Below, in pieces: positions 1 through 64,000 of a stretch of DNA of 64,000 nucleotides (its first letter is position 1; each line of letters begins with the position of its first letter). The stretch spans positions 310,001 to 374,000 of the forward strand of contig NZ_OESS01000003.1 of the NCBI RefSeq assembly GCF_900240285.1. The letters run 5' to 3'. The translations under genes and the position numbers were made by a program. Below the pieces are notes generated by a model that saw only the letters and a list, made by a program, of their open reading frames with translations, did no database searches and had not been told where the DNA came from. This stretch comes from Halobacillus sp. Marseille-P3879. Its GTDB lineage: Bacteria; Bacillota; Bacilli; Bacillales; Halobacillaceae.

Positions 1-178
1 TTGTTCTGCGGTTGTCGTCTATGGTCACTTATTAAATCGAATGAAAAAAGGAGAATTTAAACGAATGCTCGTCGTGGCGACGGGTGCTTTGTTGTCTCCT
101 TTAACTTATCAGCAAGGTGAAACGATACCGTGTATAGCCCACGCGGTTTCCATTGAATATGGAGGTGGAAAAGAATGA
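1..178 (+). CDS. spoVAD: SpoVAD, stage V sporulation protein (C-terminal part only)
   Basis: The window opens inside this gene; about 58 codons remain, read in the frame starting at base 2 and ending at TGA 176-178. The residues include a YGHLLNRM segment, [15 protein letters not shown] and a CIAHAVSIE ending, which I recognise as the thiolase-fold-like C-terminus of SpoVAD. SpoVAD is a component of the spore inner-membrane channel that moves dipicolinic acid. The stop overlaps the ATG of the next gene (ATGA), showing tight operon coupling. The 5' part lies outside the window. Confidence 0.9.
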
Positions 179-525
179 TCTTTTTTTGGGCTTTCGTAAT
201 AGGCGGCATGATATGTGTTCTTGGGCAGATTATGTTCGATGTGTTTAAACTAACGCCCGCTCACACCTTGAGTATATTAGTCGTCTCCGGAGCAATATTA
301 GATGGATTCGGGTTATATGAGCCTCTTATCGCTTTTGCCGGGGCCGGGGCTACGATTCCTATTACAAGCTTTGGAAATGCTTTAGTTCACGGTGCTATGA
401 AAGACGCTGAGGCTTACGGTGTTGTTGGTGTCATTACAGGAATGTTTGAAGTAACAAGTGCTGGTATCTCAGCAGCTATCATATTCGGCACGATCGCGGC
501 TATCATTTTTAAACCAAAAGGGTAA
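175..525 (+). CDS. spoVAE: SpoVAEb-type membrane protein of the spore DPA channel
   Basis: A 116-residue, very hydrophobic protein with about three to four membrane segments (starting [17 protein letters not shown], then a Gly/Ala-rich middle and a hydrophobic end before KPKG). Its size and position directly after spoVAD match SpoVAEb, a small subunit of the SpoVA dipicolinic-acid channel in the spore inner membrane. The start overlaps the spoVAD stop by four bases. The following genes encode DUF1657 and DUF421 domains, the arrangement of the spoVA operons linked to high spore heat resistance rather than the ordinary chromosomal spoVA operon. Confidence 0.88.
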
Positions 526-537
526 GGAGCGGGAATT

Positions 538-744
538 ATGACAGTAGGTGCTAACGTCAAACAATGTCTTGCCACGTTAAAAAGTATAGAAGCAAGCCTT
601 TCCACTCTTGCCAGTAACTCGAGTGATGAAAAGGCTCAGCGTCTTTTTCATGAACAAATGATGGTTATGGAAGAAATTAAAGAAGACATCATGAAACGCG
701 TTGGTGAATTGGAACGAGAAGAAGAGCAGTATAAAGGATTTTAA
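538..744 (+). CDS. DUF1657 family protein
   Basis: A 68-residue, charged, mostly helical protein. It starts with MTVGANVKQCLATLKSIEASL and has a helical hairpin rich in Glu/Lys, which fits DUF1657. It sits 12 bp after spoVAEb behind a GGAGCGGG ribosome binding site, so it is the next operon member. The family is found with SpoVA-type genes in spore formers; its biochemical role is unknown. The next gene carries a second, diverged copy of the same domain at its C-terminus. Confidence 0.8.
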   Translation: MTVGANVKQCLATLKSIEASLSTLASNSSDEKAQRLFHEQMMVMEEIKEDIMKRVGELEREEEQYKGF

Positions 745-762
745 ATACAGGGAGTGATGAAG

Positions 763-1623
763 GTGCCGGACTGGCTGGATGTGGCCGTAAGAGGGGTCAT
801 TTTTTTAATCGTTTTATTTTTAATGACAAAACTATTAGGTAAAAAGCAACTGTCTGAACTATCTTTTTTTGAATATGTGTCGGGAATTACTATCGGCAGT
901 ATCGCATCAGAAGTAATTATCAATCTTGATAAAAAAATCTGGAACGGTATTATCGGGATTGTCGTCTTTTCCGTCTCGATCCTTCTTATAGAAATTCTTT
1001 CTCTATACCGTAAACGAGTACGTGATCTTGTAGAAGGATCAGGCACGGTGGTGATTAAGGATGGGAAAGTTCTGGAAGAGAATTTAAAGAAAGAAAATTA
1101 CTCTACAGATGAGCTGCTCCAATTATTAAGAGGGAAGGACATTTTTAATCTTTCTGAGGTAGAGTATGCTGTCCTCGAACCGAGCGGATCCGTAAGTGCC
1201 CTTCTTAAAAAAGATTACCGCCCGGTGACGCGCAAGGACCTTGGTTTAACGAGTGTGAATGAAAAAGAACCTCAGACGGTGATCATGGATGGGGAGATTC
1301 TGGATGAAGCGTTGACCACCATTGGGAAAAACCGTGGCTGGTTACAGGCAGAGTTAGATAAGCAGAATATATCGATAGAAAACGTGTTCCTCGGCCAGAT
1401 CGATTCCTACGGCGCTCTTACAGTGGACTTATTCGATGATAAAATCGAAGTGTCCGAATCGCAGGAGAGGCCATTGTTACTTGCCAATATGAAAAAATGC
1501 CAGGCCGATTTAGAATTATTTGCCTTAGCTACAGAATCTGAGTCGGCAAAGAATATTTACGCGGAGAATGCGAAAAAGCTTGAAAAATCGATGCAAAAAT
1601 TGACACCTTATCTTAAGAGTTAA
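763..1623 (+). CDS. DUF421-DUF1657 membrane protein (2Duf / YetF-like)
   Basis: About 286 residues. The N-terminus has three membrane helices (VRGVIFLIVLFLM, EYVSGITIGSIASEVII, WNGIIGIVVFSVSILLIEIL), the pattern of DUF421/YetF proteins, followed by the soluble YetF region with a VVIKDGKVLEENL strand. The last 45 residues (NMKKCQADLELFALATES onward) resemble DUF1657, giving the '2Duf' architecture reported to raise spore wet-heat resistance when carried on spoVA2mob. I prefer GTG 763, eight bases after GGAG; in-frame GTG 754 and ATG 757 lie too close to that site. It is the last gene of the operon. Confidence 0.82.
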   Translation: MPDWLDVAVRGVIFLIVLFLMTKLLGKKQLSELSFFEYVSGITIGSIASEVIINLDKKIWNGIIGIVVFSVSILLIEILSLYRKRVRDLVEGSGTVVIKDGKVLEENLKKENYSTDELLQLLRGKDIFNLSEVEYAVLEPSGSVSALLKKDYRPVTRKDLGLTSVNEKEPQTVIMDGEILDEALTTIGKNRGWLQAELDKQNISIENVFLGQIDSYGALTVDLFDDKIEVSESQERPLLLANMKKCQADLELFALATESESAKNIYAENAKKLEKSMQKLTPYLKS

Positions 1624-1662
1624 TAGGGGAGATACTCTCTCAAACTAACGCAGGAATATAAG

Positions 1663-1690
1663 AAAGCCTTTCTTTGCAAGTAAGGCTTTT
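1663..1690 (+). terminator. Probable terminator of the spoVA-type operon
   Basis: AAAGCCTT at 1663-1670 pairs with AAGGCTTT at 1682-1689 around an 11-base loop, followed by only a short T-rich stretch. It lies 40 bp after the 2Duf stop. The short T tail makes this a moderate call. Confidence 0.5.
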
Positions 1691-1864
1691 ACATAGAATT
1701 TTTTCTTCTTACATAAGACTACTTGATCTAATGTCTAAGGCTTCACTGCTCTGAAATGGAAGATATAAGAAGATAATTTAAAAAAGCTTCCGAGCGACAA
1801 TTACTCGAAGAGCCCCTCATGAACATGGTTATTAGAGGCTTGGATAAGTTTAAATAAGGCACGT

Positions 1865-2170
1865 TTACTGGGCAAATTCCTGGTTTGATAATTCACGCCA
1901 TCCGTGGGTTAGAAGCTTTTCTACATAGGTCTCCAATTTGATTTCCTGCACTTCAATGGCCAACGGGGAAAGGGAAACCAGGCATTCTTCAGATTCATAA
2001 TTAATCGTCACTTTTACCACTTCATATCCATTGTGAAAGCCAGCGTCAAATCCAGGGTCGTCTATAATATCACCTTGGACAGGACGAATATCAGAATCAA
2101 AGGATTTGACCATGGCGGCCGATTTTTGTTCCGTGTCCGAAGATGCGAAAAGAATTAAATGTATTTTCAT
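1865..2170 (-). CDS. Hypothetical protein
   Basis: A 101-residue acidic protein that I do not recognise. It begins MKIHLILFASSDTEQ and shows no signal peptide, membrane segment or obvious motif. A good ribosome binding site (AAAGGAG, seven bases before the ATG on the minus strand) supports it as a real gene. It is transcribed alone, opposite to its neighbours, between the spoVA-type operon and a degraded glycosidase gene. No function is assigned. Confidence 0.6.
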   Translation of the reverse strand: MKIHLILFASSDTEQKSAAMVKSFDSDIRPVQGDIIDDPGFDAGFHNGYEVVKVTINYESEECLVSLSPLAIEVQEIKLETYVEKLLTHGWRELSNQEFAQ

Positions 2171-2253
2171 AGCATGCTCCTTTATGTTTTATACTTTGAA
2201 GCTTACCGCAAACGCCTCTGCCTATCAACAGCATCTTAACTTATAAAACATGA

Positions 2254-2556
2254 TTCCGCTGGAGCAAAGATTTTTATTATTCTTTTGCTGAATCAAGACA
2301 TCCAAGGTCACTTGTGGGAATAAAAGAAAATGGGAATATCCTGCTTGTAACGGCTGACGGACGCAGCCCTGAAGAAAGTATTGGTCTCAGTTTCTATGAA
2401 AGTGCTCAAGTGCTTCAATCGCTTGGTGCAGTCGAAGGAATGAACCTGGATGGAGGCGGCTCGACTTCGATGACAGTAGGGGAAGAAATCGTTAATCAGC
2501 CATCTGATCCGGCTGGCGAGCGTCCGGTGTCTGACGGGATTTTTCTACTAAAATAA
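2254..2556 (+). pseudogene. Phosphodiester glycosidase (NAGPA/DUF2233 type), 5'-truncated remnant
   Basis: Reading in frame from after a stop at 2251-2253, the sequence gives FAESRHPRSLVGIKENG and later DGGGSTSM and a SDGIFLLK ending. The RHPR..VGI, LVTADGR and NLDGGGS motifs are typical of the C-terminal half of exopolysaccharide phosphodiester glycosidases (NAGPA domain). Only about 100 of the several hundred residues expected remain, and no start with a ribosome binding site is visible. I read it as the 3' remnant of a deleted gene; GTG 2314 is not a convincing start. Confidence 0.7.
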
Positions 2557-2571
2557 CTCATAAGAATCTAA

Positions 2572-2609
2572 AAGTCTAAGTCTTGCATTTAAGGCTTAGG
2601 CTTTTTTTG
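2572..2609 (+). terminator. Terminator after the glycosidase remnant
   Basis: AAGTCTAAG at 2572-2580 pairs (with G-U pairs) with CTTAGGCTT at 2595-2603, followed by a run of seven T. It still marks the 3' end of the broken glycosidase gene. Confidence 0.6.
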
Positions 2610-2661
2610 CTGCTTTCTTAAACCTCTTCGAAAGATCCTCCAACTCCCAGAACAAATAATA

Positions 2662-2694
2662 GGGGTTTTCCCAGTTCATAATCGGGCATTTCCC
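2662..2694. promoter_or_regulatory. Two GGG-N5-CCC dyads, likely response-regulator sites
   Basis: GGG 2662-2664 / CCC 2670-2672 and GGG 2684-2686 / CCC 2692-2694 form two short dyads with identical five-base spacers and centres 22 bp apart, so on the same helix face. They resemble the GC-rich dyads bound by NreC-type nitrate/oxygen response regulators (staphylococcal form TAGGG-N4-CCCTA). They sit just upstream of a possible -10 (TATACT 2721-2726) with a poor -35 near 2698, where an activator would be needed. The NarL/NreC-type regulator encoded at the end of this locus is the obvious candidate to bind here. Confidence 0.45.
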
Positions 2695-2774
2695 TGATTA
2701 CGAAATAAAAGAACCTTGCCTATACTTAAATTAGTTCAAAGCAAAACAAAAAAGTTAAGTAAGGAAGGTTATCT

Positions 2775-3860
2775 ATGGCGCATTCATACGTTCAAGAATC
2801 TATTAAAAATCGGCGCTCCGTTAATCGGGCATTTGCATCCAAGTTCGCAAAGTCTATGTTTATCGCAGTCAGTTTACTCGTTATTTTAAGTTTTATCGGG
2901 ACCCGGATGTTCACCCATGTGGATCTAAACTTATACGGCTATGTAGTAGGAACGTTCGTTTTTATCGGTGGTTTCTTCTATCGGTTTATAGCATGGGGAG
3001 AGCGGCCTCCTACAAAGATTTTTATGAAAAAAGGAATCAGGCTGTTATTCCGTAAATCTACACCAAAGACTACAGCAAACCATCTGGGAACCTATCAATT
3101 TATTTGGGATAGGGGAATTTACCGATGGACACAGCACCTGCTGATTGGCTGGGGCGTCATCCTTTCCTGTCTTGTTACTTTTCCTCTTGTCTTCGGTTGG
3201 ATGTATTTCACGATGGAGGAAAATGGTTATTATACGGTGGTTGCTTTTGGGATGGATGTTATGCGTGTGGAGGCAGACGGCTGGCTTGCATTCTTCTTTT
3301 ACAACGCCCTGAATTTTACAGCCATTGCAGTTATCCTTGGAGTTTGTATGGCTTTGTACCGCCGGCTGAAACATATGCAGGCAAGAGCCGAGCAGAAATT
3401 CATCTATGATTTTATGCCGCTGTATCTACTATTGTTTATCAGCATTACAGGATTAGCCTTAACCTTTATGAATGTGTTCCTTCACGGACAGGGTCATTAT
3501 GTGATGTCGCTCATTCATCAATATTCGGTGATTGTGACATTAATTTATTTACCCTTTGGCAAGCTCGCTCATATTCCATTTCGACCACTCAGTGTATTTG
3601 CCAGGAATTACCGAGAACATTACAGTGAGCAATCGATGAAGAAGTGTAAAAACTGCTCCACTGAGTTTGTATCAACGGAACAATCCCGGGATGTCAGGGA
3701 TGTGCTGCATGAGAATGCGATTCATTTTGATATGGAGGAAGGATTCAACTTAGCAGAACTGTGTCTTCCCTGCCGCCGTAAGTACCGAATGTCACGCTTT
3801 TCAGGTAAACCTACACACAAAGTAATCCACAAGGAGGCTAATCAAGATGCAAAAGGATAA
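2775..3860 (+). CDS. Cytochrome-b-like (NarI/NarC-type) membrane subunit
   Basis: A 361-residue protein with about six membrane helices (roughly residues 27-44, 52-72, 121-143, 170-194, 212-235, 243-262). Membrane or near-membrane histidines (H121, H237, H241, H248) could bind haem b, as in NarI-like quinol-oxidising subunits. The soluble C-terminus has two CxxC pairs (C291/C294 and C330/C333) that could hold a metal. It is first in the operon and overlaps the catalytic gene by 14 bases, so it probably passes quinol electrons to the reductase. No family is certain; a bc1-like role with the Rieske protein downstream is possible. Confidence 0.6.
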   Translation: MAHSYVQESIKNRRSVNRAFASKFAKSMFIAVSLLVILSFIGTRMFTHVDLNLYGYVVGTFVFIGGFFYRFIAWGERPPTKIFMKKGIRLLFRKSTPKTTANHLGTYQFIWDRGIYRWTQHLLIGWGVILSCLVTFPLVFGWMYFTMEENGYYTVVAFGMDVMRVEADGWLAFFFYNALNFTAIAVILGVCMALYRRLKHMQARAEQKFIYDFMPLYLLLFISITGLALTFMNVFLHGQGHYVMSLIHQYSVIVTLIYLPFGKLAHIPFRPLSVFARNYREHYSEQSMKKCKNCSTEFVSTEQSRDVRDVLHENAIHFDMEEGFNLAELCLPCRRKYRMSRFSGKPTHKVIHKEANQDAKG

Positions 3861-6015
3861 ATTTTTCCGTGAGATTGAGAACGTACGCCATCCAAATGAA
3901 AAACTGGTGAAAACCCACTGCAGCTACTGTGGGATGCAATGTGGAATGAACTTGCGAGTGAACACGTCAACGAACAAGATTATCGGAGTTGAGCCAAGGT
4001 ATGATTGGCCGGTGACTGTTGGAAAAATGTGTCCTAAAGGCGTGACTGCTTATCAGCAGACCAACCATGAAGACCGGATCTTACGTCCGCTTATACGGGA
4101 TGATGCTTCCTTAAAGGGAACGAAAGAAGGATTTCGTGAGGCGAGCTGGGAGGAAGCGTATGACTTAATCGCCCGCAGGTTTAAAGAGCTTCAAACAGAC
4201 TATGGAAAAGATTCTTTGTCCGTATTCAGCGGGGTTTCCATGACGAATGAGAAATGTTACTTAACAGGTAAATTTGCCCGGGTGGCCCTGGGTACAAGGT
4301 ATATCGATTATAACGGCCGCTTCTGCATGTCGAGTGCAGCCGGTGGATTCTTAAGAACCTTTGGTGTTGATCGCGGCTCTACCTTGCCCTGGACAGATGT
4401 TCATGAAACGGATTGCTTGTTCATTGCCGGAAGCAACACGGCTGAATGCCATCCGACTTCCATGTTCAGGGTGTGGGCGGTTCAGGAAAGAGGCGGTTAT
4501 ATTATTGTAGTGGATCCGCGGGAAACTCCTATTGCCCGTCGAGCAGACTTACACTTAGATTTGAAGCCGGGAACCGACCTTGCTTTAGCCAACGGAATAT
4601 TAAATTTATTAATTGAAAATGGATACACAGATGAATCCTTTATCAGCAGCCATACCAATGGATTTGAAGAAACAAAAGCTCTCGTTAGTCAGTTCACGTT
4701 GGCCTATACGAGTGAAATAACAGGCGTCTCTCAAGAAAAAATCAAACGGGCTGCTGAGATTTATGGAAAAGCACCTAATGCCATCGTAATGTTTGCCCGC
4801 GGCATCGAACAGCAGCATAAAGGCGTTGATAATGTCTCAGCCTACACGAATATGGCCTTAGTCACTGGAAAAATCGGCCGTCCGAAATCGGGAGTTGCCA
4901 CATTTACGGGGCAGGGGAATGGTCAGGGAGGCCGCGAACATGGACAAAAATCCGACCTGCTCCCGGGATATCGAAAAATAACTAATCCCGAACACGTTCA
5001 AGAAGTATGTGACGTATGGGGGATTACACCAGAAGAAATGCCGAACCCCGGTGTATCAGCTTATGAGATGTTTGAGCTTATGAAGGAGAAAACCATTCGC
5101 GGACTCTACCTGCTTTGTTCTAACCCTGCGGTTTCTGCGCCGAATCTTAACTTTGTAAGAGAAGCGTTGGAAAATCTTGATTTCATGGTGTGTGCCGACT
5201 TTTATTTATCCGAGTCCGCAGAATATGCCGACGTCATCTTACCTTCTGTTACCTGGTCCGAGGATGAAGGAACGGTCACGAACCTTGAAGGACGGATTAT
5301 CAAAATTAATAAAGCCCAAGAGCCGATTGGGGAGTCAAAACCAGATTGGAAGATGCAAGTGGAACTTGCTGAAAAACTCGGAAAAGGAAAGTATTTCTCT
5401 CATTTAAAAACGGCAAAGGATGTAGCAGAAGAGTTCCGCTTAGCTTCTAAAGGCGGGTATGCCGATTATTATGGAGCTACATGGGATAAAATCGACAAAC
5501 AGGATGGAGTGTTCTGGCCTTGTAAAGATGAAGCAGACAAAGGGACCCCCCATATGTTCCTCGATAAGAAGTTCTATCATCCAGACGGAAAGGCAAAAAT
5601 TTGTGCACTTCCTTATAGACCTCCTGCAGAAGAGCCATGTAAGGATTATCCATTACGACTTACCACAGGGCGGGTTGTTTACCATTACTTATCAGGTAAC
5701 CAGACGAGAAGAATTAAGTTTCTGCGAGATATGTGCCCCGATCCCTATGTGGAGGTTCATCCGCGAACAGCGGAGAAGTATCAGATCGAACATGAAGAGC
5801 TCATTAAACTCTTCACAAGACGCGGCAAGGCGGACTTTAAAGTAAAAATTACAGAAGCGATACGGGAAGACACCGTGTTTGTCCCTTACCACTTTGGGCA
5901 TGAGAAATCTATTAATCTGTTAACCATTCAAGCTCTCGACCCGATTTCTAAAATGCCTGAGTTCAAAGCATGTGCCGCCCGAATAGAGAAAATAGAGAGG
6001 GAGAAGGTACGCTAA
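3847..6015 (+). CDS. Molybdopterin oxidoreductase, probable nitrate reductase catalytic subunit
   Basis: A 722-residue bis-MGD enzyme. The N-terminus has a [4Fe-4S] motif, C25-x2-C28-x3-C32-x29-C62. The NGRFCMSSAAG segment places a likely Mo-ligand Cys at residue 160, as in NasA/NapA-type nitrate reductases, and the C-terminal molydop-binding domain (LTTGRVVYHYLSGNQTRR) is complete. There is no Tat signal, so it should be cytoplasmic. Start: ATG behind AAGGAGG. NarK and NarL-type genes in the same run argue for nitrate, but the substrate is inferred; formate or another oxoanion cannot be excluded by eye. No NarJ or NapD chaperone is recognisable beside it. Confidence 0.82.
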   Translation: MQKDKFFREIENVRHPNEKLVKTHCSYCGMQCGMNLRVNTSTNKIIGVEPRYDWPVTVGKMCPKGVTAYQQTNHEDRILRPLIRDDASLKGTKEGFREASWEEAYDLIARRFKELQTDYGKDSLSVFSGVSMTNEKCYLTGKFARVALGTRYIDYNGRFCMSSAAGGFLRTFGVDRGSTLPWTDVHETDCLFIAGSNTAECHPTSMFRVWAVQERGGYIIVVDPRETPIARRADLHLDLKPGTDLALANGILNLLIENGYTDESFISSHTNGFEETKALVSQFTLAYTSEITGVSQEKIKRAAEIYGKAPNAIVMFARGIEQQHKGVDNVSAYTNMALVTGKIGRPKSGVATFTGQGNGQGGREHGQKSDLLPGYRKITNPEHVQEVCDVWGITPEEMPNPGVSAYEMFELMKEKTIRGLYLLCSNPAVSAPNLNFVREALENLDFMVCADFYLSESAEYADVILPSVTWSEDEGTVTNLEGRIIKINKAQEPIGESKPDWKMQVELAEKLGKGKYFSHLKTAKDVAEEFRLASKGGYADYYGATWDKIDKQDGVFWPCKDEADKGTPHMFLDKKFYHPDGKAKICALPYRPPAEEPCKDYPLRLTTGRVVYHYLSGNQTRRIKFLRDMCPDPYVEVHPRTAEKYQIEHEELIKLFTRRGKADFKVKITEAIREDTVFVPYHFGHEKSINLLTIQALDPISKMPEFKACAARIEKIEREKVR

Positions 6016-6573
6016 ATGAAGAAACGATTATATATAGAACTTGAAAATTGTATTGGCTGCCGTTCCTGCCTGGCTGCATGTACTCAATGCGGCGGACATG
6101 AGGAACGAAATCGGAATTATGTATATGATGTCAATCCACTCGTTGACCGGCAGACTATGCCCTTAATGTGCCTGCATTGTGAAAACCCGGCTTGTGCCCG
6201 CAGCTGTCCTGCGCAGGCGATTCAAATTCACGAAACGGGAGCCGTTTTATCTGCTCTCGTGGAGAAATGTATTGGCTGTCAGAACTGTACGATTGCTTGT
6301 CCATATGGAATTCCTAAATTCGATACGGAGCAGAACCTGATGTACAAATGCGATCTTTGTATCGATCGCACAAAAGACGGCATTCCTCCAATGTGTGCAA
6401 GTGTGTGTCCTTCAAATACACTGCAGTGGCTGACGGAAGAAGAAATTGAGCAAAAAGAACAACAGCATAAACTCGATAACGATAAATGGGTAGCGAGCAT
6501 GCCGTTAGAAGGAAGAACTGAAGTCAAAGTCAACCTGCCTGGAATTCTACAAGGAACGGAAAAATTGTTTTAA
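6016..6573 (+). CDS. Four-cluster [4Fe-4S] ferredoxin subunit (DmsB/NrfC-like)
   Basis: A 185-residue electron-transfer subunit whose ATG directly follows the reductase stop. Four cysteine groups are visible: CIGCRSCLAAC, CLHCENPACARSC, CIGCQNCTIAC and CDLC...CASVCP, the layout of DmsB/NrfC/PhsB-type proteins that link a membrane subunit to a molybdoenzyme. There is no signal peptide, so it should sit on the cytoplasmic side with the catalytic subunit. The short C-terminal tail (EGRTEVKVNLPGILQ) is not typical of any one subgroup. Confidence 0.85.
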   Translation: MKKRLYIELENCIGCRSCLAACTQCGGHEERNRNYVYDVNPLVDRQTMPLMCLHCENPACARSCPAQAIQIHETGAVLSALVEKCIGCQNCTIACPYGIPKFDTEQNLMYKCDLCIDRTKDGIPPMCASVCPSNTLQWLTEEEIEQKEQQHKLDNDKWVASMPLEGRTEVKVNLPGILQGTEKLF

Positions 6574-6585
6574 GGAGGACGTACG

Positions 6586-7110
6586 ATGGCAAATCATAAC
6601 GACCAGAGGCCATTTAAGGAAGATAATTATACGCATAACATTAACCGTAATGATGAACGAATGCTTGACCGCAGAGGTTTTATGAAAACGATGGCCGGAG
6701 CAGCAGGTGTGTTCGCTGTCGCCTCTCTTCCCTGGGGGGCAGTAGCAGCTAAAGAATTGATGGGGCTGAGCGAGAAAGAATATCCTCACCATAAAATCGC
6801 AGCCATAAAGGATATCCCTGTTGGCGAGTCAGTTAAGTTTGACTATCCTGGTGACCATGACAGTGCCCTGCTTATCCGCCTTAGTGAAGAAAAGTACGCA
6901 GCCTATCAAAATGCTTGTACACACTTGCAGTGCCCCGTCTTCTGGGAAAAAGAAGAAAAAGAGATGATCTGTCCATGCCACCACGGGAAATTTGACGCAG
7001 CTACTGGTGCACCGACAGCTGGTCCTCCAAGGCGTCCACTTCCTGAAATTAAAGTGAGGGTCAAGGATGGAGCAGTCTATGCAGTTGGAGTGAAACGTTA
7101 TGAAACGTAG
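6586..7110 (+). CDS. Tat-exported Rieske [2Fe-2S] protein
   Basis: 174 residues. A twin-arginine signal (LDRRGFMKTMAGAAG, then a hydrophobic stretch ending near AVAA) follows a 27-residue polar leader, so the protein is exported folded. The Rieske boxes are C111-T-H113-LQC116 and C129-PC131-H132-HG: both Cys and both His ligands and the disulphide cysteines are present, with Q instead of the usual G in box one. Start: ATG behind AAGGAGG, 12 bp after the ferredoxin gene. A Rieske protein is unusual in a bacterial nitrate reductase operon; haloarchaeal nar loci pair one with a cytochrome b. Confidence 0.88.
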   Translation: MANHNDQRPFKEDNYTHNINRNDERMLDRRGFMKTMAGAAGVFAVASLPWGAVAAKELMGLSEKEYPHHKIAAIKDIPVGESVKFDYPGDHDSALLIRLSEEKYAAYQNACTHLQCPVFWEKEEKEMICPCHHGKFDAATGAPTAGPPRRPLPEIKVRVKDGAVYAVGVKRYET

Positions 7111-7321
7111 TTACTTAGGCGTCATCGCCCTATGTACAACTTTACTTTTAAATATAGTATTCATGCAGCTCGCTGTACATCAATATTTCTATGAAAACTA
7201 TGCTGCTACGCTTATTTACACAGTATTAAACATCATGCTTTTCCCCCTGGCCGTTATTATTTATAAGCGGGAGAAGAACAAAGGAGGCAGCCAGTCCGAT
7301 GAAAAACGAAACGTTTCTTGA
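7100..7321 (+). CDS. Small two-helix membrane protein
   Basis: 73 residues with two membrane helices (YLGVIALCTTLLLNIVFM and TLIYTVLNIMLFPLAVII) and a charged, Lys-rich tail. The start lies inside the end of the Rieske gene (11-base overlap) and the end overlaps the next gene, so it is a firm operon member. It has no recognisable family. By position it may help assemble or anchor the Rieske or cytochrome-like subunits, but nothing in the sequence proves this. Confidence 0.6.
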   Translation: MKRSYLGVIALCTTLLLNIVFMQLAVHQYFYENYAATLIYTVLNIMLFPLAVIIYKREKNKGGSQSDEKRNVS

Positions 7322-7613
7322 TTTTTGTTTTATACGTGAAGAAGAAGGTGGATTCTATGAAGACATTCATCACATGCTCACCTCTTTGTTTAAAGGTCAA
7401 CGCCTTCACTGGTATTTAGATGAAAGAATCGATAACGGGGTAGAAATAATTATCGCTGAAGTAAAAGGAATGAGCAAATGGTCCTCAGAAAAAGAGGTGG
7501 AAGAATATTTGGAATATCAAGCGGATGAATCATTCTGGAAGGTAATACAGGGATATCACTTCCGTATCTACCCGGCTGAGAAAGGGTGTGCGACCTGTGG
7601 AAACCGTTCATAG
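7299..7613 (+). CDS. Unknown protein of the nitrate reductase locus
   Basis: A 104-residue soluble, acidic protein that I do not recognise (MKNETFLDFCFIREEEGG...). It ends with a CATCGNRS tail whose CxxC could bind metal. Start: ATG about 11 bases after AAAGGAGG, overlapping the previous gene by 23 bases and the next by 17. It lies where redox-enzyme chaperones often occur, but I see no NarJ, TorD or NapD signature. Confidence 0.55.
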   Translation: MKNETFLDFCFIREEEGGFYEDIHHMLTSLFKGQRLHWYLDERIDNGVEIIIAEVKGMSKWSSEKEVEEYLEYQADESFWKVIQGYHFRIYPAEKGCATCGNRS

Positions 7614-7878
7614 AGAAGACCTCGAACCCTTTGTATCTACTTTTATCCAGGTTGGCATTTTCGGGAGGGACGATGAAGACCACCCGCCCTGGCTTGACAA
7701 AAAACTTGTAAAAACAAGCCTTTGTCCGGATCAAACCCATTTGCGCATTTACTTTGATTTACAAACGTTCGTTGCGATTCCTTTAATGAGTGAGGTCGAA
7801 CGGGATGCTGATCAGTGGTGTGCTTATGATCAGGAGAGTGGATTAAGGTATGTCATAAAAAGGAGGAATACAGAATGA
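7597..7878 (+). CDS. Unknown protein of the nitrate reductase locus
   Basis: About 93 residues, soluble, without recognised domains (VETVHREDLEPFVSTFIQVGIFG...). I chose GTG 7597 because AAAGGG (7581-7586) lies ten bases upstream; the in-frame GTG 7588 would leave a spacer of only one base. It overlaps the preceding gene and its TGA overlaps the ATG of the narK-like gene (ATGA). Together with the preceding gene it forms a pair of small proteins apparently special to this locus. The function is unknown. Confidence 0.5.
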   Translation: METVHREDLEPFVSTFIQVGIFGRDDEDHPPWLDKKLVKTSLCPDQTHLRIYFDLQTFVAIPLMSEVERDADQWCAYDQESGLRYVIKRRNTE

Positions 7879-9401
7879 ATAAGATAAAGAAGGTCCAGCT
7901 TCCCTTACAGACCTTAAACCTCGTCGTTGGATTTATGATTTGGGTATTGATATCTTCTCTTATGCCGTTTATTACAGAAGATATCGCCATAACATCTGAT
8001 CAAATCGCCTGGCTGACAACCATTCCTGTTATCCTTGGTTCACTTTTAAGAATTCCTCTCGGCTACTTCACGAATTTATTTGGCTCTAGGATGTTATTTA
8101 TGGGCAGTTTTATCCTATTGCTGTTTCCGGTTTATTTCATAAGCATCGCTGATTCATTTGCCGACCTGTTAATTGGCGGTTTCTTTATTGGATTAGGCGG
8201 AGCTGTGTTCTCTGTAGGGGTCACTTCATTACCAAAATATTACCCAAAAGAACGGCACGGATTTGTTAATGGAATTTACGGAGCAGGTAATATCGGGACC
8301 GCTGTTACAGCCTTTGCGGCACCAGTTATTGCTGCAAATTGGGGATGGACGTTTACCGTGCAGCTGTACCTCGGAATCTTAGCTGTTTTTATTATTGCTA
8401 ACTTCTTCTTAGGGGACCATCAAGAAGAAAAGGTTAAAACACCAATCGTCCAACAGTGGAAAAGCGTCTATCGCAATAAAAAATTGTGGATTCTTTGTTT
8501 ATTCTACTTTATAACGTTCGGTTCATTTGTTGCTTTTACTGTTTATCTTCCTAACTTCTTAGTGAATAATTTTGAACTGGATAAGGTGGATGCAGGCTTA
8601 AGAACAGCGGGCTTTATTGCATTAGCGACCTTCGCACGGCCAGTTGGCGGCTGGCTGGCCGATACCTTTAACCCGCTGGTCCTATTACTGTATGTGTTTG
8701 GAGGATTCACTTTCGCTGCGCTGCTATTGTCATTTGCTCCATCGATTCATTTATATGGGGCCGGGTGCCTTGTGATCGCCGTTTGTGGAGGCACGGGCAA
8801 TGGCGTAATTTTTAAACTGGTGCCGACTTATTTCCAGAAACAAGCAGGCATTGTCAATGGGATTGTAGCGGCTGTCGGCGGATTGGGAGGTTTTTTCCCG
8901 CCCATTATCCTGACTCTGCTTTACCAAATCAACGGACATTACGCCATTGGTTTCATGGCCTTATCTCAAGTAGCTCTTGCCAGCTTTATTATCGTCTTAT
9001 GGATGTACTTTAATAGTAAAATCTTTTCAGCTAATGAACTCATGCAAACGACTCCTTTGGGAATTATGGTAACGAACAACAAAGGAAACATTATAACCGT
9101 CAACCCGGCTTTCTCAAAGTTAACAGGATTTTCCTTGAAAGAAGCTATTGGGAACAAACCTAGTATGTTAAAATCGGGGAAACAATCCCAGGAATTCTAT
9201 GATCAGATGTGGACGTCATTGAAGGAGAAAGGTTTCTGGCAGGGACAAATATGGAATAAAAGGAAGGACGGAGCTTTTTACTTAGAATGGCTTACGATTA
9301 ACGCAATAAAAGATGACGCAGGCGAGGTCGTTCAGTATGCAGGATTCTTCAGTGATATCACCACTTCTGAACAAAAGGAATATCAGCAAGAAATAAATTA
9401 A
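7875..9401 (+). CDS. narK: NarK-type nitrate/nitrite MFS transporter with C-terminal PAS domain
   Basis: 508 residues. Residues about 1-385 are a 12-helix major facilitator of the nitrate/nitrite porter family, with the glycine-rich signatures GGFFIGLGGAVFSVGV and CGGTGNGVIFKLVP. From about residue 390 to the end (LMQTTPLGIMVTNNKGNIITVNPAFSKLTGFS ... DITTSEQKE) there is a PAS domain with its PAC part, so the protein is some 110 residues longer than usual NarK proteins. Start: ATG nine bases after AGGAGG, overlapping the upstream stop. The PAS region resembles the second PAS of the kinase encoded downstream, suggesting shared sensing. Confidence 0.88.
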   Translation: MNKIKKVQLPLQTLNLVVGFMIWVLISSLMPFITEDIAITSDQIAWLTTIPVILGSLLRIPLGYFTNLFGSRMLFMGSFILLLFPVYFISIADSFADLLIGGFFIGLGGAVFSVGVTSLPKYYPKERHGFVNGIYGAGNIGTAVTAFAAPVIAANWGWTFTVQLYLGILAVFIIANFFLGDHQEEKVKTPIVQQWKSVYRNKKLWILCLFYFITFGSFVAFTVYLPNFLVNNFELDKVDAGLRTAGFIALATFARPVGGWLADTFNPLVLLLYVFGGFTFAALLLSFAPSIHLYGAGCLVIAVCGGTGNGVIFKLVPTYFQKQAGIVNGIVAAVGGLGGFFPPIILTLLYQINGHYAIGFMALSQVALASFIIVLWMYFNSKIFSANELMQTTPLGIMVTNNKGNIITVNPAFSKLTGFSLKEAIGNKPSMLKSGKQSQEFYDQMWTSLKEKGFWQGQIWNKRKDGAFYLEWLTINAIKDDAGEVVQYAGFFSDITTSEQKEYQQEIN

Positions 9402-9465
9402 ATAACAATGTCCCAGGTGCAGGGAAAGCACCATCGGTAAAAATAATGAATTGGAGCTGTTTTCA

Positions 9466-10119
9466 TTGATTAAAGTTCTTTTAGTAGATGATCATGCTGT
9501 CGTTAGAACGGGATTAAATCTATTGTTAAACTCCCAAGAAAACATGGAAGTCGTCGGGGAAGCCTCAGAAGGAGCAGAAGGTATAAAAAAAGCCCAGGAG
9601 ACAAAGCCTGACGTGGTATTAATGGATTTAAGCATGCCCCATGGAAAAGACGGCCTGTCCTCCACTTCGGAATTGAAAAAAATTCTGCCCGAAACAGCCA
9701 TTCTCATTCTTACCATGCATGATGACGAGGAATATTTATTCCGTGCGATCCAAACAGGAGCTTCGGGGTGCGTATTAAAAAGCGCGCCCCACAGTGAACT
9801 GATCAATGCCATTCAGTCAGTCAGCGTTGGTAACGCTTATCTTCATCCTTCCGCAACAAAGAAGTTAATGGAAGAGTATTTAGGTAATATTAAAGAGAGC
9901 GGATCAGATTTGTTTGAATTATTATCCGAGCGCGAAAAAGAGATCTTGACCCTCATTGCCAGGGGGTATGCAAATAAAGAGATCGCTGAGAAATTAATTA
10001 TCAGTGTCAAAACCGTTGAAACACACAAAAGTAACCTTATGGAAAAACTCCAAATGAAAACGCGCCCGGAACTCGTTTCTTATGCCCTGAAAAAGGGACT
10101 GCTCGGATATGGAATCTAG
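9466..10119 (+). CDS. NarL/NreC-type response regulator
   Basis: About 217 residues. Receiver domain at the N-terminus (IKVLLVDDHAVVRTG, phospho-acceptor D54 in LMDLSMP, T in ILTMHD, K in VLKSAP) and a LuxR-type helix-turn-helix at the end (LSEREKEILTLIARGYANKEIAEKL..SVKTVETHK). I chose TTG 9466, nine bases after GGAG; an upstream TTG at 9451 overlaps that site. It follows the transporter gene and precedes a PAS histidine kinase, so it is probably the nitrate/oxygen-responsive activator of this locus. Confidence 0.87.
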   Translation: MIKVLLVDDHAVVRTGLNLLLNSQENMEVVGEASEGAEGIKKAQETKPDVVLMDLSMPHGKDGLSSTSELKKILPETAILILTMHDDEEYLFRAIQTGASGCVLKSAPHSELINAIQSVSVGNAYLHPSATKKLMEEYLGNIKESGSDLFELLSEREKEILTLIARGYANKEIAEKLIISVKTVETHKSNLMEKLQMKTRPELVSYALKKGLLGYGI

Positions 10120-10182
10120 CATCCAGCTGCTGCTGAACGGCGTTTGCTTGTAACTTATCAACTAGAGGGGGTAGTGATACCA

Positions 10183-11502
10183 ATGGCTCATTTAACCAGC
10201 CAGAAAGAAGAAGCGACAATCGTTGTGGGCCCGGACGAGCGTATTGCATCTATGAACGATCAAGCTGCCCATCTATTTCAAATTGAAGAACAAGAGTCTT
10301 ACATAGGGGAAAAAATTAATCTACTGCTGCCAGGAGTGAACGTGAAACGAATGGAGCAGGGAACGATTCACCATCATATCGGAAAAAGCCCTTCCCCGTT
10401 GTTTGTACGGAGGAACACCTTCCCTCTCCATGGCAGGAATTACGATCTGCTTGTCATTTTTTCAAATCAGGAAACAGCACTCATTGGAGAAGAGCCGCAA
10501 AAGGTATTAAATGAGCTGCTCGATATGAAATTTGCTTTAGATGAATCGACGATTGTGGCGATTACAGATAAGCAGGGAAAAATCAAGTATGTGAATGAGC
10601 AGTTCTGCCAGGTTTCCAAGTACTCAAGGGAAGAACTGATTGGTCAGGACCACAACATAATAAACTCTGGATATCATTCCCGTTCGTTTTTTAAAGATTT
10701 ATGGAAAACCATTGGGCAGGGCGGTGTATGGAAAGGTGAAATCAGGAACCGGGCAAAGGATGGCACTCTCTACTGGGTCGACACGACAATTGTTCCTTTT
10801 CTTGACAGTGACGGGAAACCTTATCAATATCTAGCCATTCGTTCTGAGATTACAGAACGTAAGCGGGTAGAAGAGGAATTAAAGCACACGCTTAACCGGA
10901 TTATGAATGTGCAGGAAGAAGAACAAAGAAGGCTGTCCCGCGAGCTGCATGATGGAATCGGGCAGAACCTCTACAGCCATATGATTACGATCAGTCGTCT
11001 GCGTGCGGAAACAGACCATCCGCTGCTCGACCAAATGACAGAAGAGGCAACAGACTTAATCCAAGAAGTAAGAAATATATCCTGGGAATTACACCCTTCT
11101 GTGTTAGATGATTTGGGGCTGATCCCAGCCATCCGCTCGTTTGTTAACCGCTATTCAGAACACTATCAGATCGATGTTATGTTTGAATGTATGCTTGACC
11201 ATCGAATAGACCACCATGTTGAAATCGCTATTTATCGCATCATCCAGGAAGCTCTTACAAACATCCGGAAATATGCCAATGTAAACGAAGCCTCGGTAAG
11301 TATCCGGGAGTTTGACCATGGCATACGGGTAATGATTCATGACAAAGGGAAAGGGTTTGACAGTTCTACGACTTCAAGAGGTGTAGGATTGGTCAGTATG
11401 GAGGAACGAGCCAAATCGGTTCAAGGTAAGTTAGATGTTACTTCAACACCTGATAAGGGAACTACTGTTATTCTCGAAGTTCCTCAAGAAATGGATTCTT
11501 GA
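10183..11502 (+). CDS. Cytoplasmic PAS histidine kinase (NarX/NreB-like)
   Basis: About 439 residues, no membrane helix. A poor N-terminal PAS-like region is followed by a clear PAS/PAC ([19 protein letters not shown] ... EITERKR), then HisKA_3 ([14 protein letters not shown], phosphorylated H256) and an HATPase domain ([17 protein letters not shown]). Start ATG 10183 follows GAGGGGG by 11 bases; the frame opens upstream at TTG 10144 without a site. The four-cysteine cluster of staphylococcal NreB is absent, so the signal may differ. The stop is embedded in the terminator hairpin. Confidence 0.85.
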
Positions 11503-11523
11503 GGAACTTCGGGATTTTTTTTG
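11475..11523 (+). terminator. Strong terminator of the nitrate locus
   Basis: A perfect 16-bp stem (11475-11490 with 11496-11511), five-base loop and a run of T from 11515. The hairpin overlaps the last 28 bases of the kinase gene. Confidence 0.9.
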
Positions 11524-11621
11524 TAAAAGAACGAATCAGCAGTTAAATAAGGACGTTCAATTATACGTAAAATTCCTGTTTCTGGATAATATAAGAATAT
11601 TACTTTAAAAGGAATGGGTTT

Positions 11622-12128
11622 ATGTATATTTTAATAAATATTATTTACCTGATAGCGGGCTGTCTTTGGGGAGATTGGAAGAATTGGAAGCAATACTATC
11701 CCACCATCCTTTTTTTTATCATTGGTGATCTTCTCTATAACTTTCTACTTTATAAGAAACCGATGTGGTTATTTCATGATTTGATTTTACCTAATCATAC
11801 CACGGTAACTATTTTAGCTATGACTGTGACTTATTCTATTACTGTATTCCTTTACTTAGGGAATTTACCTAATGGATGGGGGAAACGAGCTTTATGGTAT
11901 TTGTTATGGGTAGGGATCTATGTTACATCGGAATATATCAACAATAAATTAGGGTTTATTACATACCACAACGGGTGGAATATGGGTTGGTCCATTCTAT
12001 TTACTGGTCTAATTTTTATTATTTTACCAATCCATTATAAGAAGCCTTTATTCGCCTGGTTGATTTCCGTAGTAGTGATAGTATCTTTGCTGATGATTTT
12101 TGATGTCAGAATTAGTGAAATGAAGTAG
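11622..12128 (+). CDS. CBO0543-like membrane protein
   Basis: 168 residues with five or so membrane helices. Aromatic-rich loops include CLWGDWKNWKQYYPTILFFIIGDLLYN and a YHNGWN motif, typical of the CBO0543 family of uncharacterised Firmicute membrane proteins. Start: ATG behind AAAAGGAATGGG. It forms a pair with the next gene, which has the same general design, and a third, similar gene lies 0.8 kb downstream on the other strand. The function is unknown. Confidence 0.65.
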   Translation: MYILINIIYLIAGCLWGDWKNWKQYYPTILFFIIGDLLYNFLLYKKPMWLFHDLILPNHTTVTILAMTVTYSITVFLYLGNLPNGWGKRALWYLLWVGIYVTSEYINNKLGFITYHNGWNMGWSILFTGLIFIILPIHYKKPLFAWLISVVVIVSLLMIFDVRISEMK

Positions 12129-12161
12129 GATTTCGAAAGGCATATGAAAAGGAGGGACAGC

Positions 12162-12740
12162 ATGACAGAAACATATGAGAAAATTCGTAACATGCACGAA
12201 CAACTGACGGAAATGAGATATGATTATTGGATTTCATATAACGTATTTACTTTTCAATGGTGGCTCCTCTTGATAGTGCTTATTATTCCGTGGATTGTCT
12301 GGTGGAAATTAGTTGACAAGAGAAGGTTAAATCACATTCTGTTATTTGGAACTATATTGATGATATTTATTATCATGTTGGATGACTTTGGATTGGAACA
12401 ACACCTTTGGTCGTATCCGTATCTTTTGACTAGTGTTCCAACCCGGTTGCTCCCCGTAGACCAAGGGATCATGATTGTTGCTCATATGCTGGTGTACCAG
12501 TATTTCCCTCGATGGAAAAAGTTTATTATCGCTAATGCAGTGATGGCCGTGATTTTTACATTTATTTTTGAACCCCTATCGGTTTGGTTAGGAATTTACC
12601 AGTTAGAGAACTGGCGTCACATTTACTCTTTACCTATCTACTTTTTAAAAGTTGTCCTGATAAAATGGTTAGTTGATGAGGTTATTCTAAAGAAGGTGCT
12701 TTACGAAAGGGAAAGAAGAAGTAATGACCCACAATTATAG
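12162..12740 (+). CDS. CBO0543-like membrane protein
   Basis: About 192 residues with five or six membrane helices and the charged, aromatic-rich loops of the family (YDYWISYNVFTFQWWLLLIVLIIPWIVWW; LEQHLWSYPYLLTSVPTRLLPVDQG). I chose ATG 12162 because AAAGGAGGG ends five bases before it; the frame also has ATG 12144, which overlaps that site. It is 33 bp behind its paralogue and probably in one transcript with it. The LPVDQG loop with a following H/Y-rich helix is a conserved feature of the group. No function is known. Confidence 0.65.
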   Translation: MTETYEKIRNMHEQLTEMRYDYWISYNVFTFQWWLLLIVLIIPWIVWWKLVDKRRLNHILLFGTILMIFIIMLDDFGLEQHLWSYPYLLTSVPTRLLPVDQGIMIVAHMLVYQYFPRWKKFIIANAVMAVIFTFIFEPLSVWLGIYQLENWRHIYSLPIYFLKVVLIKWLVDEVILKKVLYERERRSNDPQL

Positions 12741-12906
12741 TATCAGGAAGGAAATTGGGAATCAAAGTTAAAGTTTATTTATAATAACAGTTAGTCTGTA
12801 GGAAGCTGTAATTTAGAAGCTTACGTCATGGAAGAAAATGCATTGGAAGTTCCTGTATATGGAGAGAACAACAAAAGGGAAACCTAAGCCGCTGTTAAGC
12901 GACCAG

Positions 12907-13377
12907 TTATACTGGTTTATATATTTTCTGCTGCCATCTGTGGTAACCATAAATGATAAAGGACAGACCATACATCACTAAAAAATATTGCCAGGCGGAA
13001 ATGTTTTTATATACAGCAATTCCTAACACACCTAATAAAGGAAGTGTAATAAAAGCCATAATTGCATCTAAAGCCAAATTTATAAACGTATACAGCAGAA
13101 ACTTGTGTGAGGTAAATCTGAATATCCAAAAAGTCCCTATCAAGAAAACACCATAAGCAAAACTGACGTCAATCATATAGCCCCACGGCACAATTTGTTT
13201 GTAAATAACCCACCATTTATACGTATACGCAACTTGAAAAATAATGGTCATCAATAATGCGGTGAAAATAGTTACGGGCATATACTTTCTTCGAATTTCT
13301 GAACTGGCCAAAAGCAAAGTAAACCAGGGCAGTATTAAAGCAGCATACATAATCATTTCGACGGTCATAAGCTCCAT
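12907..13377 (-). CDS. CBO0543-like membrane protein
   Basis: 156 residues with about five membrane helices (MIMYAALILPWFTLLLA..., VTIFTALLMTIIFQVAYTY, YMIDVSFAYGVFLIGTFWIF and others) and a basic end. Size and topology match the two genes on the opposite strand, although the sequence is clearly diverged. The start is uncertain: ATG 13377 and ATG 13368 both lie near a GGAG. The gene stands alone, head-on to the preceding pair. The function is unknown. Confidence 0.6.
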   Translation of the reverse strand: MELMTVEMIMYAALILPWFTLLLASSEIRRKYMPVTIFTALLMTIIFQVAYTYKWWVIYKQIVPWGYMIDVSFAYGVFLIGTFWIFRFTSHKFLLYTFINLALDAIMAFITLPLLGVLGIAVYKNISAWQYFLVMYGLSFIIYGYHRWQQKIYKPV

Positions 13378-13473
13378 TCACTCCAATGCTACTAAAAGAT
13401 GGCTTGTTTTATCAGGAATCTAAACATGCATAGGGCAGGTGTTGAAATAAAGAAAAAATAGTTAATTTAGAGA

Positions 13474-13508
13474 ACACCAGACTGTCGGATTTCTCGACAG
13501 CCTGGTGT
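13474..13508 (-). terminator. Probable terminator of sspE
   Basis: ACACCAG-A-CTGTCG (13474-13487) pairs with CGACAG-C-CTGGTGT (13495-13508), one mismatch, just beyond the sspE stop. On the minus strand a T-rich region follows after about ten bases, so termination may be imperfect. Confidence 0.55.
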
Positions 13509-13518
13509 ATTTTAAGGG

Positions 13519-13818
13519 TTATTTTTTATTTCTTTGAGATTGTTGGTTTTGACGTTTCACTTGTTGAACATCTGTTTCCGTACCAAATTCTGTTCCAAAA
13601 GCCTGCTGGCTCATGTTTTGGCCACCTTGCTGTTGAGCATTTTGGGCCAGGTTTTGTAATTCCTGGGCTGCTTGTTCTTCACGCTGAGCCATACTTTGAG
13701 CTTTAGCACTGTTCTGCTGACGAAGCTGTTGAGCGTTCTGCTGTTCCTGCTGAGCGAGTTGTTGACTCTTTTGCTTAATATTTTGCTGTTGTTGGTTCTG
13801 ATTGTTTTGGTGAGTCAT
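13519..13818 (-). CDS. sspE: Gamma-type small acid-soluble spore protein
   Basis: 99 residues, extremely rich in Gln, Asn and Ala, with FGTEFGTETD near the end; the EFGTE element is the kind of site cut by the germination protease GPR. These features define gamma-type SASP, a spore-core amino-acid store. Start: ATG 13818 (MTHQNNQ) seven to nine bases after AGGAGG; an in-frame ATG 33 bases upstream lacks a site. It has a single repeat unit rather than the double repeat seen in Bacillus subtilis SspE. Expression is expected in the forespore under SigG, but I could not place a clear promoter. Confidence 0.88.
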   Translation of the reverse strand: MTHQNNQNQQQQNIKQKSQQLAQQEQQNAQQLRQQNSAKAQSMAQREEQAAQELQNLAQNAQQQGGQNMSQQAFGTEFGTETDVQQVKRQNQQSQRNKK

Positions 13819-14186
13819 GATAATTCCTCCTGTAGGGTTGTGGTTTTTCATTTCTTTGGCCCATATAATCTATAGGCTTCCCTAATTGATATGCGGGAAA
13901 GAAATAAGCAACAAACATACTTTTTCCTGTTTCGTTTACAATTATGTTTTCCAAAAAGAGGATGCAGAAATGAGTGAAAAGAATAGGTCAGTCATGATAC
14001 TTTTTAATTGTTTCGGGGAAAATACTTAAGAGGAAGATAGTTGTTGGGGAAGAGAAGCAGGAAGAAGAAGGGTGAACTTGAAAAAGCAATTAGCAGTGGA
14101 GCAAAAGTGACCCGCACAAACCAGCTGATCTGTGCGGATCCTTTTTAAATTGATTTAAAAACTTCCTATATAAACAGTAAATACGG
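13819..14186. other. Intergenic region with one hairpin
   Basis: No convincing gene lies between the sspE start and the tatA stop. The only clear feature is the hairpin 14109-14140 listed separately. The sspE promoter must lie in the left part. Confidence 0.5.
14109..14140 (-). terminator. Terminator of the phoD-tatC-phoX-tatA operon
   Basis: GACCCGCACA (14109-14118) and TGTGCGGATC (14131-14140) form a 10-bp stem that is fully paired only in the minus-strand transcript (one G-U pair), about 50 bases after the tatA stop. A CACTTTTGCT tail follows. Confidence 0.6.
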
Positions 14187-14396
14187 TCAACTGTCTGTTT
14201 TCTGCTTGTTTTCTTCGATGGCTTTCTTATCTTCTGATTTCTCTTCACCGCTTACGAGGTCGCTCGCAGCGTTTTTAAATTCCTTTAGTGTACTGCCAAA
14301 CGCCTGGCCGATTTCAGGGAGTTTGGACGGACCAAATATGATTAAAGCGATGACGAGCACGAGAATTAATCCTGGAATTCCGATATTGGTAAGCAT
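14187..14396 (-). CDS. tatA: Twin-arginine translocase subunit TatA
   Basis: 69 residues: a short N-terminal membrane helix ([17 protein letters not shown]), the conserved [14 protein letters not shown] hinge and an amphipathic helix ([12 protein letters not shown]), then a charged tail. This is the pore-forming TatA subunit. ATG behind GGAGGTGA. It closes the operon phoD-tatC-phoX-tatA, so both parts of a minimal TatAC system are made with two of its probable substrates, as with the phoD-tatAd-tatCd locus of Bacillus subtilis. Confidence 0.93.
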
Positions 14397-14417
14397 AGAG
14401 TCACCTCCGAATAATTT

Positions 14418-15851
14418 TTATACAATTGGCATGCCGTGACGTTGAAAGGCGGCGGCTTCCAGGTCAGACATCCCCTCAACTTCTGCAAAGGCTGAAAGCT
14501 TGTCTGATACTTGTGGTGCGTATGGTTTTGGAGGGGCGGCGTGGCCCATTTGTCTTCTGCGGCCGGCATTCTTCCTGGCGAATGGCCCCCAGATGGCAAA
14601 GGTGATTCCGGGCGTCTGGATATTGACGAAAAAGGTATCCCCCCGGGTAGAAAAGGCAGGCCCTGCCAGTTCGGAATCATTGATTTTATTTTCGGCAAAC
14701 ACGTACGTCTCACCTTCGGGGGTCATGCCGATTATCCGATCGACACCGTCGCCGTCTTCGGCAATCCAGAGGTCGCCCCACGGCGTAATACAAATGTTAT
14801 CGGGCATTTCCAGGTCGTTCGCTGAACTGGATTCATAGAAAAGCTCTAACGTATTTGTCGCTGGGATATATCTATAGACGCGACCTAAATCTTTATCACC
14901 AGCCGAGGTGTCATCGAACCAAAAGACGCCGCCTTCAAAGAAAGCTCCTTCCAAACGGCTGAAAGCTATGCATCCTTTGTCTCCAGCTTCTGCAGTTGGT
15001 TTGTCGGGGTCAACATCCTTCCAAACGACTCCAAATCGCTGCCCGCTGTAAAATTTACTCGATTCATCTGAGCTCATCTCTTCAATAGCGGCTGCTTGAA
15101 GTTTGCCCCCTTTTTGCAGAGAACCGATCTTCTGACTGCGGTCATTGGGAATAAATCGATAGAGATAGCTTGGTCCTGCATCCTCGGTTAAGTAAACGAT
15201 ACCTGTCGCAGGGTCAATCGCTGTCGCTTCGTGTGAAAAAGCTCCCATCTCACGAATTGGGGTTTTCGAGAGCTTGTTTTCAGGATCGTTAGGGTCGACT
15301 TCAAATACATAGCCGTGGCCTTCTTCCAACGTCTCCTCACACGTTAACCACGTCCCCCAGGGCGTGGCCCCTCCAGCACAATTACGGATTGTACCAGAGG
15401 AGGACACGTACTCCTTCTTAATTTTCCGATCTGCTCCCACGACTAGGGTGGTAGTCCCGCCCGTGTGTTCTTTTCGGTAGGGGTTTTTACCGATGACGGG
15501 ATACTTCGTGTTACCAGTCAACTCATGATTACGGACAAGAACTGTAGAGTTATCAACGCCGGAAAAAGCAGCCATACCATCAAATTTCTCAGGGATTGGC
15601 CGTCCGTCAGACAGCTTGCCTCCTTCTTCAGAAATGATTCGGTATTGGAATCCACGCGGAAGATCAAGAATTCCCCCGGGGTCCTTCACTAACGGTCCAT
15701 AGCCTCCCACAATTCCCTTAGATTTACTCGGAGAGGCAAGAGCTTTACTTTCAGAGAAGGAAAAAAGGCCGGTTGTACTTAGAGCTAGAGCTGCCGTACT
15801 TACCCCGCCAGCCTTCAGAAAATCCCGTCTGTTCATATTGTTTTTTCTCAT
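14418..15851 (-). CDS. phoX: PhoX-family alkaline phosphatase (DUF839), Tat substrate
   Basis: About 477 residues. A Tat signal (MNRRDFLKAGGVSTAALALSTTG) leads into a DUF839/PhoX beta-propeller domain with GGTTTLVVG, NCAGGATPWGTWLTCEETLEEG, GAFSHEA and PDNICITPWGDLWIAEDG segments typical of the family. PhoX enzymes are metal-dependent phosphatases exported folded. I place the start at ATG 15851 behind AAGGAGG; a TTG 21 bases upstream overlaps this site. It is 24 bp after tatC. The protein would act outside the membrane to release phosphate from organic esters. Confidence 0.88.
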   Translation of the reverse strand: MRKNNMNRRDFLKAGGVSTAALALSTTGLFSFSESKALASPSKSKGIVGGYGPLVKDPGGILDLPRGFQYRIISEEGGKLSDGRPIPEKFDGMAAFSGVDNSTVLVRNHELTGNTKYPVIGKNPYRKEHTGGTTTLVVGADRKIKKEYVSSSGTIRNCAGGATPWGTWLTCEETLEEGHGYVFEVDPNDPENKLSKTPIREMGAFSHEATAIDPATGIVYLTEDAGPSYLYRFIPNDRSQKIGSLQKGGKLQAAAIEEMSSDESSKFYSGQRFGVVWKDVDPDKPTAEAGDKGCIAFSRLEGAFFEGGVFWFDDTSAGDKDLGRVYRYIPATNTLELFYESSSANDLEMPDNICITPWGDLWIAEDGDGVDRIIGMTPEGETYVFAENKINDSELAGPAFSTRGDTFFVNIQTPGITFAIWGPFARKNAGRRRQMGHAAPPKPYAPQVSDKLSAFAEVEGMSDLEAAAFQRHGMPIV

Positions 15852-15875
15852 AATAAACTCCTCCTTGGTCAAAGG

Positions 15876-16613
15876 TTAAGCCACCGTCTGCTCGGCACCG
15901 TGTTGGGCGGCTGTTTTCTTCTTATAGACAATCGTGGATAAACTGATGCTGATCTCGTATAAAATAAAAAGCGGAACGATCACGAGAACATCAGACAAGA
16001 AATCGGGAGGTGTGATTAATACCGAAATTATCACCAGTACAAAATAAGCGATTTTTCTTGCTTTCTTAAGGCGCATAGGATTTAAGAGCCCAAGCCTTGT
16101 GAGAAACATGATAGCGAGCGGCATTTCAAACAACAGTCCAAACGGTACGGTTAGATTCAATAGAAAGCGAAAATACTTTTCAGCGGTAAACATCATCTCA
16201 AACTGCCCGGCTGATAGGGACGTCAGGAATCCTAAGACGAGCGGGAACAACAGAAAGTACCCAAAAGCAATGCCGAAAAGAAAGAGAAAGAACAAAGCCG
16301 GAATGAATTGCAGAGTTACTTTACGTTCCTCCTTATTCAATGCAGGTGAGACAAACAGCCAGACTTGAAACGCTGCGACTGGTATCGTGGCGGCAACTGC
16401 AACTACCGCTGCAATGGTAAGGTAGACCCATAGGATATCACCAGGACCGAGAACAGCCAGGTTTGAATCAAGGTCCTTAATCAGCCAGCTATAGATCGGC
16501 TGTACAAATACAAACCCTCCAATTAGAAAGACGAGGAAGGACAGCAAGGTGATGATGATCCGCTTCCTTAGTTCCTCTAAATGACCAACGAGCTGGAGAT
16601 TTTTGTCTTCCAT
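15876..16613 (-). CDS. tatC: Twin-arginine translocase subunit TatC
   Basis: 245 residues with six membrane helices. It begins MEDKNLQLVGHLEELRKRII, the TatC signature for signal-peptide recognition, and later has FEMPLAIMFLTRLGL and a TPPDFLSDVLVIVPLFILYEISI segment near the end. TatC is the receptor for twin-arginine signals. ATG behind AAAGGAG. It lies 11 bp after phoD and 24 bp before phoX, the two genes whose products carry such signals, so it is probably dedicated to them; the exported Rieske protein at 6.6 kb is another possible client. Confidence 0.93.
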   Translation of the reverse strand: MEDKNLQLVGHLEELRKRIIITLLSFLVFLIGGFVFVQPIYSWLIKDLDSNLAVLGPGDILWVYLTIAAVVAVAATIPVAAFQVWLFVSPALNKEERKVTLQFIPALFFLFLFGIAFGYFLLFPLVLGFLTSLSAGQFEMMFTAEKYFRFLLNLTVPFGLLFEMPLAIMFLTRLGLLNPMRLKKARKIAYFVLVIISVLITPPDFLSDVLVIVPLFILYEISISLSTIVYKKKTAAQHGAEQTVA

Positions 16614-16624
16614 GGATTACTCCT

Positions 16625-18376
16625 TTAGTTCGTTTGTTTTTGTTTCTTCTTTTGCTTATTGTGCGCGCGGTCATGTGCCTTGTGACGGTCCTCCTCGACT
16701 TCACTGGAGGAAGCTTCCCCTTGCGGCACAACGGTTGCTGAAACTTCCTTAAGTCCATGTTGATCTTTTTCATAGACAAAGGAGGCCCGCGTTGAAATGT
16801 CGGCACCCTGCTTCGTTACGAACGGAAGGACGCGATAATCCGTTTTCCAGCTCGTCGGCGTTACTTCACAGCGGACGTAGCCCCGGTAATCATTAAAAAA
16901 TTGGATATGTTCGTTCTGTGCTAAAATCCTGTCGGTATCTGCCCGTTTATCAGCACCGTTGCCTCCGGAAGAAATCGAAGTACCGACGAACTCTGCTCCG
17001 AGAATACGGGACGTTAAATCGTCAAAGTCAGCCAGCAGATTTGATCCCCAATTAGCGTGAACGTCTCCCGTTAACACGATCAAATTATCCATGGTTTTCT
17101 TGTGAGCAAAATCGATAATGCGCTGACGGGCAGGTATGTAGCCATCCCAGCCATCCATGCTGTAGAGCGGTTCTTCGGGACTTGGACCGTAGTTTCTTTT
17201 GGCAAAAAAGATTTGCTGAGCCAGCACATTCCAATGCGCCCCGGACTGATCCAGGTGATCAAGCAGCCACCGTTCCTGCTCATCTCCGAGCAGCGTGCGA
17301 GAAGGGTCGAGTGATTCGTCAGTCTGCGGAGAGCTTTGATCGCCGTTCGCTTGATCAGAGCGGTACTGGCGTGTATCAAGCACAAAAAAATTGGCCAGAT
17401 TTCCATAGGAAAAATCACGATACAACTGCATATCAGCACCATTCGGCATAGAGGATTGACGAAGCGGCATATGCTCGTAGTATGCCTGGTAAGCCGCAAT
17501 CCGGCGTTTCACAAACTCTTCAACCGACTGATCTTTTTCCGGAATATCATTGGCGTAGTTGTTCTCCACTTCATGATCATCCCACGTCACCACCCATGGG
17601 AAAGCTGCATGGGCAGATTGAAGGTCCTTATCCGAACGATACTGCGCATGACGGTTGCGATAATCCTCCAGGGAGCGGATTTCCGGCCCTTTATGAGTAC
17701 GGACATTTCCTGTAGGCGATACGTATTCGTCTGGTCCATACTCATAAATATAGTCACCAAGATGGAAGACAAGATCGAGATCCTCTTTCGCCATATGTTT
17801 GTAAGCTATATAGTAGCCATGTTCATATTGCTGACACGACGCAAAGGCAAACGACAGACTGCTCACCGCAGCTCCAGAAGCCGGAAGTGTTTTGGTTTTT
17901 CCAACTGGAGAGAAATCCTGCCCTACTTTAAATCGGTAGAAATAAACAGTTTCGGGTTCCAAATCTTTCACATCCACGTGAACGGAATGAGCCAAATTCG
18001 GAGATGCGATCTCCGTTCCGCGCTGTGTCACCTGACGGAAGTTCTCGTCCCGTGCAATCTCCCACTGTACAGGAATTTTCCGATCCGGCATCCCCCCGCC
18101 GTTGAGAGGATCGATCGCTAACCTCGTCCACAGAATCACACTGTCAGGAAGCGGATCACCAGAAGCCACACCAAGCGTAAACGGGTATTCATTAAAGCTC
18201 TCCTCATCCTCCGCTTTGACTTGAACGCCTCCCATGGACTGAGCAATCACCATTCCCAGCGAAACACCGGCTACCTTGCCGGCCCCCTGAAGAAAATCAC
18301 GCCGATCGAGATCCTTATGCAATGTCTCCTCATTAAAACGATGAATGAGATCATTGATCGAACGTTCTTTAGCCAT
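16625..18376 (-). CDS. phoD: PhoD-family alkaline phosphatase / phosphodiesterase, Tat substrate
   Basis: 583 residues. The Tat signal LDRRDFLQGAGKVAGVSLGM follows a long polar leader typical of PhoD. The N-terminal PhoD domain (PFTLGVASGDPLPDSVILWTRL) is followed by the metallophosphatase motifs FHLGDYIYEYG, TWDDHEVENNY and LTGDVHANWG. The last 30 residues are charged and Lys/Gln-rich (HKAHDRAHNKQKKKQ), which is unusual. ATG behind AAAGGGG. First gene of a four-gene phosphate-starvation operon with its own TatC and TatA; a PHO-box-like repeat lies 57-83 bp upstream of the start. Confidence 0.92.
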   Translation of the reverse strand: MAKERSINDLIHRFNEETLHKDLDRRDFLQGAGKVAGVSLGMVIAQSMGGVQVKAEDEESFNEYPFTLGVASGDPLPDSVILWTRLAIDPLNGGGMPDRKIPVQWEIARDENFRQVTQRGTEIASPNLAHSVHVDVKDLEPETVYFYRFKVGQDFSPVGKTKTLPASGAAVSSLSFAFASCQQYEHGYYIAYKHMAKEDLDLVFHLGDYIYEYGPDEYVSPTGNVRTHKGPEIRSLEDYRNRHAQYRSDKDLQSAHAAFPWVVTWDDHEVENNYANDIPEKDQSVEEFVKRRIAAYQAYYEHMPLRQSSMPNGADMQLYRDFSYGNLANFFVLDTRQYRSDQANGDQSSPQTDESLDPSRTLLGDEQERWLLDHLDQSGAHWNVLAQQIFFAKRNYGPSPEEPLYSMDGWDGYIPARQRIIDFAHKKTMDNLIVLTGDVHANWGSNLLADFDDLTSRILGAEFVGTSISSGGNGADKRADTDRILAQNEHIQFFNDYRGYVRCEVTPTSWKTDYRVLPFVTKQGADISTRASFVYEKDQHGLKEVSATVVPQGEASSSEVEEDRHKAHDRAHNKQKKKQKQTN

Positions 18377-18432
18377 ACATATACCCCTTTCTCAATTTCT
18401 AAAATTGAACAATTGCTATTATAGAGGGCGAC

Positions 18433-18459
18433 TTTTAACAGGATATTAATTGTTGTAAA
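18433..18459 (-). promoter_or_regulatory. PHO-box-like repeats upstream of phoD
   Basis: Read on the minus strand: TTTACA, four bases, TTAATA, five bases, TTAAAA, an approximately 10-11 bp phased series like the TTAACA repeats bound by PhoP in Bacillus. The location in front of phoD fits phosphate-starvation control of the operon. The match to the consensus is partial. Confidence 0.45.
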
Positions 18460-18607
18460 TGTATAATTTGGAAAATGAACCGTGGATCGTAGGAGAATAG
18501 TTGGAAGTTTGGTGAATGATGTAGAGATGGATTTTAAACAGGAGGAAGGGATGAGTGAGAAGTAGTCTTAATTTCCTGAATTTGTTTACAAGAAATTTAT
18601 AATAAAT

Positions 18608-18648
18608 AAAAAAAGATTGAGCCCGAAGATGATTCAGGCTCAATCTTT
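18608..18648 (-). terminator. Minus-strand terminator
   Basis: AAAGATTGAGCC (18612-18623) and GGCTCAATCTTT (18637-18648) form a perfect 12-bp stem; on the minus strand seven T follow (18608-18614). It lies just beyond the terminator of the candidate RNA and may be a second stop for the same transcript. Confidence 0.75.
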
Positions 18649-18666
18649 GTTAATAAACTGGGAAAC

Positions 18667-18698
18667 AAAAAAACTAACACTCAATCAAAAGTGTTAGT
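18667..18698 (-). terminator. Intrinsic terminator of the candidate RNA
   Basis: ACTAACAC (18673-18680) pairs with GTGTTAGT (18691-18698) around a ten-base loop, followed on the minus strand by seven T (18667-18673). It begins six bases after the closing helix of the RNA. Confidence 0.8.
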
Positions 18699-19131
18699 GA
18701 TTCTAAACAACTTAGGTGACCCAACCATGTAAGAATCATCCTTGATCTTACATATTCCTAAACTTTACCTTTAGAAGGATAATTCTTAAAGAATTCGTTT
18801 CCTTCTTCCTTTGGTTAAGTCCGAATTTTTTTCTTTATAATCATTTGTTTCATCAAACGATAATAAAAAACTGGCTTGTAATGTTAGACTACCTCTTTAG
18901 GGTTGCGTCACCCCTGTTAAGGTCATCGTCTTACAAGTGATAAGGTGAACTCATTTTCTCTGTGATGCATCTAAGCATCAGAGCAATCAGGACGGCCTGA
19001 ATACAGGGCTTGTCTCAATCCTTACACAGGTTGTGTTCCCTTTGATGACCATCTCCTTTATTCGTTTTAGAAACGAATTCACGATGGTTGAGCCACCTAA
19101 GTTGTTTAACTATTATGTTTTTTCTGTCTAC
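18667..19131 (-). ncRNA. Candidate large structured RNA, about 460 nt
   Basis: No coding frame of note fills this region. Bases 18704-18718 are the exact inverse complement of 19094-19108, and pairing continues ten more base pairs inward (18719-18728 with 19084-19093) using G-U pairs that form only in the minus-strand transcript. The result is a closing helix of about 25 bp around 355 bases that hold further hairpins, for example 18727-18734/18746-18753, 19061-19067/19071-19077 and around 18958-18983. A terminator follows directly on the minus strand and a TATAAT box lies upstream. It is not RNase P, tmRNA or 6S RNA as far as I can tell; OLE-type or another large bacterial RNA is possible. 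Confidence 0.6.
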
Positions 19132-19137
19132 AATTTG

Positions 19138-19143
19138 ATTATA
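19138..19143 (-). promoter_or_regulatory. Possible -10 box of the candidate RNA
   Basis: TATAAT on the minus strand, about 30 bases upstream of the closing helix, would start transcription near 19131. No good -35 is visible at the right distance, so another factor or an activator may be needed. Confidence 0.35.
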
Positions 19144-19184
19144 ACACTATAGATTCAAAAGGTATAGTAGTTTCATTAAAAAAA

Positions 19185-19198
19185 TGTCAGCGCTTACA
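19185..19198. promoter_or_regulatory. cre-like site upstream of acoR and the candidate RNA
   Basis: TGTCAGCGCTTACA matches the CcpA operator consensus TGWAANCGNTNWCA at all but one position. It lies between the divergent acoR gene and the candidate RNA and could place either under carbon catabolite control. Confidence 0.5.
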
Positions 19199-19322
19199 TT
19201 GAGTGAGCGTCACAAGGGGCATAATATGTTAAAATAGTTATCAGAAAATTCGTTATCTTGTAGAGTTTCTTGAGCAGCATGAGCAGAATAGGCCTGAATT
19301 CTATGGAAGAGGTGAAGCCTGA

Positions 19323-21152
19323 GTGCTGGATCAAATTACAAAAGGAGACTGGAAGCGCTTTGTACAGGAAGGTGTGTTGGATGAATCACGGATAAACGAA
19401 CGTATCGCAGCGTCCTGGAACCATTGTAAACAAATTGGTGTAGATCCTTACAATGGTAAAGGAAATCAGTTGTTGTCGCTGGATGAGTTAAAAAAGAGGC
19501 GTAAAGAGAACAGTCGTTTAATGAGATTAGCAGAACCCTTCATCAAAAAGCTTGCAGCCATGTACCAGGAATCGAATGTGGTTTTACTTCTAATTGACCG
19601 AGAGGGTTATGTACTGCATATGGCAGGAGAAAAAAGGGTCAAAGCTTATGCGGAAGATATTAATTTCAGAGAAGGAGTTCGATGGACGGAAGAACAAGTG
19701 GGTACAAATGCAATTGGGACAGCCCTGACGATTGGGGAGTCGATCTGTATTAAAGGGATGGAGCACTTTTCGGTAGCTTCACAGAATTGGAGCTGTTCTG
19801 CTTGTCCCATTAAAGATGAGAATGGTGAAGTGATCGGGGTGCTCGACATCTCAAGTCCTACCATTCCTGATTACCATAACCATTTGCTGGCTGCTGTAGT
19901 CTCGGCTGCGTACGCCATTGAAACGGATTGGAAGAACATGGTGAAAGAAGAAGAGCTGGCTCTGATAAATTACGGAATTCAAGAAGAAAGAGAAGGCTCA
20001 GATTCCTCTTTTATTCTTTATAATCGAAGCAATCGTATCGTTTATAAGTCCCCCGCTGTTCCAGATAAGCTGCAAGGGCTGGGACTTGATTTTCCATCAG
20101 AGATGAATAAGTTTCCAGTGTTTGCCGGGGAGGAGAATGAGATTATCGGCCACCGGGTTTCCTGGACGGCGAAGCAGTCAGAAGAAACTTCAATACGTGG
20201 AATGGGTTCCACATTTAAGTTTCAGGGCGTTGCTGGAAGAAGTCCTGCTTTTCAATCTGTGTTAAAACGCGCAGAGAAAGCGGCTCATTCAAATGTAACA
20301 ATCCATATTTCTGGAGAAACAGGGACAGGAAAAGAAGTGATGGCCCGGTCTATCCATAATAGTGGGAACTCGAAGTCTCCTTTTATTGCTGTTAACTGTG
20401 GAGCGTTACCGGAAGATTTACTTGAAAGCGAATTGTTTGGATATGTAGCAGGAGCTTTTACGGACGCACAAAAAGGGGGATACAATGGAAAGATCGTACA
20501 GGCCGATGGAGGAACGTTATTTCTCGATGAAATTGGGGACATTTCGCTAAAAACGCAGGTCGCACTGCTTCGCACGCTGCAGGAAAAACAGGTCGTTCCC
20601 ATCGGCGGACACAAACCGATCTCTGTTTCCTTCCGATTGATCACAGCTACCAACAAGAACCTTGGAGAACTTGTGAAAAACGGTACCTTTCGGGAAGATT
20701 TATATTACCGCATTTATGTGTACCCGCTCCATATGCCGCCACTAAGAGAGCGTGCAGATGATCTCTCAGATGTCATCCGCTTTTATTTTCGAAAACGAAA
20801 TTGGCCCTTTCAATGGACGGATAAAGCAATACAAGCTCTGCAAAGTTATCACTGGCCGGGTAATATCCGTGAGCTTTTTAATGTTTTAGAGGGGATCTAT
20901 ACGGAAAACGGGCCCCTCAGCCCGGATAGCTTTCAAATAGAATCCTATATCCGGAAAATTTCGCCTTATGACGCTAAGGAGAGACCATCTGCTGAATCTA
21001 AAGCTTTATCCTATCGTGAACAAATGGAGAAGGATTATATAGTGAAAGCCTTGAAGCAGCATGGAGGACATGCGGCAGCGGCTGCTCAGCAGCTGAATAT
21101 TGCCAGGAGCACATTTTATCGAAAGTTGAAAAAGTATGAGATAGACAGGTGA
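19323..21152 (+). CDS. acoR: AcoR, sigma-54-dependent activator of the acetoin operon
   Basis: 609 residues. An N-terminal sensory region with a GAF domain (about 60-190; CIKGMEHFSVASQNWSCSACPI) precedes an AAA+ sigma-54 interaction domain with Walker A GETGTGKE, Walker [12 protein letters not shown] and an arginine-rich RIYVYPLHMPPLRERADD segment, then a Fis-type helix-turn-helix (HAAAAAQQLNIARSTFYRKLKKY). The sigma-54 contact loop reads GAFTDA, not GAFTGA. Start: GTG 19323, nine bases after GAGGTGAAG-like sequence. It lies immediately upstream of acoABCL and a sigma-54 promoter, so it almost certainly activates that operon. Confidence 0.9.
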   Translation: MLDQITKGDWKRFVQEGVLDESRINERIAASWNHCKQIGVDPYNGKGNQLLSLDELKKRRKENSRLMRLAEPFIKKLAAMYQESNVVLLLIDREGYVLHMAGEKRVKAYAEDINFREGVRWTEEQVGTNAIGTALTIGESICIKGMEHFSVASQNWSCSACPIKDENGEVIGVLDISSPTIPDYHNHLLAAVVSAAYAIETDWKNMVKEEELALINYGIQEEREGSDSSFILYNRSNRIVYKSPAVPDKLQGLGLDFPSEMNKFPVFAGEENEIIGHRVSWTAKQSEETSIRGMGSTFKFQGVAGRSPAFQSVLKRAEKAAHSNVTIHISGETGTGKEVMARSIHNSGNSKSPFIAVNCGALPEDLLESELFGYVAGAFTDAQKGGYNGKIVQADGGTLFLDEIGDISLKTQVALLRTLQEKQVVPIGGHKPISVSFRLITATNKNLGELVKNGTFREDLYYRIYVYPLHMPPLRERADDLSDVIRFYFRKRNWPFQWTDKAIQALQSYHWPGNIRELFNVLEGIYTENGPLSPDSFQIESYIRKISPYDAKERPSAESKALSYREQMEKDYIVKALKQHGGHAAAAAQQLNIARSTFYRKLKKYEIDR

Positions 21153-21157
21153 GATGG

Positions 21158-21200
21158 AATGAGACAAAATGGGACAATTTCTCATTTTGTCTCATTTTTT
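21158..21200 (+). terminator. acoR terminator, also a 14-bp inverted repeat
   Basis: Bases 21158-21171 and 21183-21196 are exact inverse complements (14 bp) around an 11-base spacer, ending in a T run. It would terminate acoR. Its dyad centre lies 71 bp upstream of the -24 element of the acoA promoter, so it could also be the activator binding site. Confidence 0.75.
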
Positions 21201-21228
21201 TCTTCAAAGTAAAAATTTATCCGCTTTA

Positions 21229-21242
21229 TGTAAGCGTTTTCT
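21229..21242. promoter_or_regulatory. cre-like site next to the acoA promoter
   Basis: TGTAAGCGTTTTCT fits the CcpA consensus except at the last base and ends three bases before the sigma-54 promoter motif. CcpA repression of aco operons is established in Bacillus subtilis. Confidence 0.55.
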
Positions 21243-21245
21243 TTA

Positions 21246-21263
21246 TTGGCATGAATCTTGCAT
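21246..21263 (+). promoter_or_regulatory. Sigma-54 (SigL) promoter of acoABCL
   Basis: TTGGCATGAATCTTGCAT has GG at -24 (21248-21249) and GC at -12 (21260-21261) with the required ten-base gap. It lies about 60 bp before acoA. Confidence 0.9.
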
Positions 21264-21323
21264 CTACATAAGTAAGAGCGTCTTACTGCGGAAGGCGTTA
21301 CCAATAAAAAGGAGGCGGCATGT

Positions 21324-22334
21324 ATGAAAGTGTCGGAAATCCAGCAGAGTTCTTTAACCTCAGAAAAAGCAAAGTGGATGTATCAGAAGATGGTGGAAAT
21401 TCGTCGTTTTGAGGATCGGGTCCATGAAACGTTTAGTACAGGAACAATCCCAGGCTTTGTACATTTATATGCAGGGGAAGAGGCAGTAGCTGTAGGGGTG
21501 TGTGCTCACCTGGATGATCAAGACTACATTACGAGTACACACCGGGGACACGGACATTGTATTGCCAAGGGCTGTGATTTAAAAGGAATGATGGCTGAAA
21601 TCTATGGGAAATCTACGGGCCTTTGTAAAGGAAAAGGCGGATCTATGCACATTGCGGATGTCAGTAAAGGAATGTTAGGAGCTAACGGAATCGTTGGGGG
21701 CGGCTTTCCTCTTGCCACAGGTGCTGGCTTAACAGCTAAATTAAGAAAAACGGGAGGGGTATCCGTCTGCTTCTTTGGTGACGGCGCGAACAATCATGGA
21801 ACGTTTCATGAAGGAATCAACCAGGCGGCGATCTGGAACCTTCCTGTCATATTTGTAGCAGAGAACAATGGCTATGCAGAAGCCACACCATTTGAGTACG
21901 CATCGAGCTGTACATCGATTGCCGATCGGGCGAGTGCTTATAATATCCCGGGAGAAACGGTTGACGGCAAAGACACCCTGGCTGTATATGAAGCAGCACA
22001 GCGAGCTGTAGAGCGTGCGCGCAAGGGGGGAGGACCAAGTTTAATAGAGTGTAAGACTTATCGTAACTATGGCCATTTTGAAGGGGATGCACAAACCTAT
22101 AAGCAGGCGGAGGAGCGAGAAGAACACCTTGAAGCGCTTGATGCCATTATCCGTTTCCGTGAGAATCTCATTTCCGGTAACTTAGCTTCTGAAGAGGACT
22201 TACATGCGATTGATGACCAAGTTCTTCAGGCGATTGATGATGCCGTCAATTTTGCGGAGAAAAGTCCAATGCCTGAGGCGGACCAGCTGACCACTGACGT
22301 TTATGTGAACTACATTCCAGGCGGGGAGGAATAA
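21324..22334 (+). CDS. acoA: Acetoin dehydrogenase E1 alpha subunit (TPP-dependent)
   Basis: 336 residues of the TPP-dependent dehydrogenase alpha type. HRGHGHCIAKG and the TPP/Mg motif GDGANNHGTFHEGINQAAIWNLPVIFVAENN (split over residues about 152-185) are clear. With AcoB it cleaves acetoin, passing the acetyl unit to the lipoyl group of AcoC and releasing acetaldehyde. ATG behind AAGGAGGCGGC. It is first in acoABCL, three bases ahead of acoB, under the sigma-54 promoter and the acoR gene; this context separates it from pyruvate dehydrogenase E1 alpha. Confidence 0.93.
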   Translation: MKVSEIQQSSLTSEKAKWMYQKMVEIRRFEDRVHETFSTGTIPGFVHLYAGEEAVAVGVCAHLDDQDYITSTHRGHGHCIAKGCDLKGMMAEIYGKSTGLCKGKGGSMHIADVSKGMLGANGIVGGGFPLATGAGLTAKLRKTGGVSVCFFGDGANNHGTFHEGINQAAIWNLPVIFVAENNGYAEATPFEYASSCTSIADRASAYNIPGETVDGKDTLAVYEAAQRAVERARKGGGPSLIECKTYRNYGHFEGDAQTYKQAEEREEHLEALDAIIRFRENLISGNLASEEDLHAIDDQVLQAIDDAVNFAEKSPMPEADQLTTDVYVNYIPGGEE

Positions 22335-22337
22335 CAA

Positions 22338-23372
22338 ATGGGTAGACAAATTACGTTTGCAGATGCTGTTAATGAAGCGCTCCGGGAAACGATGAAAAAT
22401 GATGATAATGTCATCTTGCTTGGAGAAGATGTAGCCGGCGGAGCAGAGGTGGATCACCTGCAGGATGAAGAAGCCTGGGGCGGCGTCATGGGGGTAACGA
22501 AAGGACTAGTTCAGGAGTTTGGGAGAGAGCGTATCCTCGATACTCCAATCGCAGAAGCCGGATATGTCGGTGCTGCCGTCAGTGCTGCAGCTACTGGCAT
22601 GCGCCCGGTTGCCGAATTGATGTTCAATGATTTCATTGGCAGCTGCCTGGATGAAGTAATGAACCAGGGGGCGAAGTTAAGGTATATGTTCGGCGGTCAT
22701 GCAAAAATTCCACTGGTCATCCGTACGATGCACGGAGCGGGTTTTCGAGCAGCTGCCCAGCATTCGCAAAGCCTCTATGGTTTATTTACAGCTATACCAG
22801 GTGTAAAAGTAGTAGTGCCTTCATCACCTGCTGACGCGAAAGGGCTGTTGATCTCAGCAATTGAAGATGATGATATGGTGGTGTTTTTTGAAGATAAAAC
22901 GCTCTATAACGTCAAAGGAGAAGTGCCGGAGGGGCATTATACAATCCCGATTGGCAAAGCCGACATTAAGCGTCAGGGAGATGACTTGACGATCGTCGCA
23001 ATTGGGAAGCAGGTGCAGACAGCACTTGATGCGGCAGATAAGCTGGCGGATAAAGGAATTGAAACAGAAGTCGTCGATCCTCGAAGCCTTTCACCATTAG
23101 ATGAAAATACGATCTTAAAGTCTGTACAGAAAACAAGCAGGCTGATCATCGTCGACGAAGCGAATCCACGCTGTAACGCAGCCACAGACATCTCTGCATT
23201 AGTCGCGGATAAAGGTTTCGACTTTCTGGATGCTCCTATTAAAATGGTTACGGCTCCTCACAGTCCCGTACCGTTCTCACCAGCGTTAGAAGATTTGTAT
23301 CTTCCATCACCAGAGAAGATTTTAGCTGTAGTGGCAGAGCTTATTGATGATGATTCCATTGTAGCCATTTAA
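22338..23372 (+). CDS. acoB: Acetoin dehydrogenase E1 beta subunit
   Basis: 344 residues, transketolase-type pyrimidine-binding domain at the start (RQITFADAVNEALRETMKNDDNVILLGEDVAGG) and transketolase C-terminal domain at the end (VVDPRSLSPLDENTILKSV). It forms the heterotetrameric E1 with AcoA. The ATG follows the acoA stop by three bases behind GGGGAGG. Typical length for the family; nothing is missing. Confidence 0.93.
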   Translation: MGRQITFADAVNEALRETMKNDDNVILLGEDVAGGAEVDHLQDEEAWGGVMGVTKGLVQEFGRERILDTPIAEAGYVGAAVSAAATGMRPVAELMFNDFIGSCLDEVMNQGAKLRYMFGGHAKIPLVIRTMHGAGFRAAAQHSQSLYGLFTAIPGVKVVVPSSPADAKGLLISAIEDDDMVVFFEDKTLYNVKGEVPEGHYTIPIGKADIKRQGDDLTIVAIGKQVQTALDAADKLADKGIETEVVDPRSLSPLDENTILKSVQKTSRLIIVDEANPRCNAATDISALVADKGFDFLDAPIKMVTAPHSPVPFSPALEDLYLPSPEKILAVVAELIDDDSIVAI

Positions 23373-23403
23373 ATAACCCAACCCATAAAGGAGTGTGAAA
23401 GCC

Positions 23404-24636
23404 ATGGCAGAGAAAGTGGTGATGCCTAAATTTGGAATGAGCATGAAGGAAGGCACTGTTGCTGAGTGGTTGAAACGGGAAAATGAACCTGTGAAAAAAG
23501 GGGAACCGATTGCGACGATCAGCTCGGAGAAGTTAACGAATGAATTAGAAGCTCCGGCCTCAGGCATCGTTTTAAAAATTACGGCCGACGTGGATGAAAC
23601 GATTAATGTAGGAACGACATTAGCTTATATCGGAGAAGAAGGGGAAGACGTGAACGAAGATTCCCAGCAGCCATCTCATGAAAATGATGAACCTTCTGCA
23701 AAGAGCGAGGGGGCAGCAACGGTTATGACGAAAACGGAGCCTGTGGCCGATGTGGATACAAGAAGAATTAAGATCTCTCCAGCAGCAAAAAAACTTGCTA
23801 AATCCAATGATGTGCCGATTCAGGAACTGCAGGCTACCGGACCACAAGGACGAATTACGAAGCAGGATGTTCAGGACTATATCGACCGTGCGCCTGGTGT
23901 TGAAGAGGAAACTCAAAACGAGGAGCCTGTTGTTTCTGAAAAAACATCGAATGCTGTACCTGCTAAAGGAATGAGGAAGGTCATAGCAGAGCGAATGCAT
24001 CAAAGCCTGCAGGAAAGTGCCCAGCTCACGTTAATGAGAAAAGCGGATATTACAGAACTCCTCTCGATTCAAAAGCAGGCAAAAACAGAACTGCAGACAT
24101 CCGAATCCGACTTTTCTTTGACATTGACGGCTTTTATAGTAAGAGCGACCGTCCTTGCGCTTCAAAAGCACAAAGCTGTGAATAGTGCTTATATTAATGA
24201 GGAAATCCATACCTTTGAGCAGGTTCATCTCGGGCTGGCCACATCTTTGGATGAAGGGCTTGTCGTTCCTGTCTTATTTAATGCAGACGCTCTCTCTGTA
24301 TTATCGCTTGCGGAAAGGATTTATGAGCTTAGTCAGAAGGCCAGGGATAATCAGCTTTCCAGTGATCATTTGAGCGGCTCCACGTTCACGATTACCAACC
24401 TGGGTGCTTCCGGAATTGAGTATTTCACCCCGATATTAAATCCTCCTGAAACAGGGATCTTAGGTACAGGGGCTTATCAGAAAAATCTTGTACTGCGCGA
24501 TGGGGAAGTAAGAGAAAGAATCGAACTGCCGCTTAGCTTAACCTTTGATCACCGCGTTCTTGATGGAGACCCGGCCAGCTCCTTTTTAAACGAAATTATT
24601 CATTACTTGGAGCATCCTTATCAAATGCTGCTTTAG
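23404..24636 (+). CDS. acoC: Acetoin dehydrogenase E2, dihydrolipoamide acetyltransferase
   Basis: About 410 residues. N-terminal lipoyl domain with the modified Lys in ISSEKLTNE, an acidic linker, a peripheral-subunit-binding domain (RIKISPAAKKLAKSNDVP..GRITKQDVQDYI), and the acyltransferase domain with the catalytic HRVLDGDPAS near the C-terminus. It transfers the acetyl group to CoA. I chose ATG 23404 (MAEKVVMPKFG) about ten bases after AAGGAG; GTG 23395 lies too close to it. Third gene of the operon. Confidence 0.93.
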   Translation: MAEKVVMPKFGMSMKEGTVAEWLKRENEPVKKGEPIATISSEKLTNELEAPASGIVLKITADVDETINVGTTLAYIGEEGEDVNEDSQQPSHENDEPSAKSEGAATVMTKTEPVADVDTRRIKISPAAKKLAKSNDVPIQELQATGPQGRITKQDVQDYIDRAPGVEEETQNEEPVVSEKTSNAVPAKGMRKVIAERMHQSLQESAQLTLMRKADITELLSIQKQAKTELQTSESDFSLTLTAFIVRATVLALQKHKAVNSAYINEEIHTFEQVHLGLATSLDEGLVVPVLFNADALSVLSLAERIYELSQKARDNQLSSDHLSGSTFTITNLGASGIEYFTPILNPPETGILGTGAYQKNLVLRDGEVRERIELPLSLTFDHRVLDGDPASSFLNEIIHYLEHPYQMLL

Positions 24637-24652
24637 GAGAGGGTGAAAACAG

Positions 24653-26041
24653 ATGATAACTACAGATGTCCTTATAATCGGGGCTGGACCAGGTGGGTAT
24701 GTGGCGGCGCTTCGAGCTGCCCAGTTAGGAAAGAAGGTTACCATTGTTGAAAAGGGAGGGCTTGGAGGGACATGTTTGAATGAGGGATGTATTCCCTCTA
24801 AAGCCCTTATTGAGGCAAGCCATTATGCGGCTTTGCCTCCTAAAGCAGCACAAGCCGGCGTCCATTATGGAAATGTCTCGGTTAATTTTGGAAACCTGCA
24901 GGATTGGAAGAATTCAATTGTCCATCAATTGACGAGTGGTGTGGAAGGACTGCTGATCAGCAGAAACGTCTCGATCATAAAAGGAGAGGCTTCCTTCCTG
25001 GACCCTTATACTGTATCGATCACGGGAGAAAAAGAAACTATCGTATCTTTTTCAAACTGTATCATTGCTTCAGGTTCGACGCCTGTGAACGTCCCCTCTT
25101 TTCCATATGGTGAACGGGTTCTTTCTTCAAGTGAAGCCCTGAATTTAAGTGAGAAGCCTTCGTCACTTGCTGTCATTGGAGGAGGATACATTGGAATTGA
25201 GCTTGGAACCGTATTTGCTAACTTTAAAACGGAAGTAACCATCCTAGAGGGAATGAACAGCATTTTATCAGGATTTTCCGAGGATATGGCTTCCATCGTA
25301 TCACACGGACTGAACTCAAAAGAGAATGTCTCAATCCATACAAATGCAAAAGTACATCACATAGAAAGTAATGTGGAAGAAGTCGTGATTGATGTCGAAG
25401 TGGACGGGAAGCCTAAAAAGGTCCAAGCAGAATATGCTCTTGTCACTGTCGGCAGGAAACCAAATACCGACCAGCTCCAGTTAGAAAAGGCGGGCATCGA
25501 CACGACCGAAAGAGGTTATATTCCTATTGATACAGAGTGTCGGACCAATCACTCTCATATTTTTGCCATTGGAGATGTAACACCAGGACAGGCCCTCGCT
25601 CACAGAGCATCCCTTCAAGGAAAACTGGCTGCTGAGGCGATTAATGGGGATACGGTGGATGCTACGGATTACGTCATACCAGCAGTTGTTTTCTCAGATC
25701 CACCCCTCGCTGTAGCCGGCCCTTCTGAAGCGGAATTGAAGCAAGCCGGATGGGAGGTTGAAGTTCATAAATTTCCTTTCAACCACAATGGCAGGGCCTT
25801 GACCCTTGGGGCAGAAGAAGGATTCGTTAAACTTATGATCGACCCGCAGGATCAAACCATTTTCAGTGCTGAGGTGGCGGGGCAGGGAGCTCCCGAACTG
25901 ATTAACGAACTTGCCCTCAGCATACAAGCCGGTTTAACGGCAGAAGATGTCTCTTTGGTGGTACATGCTCATCCTACGTTAGGAGAAAGCATAATGGAGG
26001 CTGCAGATAAAGCCATTGGCTTCCCGGTTCATAGTTTATAA
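24653..26041 (+). CDS. acoL: Acetoin dehydrogenase E3, dihydrolipoamide dehydrogenase
   Basis: 462 residues. FAD-binding GAGPGGYVAALRAAQLG, redox-active disulphide GGTCLNEGCIPSK, NAD-binding GGGYIGIELG, a second FAD motif IFAIGDVTPG, and the C-terminal catalytic His in HAHPTLGESIMEA. It reoxidises the lipoyl groups of AcoC with NAD. ATG 24653 follows GGAGAGGG, 16 bp after acoC. Last gene of the operon. Confidence 0.93.
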   Translation: MITTDVLIIGAGPGGYVAALRAAQLGKKVTIVEKGGLGGTCLNEGCIPSKALIEASHYAALPPKAAQAGVHYGNVSVNFGNLQDWKNSIVHQLTSGVEGLLISRNVSIIKGEASFLDPYTVSITGEKETIVSFSNCIIASGSTPVNVPSFPYGERVLSSSEALNLSEKPSSLAVIGGGYIGIELGTVFANFKTEVTILEGMNSILSGFSEDMASIVSHGLNSKENVSIHTNAKVHHIESNVEEVVIDVEVDGKPKKVQAEYALVTVGRKPNTDQLQLEKAGIDTTERGYIPIDTECRTNHSHIFAIGDVTPGQALAHRASLQGKLAAEAINGDTVDATDYVIPAVVFSDPPLAVAGPSEAELKQAGWEVEVHKFPFNHNGRALTLGAEEGFVKLMIDPQDQTIFSAEVAGQGAPELINELALSIQAGLTAEDVSLVVHAHPTLGESIMEAADKAIGFPVHSL

Positions 26042-26188
26042 CGCGCAGGAGAAGACATATGTGGGAGCAGAAAGTTGCTGTTTTTACAGGCTCCCGCATC
26101 CTTAGATTATGGTTACATGGCAGCCCATCTACCTTGATAGATGGAAGGGTAGAGTTTATGTAAATTATGAAAAGGTATACGTTAAGGC

Positions 26189-26240
26189 AAACAACCGACT
26201 TCCTTTACTAGATAAGGACGTCGGTTGTTTAACTTATTTT
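26189..26240. terminator. Bidirectional terminator between acoL and the SDR gene
   Basis: Bases 26189-26204 and 26215-26230 pair over 16 positions with one mismatch around a ten-base loop; T-rich bases follow on the plus strand and the region 5' of the stem can serve the convergent gene. Confidence 0.7.
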
Positions 26241-26256
26241 ATACGCAGCACTTTAA

Positions 26257-27042
26257 TTAAAGCAGCGACCCTGCCCCATCAATAAATAACTCCGTTCCTG
26301 TAATATGGCGCGACTTATCTGATCCAAGAAACACAATTAAATCAGCTACTTCTTCCGGACGCCCTGGTCGATTCTGCAGCGGTTGATTACCCTCAGGGAA
26401 CTCCACAGGGATTTTGATTTTCTCTAAGTTATCTTCTTCCGGATGCGTATTTTCCTCAATGTTCGTCTCAATAGCACCAGGGCAGATGACGTTGACGCGA
26501 ATGTGATACCTCGCTAATTCAAGTGCTGCCATTTTACCAAAAGCCATCTGCCCGGCTTTAGATGAGCTGTAGGCAGAAAAGCCGAAGTTCGAGAAGGTGC
26601 GGTTTCCGTTTACTGAGCTCGTAATAATAATACTGCCGCCTTCTTCTTTCATATATGGTATCGCATGCTTCACCGTAAGAAATGTACTCTTTAAATTCGT
26701 GTCAATTGTCTGCTGCCATTCTTCAACCGCCATATCTTCAATCGGGGTGATCTTTCCGTTTACCCCGGCATTGGAAAAAATAATATCAAGACGGCCGAAT
26801 TGGTCGATAAGCTGCTTGTAGCAGCGTTCGATACCTTCTTCTTTCGAGACATCCGTTTCAATGATCAGGGCTTTTCCGCCAAAGGATTCAATTTCTTCCT
26901 TTGTTTCCTTCGCGTCATCTTCCTTAATATCAGCCAGAGCAACACGGGCTCCTTCTTTAGCGAGCTGTAACGCGGAGGCCTTCCCAATTCCTGAACCGCC
27001 GCCGGTCACCAGGGCGACTTTTCCTTCTAACGATTTGTCCAT
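26257..27042 (-). CDS. Short-chain dehydrogenase/reductase (SDR)
   Basis: 261 residues, classical SDR. Cofactor motif TGGGSGIG near residue 14, NAG (SNAGVNG), active-site Ser in IIITSSVNG, catalytic YSSSK (Y-x3-K), and ICPGAIETNI. The D in ALADIKEDD suggests NAD preference. ATG behind AAAGGAGATG. It stands alone on the minus strand between the aco operon and the lacI-type gene, back to back with the latter. The substrate is unknown; a role in sugar or acetoin/butanediol metabolism is possible from context only. Confidence 0.82.
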   Translation of the reverse strand: MDKSLEGKVALVTGGGSGIGKASALQLAKEGARVALADIKEDDAKETKEEIESFGGKALIIETDVSKEEGIERCYKQLIDQFGRLDIIFSNAGVNGKITPIEDMAVEEWQQTIDTNLKSTFLTVKHAIPYMKEEGGSIIITSSVNGNRTFSNFGFSAYSSSKAGQMAFGKMAALELARYHIRVNVICPGAIETNIEENTHPEEDNLEKIKIPVEFPEGNQPLQNRPGRPEEVADLIVFLGSDKSRHITGTELFIDGAGSLL

Positions 27043-27140
27043 AACGATTCATCTCCTTTTTTCCATTGATCGAGGTTAGTTGATTTATACCCTTGTTTTT
27101 GAAAATGTAACAGAAATACGATTTTTTCTAATAAATTGTC

Positions 27141-27186
27141 TTGCAATTCAGAATTATATAACTTACACTTATTGTAATCGGTTACA
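27141..27186 (+). promoter_or_regulatory. Promoter and operator of the lacI-type gene
   Basis: TTGCAA (27141-27146) and TACACT (27164-27169) with a 17-bp spacer make a plausible SigA promoter. TGTAATCGGTTACA at 27173-27186, just downstream, is a near-perfect dyad matching the two operators ahead of the sugar operon, so the regulator probably represses itself. Confidence 0.65.
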
Positions 27187-27224
27187 TTATATAAGAGGTT
27201 AGAGTAGATAGGGAGACGTTATTT

Positions 27225-28247
27225 ATGACGAAAATGAGCGACGTAGCAAAACTAGCTGGTGTATCTACTGCAACAGTTTCAAGGGTATTAAGAAATCCGG
27301 AAGCTGTGAGAACTGCAACTAAACAAAAAGTACTTGAGGCGATCGAAGAGCTGAAATATCAGCCTAATATGCTTGCACGTCATTTTCGACGGAGCGAAAC
27401 GAACACTATTTTAGTAGTTGTGCCTAACATTATTAACACTGTTTTCGCAGAGATTGTAGGTGGAATAGAAGACGAAGCCTCTAGAAACGGGTATAGAGTT
27501 TTGCTTCGTAATTCAAACAATCAAATCGATAGTGAATACGGTTCTATTGAACATATGAAACAAAGGCAAGTGGATGGAATGATATTGCTTTCACCTAAGT
27601 TGGACGAGGACACTTTATTAGATATAAATAAAAAATATCCTATTGTGCTCGCTACTGCCCATTTGGATGTAACAAAGATTCCAGTAGTTTCGATTGACAA
27701 TGTCAATAGTAGTAAAAAGGCTACTGAACATTTAATCAGCTTAGGCCATAGAAGAATTGCCCACGTTGCAGGTCCTCTGCATTCATTGATTTCTAAATAT
27801 AGATTCAAAGGATATCGACAGGCTATGAAGGAGAACGGAATAGATTTTGATACAAATCTTATCCGAGAAGGAGAATTCACTTTTGAGTCCGGATATGAAC
27901 AAATGCTTCAGCTTCTCGATTATAACTTCCCTCCTTCAGCAGTATTTGCAGCAAGTGATGAAATGGCTATGGGTGTAATAAATGCGGCAAAACATCGAGG
28001 GATTAAAGTCCCGGACGATTTAGCTGTGGTGGGGTTTGATAATATCAAGTTTTCATCTATTTTCGATCCGCCTCTTACAACTATTGCTCAACCCAAGTTT
28101 GGAATGGGAAAAAGAGCAATGGAGTTACTAATTAAAAAATTTAATGGTGAAGTACTATCACAAACCGAGCATATCCTACCAGATGAATTAATTATTCGAG
28201 AATCCTGCGGTGCGAAACAACAGGAGATATTATTCCAACAAAACTAA
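27225..28247 (+). CDS. LacI-family transcriptional regulator
   Basis: 340 residues. The N-terminal helix-turn-helix and hinge (MSDVAKLAGVSTATVSRVLRNPEAV ... YQPNMLARHFRR) is followed by a periplasmic-binding-protein-like effector domain (VVPNIINTVFAEIVGGIEDEA, HLISLGHRRIAHVAGP, PPSAVFAASDEMAMG, VVGFDN). ATG behind GGGAGACG; a second in-frame ATG is three codons later. Three TGTAATCG[GA]TTACA dyads nearby, one at its own promoter and two before the sugar operon, are its likely operators. The ligand is presumably derived from the imported sugar. Confidence 0.9.
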   Translation: MTKMSDVAKLAGVSTATVSRVLRNPEAVRTATKQKVLEAIEELKYQPNMLARHFRRSETNTILVVVPNIINTVFAEIVGGIEDEASRNGYRVLLRNSNNQIDSEYGSIEHMKQRQVDGMILLSPKLDEDTLLDINKKYPIVLATAHLDVTKIPVVSIDNVNSSKKATEHLISLGHRRIAHVAGPLHSLISKYRFKGYRQAMKENGIDFDTNLIREGEFTFESGYEQMLQLLDYNFPPSAVFAASDEMAMGVINAAKHRGIKVPDDLAVVGFDNIKFSSIFDPPLTTIAQPKFGMGKRAMELLIKKFNGEVLSQTEHILPDELIIRESCGAKQQEILFQQN

Positions 28248-28270
28248 AATAAGTTAGAAATAAAACTAAA

Positions 28271-28284
28271 TGTAATCGATTACA
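28271..28284. promoter_or_regulatory. LacI-type operator 1 of the sugar operon
   Basis: TGTAATCGATTACA is a perfect 14-bp palindrome, 66 bp before the second copy. It differs from the operator at the regulator's own promoter by one base. Confidence 0.75.
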
Positions 28285-28336
28285 TTTAACATTTAAGGAG
28301 GTGAAACCTGCGTGAACAAGTCTCTATATTAAATTT

Positions 28337-28350
28337 TGTAATCGATTACA
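28337..28350. promoter_or_regulatory. LacI-type operator 2 of the sugar operon
   Basis: An identical TGTAATCGATTACA palindrome immediately ahead of the isomerase gene. The two centres are 66 bp apart, about six helical turns, so DNA looping is possible. Confidence 0.75.
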
Positions 28351-28376
28351 TAAATATTATGAAAGGAGATGGTATT

Positions 28377-29141
28377 TTGTCGTATATACCAGTGGCAGTA
28401 CAAATGTTTACACTACGCAAGGAAAGTAAGGGAGATTTTGTAGGAACATTAGAAAGGGTGGCTGAAATCGGATACAAAGGGATAGAATTTGCCGGATATG
28501 GGGGTATGTCACCCAGTGATTTAAAAAAGACGATCGATCGTTTGAATTTGAAAGCTGCTTCAAGTCATATTCCTCTTTCTTCAATTGAGACTGAATTAGA
28601 TAAGGTTATTCACGACCAGCACTTATTGGGAAGTAAACACATTGTTTGTCCTTTTTTGCCTTCCGACAGAAGAAGGGAGAAAGATTACAGAGAGTTAGTT
28701 GATATTCTGAACAAAGCTGGACGGAAATGTTTTGAAGAAGGAATTTCTTTATCTTATCACAACCATGATTTTGAGTTAGAGGAAATGGAAGATGGTAGGA
28801 TGCCTCTTGAACTATTGTTGAAAGAAACTAATCCCGAATGGGTAAAAGCCGAATTTGATATTTATTGGCTGACTAAAGCAGGGGAATCTCCAGTTGAATG
28901 GTTAAGTCAATATGCCGAGCGTACGCCCCTGGTTCACTTGAAGGATATGACTCCAGACGATGAGCAATTTTTTGCAGAATTAGGTACTGGAGGAGTTAAT
29001 GTACAAGAAGTGTTGGGGAAAGGTGATAAGAATAATGTGGAATGGTGGATTGTAGAGCAGGATCAATCGAGAATATCTCCCTTTGAAAGTATTCAAGAAA
29101 GCTTTAATTATTTGAAGAAACACAATGTAGTGTCTATTTAA
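28377..29141 (+). CDS. Sugar phosphate isomerase/epimerase-type TIM-barrel protein
   Basis: About 254 residues of the AP-endonuclease-2-like (xylose isomerase-like) family: VAVQMFTLRKE, GYKGIEFAGYGG, SYHNHDFELEE, EFDIYWLTKAG and VHLKDM motifs with metal-ligand Glu/His/Asp typical of these barrels. Start TTG 28377 lies eight bases after AAAGGAG; the in-frame ATG 28359 overlaps the site. It is first in an operon with a sugar ABC transporter and two Gfo/Idh/MocA dehydrogenases. Such sets often handle keto-sugars or inositol-like compounds, but the exact substrate cannot be read from the sequence. Confidence 0.8.
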   Translation: MSYIPVAVQMFTLRKESKGDFVGTLERVAEIGYKGIEFAGYGGMSPSDLKKTIDRLNLKAASSHIPLSSIETELDKVIHDQHLLGSKHIVCPFLPSDRRREKDYRELVDILNKAGRKCFEEGISLSYHNHDFELEEMEDGRMPLELLLKETNPEWVKAEFDIYWLTKAGESPVEWLSQYAERTPLVHLKDMTPDDEQFFAELGTGGVNVQEVLGKGDKNNVEWWIVEQDQSRISPFESIQESFNYLKKHNVVSI

Positions 29142-29162
29142 AATAGAAAAGGAGAGATCAAT

Positions 29163-30431
29163 TTGAAAAAATTATTTCCTATGCTCATGTTTTGTTGTCT
29201 AATATTTTTGGCAGCATGTGGTGGCTCTTCGAGTAGTTCAGGTGAAGGGAACGACAAAAAAGAATTAGAATTCTGGCACATTGATCCTGGTGATAAGGAA
29301 AAAGTTTATGAAGAGGCAGTTTCAAGGTTCGAGGAAAAAAACCCTGATGTAAATGTGAAGGTCCGCCGTATTCCAAATGATTCTTATAAACAAAAGTTGT
29401 CTGTCGCGATGTCAGGAGGAAATCCCCCCGATGTGTTTCATAGCTGGGGCGGAGGTTGGTTAAACCAGTTTGTGGAACAGGACAAGGTTATGGAGCTCAC
29501 AAGCGAAGTTGATGCCTCACATTTCAATGAACTTGCTTTAGATAATGGAACATTTGATGAAGAAATTTATGGTTTACCACTTGGACTCTCTATTGACGTG
29601 GTTTTTTATAACAAGGAAATTTTTGAAGAATATAATTTAGAAGAGCCGGAGACCTATGAAGAGTGGATGGATATCATAGATACTCTGAATGAAAACGACA
29701 TTACTCCTATCGCTTTAGCAAATAGTACAAAATGGCCGGGTGCGTACTACCTGATGAATTTTGCCAGTCGTATTGCTGGTCCGAATTTATTTGACAGCGC
29801 TTTTAATCGTGAAGGAAAAGGATTTGATGATGAAGCGTATGTACAAGCTGGAGAGTACATACAAGAAATGGTGGAAAAAGACGCATTTAACGAAGGCTTT
29901 AATGGCATTCCTTATGACGAGGGGAGAGGTCGCCAATTATTGTATTCAGGTGAGGCTGCCATGATGGATATGACCATTTCATTTTTAAATAATGTACGGT
30001 CAGAAGCGCCAGAGTTTGAGGAGAAACTAGATTTCTTCTTATTCCCTACTGTAGATGGTGGAGAAGGAAAGCAAACTGAAGTTGGCGGGGCCACTGGGCC
30101 AGTATGGTCTGTTTCAGAAAGTACAGAAAACGCCGATCTAGCAACAGAATTAGTCAAGGAATTGACGAGCGAAGAAACGGCTCAAGATTATTCAGACAGA
30201 ACGGGGTCACTTAACGCTGTGCAAGGTGTAGAGCCTTCTGATGACTTTACGAAGCGTTTTTATGAAGTGGCAGAAAATGCAACTCACATACAGATGCCGT
30301 ATGACCAAACTTTGCCCCCAGAATTAGCAGAACTTCACAAGGATACGACACAAGCCATCTTTGGTTTGGAAATGACTCCTGAAGAAGCGGCTGATCAGAT
30401 GGAGCAAGAGGCAGAAAAGACTTTGGAATAA
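29163..30431 (+). CDS. Sugar ABC transporter substrate-binding lipoprotein
   Basis: 422 residues. The signal peptide ends in a lipobox (LIFLAAC) at about residue 19, followed by a Ser/Gly linker and a family-1 (MalE-like) solute-binding fold (LEFWHIDPGDKEKVYEEAV, NPPDVFHSWGGGW, AMMDMTISFLNN). Start: TTG 29163 behind GGAGAG. It should be anchored outside the membrane and feed the two permeases encoded next. A hairpin lies between it and the first permease gene. No ATPase gene is nearby, so a shared MsmX-type ATPase is likely. Confidence 0.9.
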   Translation: MKKLFPMLMFCCLIFLAACGGSSSSSGEGNDKKELEFWHIDPGDKEKVYEEAVSRFEEKNPDVNVKVRRIPNDSYKQKLSVAMSGGNPPDVFHSWGGGWLNQFVEQDKVMELTSEVDASHFNELALDNGTFDEEIYGLPLGLSIDVVFYNKEIFEEYNLEEPETYEEWMDIIDTLNENDITPIALANSTKWPGAYYLMNFASRIAGPNLFDSAFNREGKGFDDEAYVQAGEYIQEMVEKDAFNEGFNGIPYDEGRGRQLLYSGEAAMMDMTISFLNNVRSEAPEFEEKLDFFLFPTVDGGEGKQTEVGGATGPVWSVSESTENADLATELVKELTSEETAQDYSDRTGSLNAVQGVEPSDDFTKRFYEVAENATHIQMPYDQTLPPELAELHKDTTQAIFGLEMTPEEAADQMEQEAEKTLE

Positions 30432-30440
30432 CTTTGTTGA

Positions 30441-30466
30441 AGAGAGGGGATAAGCCCCTCTCTTTA
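30441..30466 (+). terminator. Hairpin between binding-protein and permease genes
   Basis: AGAGAGGGG (30441-30449) pairs perfectly with CCCCTCTCT (30455-30463), followed by TTTAG. A partial terminator or mRNA stabiliser here would give more binding protein than permease. Confidence 0.6.
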
Positions 30467-30484
30467 GTAAAAAGGAGGGATTGT

Positions 30485-31426
30485 GTGGATACGCATATCA
30501 ATGTCACTCGTTCTCACGCGAAGAAACGAGTTATTTCAAAAGGAAACAGTACGTTCAAAAATAACCTAACCATTTTTCTATTTATTGCACCGGCGTTCAT
30601 TGTTTATGCTGTTTACGTTTTATATCCGATCTATTCGACTTTTAATTATAGCTTTTATAAGTGGGATGGAATGAGTGAGAAAACCTTTATTGGTCTTCAA
30701 AACTACGTCCAATTATTCAATGATTCTATATTTTTGAGTGCTTTAACTAATAATACGTGGGTTGTGTTAGTCTCTATATTTGTTCAAATTCCTTTAGGTT
30801 TGATAATGGCTCTAATGCTATTTGCCCCTATTCGGGGAATCCGACTTATGAATAGTGTCTATTTTTTTCCTTTTCTTATGTCAACTGTTGCAATCGGACT
30901 ATTATGGGTACTTATGTATGATCCGATTAATGGAGTCATCAATCAGCTTGTTACCTTATTAGGGTTTGAAAATGTCTCCTGGTTAAGTGAGTCTAACACT
31001 GCAATGATTGCAGTGCTGCTTGTTGTTGTATGGCAATTCTCCCCGTTCTACATGATTCTGTTTAAAGCAGCTATTGTAGGTGTTCCAGAAGAACTATATG
31101 AAGCGGCGGAAATGGATGGAGCTAATACTTTAACAAAATTTATTCGCATTACTTTTCCGATGCTGATTCCTACAATCGTAAGTTCCTCTATTCTTGCTAT
31201 TGTCGGTTCTTTAAAAGCGTTTGATATCTTTTATATCATGACTGGCGGGGGTCCTAACCATAGTACGGAGATTATGGGTACCTACATGTTTAAGCAAGCG
31301 TTTGTGAACTTTAATATGGGGTATGCCAGTGCTATTGCATTCCTTATGTTCTTCATTGCTTTAATTGTCACGATTATCATTCAGTTGATGGATTATTATC
31401 GTAAGAAGAAAGGAGAGTTCTCGTGA
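30485..31426 (+). CDS. Sugar ABC transporter permease (MalF/UgpA type)
   Basis: About 313 residues with six membrane helices and the EAA loop (YEAAEMDGANTLTKFIRITFPML). I chose GTG 30485, seven bases after AAGGAGG; the frame opens earlier at TTG 30434 but that falls within the preceding hairpin. It pairs with the next permease, with which it overlaps by four bases. Confidence 0.88.
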   Translation: MDTHINVTRSHAKKRVISKGNSTFKNNLTIFLFIAPAFIVYAVYVLYPIYSTFNYSFYKWDGMSEKTFIGLQNYVQLFNDSIFLSALTNNTWVVLVSIFVQIPLGLIMALMLFAPIRGIRLMNSVYFFPFLMSTVAIGLLWVLMYDPINGVINQLVTLLGFENVSWLSESNTAMIAVLLVVVWQFSPFYMILFKAAIVGVPEELYEAAEMDGANTLTKFIRITFPMLIPTIVSSSILAIVGSLKAFDIFYIMTGGGPNHSTEIMGTYMFKQAFVNFNMGYASAIAFLMFFIALIVTIIIQLMDYYRKKKGEFS

Positions 31427-32244
31427 GCATGGTAATGAAGAAAATTTCCTTGTACATTATTGCTCTATTATTGCTGATATTTACTGGTTACCCTTTCCTC
31501 TATATGATTTCTACAGCTTTCAAAAGTCAAAATGATTTTTTTGAAAAACCATTTTCGTTGTTTTCATCCTTTAACCTAGAAAATTTCGCTTCTGTTATGG
31601 AAATGGGTTTATCTCGTTATTTTTTTAACAGTATCTTGGTTACAATTGTTGCTGTTCTTGTCGTTATGTTCATTGGCGCTTTAGCTAGTTACCCTTTGAG
31701 CAGGATGAATTTTAGATTGAACAGAGTAGTGTTTTTACTGTTCATTTCAGGGATGATGCTTCCCATTCATGCTACCCTCATTCCAATATTCAAATTGACC
31801 GAAAACATCGGACTTTATGACACTCTTTGGGCTTTATTGGGGCCCTATATCGCTTTTAGTTTGCCAATTTCCATTTTTATTCTGACTCAATTTATGAGAG
31901 AAATTCCGAAAGCGTTGGAAGAGGCTGCTAAAATGGATGGATGCACTCACTTTGGTATTTTCTGGAGGGTCATTCTACCTATGTTGACACCAGCCTTAAT
32001 GACTGTACTGATATACAATTTCATTCATCTATTTAATGAGTTTATTTTCGCTCTTGTTTTAATCTCCAGCCCAGAAAGCATGACACTCCCTTTAGGGTTG
32101 CAGGATTTTAGAGGAGAGTTTTCCGTTAATGTTCCAGGCTTAATGGCAGCTTTAACCTTAGCTAGTTTACCAATCTTGGTCGTTTATCTCTTCTCTCAGG
32201 AGAAAGTTGTGAAAGGTTTAGGTGGTGGAGCTGTAAAAGAATAA
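31423..32244 (+). CDS. Sugar ABC transporter permease (MalG/UgpE type)
   Basis: 273 residues with six membrane helices; the EAA loop reads LEEAAKMDGCTHFGIFWRVILPML. GTG 31423 lies seven bases after AGGAG and overlaps the previous stop (GTGA). An alternative is ATG 31429 or 31435. Second integral subunit of the importer. Confidence 0.88.
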   Translation: MSMVMKKISLYIIALLLLIFTGYPFLYMISTAFKSQNDFFEKPFSLFSSFNLENFASVMEMGLSRYFFNSILVTIVAVLVVMFIGALASYPLSRMNFRLNRVVFLLFISGMMLPIHATLIPIFKLTENIGLYDTLWALLGPYIAFSLPISIFILTQFMREIPKALEEAAKMDGCTHFGIFWRVILPMLTPALMTVLIYNFIHLFNEFIFALVLISSPESMTLPLGLQDFRGEFSVNVPGLMAALTLASLPILVVYLFSQEKVVKGLGGGAVKE

Positions 32245-32274
32245 ATATTAGTTTGAAGTTAAGGGGGAATCTCT

Positions 32275-33384
32275 ATGGAAAAAGTAAAAGTAGGAGTCAT
32301 CGGGTGTGGGAATATAAGTGATATTTATTTTAAAAACTTATCATCATTTAGTTCTCTGGAAGTCGTTGCATGTGCTGATCTTAATGAAAAGTTAGCTAAA
32401 GATAAAGCTAATGAACATCATCTTCCTGAGTCACTTTCAGTAAATGAGCTTTTAACTCATCCTGAAATAGAACTTATTCTTAATTTAACACCACCTAAAG
32501 TTCATGCTGAGATTTCATTACTGTCCTTAGAACATGATAAGCATGTATATAGTGAAAAGCCTTTAGCTGTGTCAAAAGAAGAAGGTCAACTTATCATCAA
32601 TTTAGCTAAAGAAAAAAACTTATTTGTCGGCTCAGCTCCTGATACGTTTTTAGGATCTGGAATTCAGACGTGCTTAGATTTGGTTCAGAAAGGAGAAATA
32701 GGGACACCTGTGGCAGCTACAGCAATAATGATGAACGGAGGACCGGAGCAATGGCATCCTAATCCTGAATTTTTTTACCAGGAGGGAGCAGGACCTTTGT
32801 TTGATATGGGTCCTTACTATTTAACAGCACTCATTCAATTGCTTGGTCCCATTGATTCGGTATTTTCCTCATCTACCATCAACTTTCCAGAACGCGTAAT
32901 CAAAACTGGAGAAAAACAAGGAAAAGTTATTAAAGTTGAAACCCCTACTCATTTCTCGGGGAACTTGGAATTTGAAAGCGGTGCTGTGGCTACTATGATT
33001 ATGAGCTTTGATGTGTCAGTAGCAAACCCTCCTTCTTTGGAAATTTATGGGGCGGAGGGAACGATTCGTGTCCCTGACCCTAATCATTTCGGAGGGCCTA
33101 TTTTACTAAAAAAGAAAGACGAGTATAAGTGGCGTGAGATAGAACTTCAGTACCCTTACACAGAGAATAGCAGAGGGATAGGACTATTAGACATGGTTTC
33201 GTCGCTGCAACATGCCACCCCTTTTAGAGCAAACGGTGAACTAGCTTATCACGTGCTAGAAACGATGGTCGCTTTTTGCGAATCATCAGAAATGGGAGAA
33301 AGGAGAAAATTAGAAAGTTCATGTAAACCTGCCCCTTTATTAGCTGAGAATTCTATACTAAATCAAAATAAAATAGGAGGATGA
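32275..33384 (+). CDS. Gfo/Idh/MocA-family oxidoreductase
   Basis: 369 residues. N-terminal Rossmann fold (KVGVIGCGNISDIYFKNL), the family motif EKPLAV after HVYS, and a C-terminal alpha/beta domain with GPLFDMGPYYL. These enzymes oxidise or reduce sugars, inositols and their keto forms with NAD(P). ATG behind AAGGGGG. It is followed five bases later by a second enzyme of the same family with only moderate similarity, which suggests consecutive oxidation and reduction steps. Confidence 0.87.
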   Translation: MEKVKVGVIGCGNISDIYFKNLSSFSSLEVVACADLNEKLAKDKANEHHLPESLSVNELLTHPEIELILNLTPPKVHAEISLLSLEHDKHVYSEKPLAVSKEEGQLIINLAKEKNLFVGSAPDTFLGSGIQTCLDLVQKGEIGTPVAATAIMMNGGPEQWHPNPEFFYQEGAGPLFDMGPYYLTALIQLLGPIDSVFSSSTINFPERVIKTGEKQGKVIKVETPTHFSGNLEFESGAVATMIMSFDVSVANPPSLEIYGAEGTIRVPDPNHFGGPILLKKKDEYKWREIELQYPYTENSRGIGLLDMVSSLQHATPFRANGELAYHVLETMVAFCESSEMGERRKLESSCKPAPLLAENSILNQNKIGG

Positions 33385-33388
33385 TTAA

Positions 33389-34435
33389 ATGATGAATACA
33401 CTTAAAATAGCTGTTATTGGATGTGGCAGTATAGCGAGAAAACGTCATCTGCCAGAATATAACGCAAATCCACGGGTGGAAATTGTCGCTGTATGTGACA
33501 TTGTTGAGAAAAGAGCTGTAGAAATGGCTAAAGAATATGAGGCGAAACCATTTGTGCATTATAGTGAGGTCTTAGATTTAAAAGAAGTGGATGCAGTGAG
33601 TGTATGTTTACCGAACTATCTTCACGCCCGTGTAACTATCGATGCCTTGAATGCTAAGAAACACGTATTATGTGAAAAACCAATGGCTGTTTCATTAGAA
33701 GAAGCAGAAACAATGAATGAAGCATCAAAAGCAAACGAGAAGAAGTTGATGATTGCCCACAATCAAAGGTTTGTATCTTCCCATCAAAAAGCGAAGCAAA
33801 TTATCGACTCAGGAGAGCTTGGAAAGATTTATAGCTTTCGAACCACATTCGGACATGGAGGGCCAGAAAACTGGAGCATAGATGGCAGCACAAGTTGGTT
33901 TTTTAATAAGGAAAAAGCTTTTGTAGGAGCCATGGGTGATTTGGGCGTACATAAAGCAGACTTAATCCGTTACTTATTAGGTGAGGTATCTGAGGTAGGT
34001 GCTTTTGTTGAAACTACAGCTAAAGAAAAGACTAGCGTCGACGATAACGCTGTATGTATATTAAAAATGGAATCAGGTATAGTTGGTACACTTACTGCCA
34101 GTTGGTCTTATGTGTCAAGTGGAGATAATTCTACTGTGATCTACGCTGAGAATGGGACTCTTCAGTTAGAAAATGACCCTAATTATTCTTTGAAAGTTGA
34201 TTATAAAAATGGAGAAAGCGTTCACTATACGTTAGATAAGATACAAACAAATGAAGCTGAAGGGCAGACGACTACTCACGTGATTGATCATTTTGTGGAC
34301 GCAATCACACATGATCGAAGCCCTCTAATTACAGGAGAGGAAGGTATGAAATCCTTACAGGTCATACTTTCTGCTCTGGAGTCGAATGAAAGTAAGAAGA
34401 TTAATAAGGTTAATAAGGTGAGCAATGTTTATTAA
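33389..34435 (+). CDS. Gfo/Idh/MocA-family oxidoreductase
   Basis: 348 residues. Rossmann motif AVIGCGSIARKRHLPEYN, CEKPMAV, an AHNQRFVSSHQKAK segment and GDLGVHKADLIRYLLG, typical of the family. It starts at ATG 33389 (ATG 33392 also possible) behind AGGAGG. Last gene of the sugar operon. The Lys of EKP and the His of VHKAD are the expected catalytic residues. The short Lys/Asn tail (KKINKVNKVSNVY) is unremarkable. Confidence 0.87.
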   Translation: MMNTLKIAVIGCGSIARKRHLPEYNANPRVEIVAVCDIVEKRAVEMAKEYEAKPFVHYSEVLDLKEVDAVSVCLPNYLHARVTIDALNAKKHVLCEKPMAVSLEEAETMNEASKANEKKLMIAHNQRFVSSHQKAKQIIDSGELGKIYSFRTTFGHGGPENWSIDGSTSWFFNKEKAFVGAMGDLGVHKADLIRYLLGEVSEVGAFVETTAKEKTSVDDNAVCILKMESGIVGTLTASWSYVSSGDNSTVIYAENGTLQLENDPNYSLKVDYKNGESVHYTLDKIQTNEAEGQTTTHVIDHFVDAITHDRSPLITGEEGMKSLQVILSALESNESKKINKVNKVSNVY

Positions 34436-34903
34436 TTAGCGAGGATCCTAAAATAATATATAGAGAGCTATGATCGAAAATTGACTATATTTTAATGAAG
34501 TAAGATAAAGTCAAACTATGCCACACATGCAAAGGCTAAAGGAATTACATTACTTTAGAAGTTGTAGAACCTAATTGTAGTGCCATTCTTGATGATAAAC
34601 ACGGATAAGAAGTTAAAGAATCTATTCACCAATGGATAGGTTCTTTTATTTTGTCGTATTATCTTACGCTATCAAGAGACATACTCCTTCTAATTAAAAT
34701 CCCTCTAGAAGGCTGCATAATAATTAACGACACATACCCTGATTATTGGCTAGCTAGAAAGGAATTTATTCAACGGAGAAGATAACTTTTTCAGGCTGCG
34801 TCTTAGCCCAAGGCGCAAAATTCAGTGAGCCCTGTATTGTCAGTTAAAAATGAAACGTTTACAATAAGTTAAACAACTGATGAATATCCTGGGAGGAGAA
34901 CAT
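34436..34903 (+). other. Intergenic region with possible gene remnant
   Basis: No intact gene. A short frame around 34540-34610 (LEVVEPNCSAILDDKHG then stop) looks like a fragment of a lost coding region but is too short to identify. A hairpin near 34616-34645 ends it. The right part presumably holds the promoter of the next regulator gene. Confidence 0.35.
34616..34653 (+). terminator. Probable terminator after the sugar operon
   Basis: AAGAATCTATTC (34616-34627) pairs with GGATAGGTTCTT (34634-34645), with two non-Watson-Crick pairs, followed by a T-rich stretch. Confidence 0.55.
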
Positions 34904-36721
34904 ATGAGTGAAAACTTCATCCTTAGCTCAGATGAAAAACTAAAGAATGAAGAGGTGTGGAGGGTAGAGAGGTGGATGCAGCCTAACCCTAAGTATTTAT
35001 CGGAAACCTCAACTGTAAAGGAAGCAGCTGAGCAGCTTATTGAACACAATGCGGAGTGCTTGCCCGTGGTAAATAGAAACCATTACCCGGTTGGAGTGGT
35101 GACTGCTGTTCATTTACTAAATACCTTCTATGCTGGAGAAGCTGACGAACCGCTGGGAGAAAAGATCACGAGTAAAAACCCAGAGGTAATACACGTGAAT
35201 AATACTATATTTGAAGTAGAGGCTTTGCCGGGGGAACACTTTTCTGTCGTGAATTCGAAAAACCAATTGGAAGGGATGATTTCCAGATCGGATATATCTA
35301 AGGGGCTTTCAGCTTATATCGAACAAATGACAGAGCATGAGCATACGGCCGAAATTTTAAATGAAATATTAGAAAGTGCCTACGAAGGCGTTGCGGTTGT
35401 CGATGAGAATGGAATTGTGCAGGAATTTAACGAGGCATACAGCCGGTTTACCGGAATCGTCCAACAGGATGCCATTGGAAAACACGTAAAAGAAGTGATC
35501 GACAATACAAAGTTACCTGAAACGTTGAAAACAGGGATGCCCGAGAGAGGTGTTATTCAGTACATACAAGGTCAGGCGATGATTGTTCACCGCATACCCA
35601 TATGGAAAAATGATCAAGTAGTTGGGGCGATAGGAATGTTGATTTTTGAGGGAGTTACTGAAGTTTATCGAATTTACGAAAGGCTGCAGGCAGCTTCACT
35701 GAGTAAACAGGACTCCCAGTCCCTTACACCTAAAGAGATATCCCATAATGCTGTTACCTCACTTGACCAAATTATCGGGAATAGCGAAGGTACATCGAAT
35801 ATCAAGAGGCTGGCTAGAAAAGTGGCGAGAACTAATGCGACAGTTTTGATTAAAGGCGAAAGCGGAACCGGAAAAGAAATGTACGCCCGAGGGATCCATC
35901 AACTGAGTGCACTATCTACCGGACCGTTCATAAGTGTTAATTGCGGAGCAATCCCTGAACACTTGTTTGAATCTGAACTGTTTGGATACGAGGAGGGAGC
36001 TTTCACCGGGGCTAGAAAAGGTGGAAAACCGGGAAAATTTGAAATGGCAGCCAATGGTACGCTGTTTCTAGATGAAATAGGAGAAATGCCGCTGATGATG
36101 CAGACGAAGTTACTCCGAGTGCTTCAAGAAAAGGAAGTGGGTCGTGTAGGAGGCGTACAGGAACAGGCTGTTGAAATGCGGATTATTGCCGCAACTAACA
36201 AAGATTTGCAGAGGATGGTGGCAGACGGGGAATTCAGAGAGGATCTCTATTACCGGATTAACGTAATTGAAATGCCGATCCCGCCGCTTCGTGAACGGTC
36301 GGAAGATATTCCTGAGTTAGTCTCTTCTTATTTAAATGTTATCTGTACAAGACATGGGATGAAAGAGAAAACTTTAACGTCTGACGCAATGGCCAATTTC
36401 ATCCACTACAAATGGCCGGGAAATATACGAGAGTTGATCAATACTTTAGAGAAACTCGTGGTGTTAGTCGACAAAGACATTATTGGTTCAGCGGACCTGC
36501 CAGAATTCATGACGAATCAATTAAACTTCCAAACAGAGCAGGCAGGGACCCAGGGGTTGATTGATCAAGCAAAAATCTTAGGCAGTGAGAGGGAAAAAGA
36601 GCTCATTCGATCAATGTTACGCAAAACGGCAGGAAATAAATCTCAAGCAGCTAAACAACTGGGCATTCATCGAACCACACTCTATCAAAAATTAAAAAAA
36701 TATCACTTGAATGAAGTGTAG
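34904..36721 (+). CDS. Sigma-54-dependent activator with CBS and PAS domains
   Basis: About 605 residues. An N-terminal CBS pair (about residues 20-130; [28 protein letters not shown]), a PAS domain (about 145-255; [23 protein letters not shown]), an AAA+ domain with GESGTGKE, the intact GAFTGA loop and [10 protein letters not shown], then a Fis-type helix-turn-helix ([23 protein letters not shown]). ATG 34904 follows GGGAGGAG; the frame opens earlier at 34880 without a site. It should activate the sigma-54 promoter at 36.8 kb and the operon behind it. CBS domains bind adenosyl ligands, so energy state may be sensed. Confidence 0.88.
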
Positions 36722-36768
36722 TGTAGGGGTGTCGCGACAAAACGTAGCGACACCCCTACACTTAATTT
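36720..36768 (+). terminator. Terminator of the sigma-54 activator gene
   Basis: Bases 36720-36735 and 36747-36762 form a perfect 16-bp GC-rich stem, followed by TAATTTTC. It contains the palindrome TGTCGCGACA and lies about 60 bp upstream of the -24 element, so it may also hold the activator site. Confidence 0.8.
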
Positions 36769-36772
36769 TCGT

Positions 36773-36786
36773 AGAAAGCGCTGTCA
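36773..36786. promoter_or_regulatory. cre-like site ahead of the dehydrogenase operon
   Basis: AGAAAGCGCTGTCA fits TGWAANCGNTNWCA except for the first base. It lies 14 bp before the sigma-54 promoter, the same order as at acoA. Confidence 0.55.
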
Positions 36787-36799
36787 TAGCGTTTTAATT

Positions 36800-36817
36800 T
36801 TGGCATGGTTTTTGCAT
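36800..36817 (+). promoter_or_regulatory. Sigma-54 promoter of the alcohol dehydrogenase operon
   Basis: TTGGCATGG-T5-GCATC: GG at 36802-36803 and GC at 36814-36815 with a ten-base gap, about 42 bp before the start codon region. Confidence 0.9.
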
Positions 36818-36857
36818 CTATATAAGTGAACACATTAAAAAGGGGTGGAAAGGTTAC

Positions 36858-38054
36858 ATGGAAAGTTATGCTGTTTTACGAATGCCGCAAACGATCAATT
36901 ATGGTCGTCATGCGTTTGAAAGAGTAGGGGAAGAAGCTGCTGAAAGAGGACAGAAAGCATTGATCATTACTGATAAAGTAATGCAGGAACTTGGTTACGT
37001 CAGTGAAGGACGTGATTATCTCACCAAAGCGGGTGTAGAAAGTATTATTTACACCGGTGTTGACTCGGAGCCGACGGACACTTATGTCGCTGAAGCCCTG
37101 GAAATGTTTCGCCACCATAGGTGCGATATCGTCATTTCTATTGGGGGCGGAAGCTGTATTGATACAGCAAAGGCTGTAGCTGTACTGGCAAAGAACGGGG
37201 GATATATTGGAGATTACATGGGCGGTAAAAATACAGCTCAGTTTGCCCCGGCTCCTCACATTGCAATTCCAACGACTGCGGGTACCGGTTCGGAAGCGAC
37301 AGATGTAACGATTATTACAAACATTTCAAATGACGTAAAAATGATGATCAAGCAGCCTGCCTTTATGCCGGATGCAGCAATTGTAGATCCGTTATTAACT
37401 TTGTCGTCACCTAAGCATGTTACGGCAGCCACAGGGATTGATGCGCTCAGCCATGCAATTGAAGCTTACATTTCCCGTAAAGCTCACCCAATGACAGACA
37501 TGATCGCACTGTCAGCTATGCGGTTGATTGTTACTACTATCGAAACAGCATATGATACCGGAGAAAACCTGGATGCAAGAGAGTCCATGTCACTCGGTTC
37601 TATGCAGGCAGGAATTGCCTTTTCTAACTCATCCGTATGTCTTGTTCACGGGATGTCGAGACCAATCGGTGCCTTATTTCACGTGCCGCACGGGTATTCA
37701 AATGCGATGCTGCTTCCTGTAATATTGGAGTACAGCAAGGAATATTCAATAGAAAGACTAGCTGATCTCGGCAGGATTTTCGCTAAAGAAGAGGAGAATC
37801 TCACAGATGAAGATGCCGCACAATTAGCAGTAGATTCTGTCAAAAAGCTTTGCTTGAAACTGAATATACCGAATCTATGTGGATGGGGTATTGATAAACA
37901 GGAATTTGAAAGCGTTATCAGCAAAATGGCATCTGATGCACTGGCAAGCGGAAGTCCAGCGAACAACCCTCGTATACCTGAACAAGCTGAAATTGAAGAG
38001 CTTTATAAGGATTGTTTTGAATACGATTTTTCGTCAAAAAGCAAAGTAGGCTGA
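36858..38054 (+). CDS. Iron-containing alcohol dehydrogenase
   Basis: 398 residues of the Fe-dependent ADH family (type III): ISIGGGSCIDTAKAVAV, PTTAGTGSEATDVTII, DALSHAIEAYISRKAHP and VHGMSRPIGALFHVPHGYSNAMLLP carry the NAD-binding and iron-ligand Asp/His residues. ATG behind AAAAGGGGTGG. It is the first gene after the sigma-54 promoter, followed by a GntP-type permease and an MmsA-type dehydrogenase. Its substrate is therefore probably an imported hydroxy-carboxylate, such as 3-hydroxypropionate or 4-hydroxybutyrate; this is inference. Confidence 0.88.
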   Translation: MESYAVLRMPQTINYGRHAFERVGEEAAERGQKALIITDKVMQELGYVSEGRDYLTKAGVESIIYTGVDSEPTDTYVAEALEMFRHHRCDIVISIGGGSCIDTAKAVAVLAKNGGYIGDYMGGKNTAQFAPAPHIAIPTTAGTGSEATDVTIITNISNDVKMMIKQPAFMPDAAIVDPLLTLSSPKHVTAATGIDALSHAIEAYISRKAHPMTDMIALSAMRLIVTTIETAYDTGENLDARESMSLGSMQAGIAFSNSSVCLVHGMSRPIGALFHVPHGYSNAMLLPVILEYSKEYSIERLADLGRIFAKEEENLTDEDAAQLAVDSVKKLCLKLNIPNLCGWGIDKQEFESVISKMASDALASGSPANNPRIPEQAEIEELYKDCFEYDFSSKSKVG

Positions 38055-38079
38055 CGAGTTAACAGAGGGAGAGAGGTAT

Positions 38080-39423
38080 ATGGACTTCATCGGAATGTTG
38101 GGACTGCTTGCGTCCCTTGTATTGCTAATCTATCTAACTATGAAAGGGATAAACATTATCATCGCTGCCCTTTTAAGTTCAATCGTGATAGCGGTGAGTG
38201 GAGGAATGAATTTGGAAACCGCCATAACAGAAGATTATATGGACGGTTTCACTGGCTATTTTGCTTCCTGGTTCCTCGTCTTTTTACTTGGAGCGATATT
38301 TGGGAAGATCATGCAAGAAACAAAGTCGGCTGAAAGTATAGCCCAATGGATCAAAAGGACCTTTGGCGCCAAACGAGCTGTTTTCGCAGTAGTAACAGCT
38401 GCAGCAATTATGACGTATGGCGGTGTAAGCTTGTTTGTTGTCGGCTTCGCCGTTTACCCGATCGCTGTGTCGTTGTTTCGGACAGCTGATTTACCACATC
38501 GCTTCATTCCGGCGGCATTAGTTTTCGGATCAATATCATTTACGATGACGGCACCAGGTTCCCCTGAAATCCAAAATATTATTCCAACAGATTTCTTTGA
38601 AACCACTCCTACTGCCGGTGGCTTTATTGGTGTACTTATTGCTCTCCTCATCATGACTTCCGGAGGTTTATGGCTGGGAAGAATGGTGAAAAAAGCTTCC
38701 GCATCGGGGGAGACGTTTATGCACCCATCAGAAGTGGCGGCTGCGAAGAACGAAATGGCATCTGCTGCAGAAGCAACAACGCCTGAGCCGGAAATTGCCG
38801 TTGATTTACCCAATGTCATTATCTCCGTGCTGCCTCTAGTGAGCGTGATTGTACTGTTAAATATTATTGGGCAGTTCATGAACCCGACAACAGCCTTGCT
38901 GATCGCATTAACTGTGGGAATCATCCTGGCGTCTACTACGATGAAAGCTTTTCTGACCGAATTTTGGGGGGCAATGGCCAAAGGAACTCAAAATGCGCTG
39001 ATTGCTCTTGCCAACACTTGTGCTGTTGTTGGATTTGGAAGTGTGGCTGCTAAGATTTCCGCTTTTGATTCTTTAGTAGAGGGACTTGTAAATATGCCTG
39101 GTCCCCCGCTGTTAGGCCTTGCGATAGGAGTAACGGTCGTTTGTGGTATTACCGGATCAGCTTCTGGAGGGCTTGGAATTGCCCTGCCCATCCTGTCTCC
39201 CATTTATATGGCACAGGGACTTGATCCAGGATCGATGCACCGGATTTCCGCTTTAGCTTCCGGCGGTATTGATTCCCTCCCGCATAACGGGTATGTAGTG
39301 ACTACGGTACGCGCCATTTGTGGAGAAACACACAAGCGGGCCTATAAACCTATCTTTATGTTAAGTGTAGTGATACCGCTGACTGCTATGTTCTTAGCTG
39401 TAATTCTATATTCCATTTTTTAA
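38080..39423 (+). CDS. GntP-family permease
   Basis: 447 residues with about 12 membrane helices, GntP-type organic-acid/proton symporter. Segments such as MTYGGVSLFVVGFAVYPIA, FGSISFTMTAPGSPEIQNIIP and the C-terminal GITGSASGGLGIALPILSP and GGIDSLPHNGYVVTT are typical. It imports gluconate-like or short hydroxy acids. ATG behind AGAGGGAGAGAGG, 25 bp after the alcohol dehydrogenase gene. Confidence 0.87.
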   Translation: MDFIGMLGLLASLVLLIYLTMKGINIIIAALLSSIVIAVSGGMNLETAITEDYMDGFTGYFASWFLVFLLGAIFGKIMQETKSAESIAQWIKRTFGAKRAVFAVVTAAAIMTYGGVSLFVVGFAVYPIAVSLFRTADLPHRFIPAALVFGSISFTMTAPGSPEIQNIIPTDFFETTPTAGGFIGVLIALLIMTSGGLWLGRMVKKASASGETFMHPSEVAAAKNEMASAAEATTPEPEIAVDLPNVIISVLPLVSVIVLLNIIGQFMNPTTALLIALTVGIILASTTMKAFLTEFWGAMAKGTQNALIALANTCAVVGFGSVAAKISAFDSLVEGLVNMPGPPLLGLAIGVTVVCGITGSASGGLGIALPILSPIYMAQGLDPGSMHRISALASGGIDSLPHNGYVVTTVRAICGETHKRAYKPIFMLSVVIPLTAMFLAVILYSIF

Positions 39424-39444
39424 TATATATTAGGAGGATTCAAA

Positions 39445-40905
39445 ATGACTCAAACAACAGTAAAAACGCTTCAAAATTATATTGGCGGCGAATGGATCGA
39501 TGCCCGTACTGATGAAAAGGAAGAGGTATATAACCCGGCGACTGGAGAAGTAATTGCCTATGTGCCGATTTCTTCAAAAGAAGATGTAGATCATGCTGTT
39601 AAGACAGCTGGTGCTGCCTATCAAGAATGGAAGGAAGTATCCGTTCCTAAACGAGCACGCATCCTGTTTAAGTATCAGCAGCTTTTAGTTGATCACTGGG
39701 ATGAACTGGCGGAAATTGTTACCATCGAAAACGGAAAAAGTTTTAAAGAAGCGAAAGGAGAGGTGCAGCGTGGTATTGAGAACGTTGAATTTGCAGCGGG
39801 TGCTCCATCCTTAATGATGGGCGAGCAGTTGCCTTCCATTGCGGAGGGACTGGAATCTGGTGTCTATCGTTATCCAATCGGTGTCGTCGGTGGGATCACG
39901 CCGTTTAATTTTCCAATGATGGTCCCTGCCTGGATGTTCCCGATGGCTATCGTTACAGGCAACAGCTTCATATTAAAGCCGTCAGAGCGTACGCCATTGC
40001 TGGCAAATCGCTTGGCAGAATTATTGGAAGAAGCAGGACTGCCGAAGGGCGTTTTCAATATTGTACATGGCGCACATGATGTAGTGAACGGCTTGCTGGA
40101 TAACAAAGGGGTCGCTGCCATTTCCTTTGTTGGCTCTCAACCCGTAGCAGAATACGTGTACAAGCGAGGCACCGAAAATCTTAAACGAGTTCAAGCGCTT
40201 GCCGGAGCAAAAAACCATTCCATCGTCTTAAGCGATGCTAATATGGATAATGCGGCCACTCAGATTCTAAATGCAGCTTTCGGTTCTGCTGGGGAACGTT
40301 GTATGGCGGCATCAGTAGTAGCAGTCGAAGAATCCGTAGCCGATGAATTTATTGATCTTCTCAAGCAGAAAGCAGATGAAATCAAAATCGGAAACGGTCT
40401 CGATGAAGGTGTGTTTCTTGGACCGGTCATTCGCGATAATCATAAAGAGCGGACTTTGAATTATATCGAAACAGGCGAACAAGAAGGAGCTAAGCTTGTA
40501 CGTGACGGCCGTACTGATGAAGATGCCCGCAGGGAAGGGTATTTCGTCGGACCAACCATCTTTGATCACGTTACAACGGAAATGAAAATCTGGCAGGATG
40601 AAATTTTCGCTCCTGTATTATCTATTGCTCGCGTTAAAGATTTAGAAGCTGCTGTGGAATTAACCAATCAATCACGCTTTGCAAACGGCGCATGCTTGTT
40701 TACGAAAGACGGCGGCAGTGTTCGTCAATTCCGTGAAACGATTGATGCAGGCATGCTCGGTGTTAATATCGGTGTTCCAGCGCCAATGGCATTCTTTCCT
40801 TTCTCAGGATGGAAAGATTCCTTCTACGGTGATCTGCACGCTAATGGAAAAGACGGATTGAAGTTCTATACACGTCAAAAAGTATTGACGTCACGCTGGG
40901 TGTAA
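39445..40905 (+). CDS. CoA-acylating methylmalonate-semialdehyde dehydrogenase family (MmsA/IolA type)
   Basis: 486 residues of the aldehyde dehydrogenase superfamily. The catalytic Cys lies in [13 protein letters not shown] and the segment [17 protein letters not shown] replaces the usual ELGGK, a mark of the CoA-acylating MmsA/IolA group, as is [22 protein letters not shown]. It converts malonate or methylmalonate semialdehyde to acetyl- or propionyl-CoA. ATG behind TTAGGAGG. With the alcohol dehydrogenase upstream it could take 3-hydroxypropionate or 3-hydroxyisobutyrate to a CoA ester. Confidence 0.87.
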
Positions 40906-40920
40906 ACTTCCTATAATAAG

Positions 40921-40952
40921 GGTCTGGCTCTACTTGGGCCAGACCTCTTTTA
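40921..40952 (+). terminator. Terminator of the dehydrogenase operon
   Basis: GGTCTGGC (40921-40928) pairs with GCCAGACC (40938-40945), followed by TCTTTTATT. Confidence 0.75.
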
Positions 40953-41089
40953 TTAAAAACGCCGGCTTAATTCCTCAGCGTGGACCTGATTTGTTATAAA
41001 AATAGTAGCAGAATTTTGGAAGTTTTTGTTACAGTGATAATAGACGCAGGGGTATCTATCCGAAATGTCTGGCAGGAGGTTTTTACATA

Positions 41090-42081
41090 ATGGAATTAAA
41101 CAGTAATACACGACTGCTTAAGCTGCGTGATATTTTATTTGAAGAAACAGATGAATTTCATGAATTAAGCATGGATGAAATAGTGGAAAAGATGAAGCTG
41201 ACGTTTGGCCCGGAGGCTTCCTTTGATCCCAGGACGCTGAAACGGGACATGGAGATCCTGGAGGATACAGGCTTCGAAGTCATCAAGAATACAGGCTGTT
41301 ACGGGAAGGTGTTCTACAGCTTTCAAGACCGTGTGTTTGAGACATATCAGCTCCGCCTTATCAATGACGCACTCTTATCGGCTAAATTCATCACAGAAAA
41401 AGAAAAGAAAGAACTTATAGAAAAGACGAAGCAGCTCACGAGCAAACACATTGCCAAAACACTGCCTGATCCGATGCTGTTTTCCCAGTCAGCCAACGAC
41501 GACTACCAGCTGGTCAAGCTGAGCATTGATCACGTGCACAGGGCTATTTCCGAGCGGAAAGTGCTCCACTACCAATATGGTAAATATAATATGAAGAAAG
41601 AATTCGAATACCACAGGGATGGAAGTACATATGAGGTGGAACCCTACGCCCTCATTTGGCAGAACGATTTTTACTATTTGATCGGGCGCTTTAAGGAAAC
41701 AGGTGAGATGCGTCATTACCGTCTGGACCGCATGCGGAACATCCGCCTGTCAGAAGAGCGATTCCAGCGTGGTCAAGATTTTAACACACAAGATTATGTG
41801 AATCAGAGCTTTCATATGTTTGCGGGAGAGAACGTATGGATGAAAATCGAATTCGATCAGTCGCTGATCAATGTGGTTCTCGACCGATTCGGTCACGACG
41901 TCTCCATCCAGCCTTCAGGGGATCATCGCTTCATCCTATCCACCAAAGCAAAAATGAGCACAGGCCTCGTTAACTGGATCAGACCTGGGGAAGAAAAGCC
42001 AAAGTGCTCTCTCCCGAGTCCTTAGCGGAGGAAGTAAAAGAAGAAATCGAAGCCATGTATGAAAGGTACAAAAGTGAATAG
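41090..42081 (+). pseudogene. WYL-domain transcriptional regulator with a C-terminal frameshift
   Basis: The first 300 codons give an N-terminal winged-helix region (FDPRTLKRDMEILEDTGFEVI) and a WYL domain (ISERKVLHYQYGKY ... YEVEPYALIWQNDFYYLIGRFKE, HYRLDRM). The frame then ends at 42025 with an odd PGEEKPKCSLPSP tail. In another frame the expected ending (WGRKAKVLSPESLAEEVKE...YERYKSE, stop 42079-42081) continues at once from about 41989, so one base appears to be missing. This is either a recent frameshift or a sequence error. WYL regulators often bind nucleotides or nucleic acids; the targets are unknown. ATG behind GGCAGGAGG. Confidence 0.75.
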
Positions 42082-42094
42082 AGAACATGCGTTG

Positions 42095-42123
42095 GGTGCA
42101 CAAATTTTTGTGCACCTTTTTCT
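42095..42123 (+). terminator. Terminator of the WYL regulator gene
   Basis: GGTGCACAA (42095-42103) pairs perfectly with TTGTGCACC (42108-42116), followed by a T run. Confidence 0.85.
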
Positions 42124-42162
42124 TTATTCTATAGATAACAAGAAATTAAGGGGGTAACACAA

Positions 42163-42483
42163 ATGAAAATTTGGGTAGCTGTTTTAGCTATACTCGGTGG
42201 AATGGCAGGGATTATAAGTGGATTCCTGGTCACGGCAGGAGGTGAAATGTTCGGGGAAAGTCAAATGTCCGATGATGGAGCAGCCGTATTCTGGCTGTCG
42301 GCGCTCGCCATCTTCTTAGGATTTATCGCGTGGAAATTTAAGAAAGTCGGAGGCATAGGGCTCATCGCCATTTCACTCTACGGATTCTACGCCAACGGAT
42401 TATTCTTCATCTTCGCGTTTATATTTCTGTTGATCGCAGGAATTCTGGCATTAAATATTAAGAAAAAAGAAGCTGCAGTTTAG
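42163..42483 (+). CDS. DUF4064-like small membrane protein
   Basis: 106 residues with four predicted membrane helices (VAVLAILGGMAGIISGFLV, AAVFWLSALAIFLGFIAWKF, GGIGLIAISLYGFYA, FFIFAFIFLLIAGILAL), like the DUF4064 proteins that often precede DUF4352 proteins in Bacillaceae. ATG behind AAGGGGG. The next gene, 21 bp on, is a DUF4352-like protein, in accord with this pairing. The function is unknown. Confidence 0.7.
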   Translation: MKIWVAVLAILGGMAGIISGFLVTAGGEMFGESQMSDDGAAVFWLSALAIFLGFIAWKFKKVGGIGLIAISLYGFYANGLFFIFAFIFLLIAGILALNIKKKEAAV

Positions 42484-42504
42484 AAAATAAGGGAGGAATT
42501 AAAC

Positions 42505-43148
42505 ATGATTAAGAGAAAATACTCAAGTGGGGTTTAATTGCCATTGTAGGATTAGTCGTGATAGGTGCGTTCATCGGGGACGATGAAGACGAGGCGACAG
42601 GGGAAGAAAATACGGAACAAAGTGAAAACGAACAAACTAGTGAAGAAAAAGAAAGCAGCGATGAAAAAGAAGCAGAAGAAGCTGCTGCAGAGAAAGAAAC
42701 AGAATCAAACGATGAAGAAGAAGTCAAGAATGTAGGAGTAGGTGAAGGTGCTGAAATTGCAAATACTACATTTACAGTTAACGACGTCGAAGAAACAAGT
42801 GAGATCGACAGCGGCAATGAATTTATCGAAAACGCAACAACAGATGGAAAATATGTAATAGCTGATGTAACGATTCAGAATGACAAAGATGAATCTCTTA
42901 CAATCGATTCTAGTTTCTTTTCGATTAGCGCTGATGGAGCGGAATACGACCCTGTTACTGATGGAGATGTAATAATGGCAATGTCTGAAGAAGATGATTT
43001 CTTCCTGGAACAGATCAATCCTGGCTTATCTAAGAGTGGTAAAGTGGTCTTTGAAGTGTCTGCTGATGTGGAGTTAGCTGATACTACTCTTCATGCGCAG
43101 ACTGGGTTCTTTGGGACTGAATCGATCGAGATTGATCTTAATAAGTAA
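42505..43148 (+). pseudogene. DUF4352-like membrane-anchored protein with N-terminal frameshift
   Basis: ATG 42505 behind GGGAGG starts MIKRK and then meets a stop, because one A seems to be missing from the A run near 42519. With it restored the protein would read MIKRKILKWGLIAIVGLVVIG, a signal-anchor helix, then an acidic linker (Glu/Asp/Ser repeats, about residues 30-75) and a DUF4352-type immunoglobulin-like domain (NTTFTVNDVEET, YVIADVTIQNDKDESL, GLSKSGKVVFEV). The intact reading frame begins only at about 42531, with GTG 42558 as the first usable codon. The domain is presumably displayed outside the membrane. Confidence 0.72.
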
Positions 43149-43156
43149 ATAATTTG

Positions 43157-43194
43157 AATCTGTGCTCCATATTCAATGGGGTACAGATTTTTAT
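43157..43194 (+). terminator. Terminator of the DUF4352 gene
   Basis: Bases 43157-43169 pair with 43177-43189 (13 positions with two imperfect or wobble pairs) and a T run follows. Confidence 0.65.
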
Positions 43195-43306
43195 CCAAAT
43201 ATGATCAATTTTTGTAAGGATTTCATTTAAGTTATAATTCTACTAATACATAAGTTTGTCGATATAAATAGCCATTCAACATATTTCGAAGGTAGGGTTT
43301 AACTAA

Positions 43307-43461
43307 ATGGAACAAGCAAAGAAGTTAATTGTGAACACTGAATCTACTAACCTAAAGCAAACACTCTGGCTTATAAAGGTGAGCGTCCCATAGAAGTTCA
43401 ACTAAAGCTAGAACAGGGCATCCCGCATCAGCTTTATGTAGAGCTTACTGAAAAAGTATAG
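43307..43461 (+). pseudogene. Small unidentified gene, apparently frameshifted
   Basis: ATG 43307 opens MEQAKKLIVNTESTNLKQTL and soon stops. From about 43368 another frame continues with AYKGERPIEVQLKLEQGI and ends at TAG 43459-43461. A single missing base would join both into a protein of about 51 residues. I do not recognise the product, and no strong ribosome binding site is visible. The stop lies in a large palindrome shared with the next gene. This is a tentative call. Confidence 0.35.
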
Positions 43462-43487
43462 TATTCTTTTACGTAAAAGAATACTAT
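43458..43487. terminator. Bidirectional terminator (perfect 30-bp palindrome)
   Basis: Bases 43458-43487 are a perfect inverted repeat with a TTTT/AAAA core beside ACGT. It overlaps the stop codons of the small broken gene on the plus strand and the Nudix gene on the minus strand. Confidence 0.7.
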
Positions 43488-43876
43488 TCCTTAATGAGTT
43501 CGTCCACAGCAGGTATATCAGCAGGGGCCCAAACTAGAGACTTTAAGTTTTCTCTACCCATCCAAATAAGTTTAGAATGCTCACTTAAAGTGGGCTCACC
43601 CTCTAAAAGTTTGGCTTTTAGAGCAATAAGATGAATGATAAATGTTTCATACTCATGAATATTCTCATTGAATATTTCTTTCGCAGCAATGTCACAAGAT
43701 AGTTCTTCCTTTATTTCTCTTTCTAAAGCTGTATGTAAATCCTCTCCATCTTTTACCTTCCCGCCAGGAAATTCCCACATATTCGGAATGGTCATTTCCG
43801 GGGAACGCAAAGTGCAAAGTACTTCCTGTTCATTGTTTTCAATTATAGCTGCTACTACTTTTACTGTTTTCTTCAT
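43484..43876 (-). CDS. Nudix hydrolase, MutT/(deoxy)nucleoside triphosphate pyrophosphohydrolase type
   Basis: 130 residues. VKVVAAIIENNEQEVLCTLRSPE and MWEFPGGKVKDGEDLHTALEREIKEELSCD show the fold and the Nudix box G-x5-E-x7-REIKEELS, with Ser where Gly is usual near its end. This type hydrolyses damaged or non-canonical (d)NTPs. ATG behind GGAAATCAATC-like sequence with AAAGGAAA. It lies head to head with a MazG-like NTP pyrophosphatase gene, another nucleotide-pool cleaner. Confidence 0.85.
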   Translation of the reverse strand: MKKTVKVVAAIIENNEQEVLCTLRSPEMTIPNMWEFPGGKVKDGEDLHTALEREIKEELSCDIAAKEIFNENIHEYETFIIHLIALKAKLLEGEPTLSEHSKLIWMGRENLKSLVWAPADIPAVDELIKE

Positions 43877-43990
43877 GATTGATTTCCTTTCTTGCTTTTT
43901 TGTTTATGATAGCATAACTATTTTAATTTACTAAAGTAATTAAAAGTGAATTGGAAAAGCCTAAAGGGAAAAAGATAGGAGGTTGTTTCT

Positions 43991-44314
43991 TTGCCGATTC
44001 ATCATAAACTTGTTCGCGACAGAATTCCTGAAATTATTGAAAAGACCGGAAAAAGCTATGAAACTCGCGTATTAGATCAAGACGAATACATACAATCACT
44101 GAAAACAAAACTCCAGGAAGAACTTCAAGAATACCTGACCTCGGTAAACGATAAAGAAGCTACAGTGGAATTAGCAGATCTATTAGAAATAATACATGTC
44201 TTATCGCAAATACATGGCAATTCTATTGAGGAAGTTGAAGCTATCCGCAAGCAAAAAGCTGAAGAGCGAGGATCCTTTAAAGAAAAGATATTCTTAATAA
44301 GTGTCGATGACTGA
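43991..44314 (+). CDS. MazG-like / phosphoribosyl-ATP pyrophosphohydrolase-like protein
   Basis: 107 residues. KLVRDRIPEIIEKTGKSYETR followed by KLQEELQEYL and ELADLLEIIHVLSQIHG gives the all-alpha NTP-PPase pattern with the EE..E/ELAD metal-binding residues. TTG 43991 lies about eight bases after AGGAGG and no better start is visible. Such proteins hydrolyse nucleoside triphosphates. It precedes an HNH nuclease gene by 22 bp, probably in one transcript. Confidence 0.8.
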   Translation: MPIHHKLVRDRIPEIIEKTGKSYETRVLDQDEYIQSLKTKLQEELQEYLTSVNDKEATVELADLLEIIHVLSQIHGNSIEEVEAIRKQKAEERGSFKEKIFLISVDD

Positions 44315-44336
44315 GCGAAGCTATTGGAGTGAGTAA

Positions 44337-45320
44337 ATGAGTCACAAATTAAGAGTGGGAGAATTAAAAGCTCTCTATTTAACTGAAGAAGAGGTATGGC
44401 GCATCTTTACGATAGTGTTAACGACAAAATCAAAAAAATCAGCAACTTATAAGTTTGGATTGTTAAAAGCGATGATCGAAAACCTTTATCAGGTAAATGA
44501 AGAGGGGAAAGTTACCTACGATCAGTTGGCTTATTCTTTTACAAAAGTCTACTGGAACCTGGTGATCCATCACGAACTTGAACAGGGAACAAGAGGGTCT
44601 GCCGTTGTAACTAAGTTAATGGAGGTCAAGCGAGCTTATAATATTCCTAAAGAAATGACTTTTGATAAATTAGACGCATCTATTCAGCTAGTGGCAGCAA
44701 AACGGGTGAAAGCTGTTATGAAGGCAAATGTATTTGGTGCTCTTTATGGAGATACTCAGGGCTCGTTTTATGCATTTGACCATAAAACAGAACAGTTCAA
44801 GTTTAACAAGGCTGTGTTAACATTTATGAGAAAATATCAGCGTTTGTTAATAGACTTAGTGAATTATCATATGGCGAAAATGATTGAGCAACTAAATGAC
44901 GTACCTCATATTAATTATTTGCTGGATAAAGTAGAAAGTATTGCAAAACGCTCGACGCTAAAACCGTTTGAGAAAGTGTTAGTGCAGTACTTTGAGAAAA
45001 CCTGTTTTTATTGTGGAAAAGAACTTCACAAAAGCTCGATTCAAACCCATGTGGATCACTTTATACCATGGTCATTTGTTCAGTCCGGTCAACTTTGGAA
45101 CCTGGTTTTAACATGCAGTAAGTGTAACACTTCTAAAAATGATAAGTTGGCTGTCCGGAGTTATTTAGATGATATGATTGATAGAAATGAACGTATGATA
45201 AATCAACCAGAACTAATTGCAAGCAAGAACGAATTAGTAACTTACAATAAAGAAAAAATAATCCATTTGTATGATTACTCGATACAGAACGGCTATGAGA
45301 ACATCTGGGTTCCAAGTTAA
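44337..45320 (+). CDS. HNH endonuclease-domain protein
   Basis: 327 residues. A long, mostly helical N-terminal region (about 1-215) without a recognised motif precedes an HNH domain: C223-x2-C226, H238-VDH241 and C260-x2-C263 with N264. The zinc-bound HNH fold should cut nucleic acid. ATG 44337 behind TTGGAGTGAG. Located after Nudix and MazG-like genes, a set sometimes seen in defence islands, but no helicase or other partner is present here. Confidence 0.82.
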   Translation: MSHKLRVGELKALYLTEEEVWRIFTIVLTTKSKKSATYKFGLLKAMIENLYQVNEEGKVTYDQLAYSFTKVYWNLVIHHELEQGTRGSAVVTKLMEVKRAYNIPKEMTFDKLDASIQLVAAKRVKAVMKANVFGALYGDTQGSFYAFDHKTEQFKFNKAVLTFMRKYQRLLIDLVNYHMAKMIEQLNDVPHINYLLDKVESIAKRSTLKPFEKVLVQYFEKTCFYCGKELHKSSIQTHVDHFIPWSFVQSGQLWNLVLTCSKCNTSKNDKLAVRSYLDDMIDRNERMINQPELIASKNELVTYNKEKIIHLYDYSIQNGYENIWVPS

Positions 45321-45341
45321 GAGAGAAACAATAAGGAAAAG

Positions 45342-45372
45342 ACAGAATCACTCTACGTGGTTCTGTTTTTTA
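45342..45372 (+). terminator. Terminator of the HNH gene
   Basis: ACAGAATCAC (45342-45351) pairs with GTGGTTCTGT (45357-45366), one G-U pair, followed by TTTTTTA. Confidence 0.8.
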
Positions 45373-45501
45373 TTTAGAAGATTTCACAAAAACTTTTAGT
45401 AGTATGGCCTAGATTTACCCCAAAGAAAAAGGGAAAACTCACTATCGGTTGGATATTTATGTACATATAAGATAATTTTTCAAGAAGGAGAGAGGAACAC
45501 A

Positions 45502-46323
45502 ATGTCAGTAAAATTACTCACTTATCCCGTATTCACTGCACTAATAGCCCTGACTATAGGAGGCTGCCAGGAGCAGACGAGGGAAACAGGAGCACCGGAA
45601 GAAGAAGAGCAGACTACCAGGGAAAATAATGAAGAGAGGCCTGGATGGTCATATAAAGGGGAGACTGGGCCTGACAACTGGGGAGAGCTCGACGAGGCCT
45701 ATGCTGCTTGTGCCAATGGAAAGGAGCAGTCTCCTGTGAATATAGACTCTGCTCAAGTGGAGGAAAAGGAAGAGAGGGAAGACCTTGAGATTAACTATCA
45801 ATCCTCATCTTTTTCTCTAGCGAACAACGGACATAGTATTCAAGCAAACTCGGCAGGTTCCGAGAATCATCTTGTCATAAATGACGAGGAATATGAACTT
45901 GCGCAATTTCATTTTCATCAACCTAGTGAGCATTTGTTTAATAGTGAACGTTATGAGATGGAACTCCATCTTGTCCATGAATCGGAAAACGGAGACGCTG
46001 CTGTGTTAGGTGTTATGATCGAAGAGGGCGAAGAAAATGATACATTATCGGGTCTTTGGGACGAATTGCCTTCAGAAGAAACGGAAGACGATGTCAACTT
46101 GAAGAGTCCCGTGGATCTTCCAGAGCTTCTTCCGGAGGATCAAACGACCTTCCATTATGAAGGCTCTCTTACTACGCCTCCTTGTACGGAAGAAGTGAAG
46201 TGGATGCTTTTTGAAGAACCGATTGAAATGTCAGAAGACCAAATTCAGGACTTTAAAGAGATCTATCATGAGAACCATCGTCCGGTACAACCCTTAGAAG
46301 ACCGCGAAGTTATTAAAAATTAA
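45502..46323 (+). CDS. Alpha-type carbonic anhydrase lipoprotein
   Basis: 273 residues. A signal peptide ends in a lipobox (LTIGGC), then a very acidic linker (EEEEQTTRENNEE) and an alpha-carbonic anhydrase domain: GPDNWGEL, QSPVNID, the zinc His pair QFHFHQPSEH and the third His in ELHLVHE, and SLTTPPCTEEVKW near the end. It hydrates CO2 on the cell surface. ATG behind AAGGAGAGAGG. The protein has a high Asp/Glu content, which would suit a salty environment. It is a single-gene unit closed by a terminator. Confidence 0.92.
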   Translation: MSVKLLTYPVFTALIALTIGGCQEQTRETGAPEEEEQTTRENNEERPGWSYKGETGPDNWGELDEAYAACANGKEQSPVNIDSAQVEEKEEREDLEINYQSSSFSLANNGHSIQANSAGSENHLVINDEEYELAQFHFHQPSEHLFNSERYEMELHLVHESENGDAAVLGVMIEEGEENDTLSGLWDELPSEETEDDVNLKSPVDLPELLPEDQTTFHYEGSLTTPPCTEEVKWMLFEEPIEMSEDQIQDFKEIYHENHRPVQPLEDREVIKN

Positions 46324-46375
46324 GAGATTCATTAGAAGCTTTAAAATGGTCTTCTGATTGTTAAGCTTAAAATCA

Positions 46376-46408
46376 AAAAAGCCTTCTCTGATGGGAGAAG
46401 GCTTTTTA
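46376..46408. terminator. Bidirectional terminator
   Basis: AAAAAGCCTTCTC (46376-46388) pairs with GAGAAGGCTTTTT (46395-46407), a perfect 13-bp stem with T runs both ways. It serves the carbonic anhydrase gene and the convergent repeat-protein gene. Confidence 0.9.
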
Positions 46409-46453
46409 TAATGATAAAGTGTGAACTTTCGATCATTAGGTGGAGCTTTTTTA

Positions 46454-46990
46454 TTACCAATAGTAAATAGGGACGGGGTAAAAGAAGTATGGCGGCCCTG
46501 GATAGGGGCTGCCTCCAATGGTACGTGATTGCCCTTGACCGCCTCCCATTCCTGGAAAGCCCGGCATTCCACCTTGCCCCTGCCCATTGCCCTGGCCTGG
46601 GAAACCTGGCATTCCACCCTGCCCATTACCCTGACCTGGAAAAGGGAATTCGGGCATCATGCCGCCTTGACCGTTTCCATTTCCATTACCCTGACCGGGG
46701 AAAGGCAGCTCGGGTAACATATCCATGCCTGGCATGCCTTCTTGGCCATTCTCTCCATTCCCGTTCCCATTGCCGCCGTCGTCCTCTTCTTCCTGTCCTT
46801 GAGGGGCTCCTGGCTGACCGGGTCCTTGAGGGAGAGGGAAACATACAACAGAGAGTTCTTCATCCTCCTCAGTGGTTATTGTTCCTTCCATTCCGCCTTC
46901 GAATTCGGACTGATCCTCCGGAATACAGATATAGCCTTCCTGCTGACGCGGGCCCCAATGTGGGGGGTGGTAAGGATTGTAGTAATACAT
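46454..46990 (-). CDS. Gly/Pro/Gln-rich repeat protein of unknown function
   Basis: 178 residues with no signal peptide. An aromatic N-terminus (MYYYNPYHPPHWGP) and a short acidic region with one CICIPED-like hydrophobic stretch are followed by about 90 residues of imperfect FPGQGNGQGGMPG repeats and a Tyr/Pro-rich end (PYFFYPVPIYYW). The minus strand has AGGAGG before the ATG, so I prefer it to the long open frame on the other strand. It might be a spore coat or exosporium component by composition, but nothing proves that. Confidence 0.65.
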   Translation of the reverse strand: MYYYNPYHPPHWGPRQQEGYICIPEDQSEFEGGMEGTITTEEDEELSVVCFPLPQGPGQPGAPQGQEEEDDGGNGNGNGENGQEGMPGMDMLPELPFPGQGNGNGNGQGGMMPEFPFPGQGNGQGGMPGFPGQGNGQGQGGMPGFPGMGGGQGQSRTIGGSPYPGPPYFFYPVPIYYW

Positions 46991-47439
46991 AAATTATTCG
47001 CCTCCTTGATATACATTCTCATCCTATTCATTTAATTAAGTTTGGGCACCATCATCTATAAATTAGTTTTAATGAGCTGTGAGATATTCAAGGAATAGAA
47101 AGGGTTGTCGAAGTTATAAACCTCTATGTTGTGGAGAGATAAAGGGGTTATGGGATAAGGTGTCCGATGGCTTCCTTAGGGAATTTTTTAGATAGCTGTT
47201 CTGTGCCGCGTTAGCGAACCTTAGGATAGAATCTATTACCACCTTGTCATCAAATAGAATACTAGTTTACGACCTATAAGAAAGCCATTACAATAAAAGT
47301 ATCAGAAAATTTTAAAATTCAGTTGAGACCTGTAACACTTTCTGAATAGATCACTAAAAATTATGTACACCTGTTTTTTTGAAAGGCGTGGATCCTGATT
47401 CTCAAAAAGACAAGGCGCTACCTTAAGGGAGAGATTGTT
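46991..47439. other. Intergenic region without recognised gene
   Basis: About 450 bp separate the divergent repeat-protein and yesN-type genes. I see no coding frame, RNA or clear promoter beyond AT-rich sequence; it should contain the promoters of both genes. Confidence 0.5.
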
Positions 47440-48969
47440 ATGAGCGGTCTGTACAAGGTTTTAGTTGTAGATGATGAAATGCTGATCAGGCAAGGAGTGA
47501 TCAATTATATTGATTGGGAAAAAGAAGGTTTTCAAATAATTGGGGAGGCTTCAAATGGAAATGAGGCCCTTCAACTAATCGAGGAATTACGTCCTCACCT
47601 GGTCATTACGGATGTAGTTATGCCTGGGATGGATGGGATTGAATTAGTGCGGGACGTCAAAGAGCAGTATCTAGATATTGAGATTGTGGTGTTAAGCAGC
47701 TTTGAAGACTTTGAGTATGTCCGTTCGACGTTTCAGTGTGGAGCGGCCGATTATATTCTGAAACCGAAGCTGAATGGAGAGGAATTAATAAAGACGCTGC
47801 GTAAGGTGATGCCTGAGTCCAGGCGCACGGAGAAAGTGATTCAAAGTGCCCCTTCGATAGATGTAGTTTTGCAGAAGTGCCTGGCTGGCTCTTCGTTAAT
47901 GGTCAGCGAGGAGGAGCTGCTTGAAGATCTTTCATATAGTCACTACAGCCTGATCGCTGTCTGCGGACGGGATGATGAAAGCGAATTTTTCAAAGAATTG
48001 AGTGGGATATTCGAGGAGCAGCTCTCTGCCTGTGAAACTTTTTTTGTCCCTGCTGATGTAAGCGGTATCAATGCAGTGCTGGTGAATTTTAATAGGGAAC
48101 ACCTCCAGTCTGTGAAGCAATGTGTAACCTGGCTGGCTGAGGCTGAACGTGAGCTCCGGGCAAGCTGGATAATGAGTGTTCCATTCTCTTCGATTCTAGA
48201 ATTGAAAACTATCTTTGAAGATCAATTATTAAAGATGAAGGATTATTTATTCTATCTAACGGAGGAGCCGGTTTTAATCTATGATGATCTTCCTGAGATT
48301 CCGGAAGCAGGGAAACCTTTTGATTTAGGGAGGTTTCTAAGTCTATTTAAGCAGAAGAAATTCGAGGTTGCGATTACTTCTTTAAACGAGCATGTTGACG
48401 TTCTTAGGCGTCAATATACGAAAGATATCTTTGAATTTAAGTCTTGGCTTGAGAACATTATGTTCAATGTCATTGTACTGCTGGACAATATGAATTACGA
48501 TGTGGACGAAATTGAGACGATGAAATATCAGTATTTCTCAGATATTAATGAAGCATCTCATGCAAATAAGGCGGTGACTGTCTTTCATACCTTTATTGAT
48601 GAGGTAAGACGTATTGTGCAGATTGAAGACAGTAAGAGCTGCCCTCCTGATATGAAACGGCTGCTGCAATTTATTGAGGATCATTATGCTGAGCCGCTTT
48701 CACTGACGACCTTATCTGAATCATTCCACTTCAACCCCTCGTATCTATCCAGTTATTTCAGCACTCATCTGAACATTGGTTTCAGCGATTATTTAAATCA
48801 AGTGAGAATTGTCAAAGCGAAGCAGATTCTTGAGACGAGCTCTGTCTCGGTCAGTATGGTCAGTGAAATGGTCGGTTACTCAGATCCGAGCTACTTCTGC
48901 AAAGTCTTTAAGCGAATGGAAGGATCATCACCTGGGAGTTATCGTAAGCAGGCCCCAGCACTGAATTGA
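47440..48969 (+). CDS. yesN: YesN-type response regulator with AraC DNA-binding domain
   Basis: 509 residues. N-terminal receiver (VLVVDDEMLIRQGV, phospho-acceptor Asp in LVITDVVMPGMDG, VVLSSFEDF, YILKPK), a middle region without clear motif, and a C-terminal AraC-type double helix-turn-helix (LSESFHFNPSYLSSYFSTHLNIGFSDYLNQVRIVKAKQIL ... VGYSDPSYFCKVFKRMEG, shown in part). ATG behind AAGGGAGAG. It overlaps the sensor kinase frame and precedes a galactan-use operon that it probably activates. Confidence 0.88.
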   Translation: MSGLYKVLVVDDEMLIRQGVINYIDWEKEGFQIIGEASNGNEALQLIEELRPHLVITDVVMPGMDGIELVRDVKEQYLDIEIVVLSSFEDFEYVRSTFQCGAADYILKPKLNGEELIKTLRKVMPESRRTEKVIQSAPSIDVVLQKCLAGSSLMVSEEELLEDLSYSHYSLIAVCGRDDESEFFKELSGIFEEQLSACETFFVPADVSGINAVLVNFNREHLQSVKQCVTWLAEAERELRASWIMSVPFSSILELKTIFEDQLLKMKDYLFYLTEEPVLIYDDLPEIPEAGKPFDLGRFLSLFKQKKFEVAITSLNEHVDVLRRQYTKDIFEFKSWLENIMFNVIVLLDNMNYDVDEIETMKYQYFSDINEASHANKAVTVFHTFIDEVRRIVQIEDSKSCPPDMKRLLQFIEDHYAEPLSLTTLSESFHFNPSYLSSYFSTHLNIGFSDYLNQVRIVKAKQILETSSVSVSMVSEMVGYSDPSYFCKVFKRMEGSSPGSYRKQAPALN

Positions 48970-48980
48970 GGATCAGTCGA

Positions 48981-50801
48981 ATGAAAAAAATACTGAACAT
49001 TCTTCAACATAATAATTTATTTATTAAAATGTTTCTCGTCATGGTTATTAGTATTATTTCTGTCTCTCTTCTAATTACCTTTAGTACAATCCGGATGTCG
49101 AACAATCTGTTTATGGAGACGTTCAGCATTACAAATACGAAGGTGCTGAATCAGATTAAGCAGCAGTTCGAACAGTTCAGCTACTCTGTGGTTGTTACTT
49201 CAATGGACGTAGAGAACAACGCTACAATTAAGCGGATGTTAACGGAAGAGTATGTCAGTTCGGTTGATGCGTCTACTTCCTTTTACTCAATAAAAGAGCA
49301 GATGGAAAAGCTGTACTCCGACCGCCCGAACGAAGCGAACATGATCATCCTCGGAGAAAATGAGCGTCTGTTTAATATGAAATATATGAATTGGTCTGTT
49401 ACCGGGGATGACTTAATTGATCATCGAATCACGAAAAACACAAAAGAGAATCCCAATCAGATTCTTTATCAATTCGTTGATGGCGGTGAGATTACGAATG
49501 GCAGCCCGATGGTAGTAGCGACAAAGGCGCTTACGGAGAGGTCTACTAATAACATTTATGGATATTTGTATATCCCGATTCGTGAGCAGGATTTAAGAGG
49601 ATTCTATGAAGACTACACAAGTCAGGGAAATAGCGTCATGTTAGTGAATGGCAGCGGGAAAATCATCTCGAGTGACGATGAGCAATTGATCGGTCAGGAC
49701 TCTCCTGATCTCCTTCAACTTGCTGAAGAAACCGAAGAACAGAGCCTGGAGTACCAGGAAGCCAACGTTTTGGGAAAAGACCAGCTGGTGCTGACCTCGG
49801 CTTTACCGGCACTGGATTTGTATATCGTCAATCTCGTGGATCAGGAGCTTGTCATTAATAACCTTGTAAATACTAAAGAGATCGCTTTAATCAGTACCGT
49901 GATTGTGCTGCTGGCCTTAGTGGTCGTATTTATTATCTCCAGGAGAGTAACGAATTCAATCAGCCGCCTGGTTAAGCAGATTTCCAACATGGCCAAATAT
50001 GATTTCAGTAAACCAGTGAAAGAGAGTGGGGGCTATGAGGCGAGAAAGATCGCGGATGCCTTTAACTATATGCTTAATGAATTGCAGGAGCATGTTGATG
50101 TGCTGATGAGGTCGCAGCGGAAGCAGCGCAAATCGGAGCTTGAGGCCCTGCAGCATCAGATTAATCCACATTTTCTTTATAACACGTTAACGTCGGTGAA
50201 ACTGCTGGTGAAGGATGGAAAAAAAGAGGCCGCTTTTGAGACGATTGATGCGTTAATCCCGCTGCTTCAGAATGCACTTGGCAATGTGGATGAGACAATT
50301 ACTGTAGAGCAGGAAGTAGCCAATATTAAGAACTATGTATTGATCAACCAGACGAGATATGGAGATCGGATTAAAGTAAATTCGCTCATCTCTCCCGACT
50401 GTCTTCATTATCATCTGCCGAAGCTTGTTATTCAGCCATTTATTGAAAACGCCTTTTTCCATGCTTTTACAGATAAGAAACAGGGCTTTATTCAAATCAT
50501 GATAGCACAGCGAAACGATAAACTTGTATGTGAAGTGATTGATACGGGAGATGGCATGCGAATCGACAGGATCGACAGCAAAGAAGGGAAGAGGCAGCTG
50601 TTCAGCGGGATTGGCGTCCGTAATGTTCATGAGCGGATTCAATTATTGTTTGGTGAAGAGTATGGGGTGGAAATATCGAGTGAGCTGAAGAAAGGAACCA
50701 AAGTAAAAATTATTCTGCCTCTGCTGGATGAAGATTCTAAAGATAGTACCATAACTAAAAATAGTACCAAAAAACATTATCTTGATGGAGGAAACTTCTA
50801 A
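48981..50801 (+). CDS. yesM: YesM-type sensor histidine kinase
   Basis: About 606 residues. Membrane helix near residue 20-40, an extracellular sensory region of about 250 residues, a second helix (LISTVIVLLALVVVFIISR), HAMP, then the His-kinase domain with HQINPHFLYNTLTSVKLLV and an HATPase part (VIQPFIENAFFHAF, GDGMRID, GIGVRNVHERIQLLFG). This is the YesM/LytS class that works with AraC-type regulators. I prefer ATG 48981 behind GAGGATC, with TTG 48966 as the other option. It likely senses a galactan breakdown product outside the cell. Confidence 0.87.
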   Translation: MKKILNILQHNNLFIKMFLVMVISIISVSLLITFSTIRMSNNLFMETFSITNTKVLNQIKQQFEQFSYSVVVTSMDVENNATIKRMLTEEYVSSVDASTSFYSIKEQMEKLYSDRPNEANMIILGENERLFNMKYMNWSVTGDDLIDHRITKNTKENPNQILYQFVDGGEITNGSPMVVATKALTERSTNNIYGYLYIPIREQDLRGFYEDYTSQGNSVMLVNGSGKIISSDDEQLIGQDSPDLLQLAEETEEQSLEYQEANVLGKDQLVLTSALPALDLYIVNLVDQELVINNLVNTKEIALISTVIVLLALVVVFIISRRVTNSISRLVKQISNMAKYDFSKPVKESGGYEARKIADAFNYMLNELQEHVDVLMRSQRKQRKSELEALQHQINPHFLYNTLTSVKLLVKDGKKEAAFETIDALIPLLQNALGNVDETITVEQEVANIKNYVLINQTRYGDRIKVNSLISPDCLHYHLPKLVIQPFIENAFFHAFTDKKQGFIQIMIAQRNDKLVCEVIDTGDGMRIDRIDSKEGKRQLFSGIGVRNVHERIQLLFGEEYGVEISSELKKGTKVKIILPLLDEDSKDSTITKNSTKKHYLDGGNF

Positions 50802-50822
50802 AAATAATTAAATGATTTTCTA

Positions 50823-50849
50823 AAGATCGTTCTAACGGTCTTTTTTTTT
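50823..50849 (+). terminator. Terminator of the yesNM pair
   Basis: AAGATCGTT (50823-50831) pairs with AACGGTCTT (50834-50842), one G-U pair, followed by a run of nine T. It separates the regulators from the transport operon. Confidence 0.8.
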
Positions 50850-50875
50850 CGATGATATGCTTTAATTAAGCGTAA

Positions 50876-50889
50876 TGATAACGCTTACA
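50876..50889. promoter_or_regulatory. cre-like site ahead of the galactan operon
   Basis: TGATAACGCTTACA fits TGWAANCGNTNWCA except at one base, 21 bp before the start codon of the binding protein. CcpA bound here would repress transport and hydrolases when better sugars are present. Confidence 0.6.
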
Positions 50890-50910
50890 TTTAAGGAGGG
50901 GGTAGAAGTT

Positions 50911-52215
50911 ATGAAGGAGTTTCAATGGAAGAAGAGCTGGTTGTTTGCTTTTGCTTTACTAACACTTTTCGTTTTGGCAGCTTGTTCTTCTGATGAAGAG
51001 AGCGGAGCTTCAGGTGAGGGAGATCCAGAGGATGACCCGGATACAATTACGGCCTGGGCGTGGGATCCGAACTTTAACATTGCAGCACTAGAGATTGCTG
51101 AGGAATCATACGACGAAGATATTGACTTTGAAATCATTGAAAATGCACAGGATGATATTGTTTCGAAGTTAAATACGGGCCTCAGCTCCGGTACGATGAA
51201 GGGGATGCCGAACATTGTATTAATCGAGGACCAGCGGGCGCAAAGCTTCCTGCAGTCCTACCCGGATGCGTTCTTCCCGATTGATGATTACATTAATCCG
51301 GACGACTTCGCTGCGTACAAGCTGGCCCCGACGAGTCTTGACGATAAGCAGTATGGGCTTCCTTTTGACACTGGAGTGACTGGATTGTTCTTCCGTACAG
51401 ACTACCTGGGAGAAGCGGGGTATTCGATGGAAGACTTAACAGATATTACTTGGGAGGAATATATCGAGATTGGGAGAGACGTGAAAGAGACGACAGGGAA
51501 AGATATGATCTCTCTTGATCCAAATGACTTAGGGATTATTCGTGTCATGATTCAAAGTGCAGGCGAATGGTACGTTGATGAAGACGGAACAACGGTCAAT
51601 ATTGAAGGGAATGAACCGTTAAGGCAAGCGTTTGAAAATTATAAAGCGATGATGGAAGCCGATTTCGTGAAAGCCAATTCTGATTGGAGTCAATTCATCG
51701 CAGCTTTTAACAGCGGCGATGTGGCCACTGTTCCAAGCGGGAACTGGATAGGGGCCAGTATCGAGGCTGAAGAATCTCAAGCTGGAGACTGGGCTGTAGC
51801 ACCGATTCCGCGCTTGGACATGGAGGGTGCGGTCAACGCATCGAACCAGGGCGGGAGTTCCTTCTACGTATTAAACGTACCTGGAAAGGAAAAAGCAGCT
51901 GAGTTTCTTGGTAAAACATTTGGCGAAAGTGAAGAGTTCTATCAGGAACTAGTGACTGACGTTGGGGCTCTTGGCACGTACACGCCAGCATCTGACGGAG
52001 AAGCGTACCAGGAAGAAAATGACTTCTTTGGCGGTCAGTCTCTTATTTCAGATTTCTCTACATGGGTGGAAGATATTCCGAGTGTAAACTATGGCATGCA
52101 CACGTATTCGATTGAAGACATTTTAGCTGCTGAAATGCAGAACTATTTAAAAGGCAAGAGTCTGGATGACGCATTAGCTGATGCGCAGGCCCAGGCGGAA
52201 GCACAGTTGAAGTAA
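50911..52215 (+). CDS. Galacto-oligosaccharide-type ABC transporter binding lipoprotein
   Basis: About 434 residues. Signal peptide with lipobox LAAC, an acidic linker, and a family-1 sugar-binding fold (DTITAWAWDPNFNIAALEIA, VLIEDQRAQSFLQSYPDAF, VATVPSGNWIGASI). ATG 50911 follows AAGGAGGGGG; the frame also opens at ATG 50875 inside the cre region. The neighbouring galactanase and beta-galactosidases indicate galacto-oligosaccharides as ligand, as with GanS/CycB; this assignment rests on context. Confidence 0.87.
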   Translation: MKEFQWKKSWLFAFALLTLFVLAACSSDEESGASGEGDPEDDPDTITAWAWDPNFNIAALEIAEESYDEDIDFEIIENAQDDIVSKLNTGLSSGTMKGMPNIVLIEDQRAQSFLQSYPDAFFPIDDYINPDDFAAYKLAPTSLDDKQYGLPFDTGVTGLFFRTDYLGEAGYSMEDLTDITWEEYIEIGRDVKETTGKDMISLDPNDLGIIRVMIQSAGEWYVDEDGTTVNIEGNEPLRQAFENYKAMMEADFVKANSDWSQFIAAFNSGDVATVPSGNWIGASIEAEESQAGDWAVAPIPRLDMEGAVNASNQGGSSFYVLNVPGKEKAAEFLGKTFGESEEFYQELVTDVGALGTYTPASDGEAYQEENDFFGGQSLISDFSTWVEDIPSVNYGMHTYSIEDILAAEMQNYLKGKSLDDALADAQAQAEAQLK

Positions 52216-52270
52216 CTTCAACTCAATCTTAAATTACAGGTTAAATGAGAAACGATTCGTTTCCTAACAT

Positions 52271-52318
52271 AAGGGATTCTGCGAAAGATGCTAGAACTTT
52301 CAAAGAATCCCTTTCTTT
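52271..52318 (+). terminator. Hairpin between binding-protein and permease genes
   Basis: AAGGGATTCT (52271-52280) pairs with AGAATCCCTT (52304-52313) with further internal pairing, and TCTTTC follows. It can partially terminate so that more binding protein than permease is made, as in the 30.4 kb operon. Confidence 0.65.
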
Positions 52319-52359
52319 CAAACCTGGCTTGTCGTATGGCGTAAGGAGGAGTCGAAAAC

Positions 52360-53289
52360 ATGAGTAAAGCGATAGATAATGCAAGTACCCCCTATGCCGG
52401 CAGCAGCAAGAAATCAGCCGGTGCCCGGTTTAAAAAGAATTACATTGGATGGCTGTTTATTCTGCTGGCTGTGGCGGGCATTGGGTTATTTTATTTCTAT
52501 CCCATGATCAGGGCCCTGCTGCTTTCCTTTCAGTCAGGAATGGGGTCAAACCTTGAATATGTTGGTTTAGATAACTATGTACGTCTATTCAGTGATCCTA
52601 CCTTTATTGCAGCATTGACGAATACATTCATTTATCTGCTCGTTCAAGTTCCCGTAATGATTCTTTTGGCTTTATTTTTTTCTGTACTGCTGAACGATGC
52701 CACGTTGAAATTTAAAGGATTCTTCCGGACGGCGATCTTTCTGCCGTGTGTAACCTCGCTTGTAGCCTACGCGGTTATTTTTAAATATTTATTCGGAGTG
52801 GATGGTTTAATTAATCAGTTTCTGCTTGATTTATCATTGATCTCCCAGCCACTCAACTGGTTGTCTGATCCTGTCCTGGCCAAAGTTACGATTATTGCCG
52901 CGATTACGTGGAGATGGACGGGCTACAATATGATTTTCTATTTATCTGCCTTACAGAATATCGATCGTTCGATGTATGAAGCGGCGAAGATTGATGGAGC
53001 GACATCTTTTCAGCAATTTTTCTATATTACTGTGCCGATGTTGAAGCCGATTATCTTATTTACTTCAATTATTTCCACGATCGGCACGCTGCAGATCTTT
53101 GATGAGATTATGAATATTACCAATGGCGGGCCCGGGAATGCAACACTGTCGATATCGATGTACATTTATAACCTTTCGTTTGAATACAGTCCTGATTTCG
53201 GTTACGCGGCTACTGTATCTTACGTCATTGTGATATTGATCGTTATATTATCGCTCATTCAGTTTAAAGTGGCAGGTGATGATAAATGA
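52360..53289 (+). CDS. ganP: ABC transporter permease (GanP/AraP type)
   Basis: 309 residues with six membrane helices and the EAA loop MYEAAKIDGATSFQQFFYITVPML. A charged N-terminus (SKKSAGARFKKNYIG) is cytoplasmic. ATG behind AAGGAGGAG. It overlaps the next permease by four bases. It forms the membrane channel with it. The gan symbol follows the context rather than a decisive sequence signature. Confidence 0.85.
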   Translation: MSKAIDNASTPYAGSSKKSAGARFKKNYIGWLFILLAVAGIGLFYFYPMIRALLLSFQSGMGSNLEYVGLDNYVRLFSDPTFIAALTNTFIYLLVQVPVMILLALFFSVLLNDATLKFKGFFRTAIFLPCVTSLVAYAVIFKYLFGVDGLINQFLLDLSLISQPLNWLSDPVLAKVTIIAAITWRWTGYNMIFYLSALQNIDRSMYEAAKIDGATSFQQFFYITVPMLKPIILFTSIISTIGTLQIFDEIMNITNGGPGNATLSISMYIYNLSFEYSPDFGYAATVSYVIVILIVILSLIQFKVAGDDK

Positions 53290-54113
53290 GAAAGTTAAGA
53301 AGAATCGGAGTGTATACCTTTTTAAGCATTGCTTCGCTGATATCTATTTTTCCATTCTTATGGATGCTCGTCAGTATGACCAACAAATCCGTCGATGTAA
53401 CGCAGGGCCGGCTGCTGCCGGGAGGGCATTTATTCGAAAATCTAACAGTTCTGTTTGAGTCTGTTAATATGGTAACAGCATTAGTCAATTCGACCATTAT
53501 TGCTGTCATTACTACCTTTTTAACTCTATTGATCGGGTCTCTTGCCGGCTATGGATTTGAAATCTACCGGACGCCGGGCAAGGATCGCATCTTTAATGTT
53601 CTTCTGTTGTCGATGATGATTCCATTCGCCGCAATTATGATTCCTCTCTATCGTATGTTTGGCGGCGTCTCTGGAACGATTCCGTTCTTAGGGATTGATA
53701 CGCTGGCTGCAGCGATTCTCCCAACGATTATTACAGCGTTTTTTATCTTTTTCTTCCGGCAGAATACGAAGATGTTTGCGAAGGAATTGGTGGAAGCGGG
53801 CAGGATTGACGGCTTAAGTGAACTGGGAATCTTTTTCCGTGTGTACCTGCCGACGATGAAGACGACGTATGCAGCTGCAGCGATTATTGCTTTCATGAAC
53901 AGCTGGAATAACTATTTATGGCCGCTGGTCGTGCTGCAGTCTCCGGAAAACCAAACGATTCCATTATTAATCTCGAATCTTGGGGCTGGGTATTCGCCTG
54001 ATTATGGCGTCATCATGACGGCCATTGTCATCGCGACGCTTCCAACGGCGCTGGTGTTCTTCATCATGCAGAGACATTTCGTAGCGGGCATGATGGGATC
54101 GGTGAAAGGATAA
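53286..54113 (+). CDS. ganQ: ABC transporter permease (GanQ/AraQ type)
   Basis: 275 residues with six membrane helices; the EAA loop reads LVEAGRIDGLSELGIFFRVYLPTM, and the AWNNYLWPL-like segment MNSWNNYLWPLVVLQ is typical of this subunit. ATG overlaps the previous stop (ATGA). No ATPase gene is present in the operon, so a shared MsmX-type ATPase must supply energy. Confidence 0.85.
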   Translation: MRKLRRIGVYTFLSIASLISIFPFLWMLVSMTNKSVDVTQGRLLPGGHLFENLTVLFESVNMVTALVNSTIIAVITTFLTLLIGSLAGYGFEIYRTPGKDRIFNVLLLSMMIPFAAIMIPLYRMFGGVSGTIPFLGIDTLAAAILPTIITAFFIFFFRQNTKMFAKELVEAGRIDGLSELGIFFRVYLPTMKTTYAAAAIIAFMNSWNNYLWPLVVLQSPENQTIPLLISNLGAGYSPDYGVIMTAIVIATLPTALVFFIMQRHFVAGMMGSVKG

Positions 54114-57236
<3,123 letters not shown>

Positions 57237-57269
57237 TCCCGGCTAAAAAGACATAGATACTGCATCAAG

Positions 57270-57316
57270 ACTACCTGCTCCTTATCCTGCCGCGAGGACA
57301 GGTAGTTTTATTTTTG
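57270..57316 (+). terminator. Hairpin between lacZ and the galactanase gene
   Basis: ACTACCTG and CAGGTAGT with additional TCCT/AGGA pairing flank a loop, followed by TTTTATTTTT. It may terminate part of the transcripts after lacZ. Confidence 0.65.
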
Positions 57317-57393
57317 ATCAAGGAAGGAGGAGAACAGCCGGACGTATAGAGAAAGGGGAGTTACAAATTTAAAAGAAGGAGATTAAAGCAAAT

Positions 57394-60015
57394 ATGAGAT
57401 TGAAAAAACTCAGTTTTGCCATCATGACGGTTATGTTCCTTTCGCTTGCTTCAGCTGCTTCAGCTGATTCCTCTCCTGTAGAAATTAAAGGCGGAGATTT
57501 TACGATGGAGCCGGGTGAGTTTTCTATGCTGCAGTTCAATGCGGAAGACGGTATAGAAATCGAGGATTATTCCTGGAAAGCAAGCAATCACCATGTCGTG
57601 GGTTTAGATGCAGATACAGGAAGAATGGATGCTGTAGGCACGGGAGAAGCGACTATTACATTGAAGGCAGTGGACAAGAGTGGCGAAGAGCATCGGGTAA
57701 GCAGTGATGTGGTTGTTCAAGGAAGAGAAGCGCCCCTCGTTGAGCCAATCCCCGAGCTTCAAAACAATAACAGACCTGACTTTATGATGGGCGCCGACGT
57801 GTCTTCTTTACATCAAATGATGGAAGAGGAGAAAAGCTTTTATCATTTAGACGGACAGGAAGCTCATTTGTTGGATGTGCTGGAAGAAAACGGGGTGAAC
57901 TGGGTCCGGTTAAGAGTATGGAATGATCCATACGACGAATATGGAAATCCTTATGGAGGGGGGAATAGTAATTTAGATACGACCATTGAACTGGCCAAAC
58001 AGGCAAAGGAAAGAGGAATGAACCTGTTTGTAACTTTTCACTACAGTGACTTCTGGGCGCATCCCGGACAGCAGATCGTACCAAAGGAGTGGGCCGATTT
58101 ACCAGGAGATGAGCTGGCGGAGGCGGTTGGGGATTTTACGACCGAATCCTTAGAGAGAATGAAAGAGGAAAACGTTTATCCGAACATGGTTGGTATCGGG
58201 AATGAAACCAACAGCGATATTTTAGAACAGTCCTTTAATCTCACTTCAGACGGTGATATGAACCCGGCAGCCGTCGATATTTTTAAAGCGGGTACAGAAG
58301 CCGTCCGCAGCACGGATCCTCACGCCGATGATCCAGAAAACAAAGCATTAATTTCTTTTCATCTGGCGAATGGGAATAATTCATGGCTTTATAACAGCTT
58401 TGCTTCCGCTATGGAGAAGAACAATGTAGACTATGATGCTCTTGGTGCCTCCTACTATCCATCCTGGCACGGGAGTTATGATGAAGTGTTAAATAACTTA
58501 AATGATATCACGCAGTCTTATGGAAAGGATGCCTTTATTGCGGAAACCGCATATCCGTGGACCGTTAATGAAAATGCCGGGGATGATACTCCGCAGAATT
58601 TTAAGCACGGCGATATCAGCACCGTGGGCTTAGCTGCATCGGTCCAGGGACAAGCTACGGCTTTGCGGGAAGTCCTTAACGTAGCGGCATCCATTAATGA
58701 TGAAAAAGGACTCGGTGCCTTTTATTGGGAGCCTGCCTGGCTGCCTGGGAACACGACAGGATGGGCTGCTCCTTATGGAACCGGATGGGAAGTAGCGGGC
58801 TTATTTGATATTAACGGTCATTCCCTTCCCTCTGTGGAGACGTTCAACCTGGTGAGAGGGGATCAGATCATGCCTGAGGAGGCGGACGAATATGCTTACG
58901 GCTGGGAAACGGAGGTTGTTATAGAAAAAGGACAGGACCTTGAGATGCCTGAAGAGATCAATGCCGTGAAAAACAACGGCATGATGGGGGAAGGCAAGCG
59001 TACGATTGATAAGCAGCCGGTGGAATGGAACGAAGAGGGTGAAGCCGAGGTAGACATTAATGTACCTGGGGAATACATCGTGTTTGGCAGCGTTGCTGGT
59101 AAAGAGGAGAATGCCTTTGCCCATGTGATTGTAAAAGACAACGAATCTTCTGCCGCAGCAGAACCTGTCTTTAGTGTACCGGATGGCAGCGAGATCGATG
59201 TAGTGGACGGGGACGGCTATTCTTACTCAACTAGACATGTTGTCGAAGAAGGCAGCTATATCGAGCTCGATACGGAGACCGCAAATGCCGGAATTTCCTT
59301 TACTCTGGACGGATCTAGTCCAATTGATGGGTCAGGTTCCACAAAACAATTGGCAGGTGCCCCATACATTAAGGATTATGATTCGATTCGCACGTATGCC
59401 GGACCTATTCAAATCTCTCAAAATGTTACCATTCAGGCCGTCGCTAAGCGGAGTGGACACAACTATGTATCTGGCCAGTGGGGTTCAGAACGGACAATAT
59501 TAGAAAACAGTCCAATTGCGAGGGCCAGCTACAAAGCGATCTACGACTACAGTGACGACTTATTGGCGAACGGCGGCTTTGAAAGTGGAGATCTCAGCGG
59601 CTGGAAATTAAAAAGCAAGGCCTCAAACTCTGCCGTCATGACAGCAGAAGAGGATGTGACGGAAGCTTATGCCGGGGATCACTACTTTAAATTCTCTATT
59701 AATAAAGGAGAAAGCCTGAACCTGAGGCAGAAAGCGAAAAAGCTTCCTAAAGGGGATTACAAGTTGTCTCTATACGCCAGAGGAGACAACCAGACATCTG
59801 AGGAAACAGACATGAAACTCTCTGCTTTTACTCAAGGAAAGAAATACAGCGGAACTGTAGAAACGATTGCGGTCCCTGAAGGCGAAATGATATGGAGAAA
59901 GTATTCAGTTGACGATATTCAAGTTAAAAACGGGAACCTGGAAATTAATTTTGATGCAGAAACAATCGGGTCATATACAGGCAGCATTGATCATGTGGTT
60001 TTAGAAAAACAGTAA
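57394..60015 (+). CDS. ganB: Secreted arabinogalactan endo-beta-1,4-galactanase, GH53, multidomain
   Basis: 873 residues, about twice the length of simple GH53 enzymes. Signal peptide cut near ASADS; an Ig-like (BIG2-type) domain (about 30-120); GH53 barrel with FMMGADVSSLHQMMEE, acid/base E271 in GIGNETNSD and nucleophile E384 in IAETAYPW; an Ig-like spacer (about 520-595); a chitobiase-C-like beta domain (TANAGISFTLDGSSPIDG); and a C-terminal carbohydrate-binding-type domain (LLANGGFESGDLSGWKL). It has no membrane anchor. It cuts beta-1,4-galactan outside the cell. ATG behind AGAAGGAG. Confidence 0.92.
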   Translation: MRLKKLSFAIMTVMFLSLASAASADSSPVEIKGGDFTMEPGEFSMLQFNAEDGIEIEDYSWKASNHHVVGLDADTGRMDAVGTGEATITLKAVDKSGEEHRVSSDVVVQGREAPLVEPIPELQNNNRPDFMMGADVSSLHQMMEEEKSFYHLDGQEAHLLDVLEENGVNWVRLRVWNDPYDEYGNPYGGGNSNLDTTIELAKQAKERGMNLFVTFHYSDFWAHPGQQIVPKEWADLPGDELAEAVGDFTTESLERMKEENVYPNMVGIGNETNSDILEQSFNLTSDGDMNPAAVDIFKAGTEAVRSTDPHADDPENKALISFHLANGNNSWLYNSFASAMEKNNVDYDALGASYYPSWHGSYDEVLNNLNDITQSYGKDAFIAETAYPWTVNENAGDDTPQNFKHGDISTVGLAASVQGQATALREVLNVAASINDEKGLGAFYWEPAWLPGNTTGWAAPYGTGWEVAGLFDINGHSLPSVETFNLVRGDQIMPEEADEYAYGWETEVVIEKGQDLEMPEEINAVKNNGMMGEGKRTIDKQPVEWNEEGEAEVDINVPGEYIVFGSVAGKEENAFAHVIVKDNESSAAAEPVFSVPDGSEIDVVDGDGYSYSTRHVVEEGSYIELDTETANAGISFTLDGSSPIDGSGSTKQLAGAPYIKDYDSIRTYAGPIQISQNVTIQAVAKRSGHNYVSGQWGSERTILENSPIARASYKAIYDYSDDLLANGGFESGDLSGWKLKSKASNSAVMTAEEDVTEAYAGDHYFKFSINKGESLNLRQKAKKLPKGDYKLSLYARGDNQTSEETDMKLSAFTQGKKYSGTVETIAVPEGEMIWRKYSVDDIQVKNGNLEINFDAETIGSYTGSIDHVVLEKQ

Positions 60016-60077
60016 GTGAACGTACCTGCGGGGCAAGGACGTGCAAAAGCGTTGTTTGATGTAGAACAAGGAAGAAG

Positions 60078-60117
60078 ACAGTCCGCCATTCCAGCGGCAG
60101 GCGGACTGTTCTTCATT
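60078..60117 (+). terminator. Hairpin between the galactanase and GH42 genes
   Basis: ACAGTCCGCC (60078-60087) pairs perfectly with GGCGGACTGT (60100-60109), followed by TCTTCATTT. A partial terminator or mRNA stabiliser. Confidence 0.7.
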
Positions 60118-60151
60118 TCAATCATTCTATAATGATAAGAAAGGTGATTAG

Positions 60152-62221
60152 ATGAAGGAAAAATACAATCCAGTCAGTGCAAAAATTCCAAAAATGCTTC
60201 ATGGAGCAGATTATAATCCTGAACAATGGGAGCGATACCCTGGAATAGTGGAAGAAGATATCAGATTAATGAAACAAGCGAAATGTAACGTAATGTCGGT
60301 TGGAATATTTTCCTGGGCCAAGCTTGAGCCTGAGGAAGGAGTATTTCATTTCGATTGGCTGGACCAAGTGCTTGACCAATTAGTCGAGAACGGAATTTAC
60401 GTGTTTCTAGCTACCCCAAGCGGGGCAAGGCCGGCATGGATGTCTGAAAAATATGAAGAAGTGCTTCGAGTCAGCGATAACCGGGTGAGAAATCTGCACG
60501 GGCTCAGGCACAATCATTGTTATACCTCTCCGGTGTACCGTGAAAAAGTCTCCCTCATGAACCGTAAACTGGCTGAAAGGTATTCTGAGCATCCGGCCGT
60601 CATTGGCTGGCACATTTCCAATGAATTCGGAGGAGGGTGTCATTGTGACTTATGCCAGGAGGCCTTCCGTCACTGGCTGAAGGAAAAATATAAAACGCTT
60701 GATGAGTTAAATCACAGCTGGTGGACGACGTTCTGGAGTCATACATATACCTCGTGGGCTCAGATTGAATCCCCGGCTCCACACGGTGAAACGATGGTGC
60801 ACGGTCTGAATCTGGACTGGAAGCGTTTTGTGACCGATCAGACGCTTGATTTCTATAAGCATGAGGTGAAACCTTTAAAGACCAAAAACCCGGACTTACC
60901 CGTAACCACCAATTTTATGGAAGCTTTTGAAGGATTAAATTATGCCAAATTTGCACAAGAACTCGACTTTGTCTGCTGGGATTCTTACCCTACGTGGCAC
61001 GACCTGGAGGGTGATGTTCAACAGGCCGCCTGGGTGGCGATGAATCATGATATGTTCCGATCGATTAAAGACGGACAGCCGTTTTTATTAATGGAAAGCA
61101 CACCAAGCCTGACAAACTGGCAGCCGATCAGCAAGCTGAAGCGCCCGGGTATGCATTTGCTGGCTTCGATACAGGCGGTGGCCCATGGTTCAGATTCGGT
61201 TCAATACTTTCAGTGGCGAAAAAGCCGTGGGTCGAGTGAGAAGTTCCATGGCGCTGTTGTGGATCACTCCGGAAGTGAGCATACCCGCGTGTTTAAGGAT
61301 GTCACCAAAGTCGGTGAGACGCTGGATCAGCTGGATGATGTAGTCGGAACAAGGGTGGAAGCTGAAGTTGCTGTTATCTTTGACACCGAAAATCGATGGG
61401 CGGTGAAGGATGCTCAAGGACCGAGAAACGAAGGAGTGAATTATGAAAAAACGGTAGCCGCTCATTACGAGGCATTTTGGAAACAAGGAGTGGCTGTTGA
61501 TGTTATCGATATGGACAAGGATTTCTCCGGCTATAAAATAGTGGTGGCACCAATGCTGTATATGGTCAGACCGGGAGTCGGTGAGAGGATTGAGGAGTTT
61601 GTGAAGCAGGGCGGGACATTTGTTGCGACGTATTGGTCAGGGATTGTGAATGAAAATGATTTAACTTTTCTCGGAGGCTTCCCTGGTCCACTCCGCACCA
61701 CCCTCGGCATCTGGTCTGAAGAAATAGATGGGCTTTATGACGGCCAGACGAATGGAGTCACAATCGGCACAAATAACTTAGGACTCAGTGGCGAATATAC
61801 GGCATATGAGTTATGTGATTTAATTCATTTAGAAGGAGCAGAAGCCTTAGCATTCTACAAGGATAACTTTTACGCCGGACGCCCTGCTCTTACAGTTAAT
61901 CAACTTGAAAAGGGGAAAGCTTACTATATCGCTTCCCGCAATAAACAGCCGTTTCATTATGACTTTTACGCGGCCATTATTGAAGAAGCTGGGATTAGAA
62001 AAACGATACCAGGCACGCTGCCGGAAGGAGTATCGGCACAGCAGAGGACGGACGGCAAATACGACTATATTTTCCTGATGAACTTTGGGGATGCCGAAAA
62101 GAATTTAGAGATTCCAGGTAGTGGCTTCACTTATTTGATGGACGGGAAATCAGTGGAGGGGCAAGTAAACCTGTCTCCTTTTGGACTTTCAATTTTAAAA
62201 AGGGAAAAAGGTGGATTATGA
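60152..62221 (+). CDS. ganA: Beta-galactosidase, GH42
   Basis: 689 residues, GH42. HGADYNPEQW at the start, acid/base E158 in WHISNEFGGGCHCDLC and nucleophile E315 in LLMESTPSLTNW, followed by the trimerisation and C-terminal beta domains. The CxCxxC cluster after the acid/base residue is the zinc site of the family. Cytoplasmic, no signal peptide. ATG behind AAAGGTGATT. It should cleave galacto-oligosaccharides made by the GH53 enzyme; its stop overlaps the start of the GH35 gene. Confidence 0.94.
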   Translation: MKEKYNPVSAKIPKMLHGADYNPEQWERYPGIVEEDIRLMKQAKCNVMSVGIFSWAKLEPEEGVFHFDWLDQVLDQLVENGIYVFLATPSGARPAWMSEKYEEVLRVSDNRVRNLHGLRHNHCYTSPVYREKVSLMNRKLAERYSEHPAVIGWHISNEFGGGCHCDLCQEAFRHWLKEKYKTLDELNHSWWTTFWSHTYTSWAQIESPAPHGETMVHGLNLDWKRFVTDQTLDFYKHEVKPLKTKNPDLPVTTNFMEAFEGLNYAKFAQELDFVCWDSYPTWHDLEGDVQQAAWVAMNHDMFRSIKDGQPFLLMESTPSLTNWQPISKLKRPGMHLLASIQAVAHGSDSVQYFQWRKSRGSSEKFHGAVVDHSGSEHTRVFKDVTKVGETLDQLDDVVGTRVEAEVAVIFDTENRWAVKDAQGPRNEGVNYEKTVAAHYEAFWKQGVAVDVIDMDKDFSGYKIVVAPMLYMVRPGVGERIEEFVKQGGTFVATYWSGIVNENDLTFLGGFPGPLRTTLGIWSEEIDGLYDGQTNGVTIGTNNLGLSGEYTAYELCDLIHLEGAEALAFYKDNFYAGRPALTVNQLEKGKAYYIASRNKQPFHYDFYAAIIEEAGIRKTIPGTLPEGVSAQQRTDGKYDYIFLMNFGDAEKNLEIPGSGFTYLMDGKSVEGQVNLSPFGLSILKREKGGL

Positions 62222-63981
62222 TGCTGCAAGCTAAAGACGGACAATTTTATTTAGATCAGGAACCCTTTCAAATTCTTTCCGGCGCCATGCATTATTTCCG
62301 CACGGTCCCGGAACACTGGGAAGACAGGCTGCAGAAGCTTAAAGCGTTAGGATTAAATACAGTAGAGACTTATATCGCCTGGAATGTGCATGAACCGAAG
62401 AAAGGAGATTTTCATTTTTCCGGTCTGGCCGATATCGAGCAGTTCATCCAGCTGGCCCAGGAGTTGGGATTGTATGTCATCATCCGCCCTTCTCCTTATA
62501 TTTGTGCAGAGTGGGAAATGGGCGGGCTGCCCTCCTGGCTGCTGAAGGATCATTCGGTCGTGCTGCGCAGCAGTGACACTCGTTTCTTAACCCACGTAGA
62601 AGATTATTATGATGTGCTGCTTCCTAAGTTCCGCCCTTACCTCTTTCAAAATGGCGGGCCTGTCATAGCGATGCAAATTGAAAATGAATACGGAGCTTAC
62701 GGAGATGATCAAAGCTACCTTGATTTTTTCAAACAGCAGTATGAAAAACATGGAATCGATACGTTTCTTTTTACCTCAGATGGTCCTGAATTTATTACTC
62801 AAGGCTCCCTGCCCGACGTAACAACCACGTTAAACTTTGGATCTAAGATGGAGGCTGCTTTTGAACAATTAGAAAAAATGAAGCCGGGTTCCCCTAAGAT
62901 GGCAGCTGAATTCTGGATCGGCTGGTTTGACTATTGGACGGGGAAGCATCATACAAGAGAAGCAGAAGATGCAGCTGCTGTTTTTAAAGAGCTGATGGAG
63001 AAGAAGAGTTCGGTGAATTTTTATATGTTTCATGGAGGAACGAACTTCGGTTTCATGAATGGAGCAAATCATTACGATCTCTATTACCCTACGATTACAA
63101 GCTATGACTATGATAGTCTTCTGACGGAAAATGGAGACATTACAGAAAAGTACCGTGCAGTTAAACGAACCTTAAGCAACTATATAGACGTTCCTGAAGA
63201 TTATATCAGTACAGTTTCAGCAAAAAGTTACGGAACGGTCTCATTGCAGGAGTCTCTCAGTTTATTTGATACACTTGATCAGATCAGCCGTCGAGTGGAG
63301 AATGTTACGCCCCTTCCTATGGAAGCGATTGATCAGTCGTATGGTTATACACTTTATCGTACGACAGTCAACAGGCAGGGTGATTTAAGTATGGGAATCG
63401 ACGCGTTCCATGACCGGGCTTACGTTTATATTAATGGAAAATATGAGACCATTATTTATAAAAACGACTCAGAGCGGAAGGTGGTACTGACTTTTCCATC
63501 CGAAAGCAATACGCTCGAAATCTTAGTAGAAAACATGGGCAGAGCGAATTATGGAGAACACCTTTCAGACAGGAAAGGGATTACACACAACATTTGGCTT
63601 GGGGAGCAGTACTTTTTTCATTGGGAAATGTTTGTGATTGAATTAGACATTCTTCCTGACAGCTATGAAGGAGATGGAGATGCAAGGTATCCGAAGTTTT
63701 TCAGGGGAACCTTCGATGCTGAAGGCTTACACGACACATTTATTGACAGTGCCGGCTTTACGAAAGGAAATGTGTTTATCAATGGATTTAATTTGGGAAG
63801 GTATTGGAATACAGCCGGTCCCCAGCAAAGACTTTATCTTCCCGGCCCTTTATTAAAAGAAAAGGGGAATGAATTGGTCATTCTGGAGTTAGAGCAGACT
63901 TGCACCCAAGAAGTTCAGCTGCTTAAGCACCATAAGCTTAACTCAGAAAATTTAACAGTAAAAGGCAGTTCCATGGATTAA
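62218..63981 (+). CDS. Beta-galactosidase, GH35
   Basis: 587 residues, the usual length for bacterial GH35. The N-terminal signature FQILSGAMHYFRTVPEHWEDRL, acid/base in AMQIENEYGAYG (Glu157) and nucleophile in AAEFWIGWFDYWTG (Glu231), and two beta-sandwich domains with GRANYGEHLSDRKGI and FNLGRYWN. Cytoplasmic. ATG 62218 overlaps the ganA stop (ATGA), with ATG 62221 as an equal option. Last gene of the operon; it probably has a linkage preference different from GH2 and GH42. Confidence 0.93.
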   Translation: MMLQAKDGQFYLDQEPFQILSGAMHYFRTVPEHWEDRLQKLKALGLNTVETYIAWNVHEPKKGDFHFSGLADIEQFIQLAQELGLYVIIRPSPYICAEWEMGGLPSWLLKDHSVVLRSSDTRFLTHVEDYYDVLLPKFRPYLFQNGGPVIAMQIENEYGAYGDDQSYLDFFKQQYEKHGIDTFLFTSDGPEFITQGSLPDVTTTLNFGSKMEAAFEQLEKMKPGSPKMAAEFWIGWFDYWTGKHHTREAEDAAAVFKELMEKKSSVNFYMFHGGTNFGFMNGANHYDLYYPTITSYDYDSLLTENGDITEKYRAVKRTLSNYIDVPEDYISTVSAKSYGTVSLQESLSLFDTLDQISRRVENVTPLPMEAIDQSYGYTLYRTTVNRQGDLSMGIDAFHDRAYVYINGKYETIIYKNDSERKVVLTFPSESNTLEILVENMGRANYGEHLSDRKGITHNIWLGEQYFFHWEMFVIELDILPDSYEGDGDARYPKFFRGTFDAEGLHDTFIDSAGFTKGNVFINGFNLGRYWNTAGPQQRLYLPGPLLKEKGNELVILELEQTCTQEVQLLKHHKLNSENLTVKGSSMD

Positions 63982-63999
63982 TGAGGAACTGCTTTTTTT
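63965..63999 (+). terminator. Terminator of the galactan operon
   Basis: GCAGTTCC (63965-63972) pairs with GGAACTGC (63985-63992), followed by seven T. The GH35 stop lies in the loop. Confidence 0.88.
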
Positions 64000-64000
64000 C

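Follow-up and report, generated by a model that had tools for sequence, protein, structure and literature searches.

A probable new large RNA with a constant frame and a variable centre, usually preceded by a cre box, in salt-loving relatives of Bacillus

The 64,000-nucleotide stretch of the Halobacillus sp. Marseille-P3879 genome analysed here (hereafter the window) carries a predicted RNA gene on its minus strand, between a PhoD gene and a gene for an AcoR-like regulator. The gene would run from position 19131 to an intrinsic terminator at 18698-18667, and all its parts are given below in the minus-strand direction. The most upstream of them is a cre box, TGTAAGCGCTGACA (19198-19185), which matches TGWAANCGNTNWCA at 14 of 14 positions and is centred at -60 from the predicted start. 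As this box is near-palindromic (13 of 14 on the opposite strand) and lies upstream of acoR as well, it is possible that it also serves acoR. It is followed by an extended -10 element, TGTTATAAT (19146-19138), in which TATAAT (19143-19138) is preceded by TG. The predicted start, the G at 19131, is the 7th base after this element and was inferred, not mapped. An A-rich leader (19131-19107; family consensus GTAAAGAAGATAA) would lead from there to the 401-nt core (19106-18706), which is delimited by the outermost pair of the closing helix P1. On the basis of the alignment and of pair counts, the two 23-nt strands of P1 were placed at 19106-19084 and 18728-18706. Inside P1 lie the strands of the long-range helix P2, GAAUUCGUUUCU (19080-19069) and, supported by pair counts, GGAAACGAAUUC (18802-18791), the former of which could alternatively form a local hairpin, H1, with ACGAAU just downstream. 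P2 encloses a variable central domain (19068-18803; 266 nt in this copy). Further downstream, the AUCC at 18780-18777 is, according to pair counts, the pseudoknot partner of the loop GGAU (18741-18738) of hairpin P4 (18751-18729). The terminator detected by scan consists of a stem (18698-18673) and a T-run. A second, stronger terminator-like hairpin with 16 pairs is found at 18612-18648 (minus strand), between the RNA's own terminator and phoD.

The original prediction had proposed a large structured RNA at this locus on the evidence of a long terminal helix, the lack of a coding frame, a TATAAT at the right place and an immediate terminator. The 15-bp exact helix (UAAACAACUUAGGUG with CACCUAAGUUGUUUA on the minus strand, read directly) and its 10-bp wobble-containing extension (GCUCAACCAU with AUGGUUGGGU, two G-U wobbles) both held. 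The same was true of the lack of a coding frame, since no ORF of at least 60 aa overlaps 18667-19131 on either strand; the RNA is thus non-coding as far as ORFs tell, which is an inference from sequence alone. The TATAAT is the hexamer at 19143-19138 and the start predicted from it coincides with the end coordinate originally proposed (19131), while the terminator was recovered by the scan. The cre box 60 bp upstream of the predicted start had not been part of that prediction. The minus strand folds with -151.4 kcal/mol (z = -9.9), which none of 100 shuffled sequences equalled. However, the plus strand folds well too (z = -8.1), and therefore the fold energy alone does not settle the strand. 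The original prediction had assigned the RNA to the minus strand because of its G-U pairs, and the comparison of copies settled the question in the same sense: in the four tested helices of 35 aligned copies we counted 1426 Watson-Crick and 164 G-U pairs, as compared with 27 A-C mismatches and 28 mismatches of other kinds. When the three positions whose consensus pair is itself G-U are set aside, G-U pairs (70) still outnumber A-C mismatches (27).

In all, 42 copies were found in 31 genomes of Halobacillus, Thalassobacillus, Pontibacillus and their kin. The 41 further copies, with a common frame, a mostly common promoter and compensatory changes, support the proposal of a large structured RNA that is encoded on the minus strand and has a promoter and a terminator to itself, its transcription being inferred; the absence of conservation in relatives, which would have refuted it, did not come true. 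When the 465 bases of the locus were compared by BLASTN with 101 genomes (its own included), 26 were matched. Near full-length matches occurred only in three genomes of the same genus, and elsewhere the ends were matched and the middle was not. A covariance model of the 3' part of the RNA (R1) revealed 37 copies in 26 of the 44 genomes of the taxonomic family (own genome included) and in three of its six genera; the RNA was not found by R1 in the other 18 genomes. Over an order-wide draw, R1 gave matches in 17 of 397 genomes, with the genus of Pontibacillus as the sole new genus. A second model in which divergent members were included (R2) detected the RNA in five of nine genomes of a second family, on the Pontibacillus side, and in a class-wide draw of 398 genomes it matched only the window's own. 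An exact pattern run on one genome per species of 84,980 species returned 24 stretches, all titled Halobacillus, Thalassobacillus or Pontibacillus. Neither this pattern among viral contigs nor BLASTN among phages and plasmids gave a match. Since stricter filters were applied to the large draws and the pattern was exact, weak relatives may have been missed.

A genome can hold up to four copies, which are dispersed in G036 (four copies) and form rows of three in G026 and G029. The phylogeny is narrow and the copy counts are therefore not independent events. A search for the promoter plus leader gave hits in 14 of 397 genomes; six such loci outside the known hosts resembled protein genes or showed no sign of an RNA, and none had a cre box of at least 13 matches in the 90 bases upstream. 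For an empty-site comparison at phoD we used G009, which lacks the RNA. The flank of this genome also differs beyond the downstream terminator, and for this reason no insertion boundary could be read; homology resumes at about the second terminator-like hairpin (18612-18648). In the open-access literature searched, nothing that describes a comparable RNA from these genera was found (titles and abstract openings; subscription journals and supplements were outside the scope).

The shared frame comprises the 23-bp closing helix P1, the long-range helix P2 (12 bp, alignment positions 27-38 with 305-316), the hairpin P4 (8 bp) and the 4-bp pseudoknot between the P4 loop and the upstream AUCC. Pairs were counted on an alignment (A3) of 35 of the 42 copies, from which five close relatives of included copies and two giant members were left out. 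Altogether, 96.7% of the 1645 cells were paired and 12 of the 47 pairs showed double compensatory changes (19 cells), and neither value was reached by any of 500 shuffles. The helices had been derived beforehand from an alignment that contained 31 of these copies, and so the percentage paired is partly built in. In sliding controls the pairing dropped to 27-50%, with one to seven pairs showing double changes. The number of further pair types (32) was reached by 28 of the 500 shuffles and hence does not go beyond them. P1 was paired in 98.4% of cells, with double changes in six of its 23 pairs, and in the copy of G013 alone four P1 pairs were changed on both sides; eleven of the 23 pairs never vary and are uninformative, so the weight of the P1 evidence rests with the divergent members. 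P2 (98.6% of cells) rests mainly on one-sided changes that keep G-U pairs and that fit only the minus strand: six of its 12 pairs vary on one side only and two show double changes. The corresponding values were 88.2% for P4, with double changes in three of eight pairs, and 97.9% for the pseudoknot, with a single C-G to U-A double change, in G004.

The local hairpin H1, which competes with P2, was paired in 95.7% of cells and has one pair with a double change, in four sequences. Its partner hairpin H2 was weaker (83.3%, no double change). The alternative H1/H2 structure as a whole had 94.3% of its cells paired and double changes in 11 pairs, on which measures it, too, lay beyond the shuffles, and consequently the whole-structure numbers do not separate the two pictures. 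The competition between P2 and H1 could mean that the RNA switches, that a kissing loop forms or that two molecules pair with each other, with none of these readings singled out. RNAalifold on an alignment of 31 copies (A1) paired GAAUUAUCC with GGAUGAUUC instead; P4 and the 4-bp pseudoknot are preferred because P4 has three pairs with double changes, and the RNAalifold pairing is less favoured but not excluded. By eye, a further helix seems possible in several copies between the conserved motif GGACUUAACC (18813-18822 in the window, minus strand) and a downstream GGUAAGU; it was left uncounted because its columns align badly. The motif may also be complementary to a conserved segment of 16S rRNA, which could be chance and was given no weight here.

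The copies differ greatly in size. Core lengths were 252 nt in one copy, then 308-453 nt, and finally 948 and 997 nt, and the centre enclosed by P2 ranged from 123 to 870 nt, with both P2-strand motifs present in 42 of 42 copies. The two giants occur in two genomes of the Pontibacillus genus (G117 and G175) and possess a 14/14 cre box at -60, the -10 element TGCTATACT, the leader and the P1 and P4 sequences; their P2 is one base shorter per strand (UUCGUUCC with GGAACGAA). They are 83% identical to each other, their longest stop-free frame does not exceed 98 codons, and they fold with z of about -5 (40 shuffles). At the Rfam gathering thresholds nothing was matched inside either giant RNA, and a permissive Rfam scan of the G175 giant gave no match at E up to 1. 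In four of five within-genome pairs of paralogues the core identity was 0.74-0.91 versus 0.35-0.60 in the centre, and in the fifth pair 0.68 versus 0.32. It is possible that the specificity of each copy is borne by its centre, with which these values agree, but relaxed constraint would look alike. Because folding within subgroups yielded few double changes (2 of 93 pairs with four sequences and 4 of 97 with ten), the fold of the centre is not established.

Most copies look like transcription units of their own, as inferred from sequence alone and without expression data. TG lies one base before the chosen -10 hexamer in 37 of 42 copies (the script that chose the hexamers favoured TG), and past the -10 the consensus continues as GTGTAAAGAAGATAA before P1. 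A scan with a consensus promoter listed four sites, with 3.9 expected by chance, and the extended -10 was not among them; the scan being no better than chance, the promoter is supported by the comparison of copies and not by the scan. A terminator follows 41 of 42 copies (shuffled sequences, 45 of 840), its stem starting at most 15 nt after P1 in 40 copies and 41 nt after it in one. In the remaining copy, in G042, the detector found no terminator, yet a hairpin and then five Ts are visible. The neighbours differ from site to site and include PPK2, a peroxidase-domain protein, YkuI/EAL, a solute-binding protein, carbonic anhydrase, glyoxalase and others. Sites are shared only among near relatives (G001, G003 and G004 on the left side; the window and G001 at phoD), and no conserved neighbour or linked partner protein was seen across sites among the neighbours scanned (20 representative proteins). 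From the differing neighbours and the own terminator we therefore infer action in trans. Two copies with shared neighbours, G036c and G043b (L036:6538-6906 and L126:46-408), are without cre and differ from the others in their promoter region (GTGGTATATAG), which raises the possibility of a third mode of control. Upstream of many copies, a conserved stretch resembling GACACAA is found near -45, between cre and promoter; another protein might bind there, or the stretch might act like an UP element.

A cre box with 13-14 of 14 matches precedes 34 of the 42 copies, centred at -60 (23 copies), -61 (5), -58 (2), -59 (1) or -48 (3) from the predicted start, the step from -60 to -48 (12 bp) corresponding to roughly one turn of the helix. 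Single-letter shuffling of the upstream regions gave a box of such quality, at any position, in only 271 of 42000 trials, and at other TGNTATAAT sites in the DNA examined cre was found at that place in 0 of 18 cases, compared with 31 of 34 distinct promoters of the element. G002 and G010 have a 12/14 match at -57. Two copies, G041b and G036d, carry TTGTGAA-W4-TTCACAA centred at -61, which equals the Rex consensus of S. aureus, TTGTGAAW4TTCACAA (PMC2883068), and is also of the TGTGA-N6-TCACA form of Crp/Fnr-type sites. By inference, its position would be more typical of an activating Crp/Fnr-type protein than of Rex, which is a repressor, though either may be the protein that binds it. Neither box was present at G036b, G036c, G043b and G013. 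Thus, the copies within one genome can differ: of the four copies in G036, one carries cre, one the Rex/Fnr-type box and two no box of either kind, and G041 has one of each kind of box.

True CcpA was present, above the curated cut-off, in all eight genomes tested, including that of the window. In B. subtilis, cre upstream of the -35 goes with activation (ackA, pta, ilvB) in a helix-face-dependent manner, with the lev operon, where an upstream cre represses, as an exception (PMC3463425). By sequence criteria the window copy meets what is expected of the activated class, namely a fixed upstream cre and CcpA in the genome, although there are no expression or binding data; activation by CcpA is inferred from the position of cre alone and remains subject to the lev exception. 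The RNA is patchy (26 of 44 family genomes) and hence not general to CcpA control. AcoR was not seen beside the RNA elsewhere among the neighbours scanned.

The statement of the original prediction that no known family could be matched was supported: none of 4227 Rfam families reached gathering in the window, and a permissive scan of 1001 bases around the locus gave 16 matches, all far below gathering. With no credible match in Rfam 15, the RNA fits no catalogued family. OLE (RF01071) did not match at the locus; a separate OLE of about 0.63 kb exists elsewhere in 43 of the 44 family genomes, with one match each (G000:C8:968212-968838 in the window's genome). OLE, which binds OapA at the membrane, resembles the new RNA in being a large structured RNA of the same host genomes, but it is near-universal and single, whereas the new RNA is patchy, linked to cre and present in up to four copies. 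GOLLD and ROOL, for which Rfam has models, matched neither at the locus nor in the giants. They are large RNAs as well (ROOL measured 659 nt in the sample examined there and many GOLLD RNAs exceed 800 nt, the latter with a conserved and a less conserved region) and occur in phages and prophages, often near tRNA islands (PMC12286853). In contrast, the new RNA had no phage, plasmid or viral-contig match, and a single tRNA was found among 33 stretches, and not in the window; prophage genes around the copies were not systematically sought. 6S RNA, also without an Rfam match at the locus, is another non-coding RNA gene with cre at its promoter, in about one-third of lactic acid bacteria species, but there cre overlaps the -35 and is thought to repress, and 6S is about 210 nt long (PMC8414754). 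The CcpA-activated ackA, pta and ilvB promoters are similar in their upstream cre and helix-face dependence (PMC3463425) and differ in driving protein genes, as opposed to an RNA gene with an extended -10. Group I and II introns gave no Rfam match at gathering. Bacillaceae-1 RNAs (RF01690) were seen in three of four Pontibacillus-genus stretches scanned (L110:1740-1806, L112:1423-1489 and 6193-6259, L113:2314-2380) and are perhaps merely abundant in that genus.

The most likely explanation, to which we assign a probability of roughly 0.72, is that positions 19131-18667 (minus strand) encode a large structured RNA that is transcribed on its own, acts in trans and is turned on by CcpA in the presence of a preferred carbon source. 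The family, its frame, the covariation, the promoter and terminator architecture, the position of cre and the distribution are shown; transcription, activation by CcpA and action in trans are inferred. CcpA and HPr-Ser-P would bind cre at -60 and recruit RNA polymerase to the extended -10 promoter, and the transcript would end at its own terminator. P1, P2, P4 and the pseudoknot would then form a stable closed core, probably bound by a common partner. It is a guess that the constant frame serves to bind this partner or to protect the ends, and likewise that the fast-changing centre confers copy-specific specificity or size. In the two paralogues with the Rex/Fnr-type box, the same frame would stand behind the box of another regulator. 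As to the molecular job, our best guess is a regulatory RNA or an RNP scaffold of carbon and redox metabolism.

Several other explanations should be considered. The RNA could possibly be an ornate RNA of the OLE/ROOL/GOLLD sort, folded into a compact body with a pseudoknot and assembling into homo-oligomers or into a membrane or RNP particle, with CcpA setting only the dose. The core of 0.25-1.0 kb with a conserved, pseudoknotted part, the absence of a 60-aa ORF from the window copy and of long stop-free frames from the giants, the lack of a conserved partner gene alongside, and the inferred possibility that P2 forms between two molecules all speak for it. Against it, no Rfam model matched the locus or a giant, tRNAs are all but absent from the stretches, and the sevenfold range of centre lengths is hard to fit to one fixed cage. 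A base-pairing sRNA of the RoxS/RsaE/RsaI sort scaled up, the single-stranded segments of whose centre would pair with mRNAs of carbon metabolism, is possible but, in our judgement, clearly less likely than not; no targets were sought. The boxes of carbon and perhaps redox regulators at the promoters favour this reading, such boxes being known from metabolic sRNAs of firmicutes, and so does the observation that paralogues of the same genome differ mostly in the centre. However, identities like these would also be expected under relaxed constraint, the predicted fold leaves much of the centre of the window copy paired, and sRNAs of that sort are far smaller.

A bistable, riboswitch-like RNA, in which the strand UUCGUUUCC alternates between a local pairing (H1) and one with GGAAACGAA far away (P2), is consistent with both pairings being kept (P2 in 98.6% and H1 in 95.7% of cells), but it appears unlikely, as the H1 loop and GGAAA may simply kiss without any need of a switch and H2, the other half of the alternative, is the weaker hairpin. 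Least plausible of all is a mobile element (a MITE or an intron relic) whose terminal inverted repeats mimic a helix. Dispersed sites, the three-copy clusters in two genomes and the near-constant ends would suit such an element; nevertheless, P1 varies with compensation (the four double changes in G013), which DNA repeats would not need, the promoter, cre and terminator travel along in most copies, and there was neither an Rfam match nor a match among phages, plasmids or viral contigs. A decayed intron or mobile element had been named in advance as an outcome that would refute the original prediction, and it did not come true, with target-site duplications outside this evidence.

Returning to the preferred reading of a CcpA-controlled, trans-acting RNA, we consider it likely that a large RNA without a catalogued family, which combines a fixed frame with an interchangeable centre and usually stands behind a cre box, is new in these salt-loving Bacillus relatives, and that it probably is a worker of sugar metabolism, the latter being inferred without expression data. 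Few large structured RNAs are known from bacteria, most of them without an assigned function, and this family includes members of about 1 kb. The constant placement of cre ahead of most promoters offers a strong regulatory handle that tells when, and in what physiology, to look, and the natural size variants of 0.25-1 kb separate the constant frame from the variable parts, so that the function is directly testable in cultivable halophiles. A bolder reading, which we hold to be clearly less likely than not, is that of a modular RNA chassis: a P1/P2/P4/pseudoknot frame with centres of 123-870 nt, whose paralogues are wired to CcpA and to Rex/Fnr-type sensors and form an RNA or RNP assembly depending on carbon and redox state. 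If true, it would be the RNA counterpart of a paralogous enzyme family. Elsewhere in the window, perfect palindromes were observed at 27173, 28271 and 28337, TGTAATCGATTACA occurring twice, 66 bp apart, together with a nearby TGTAATCGGTTACA; these could be operators of a LacI-type regulator.
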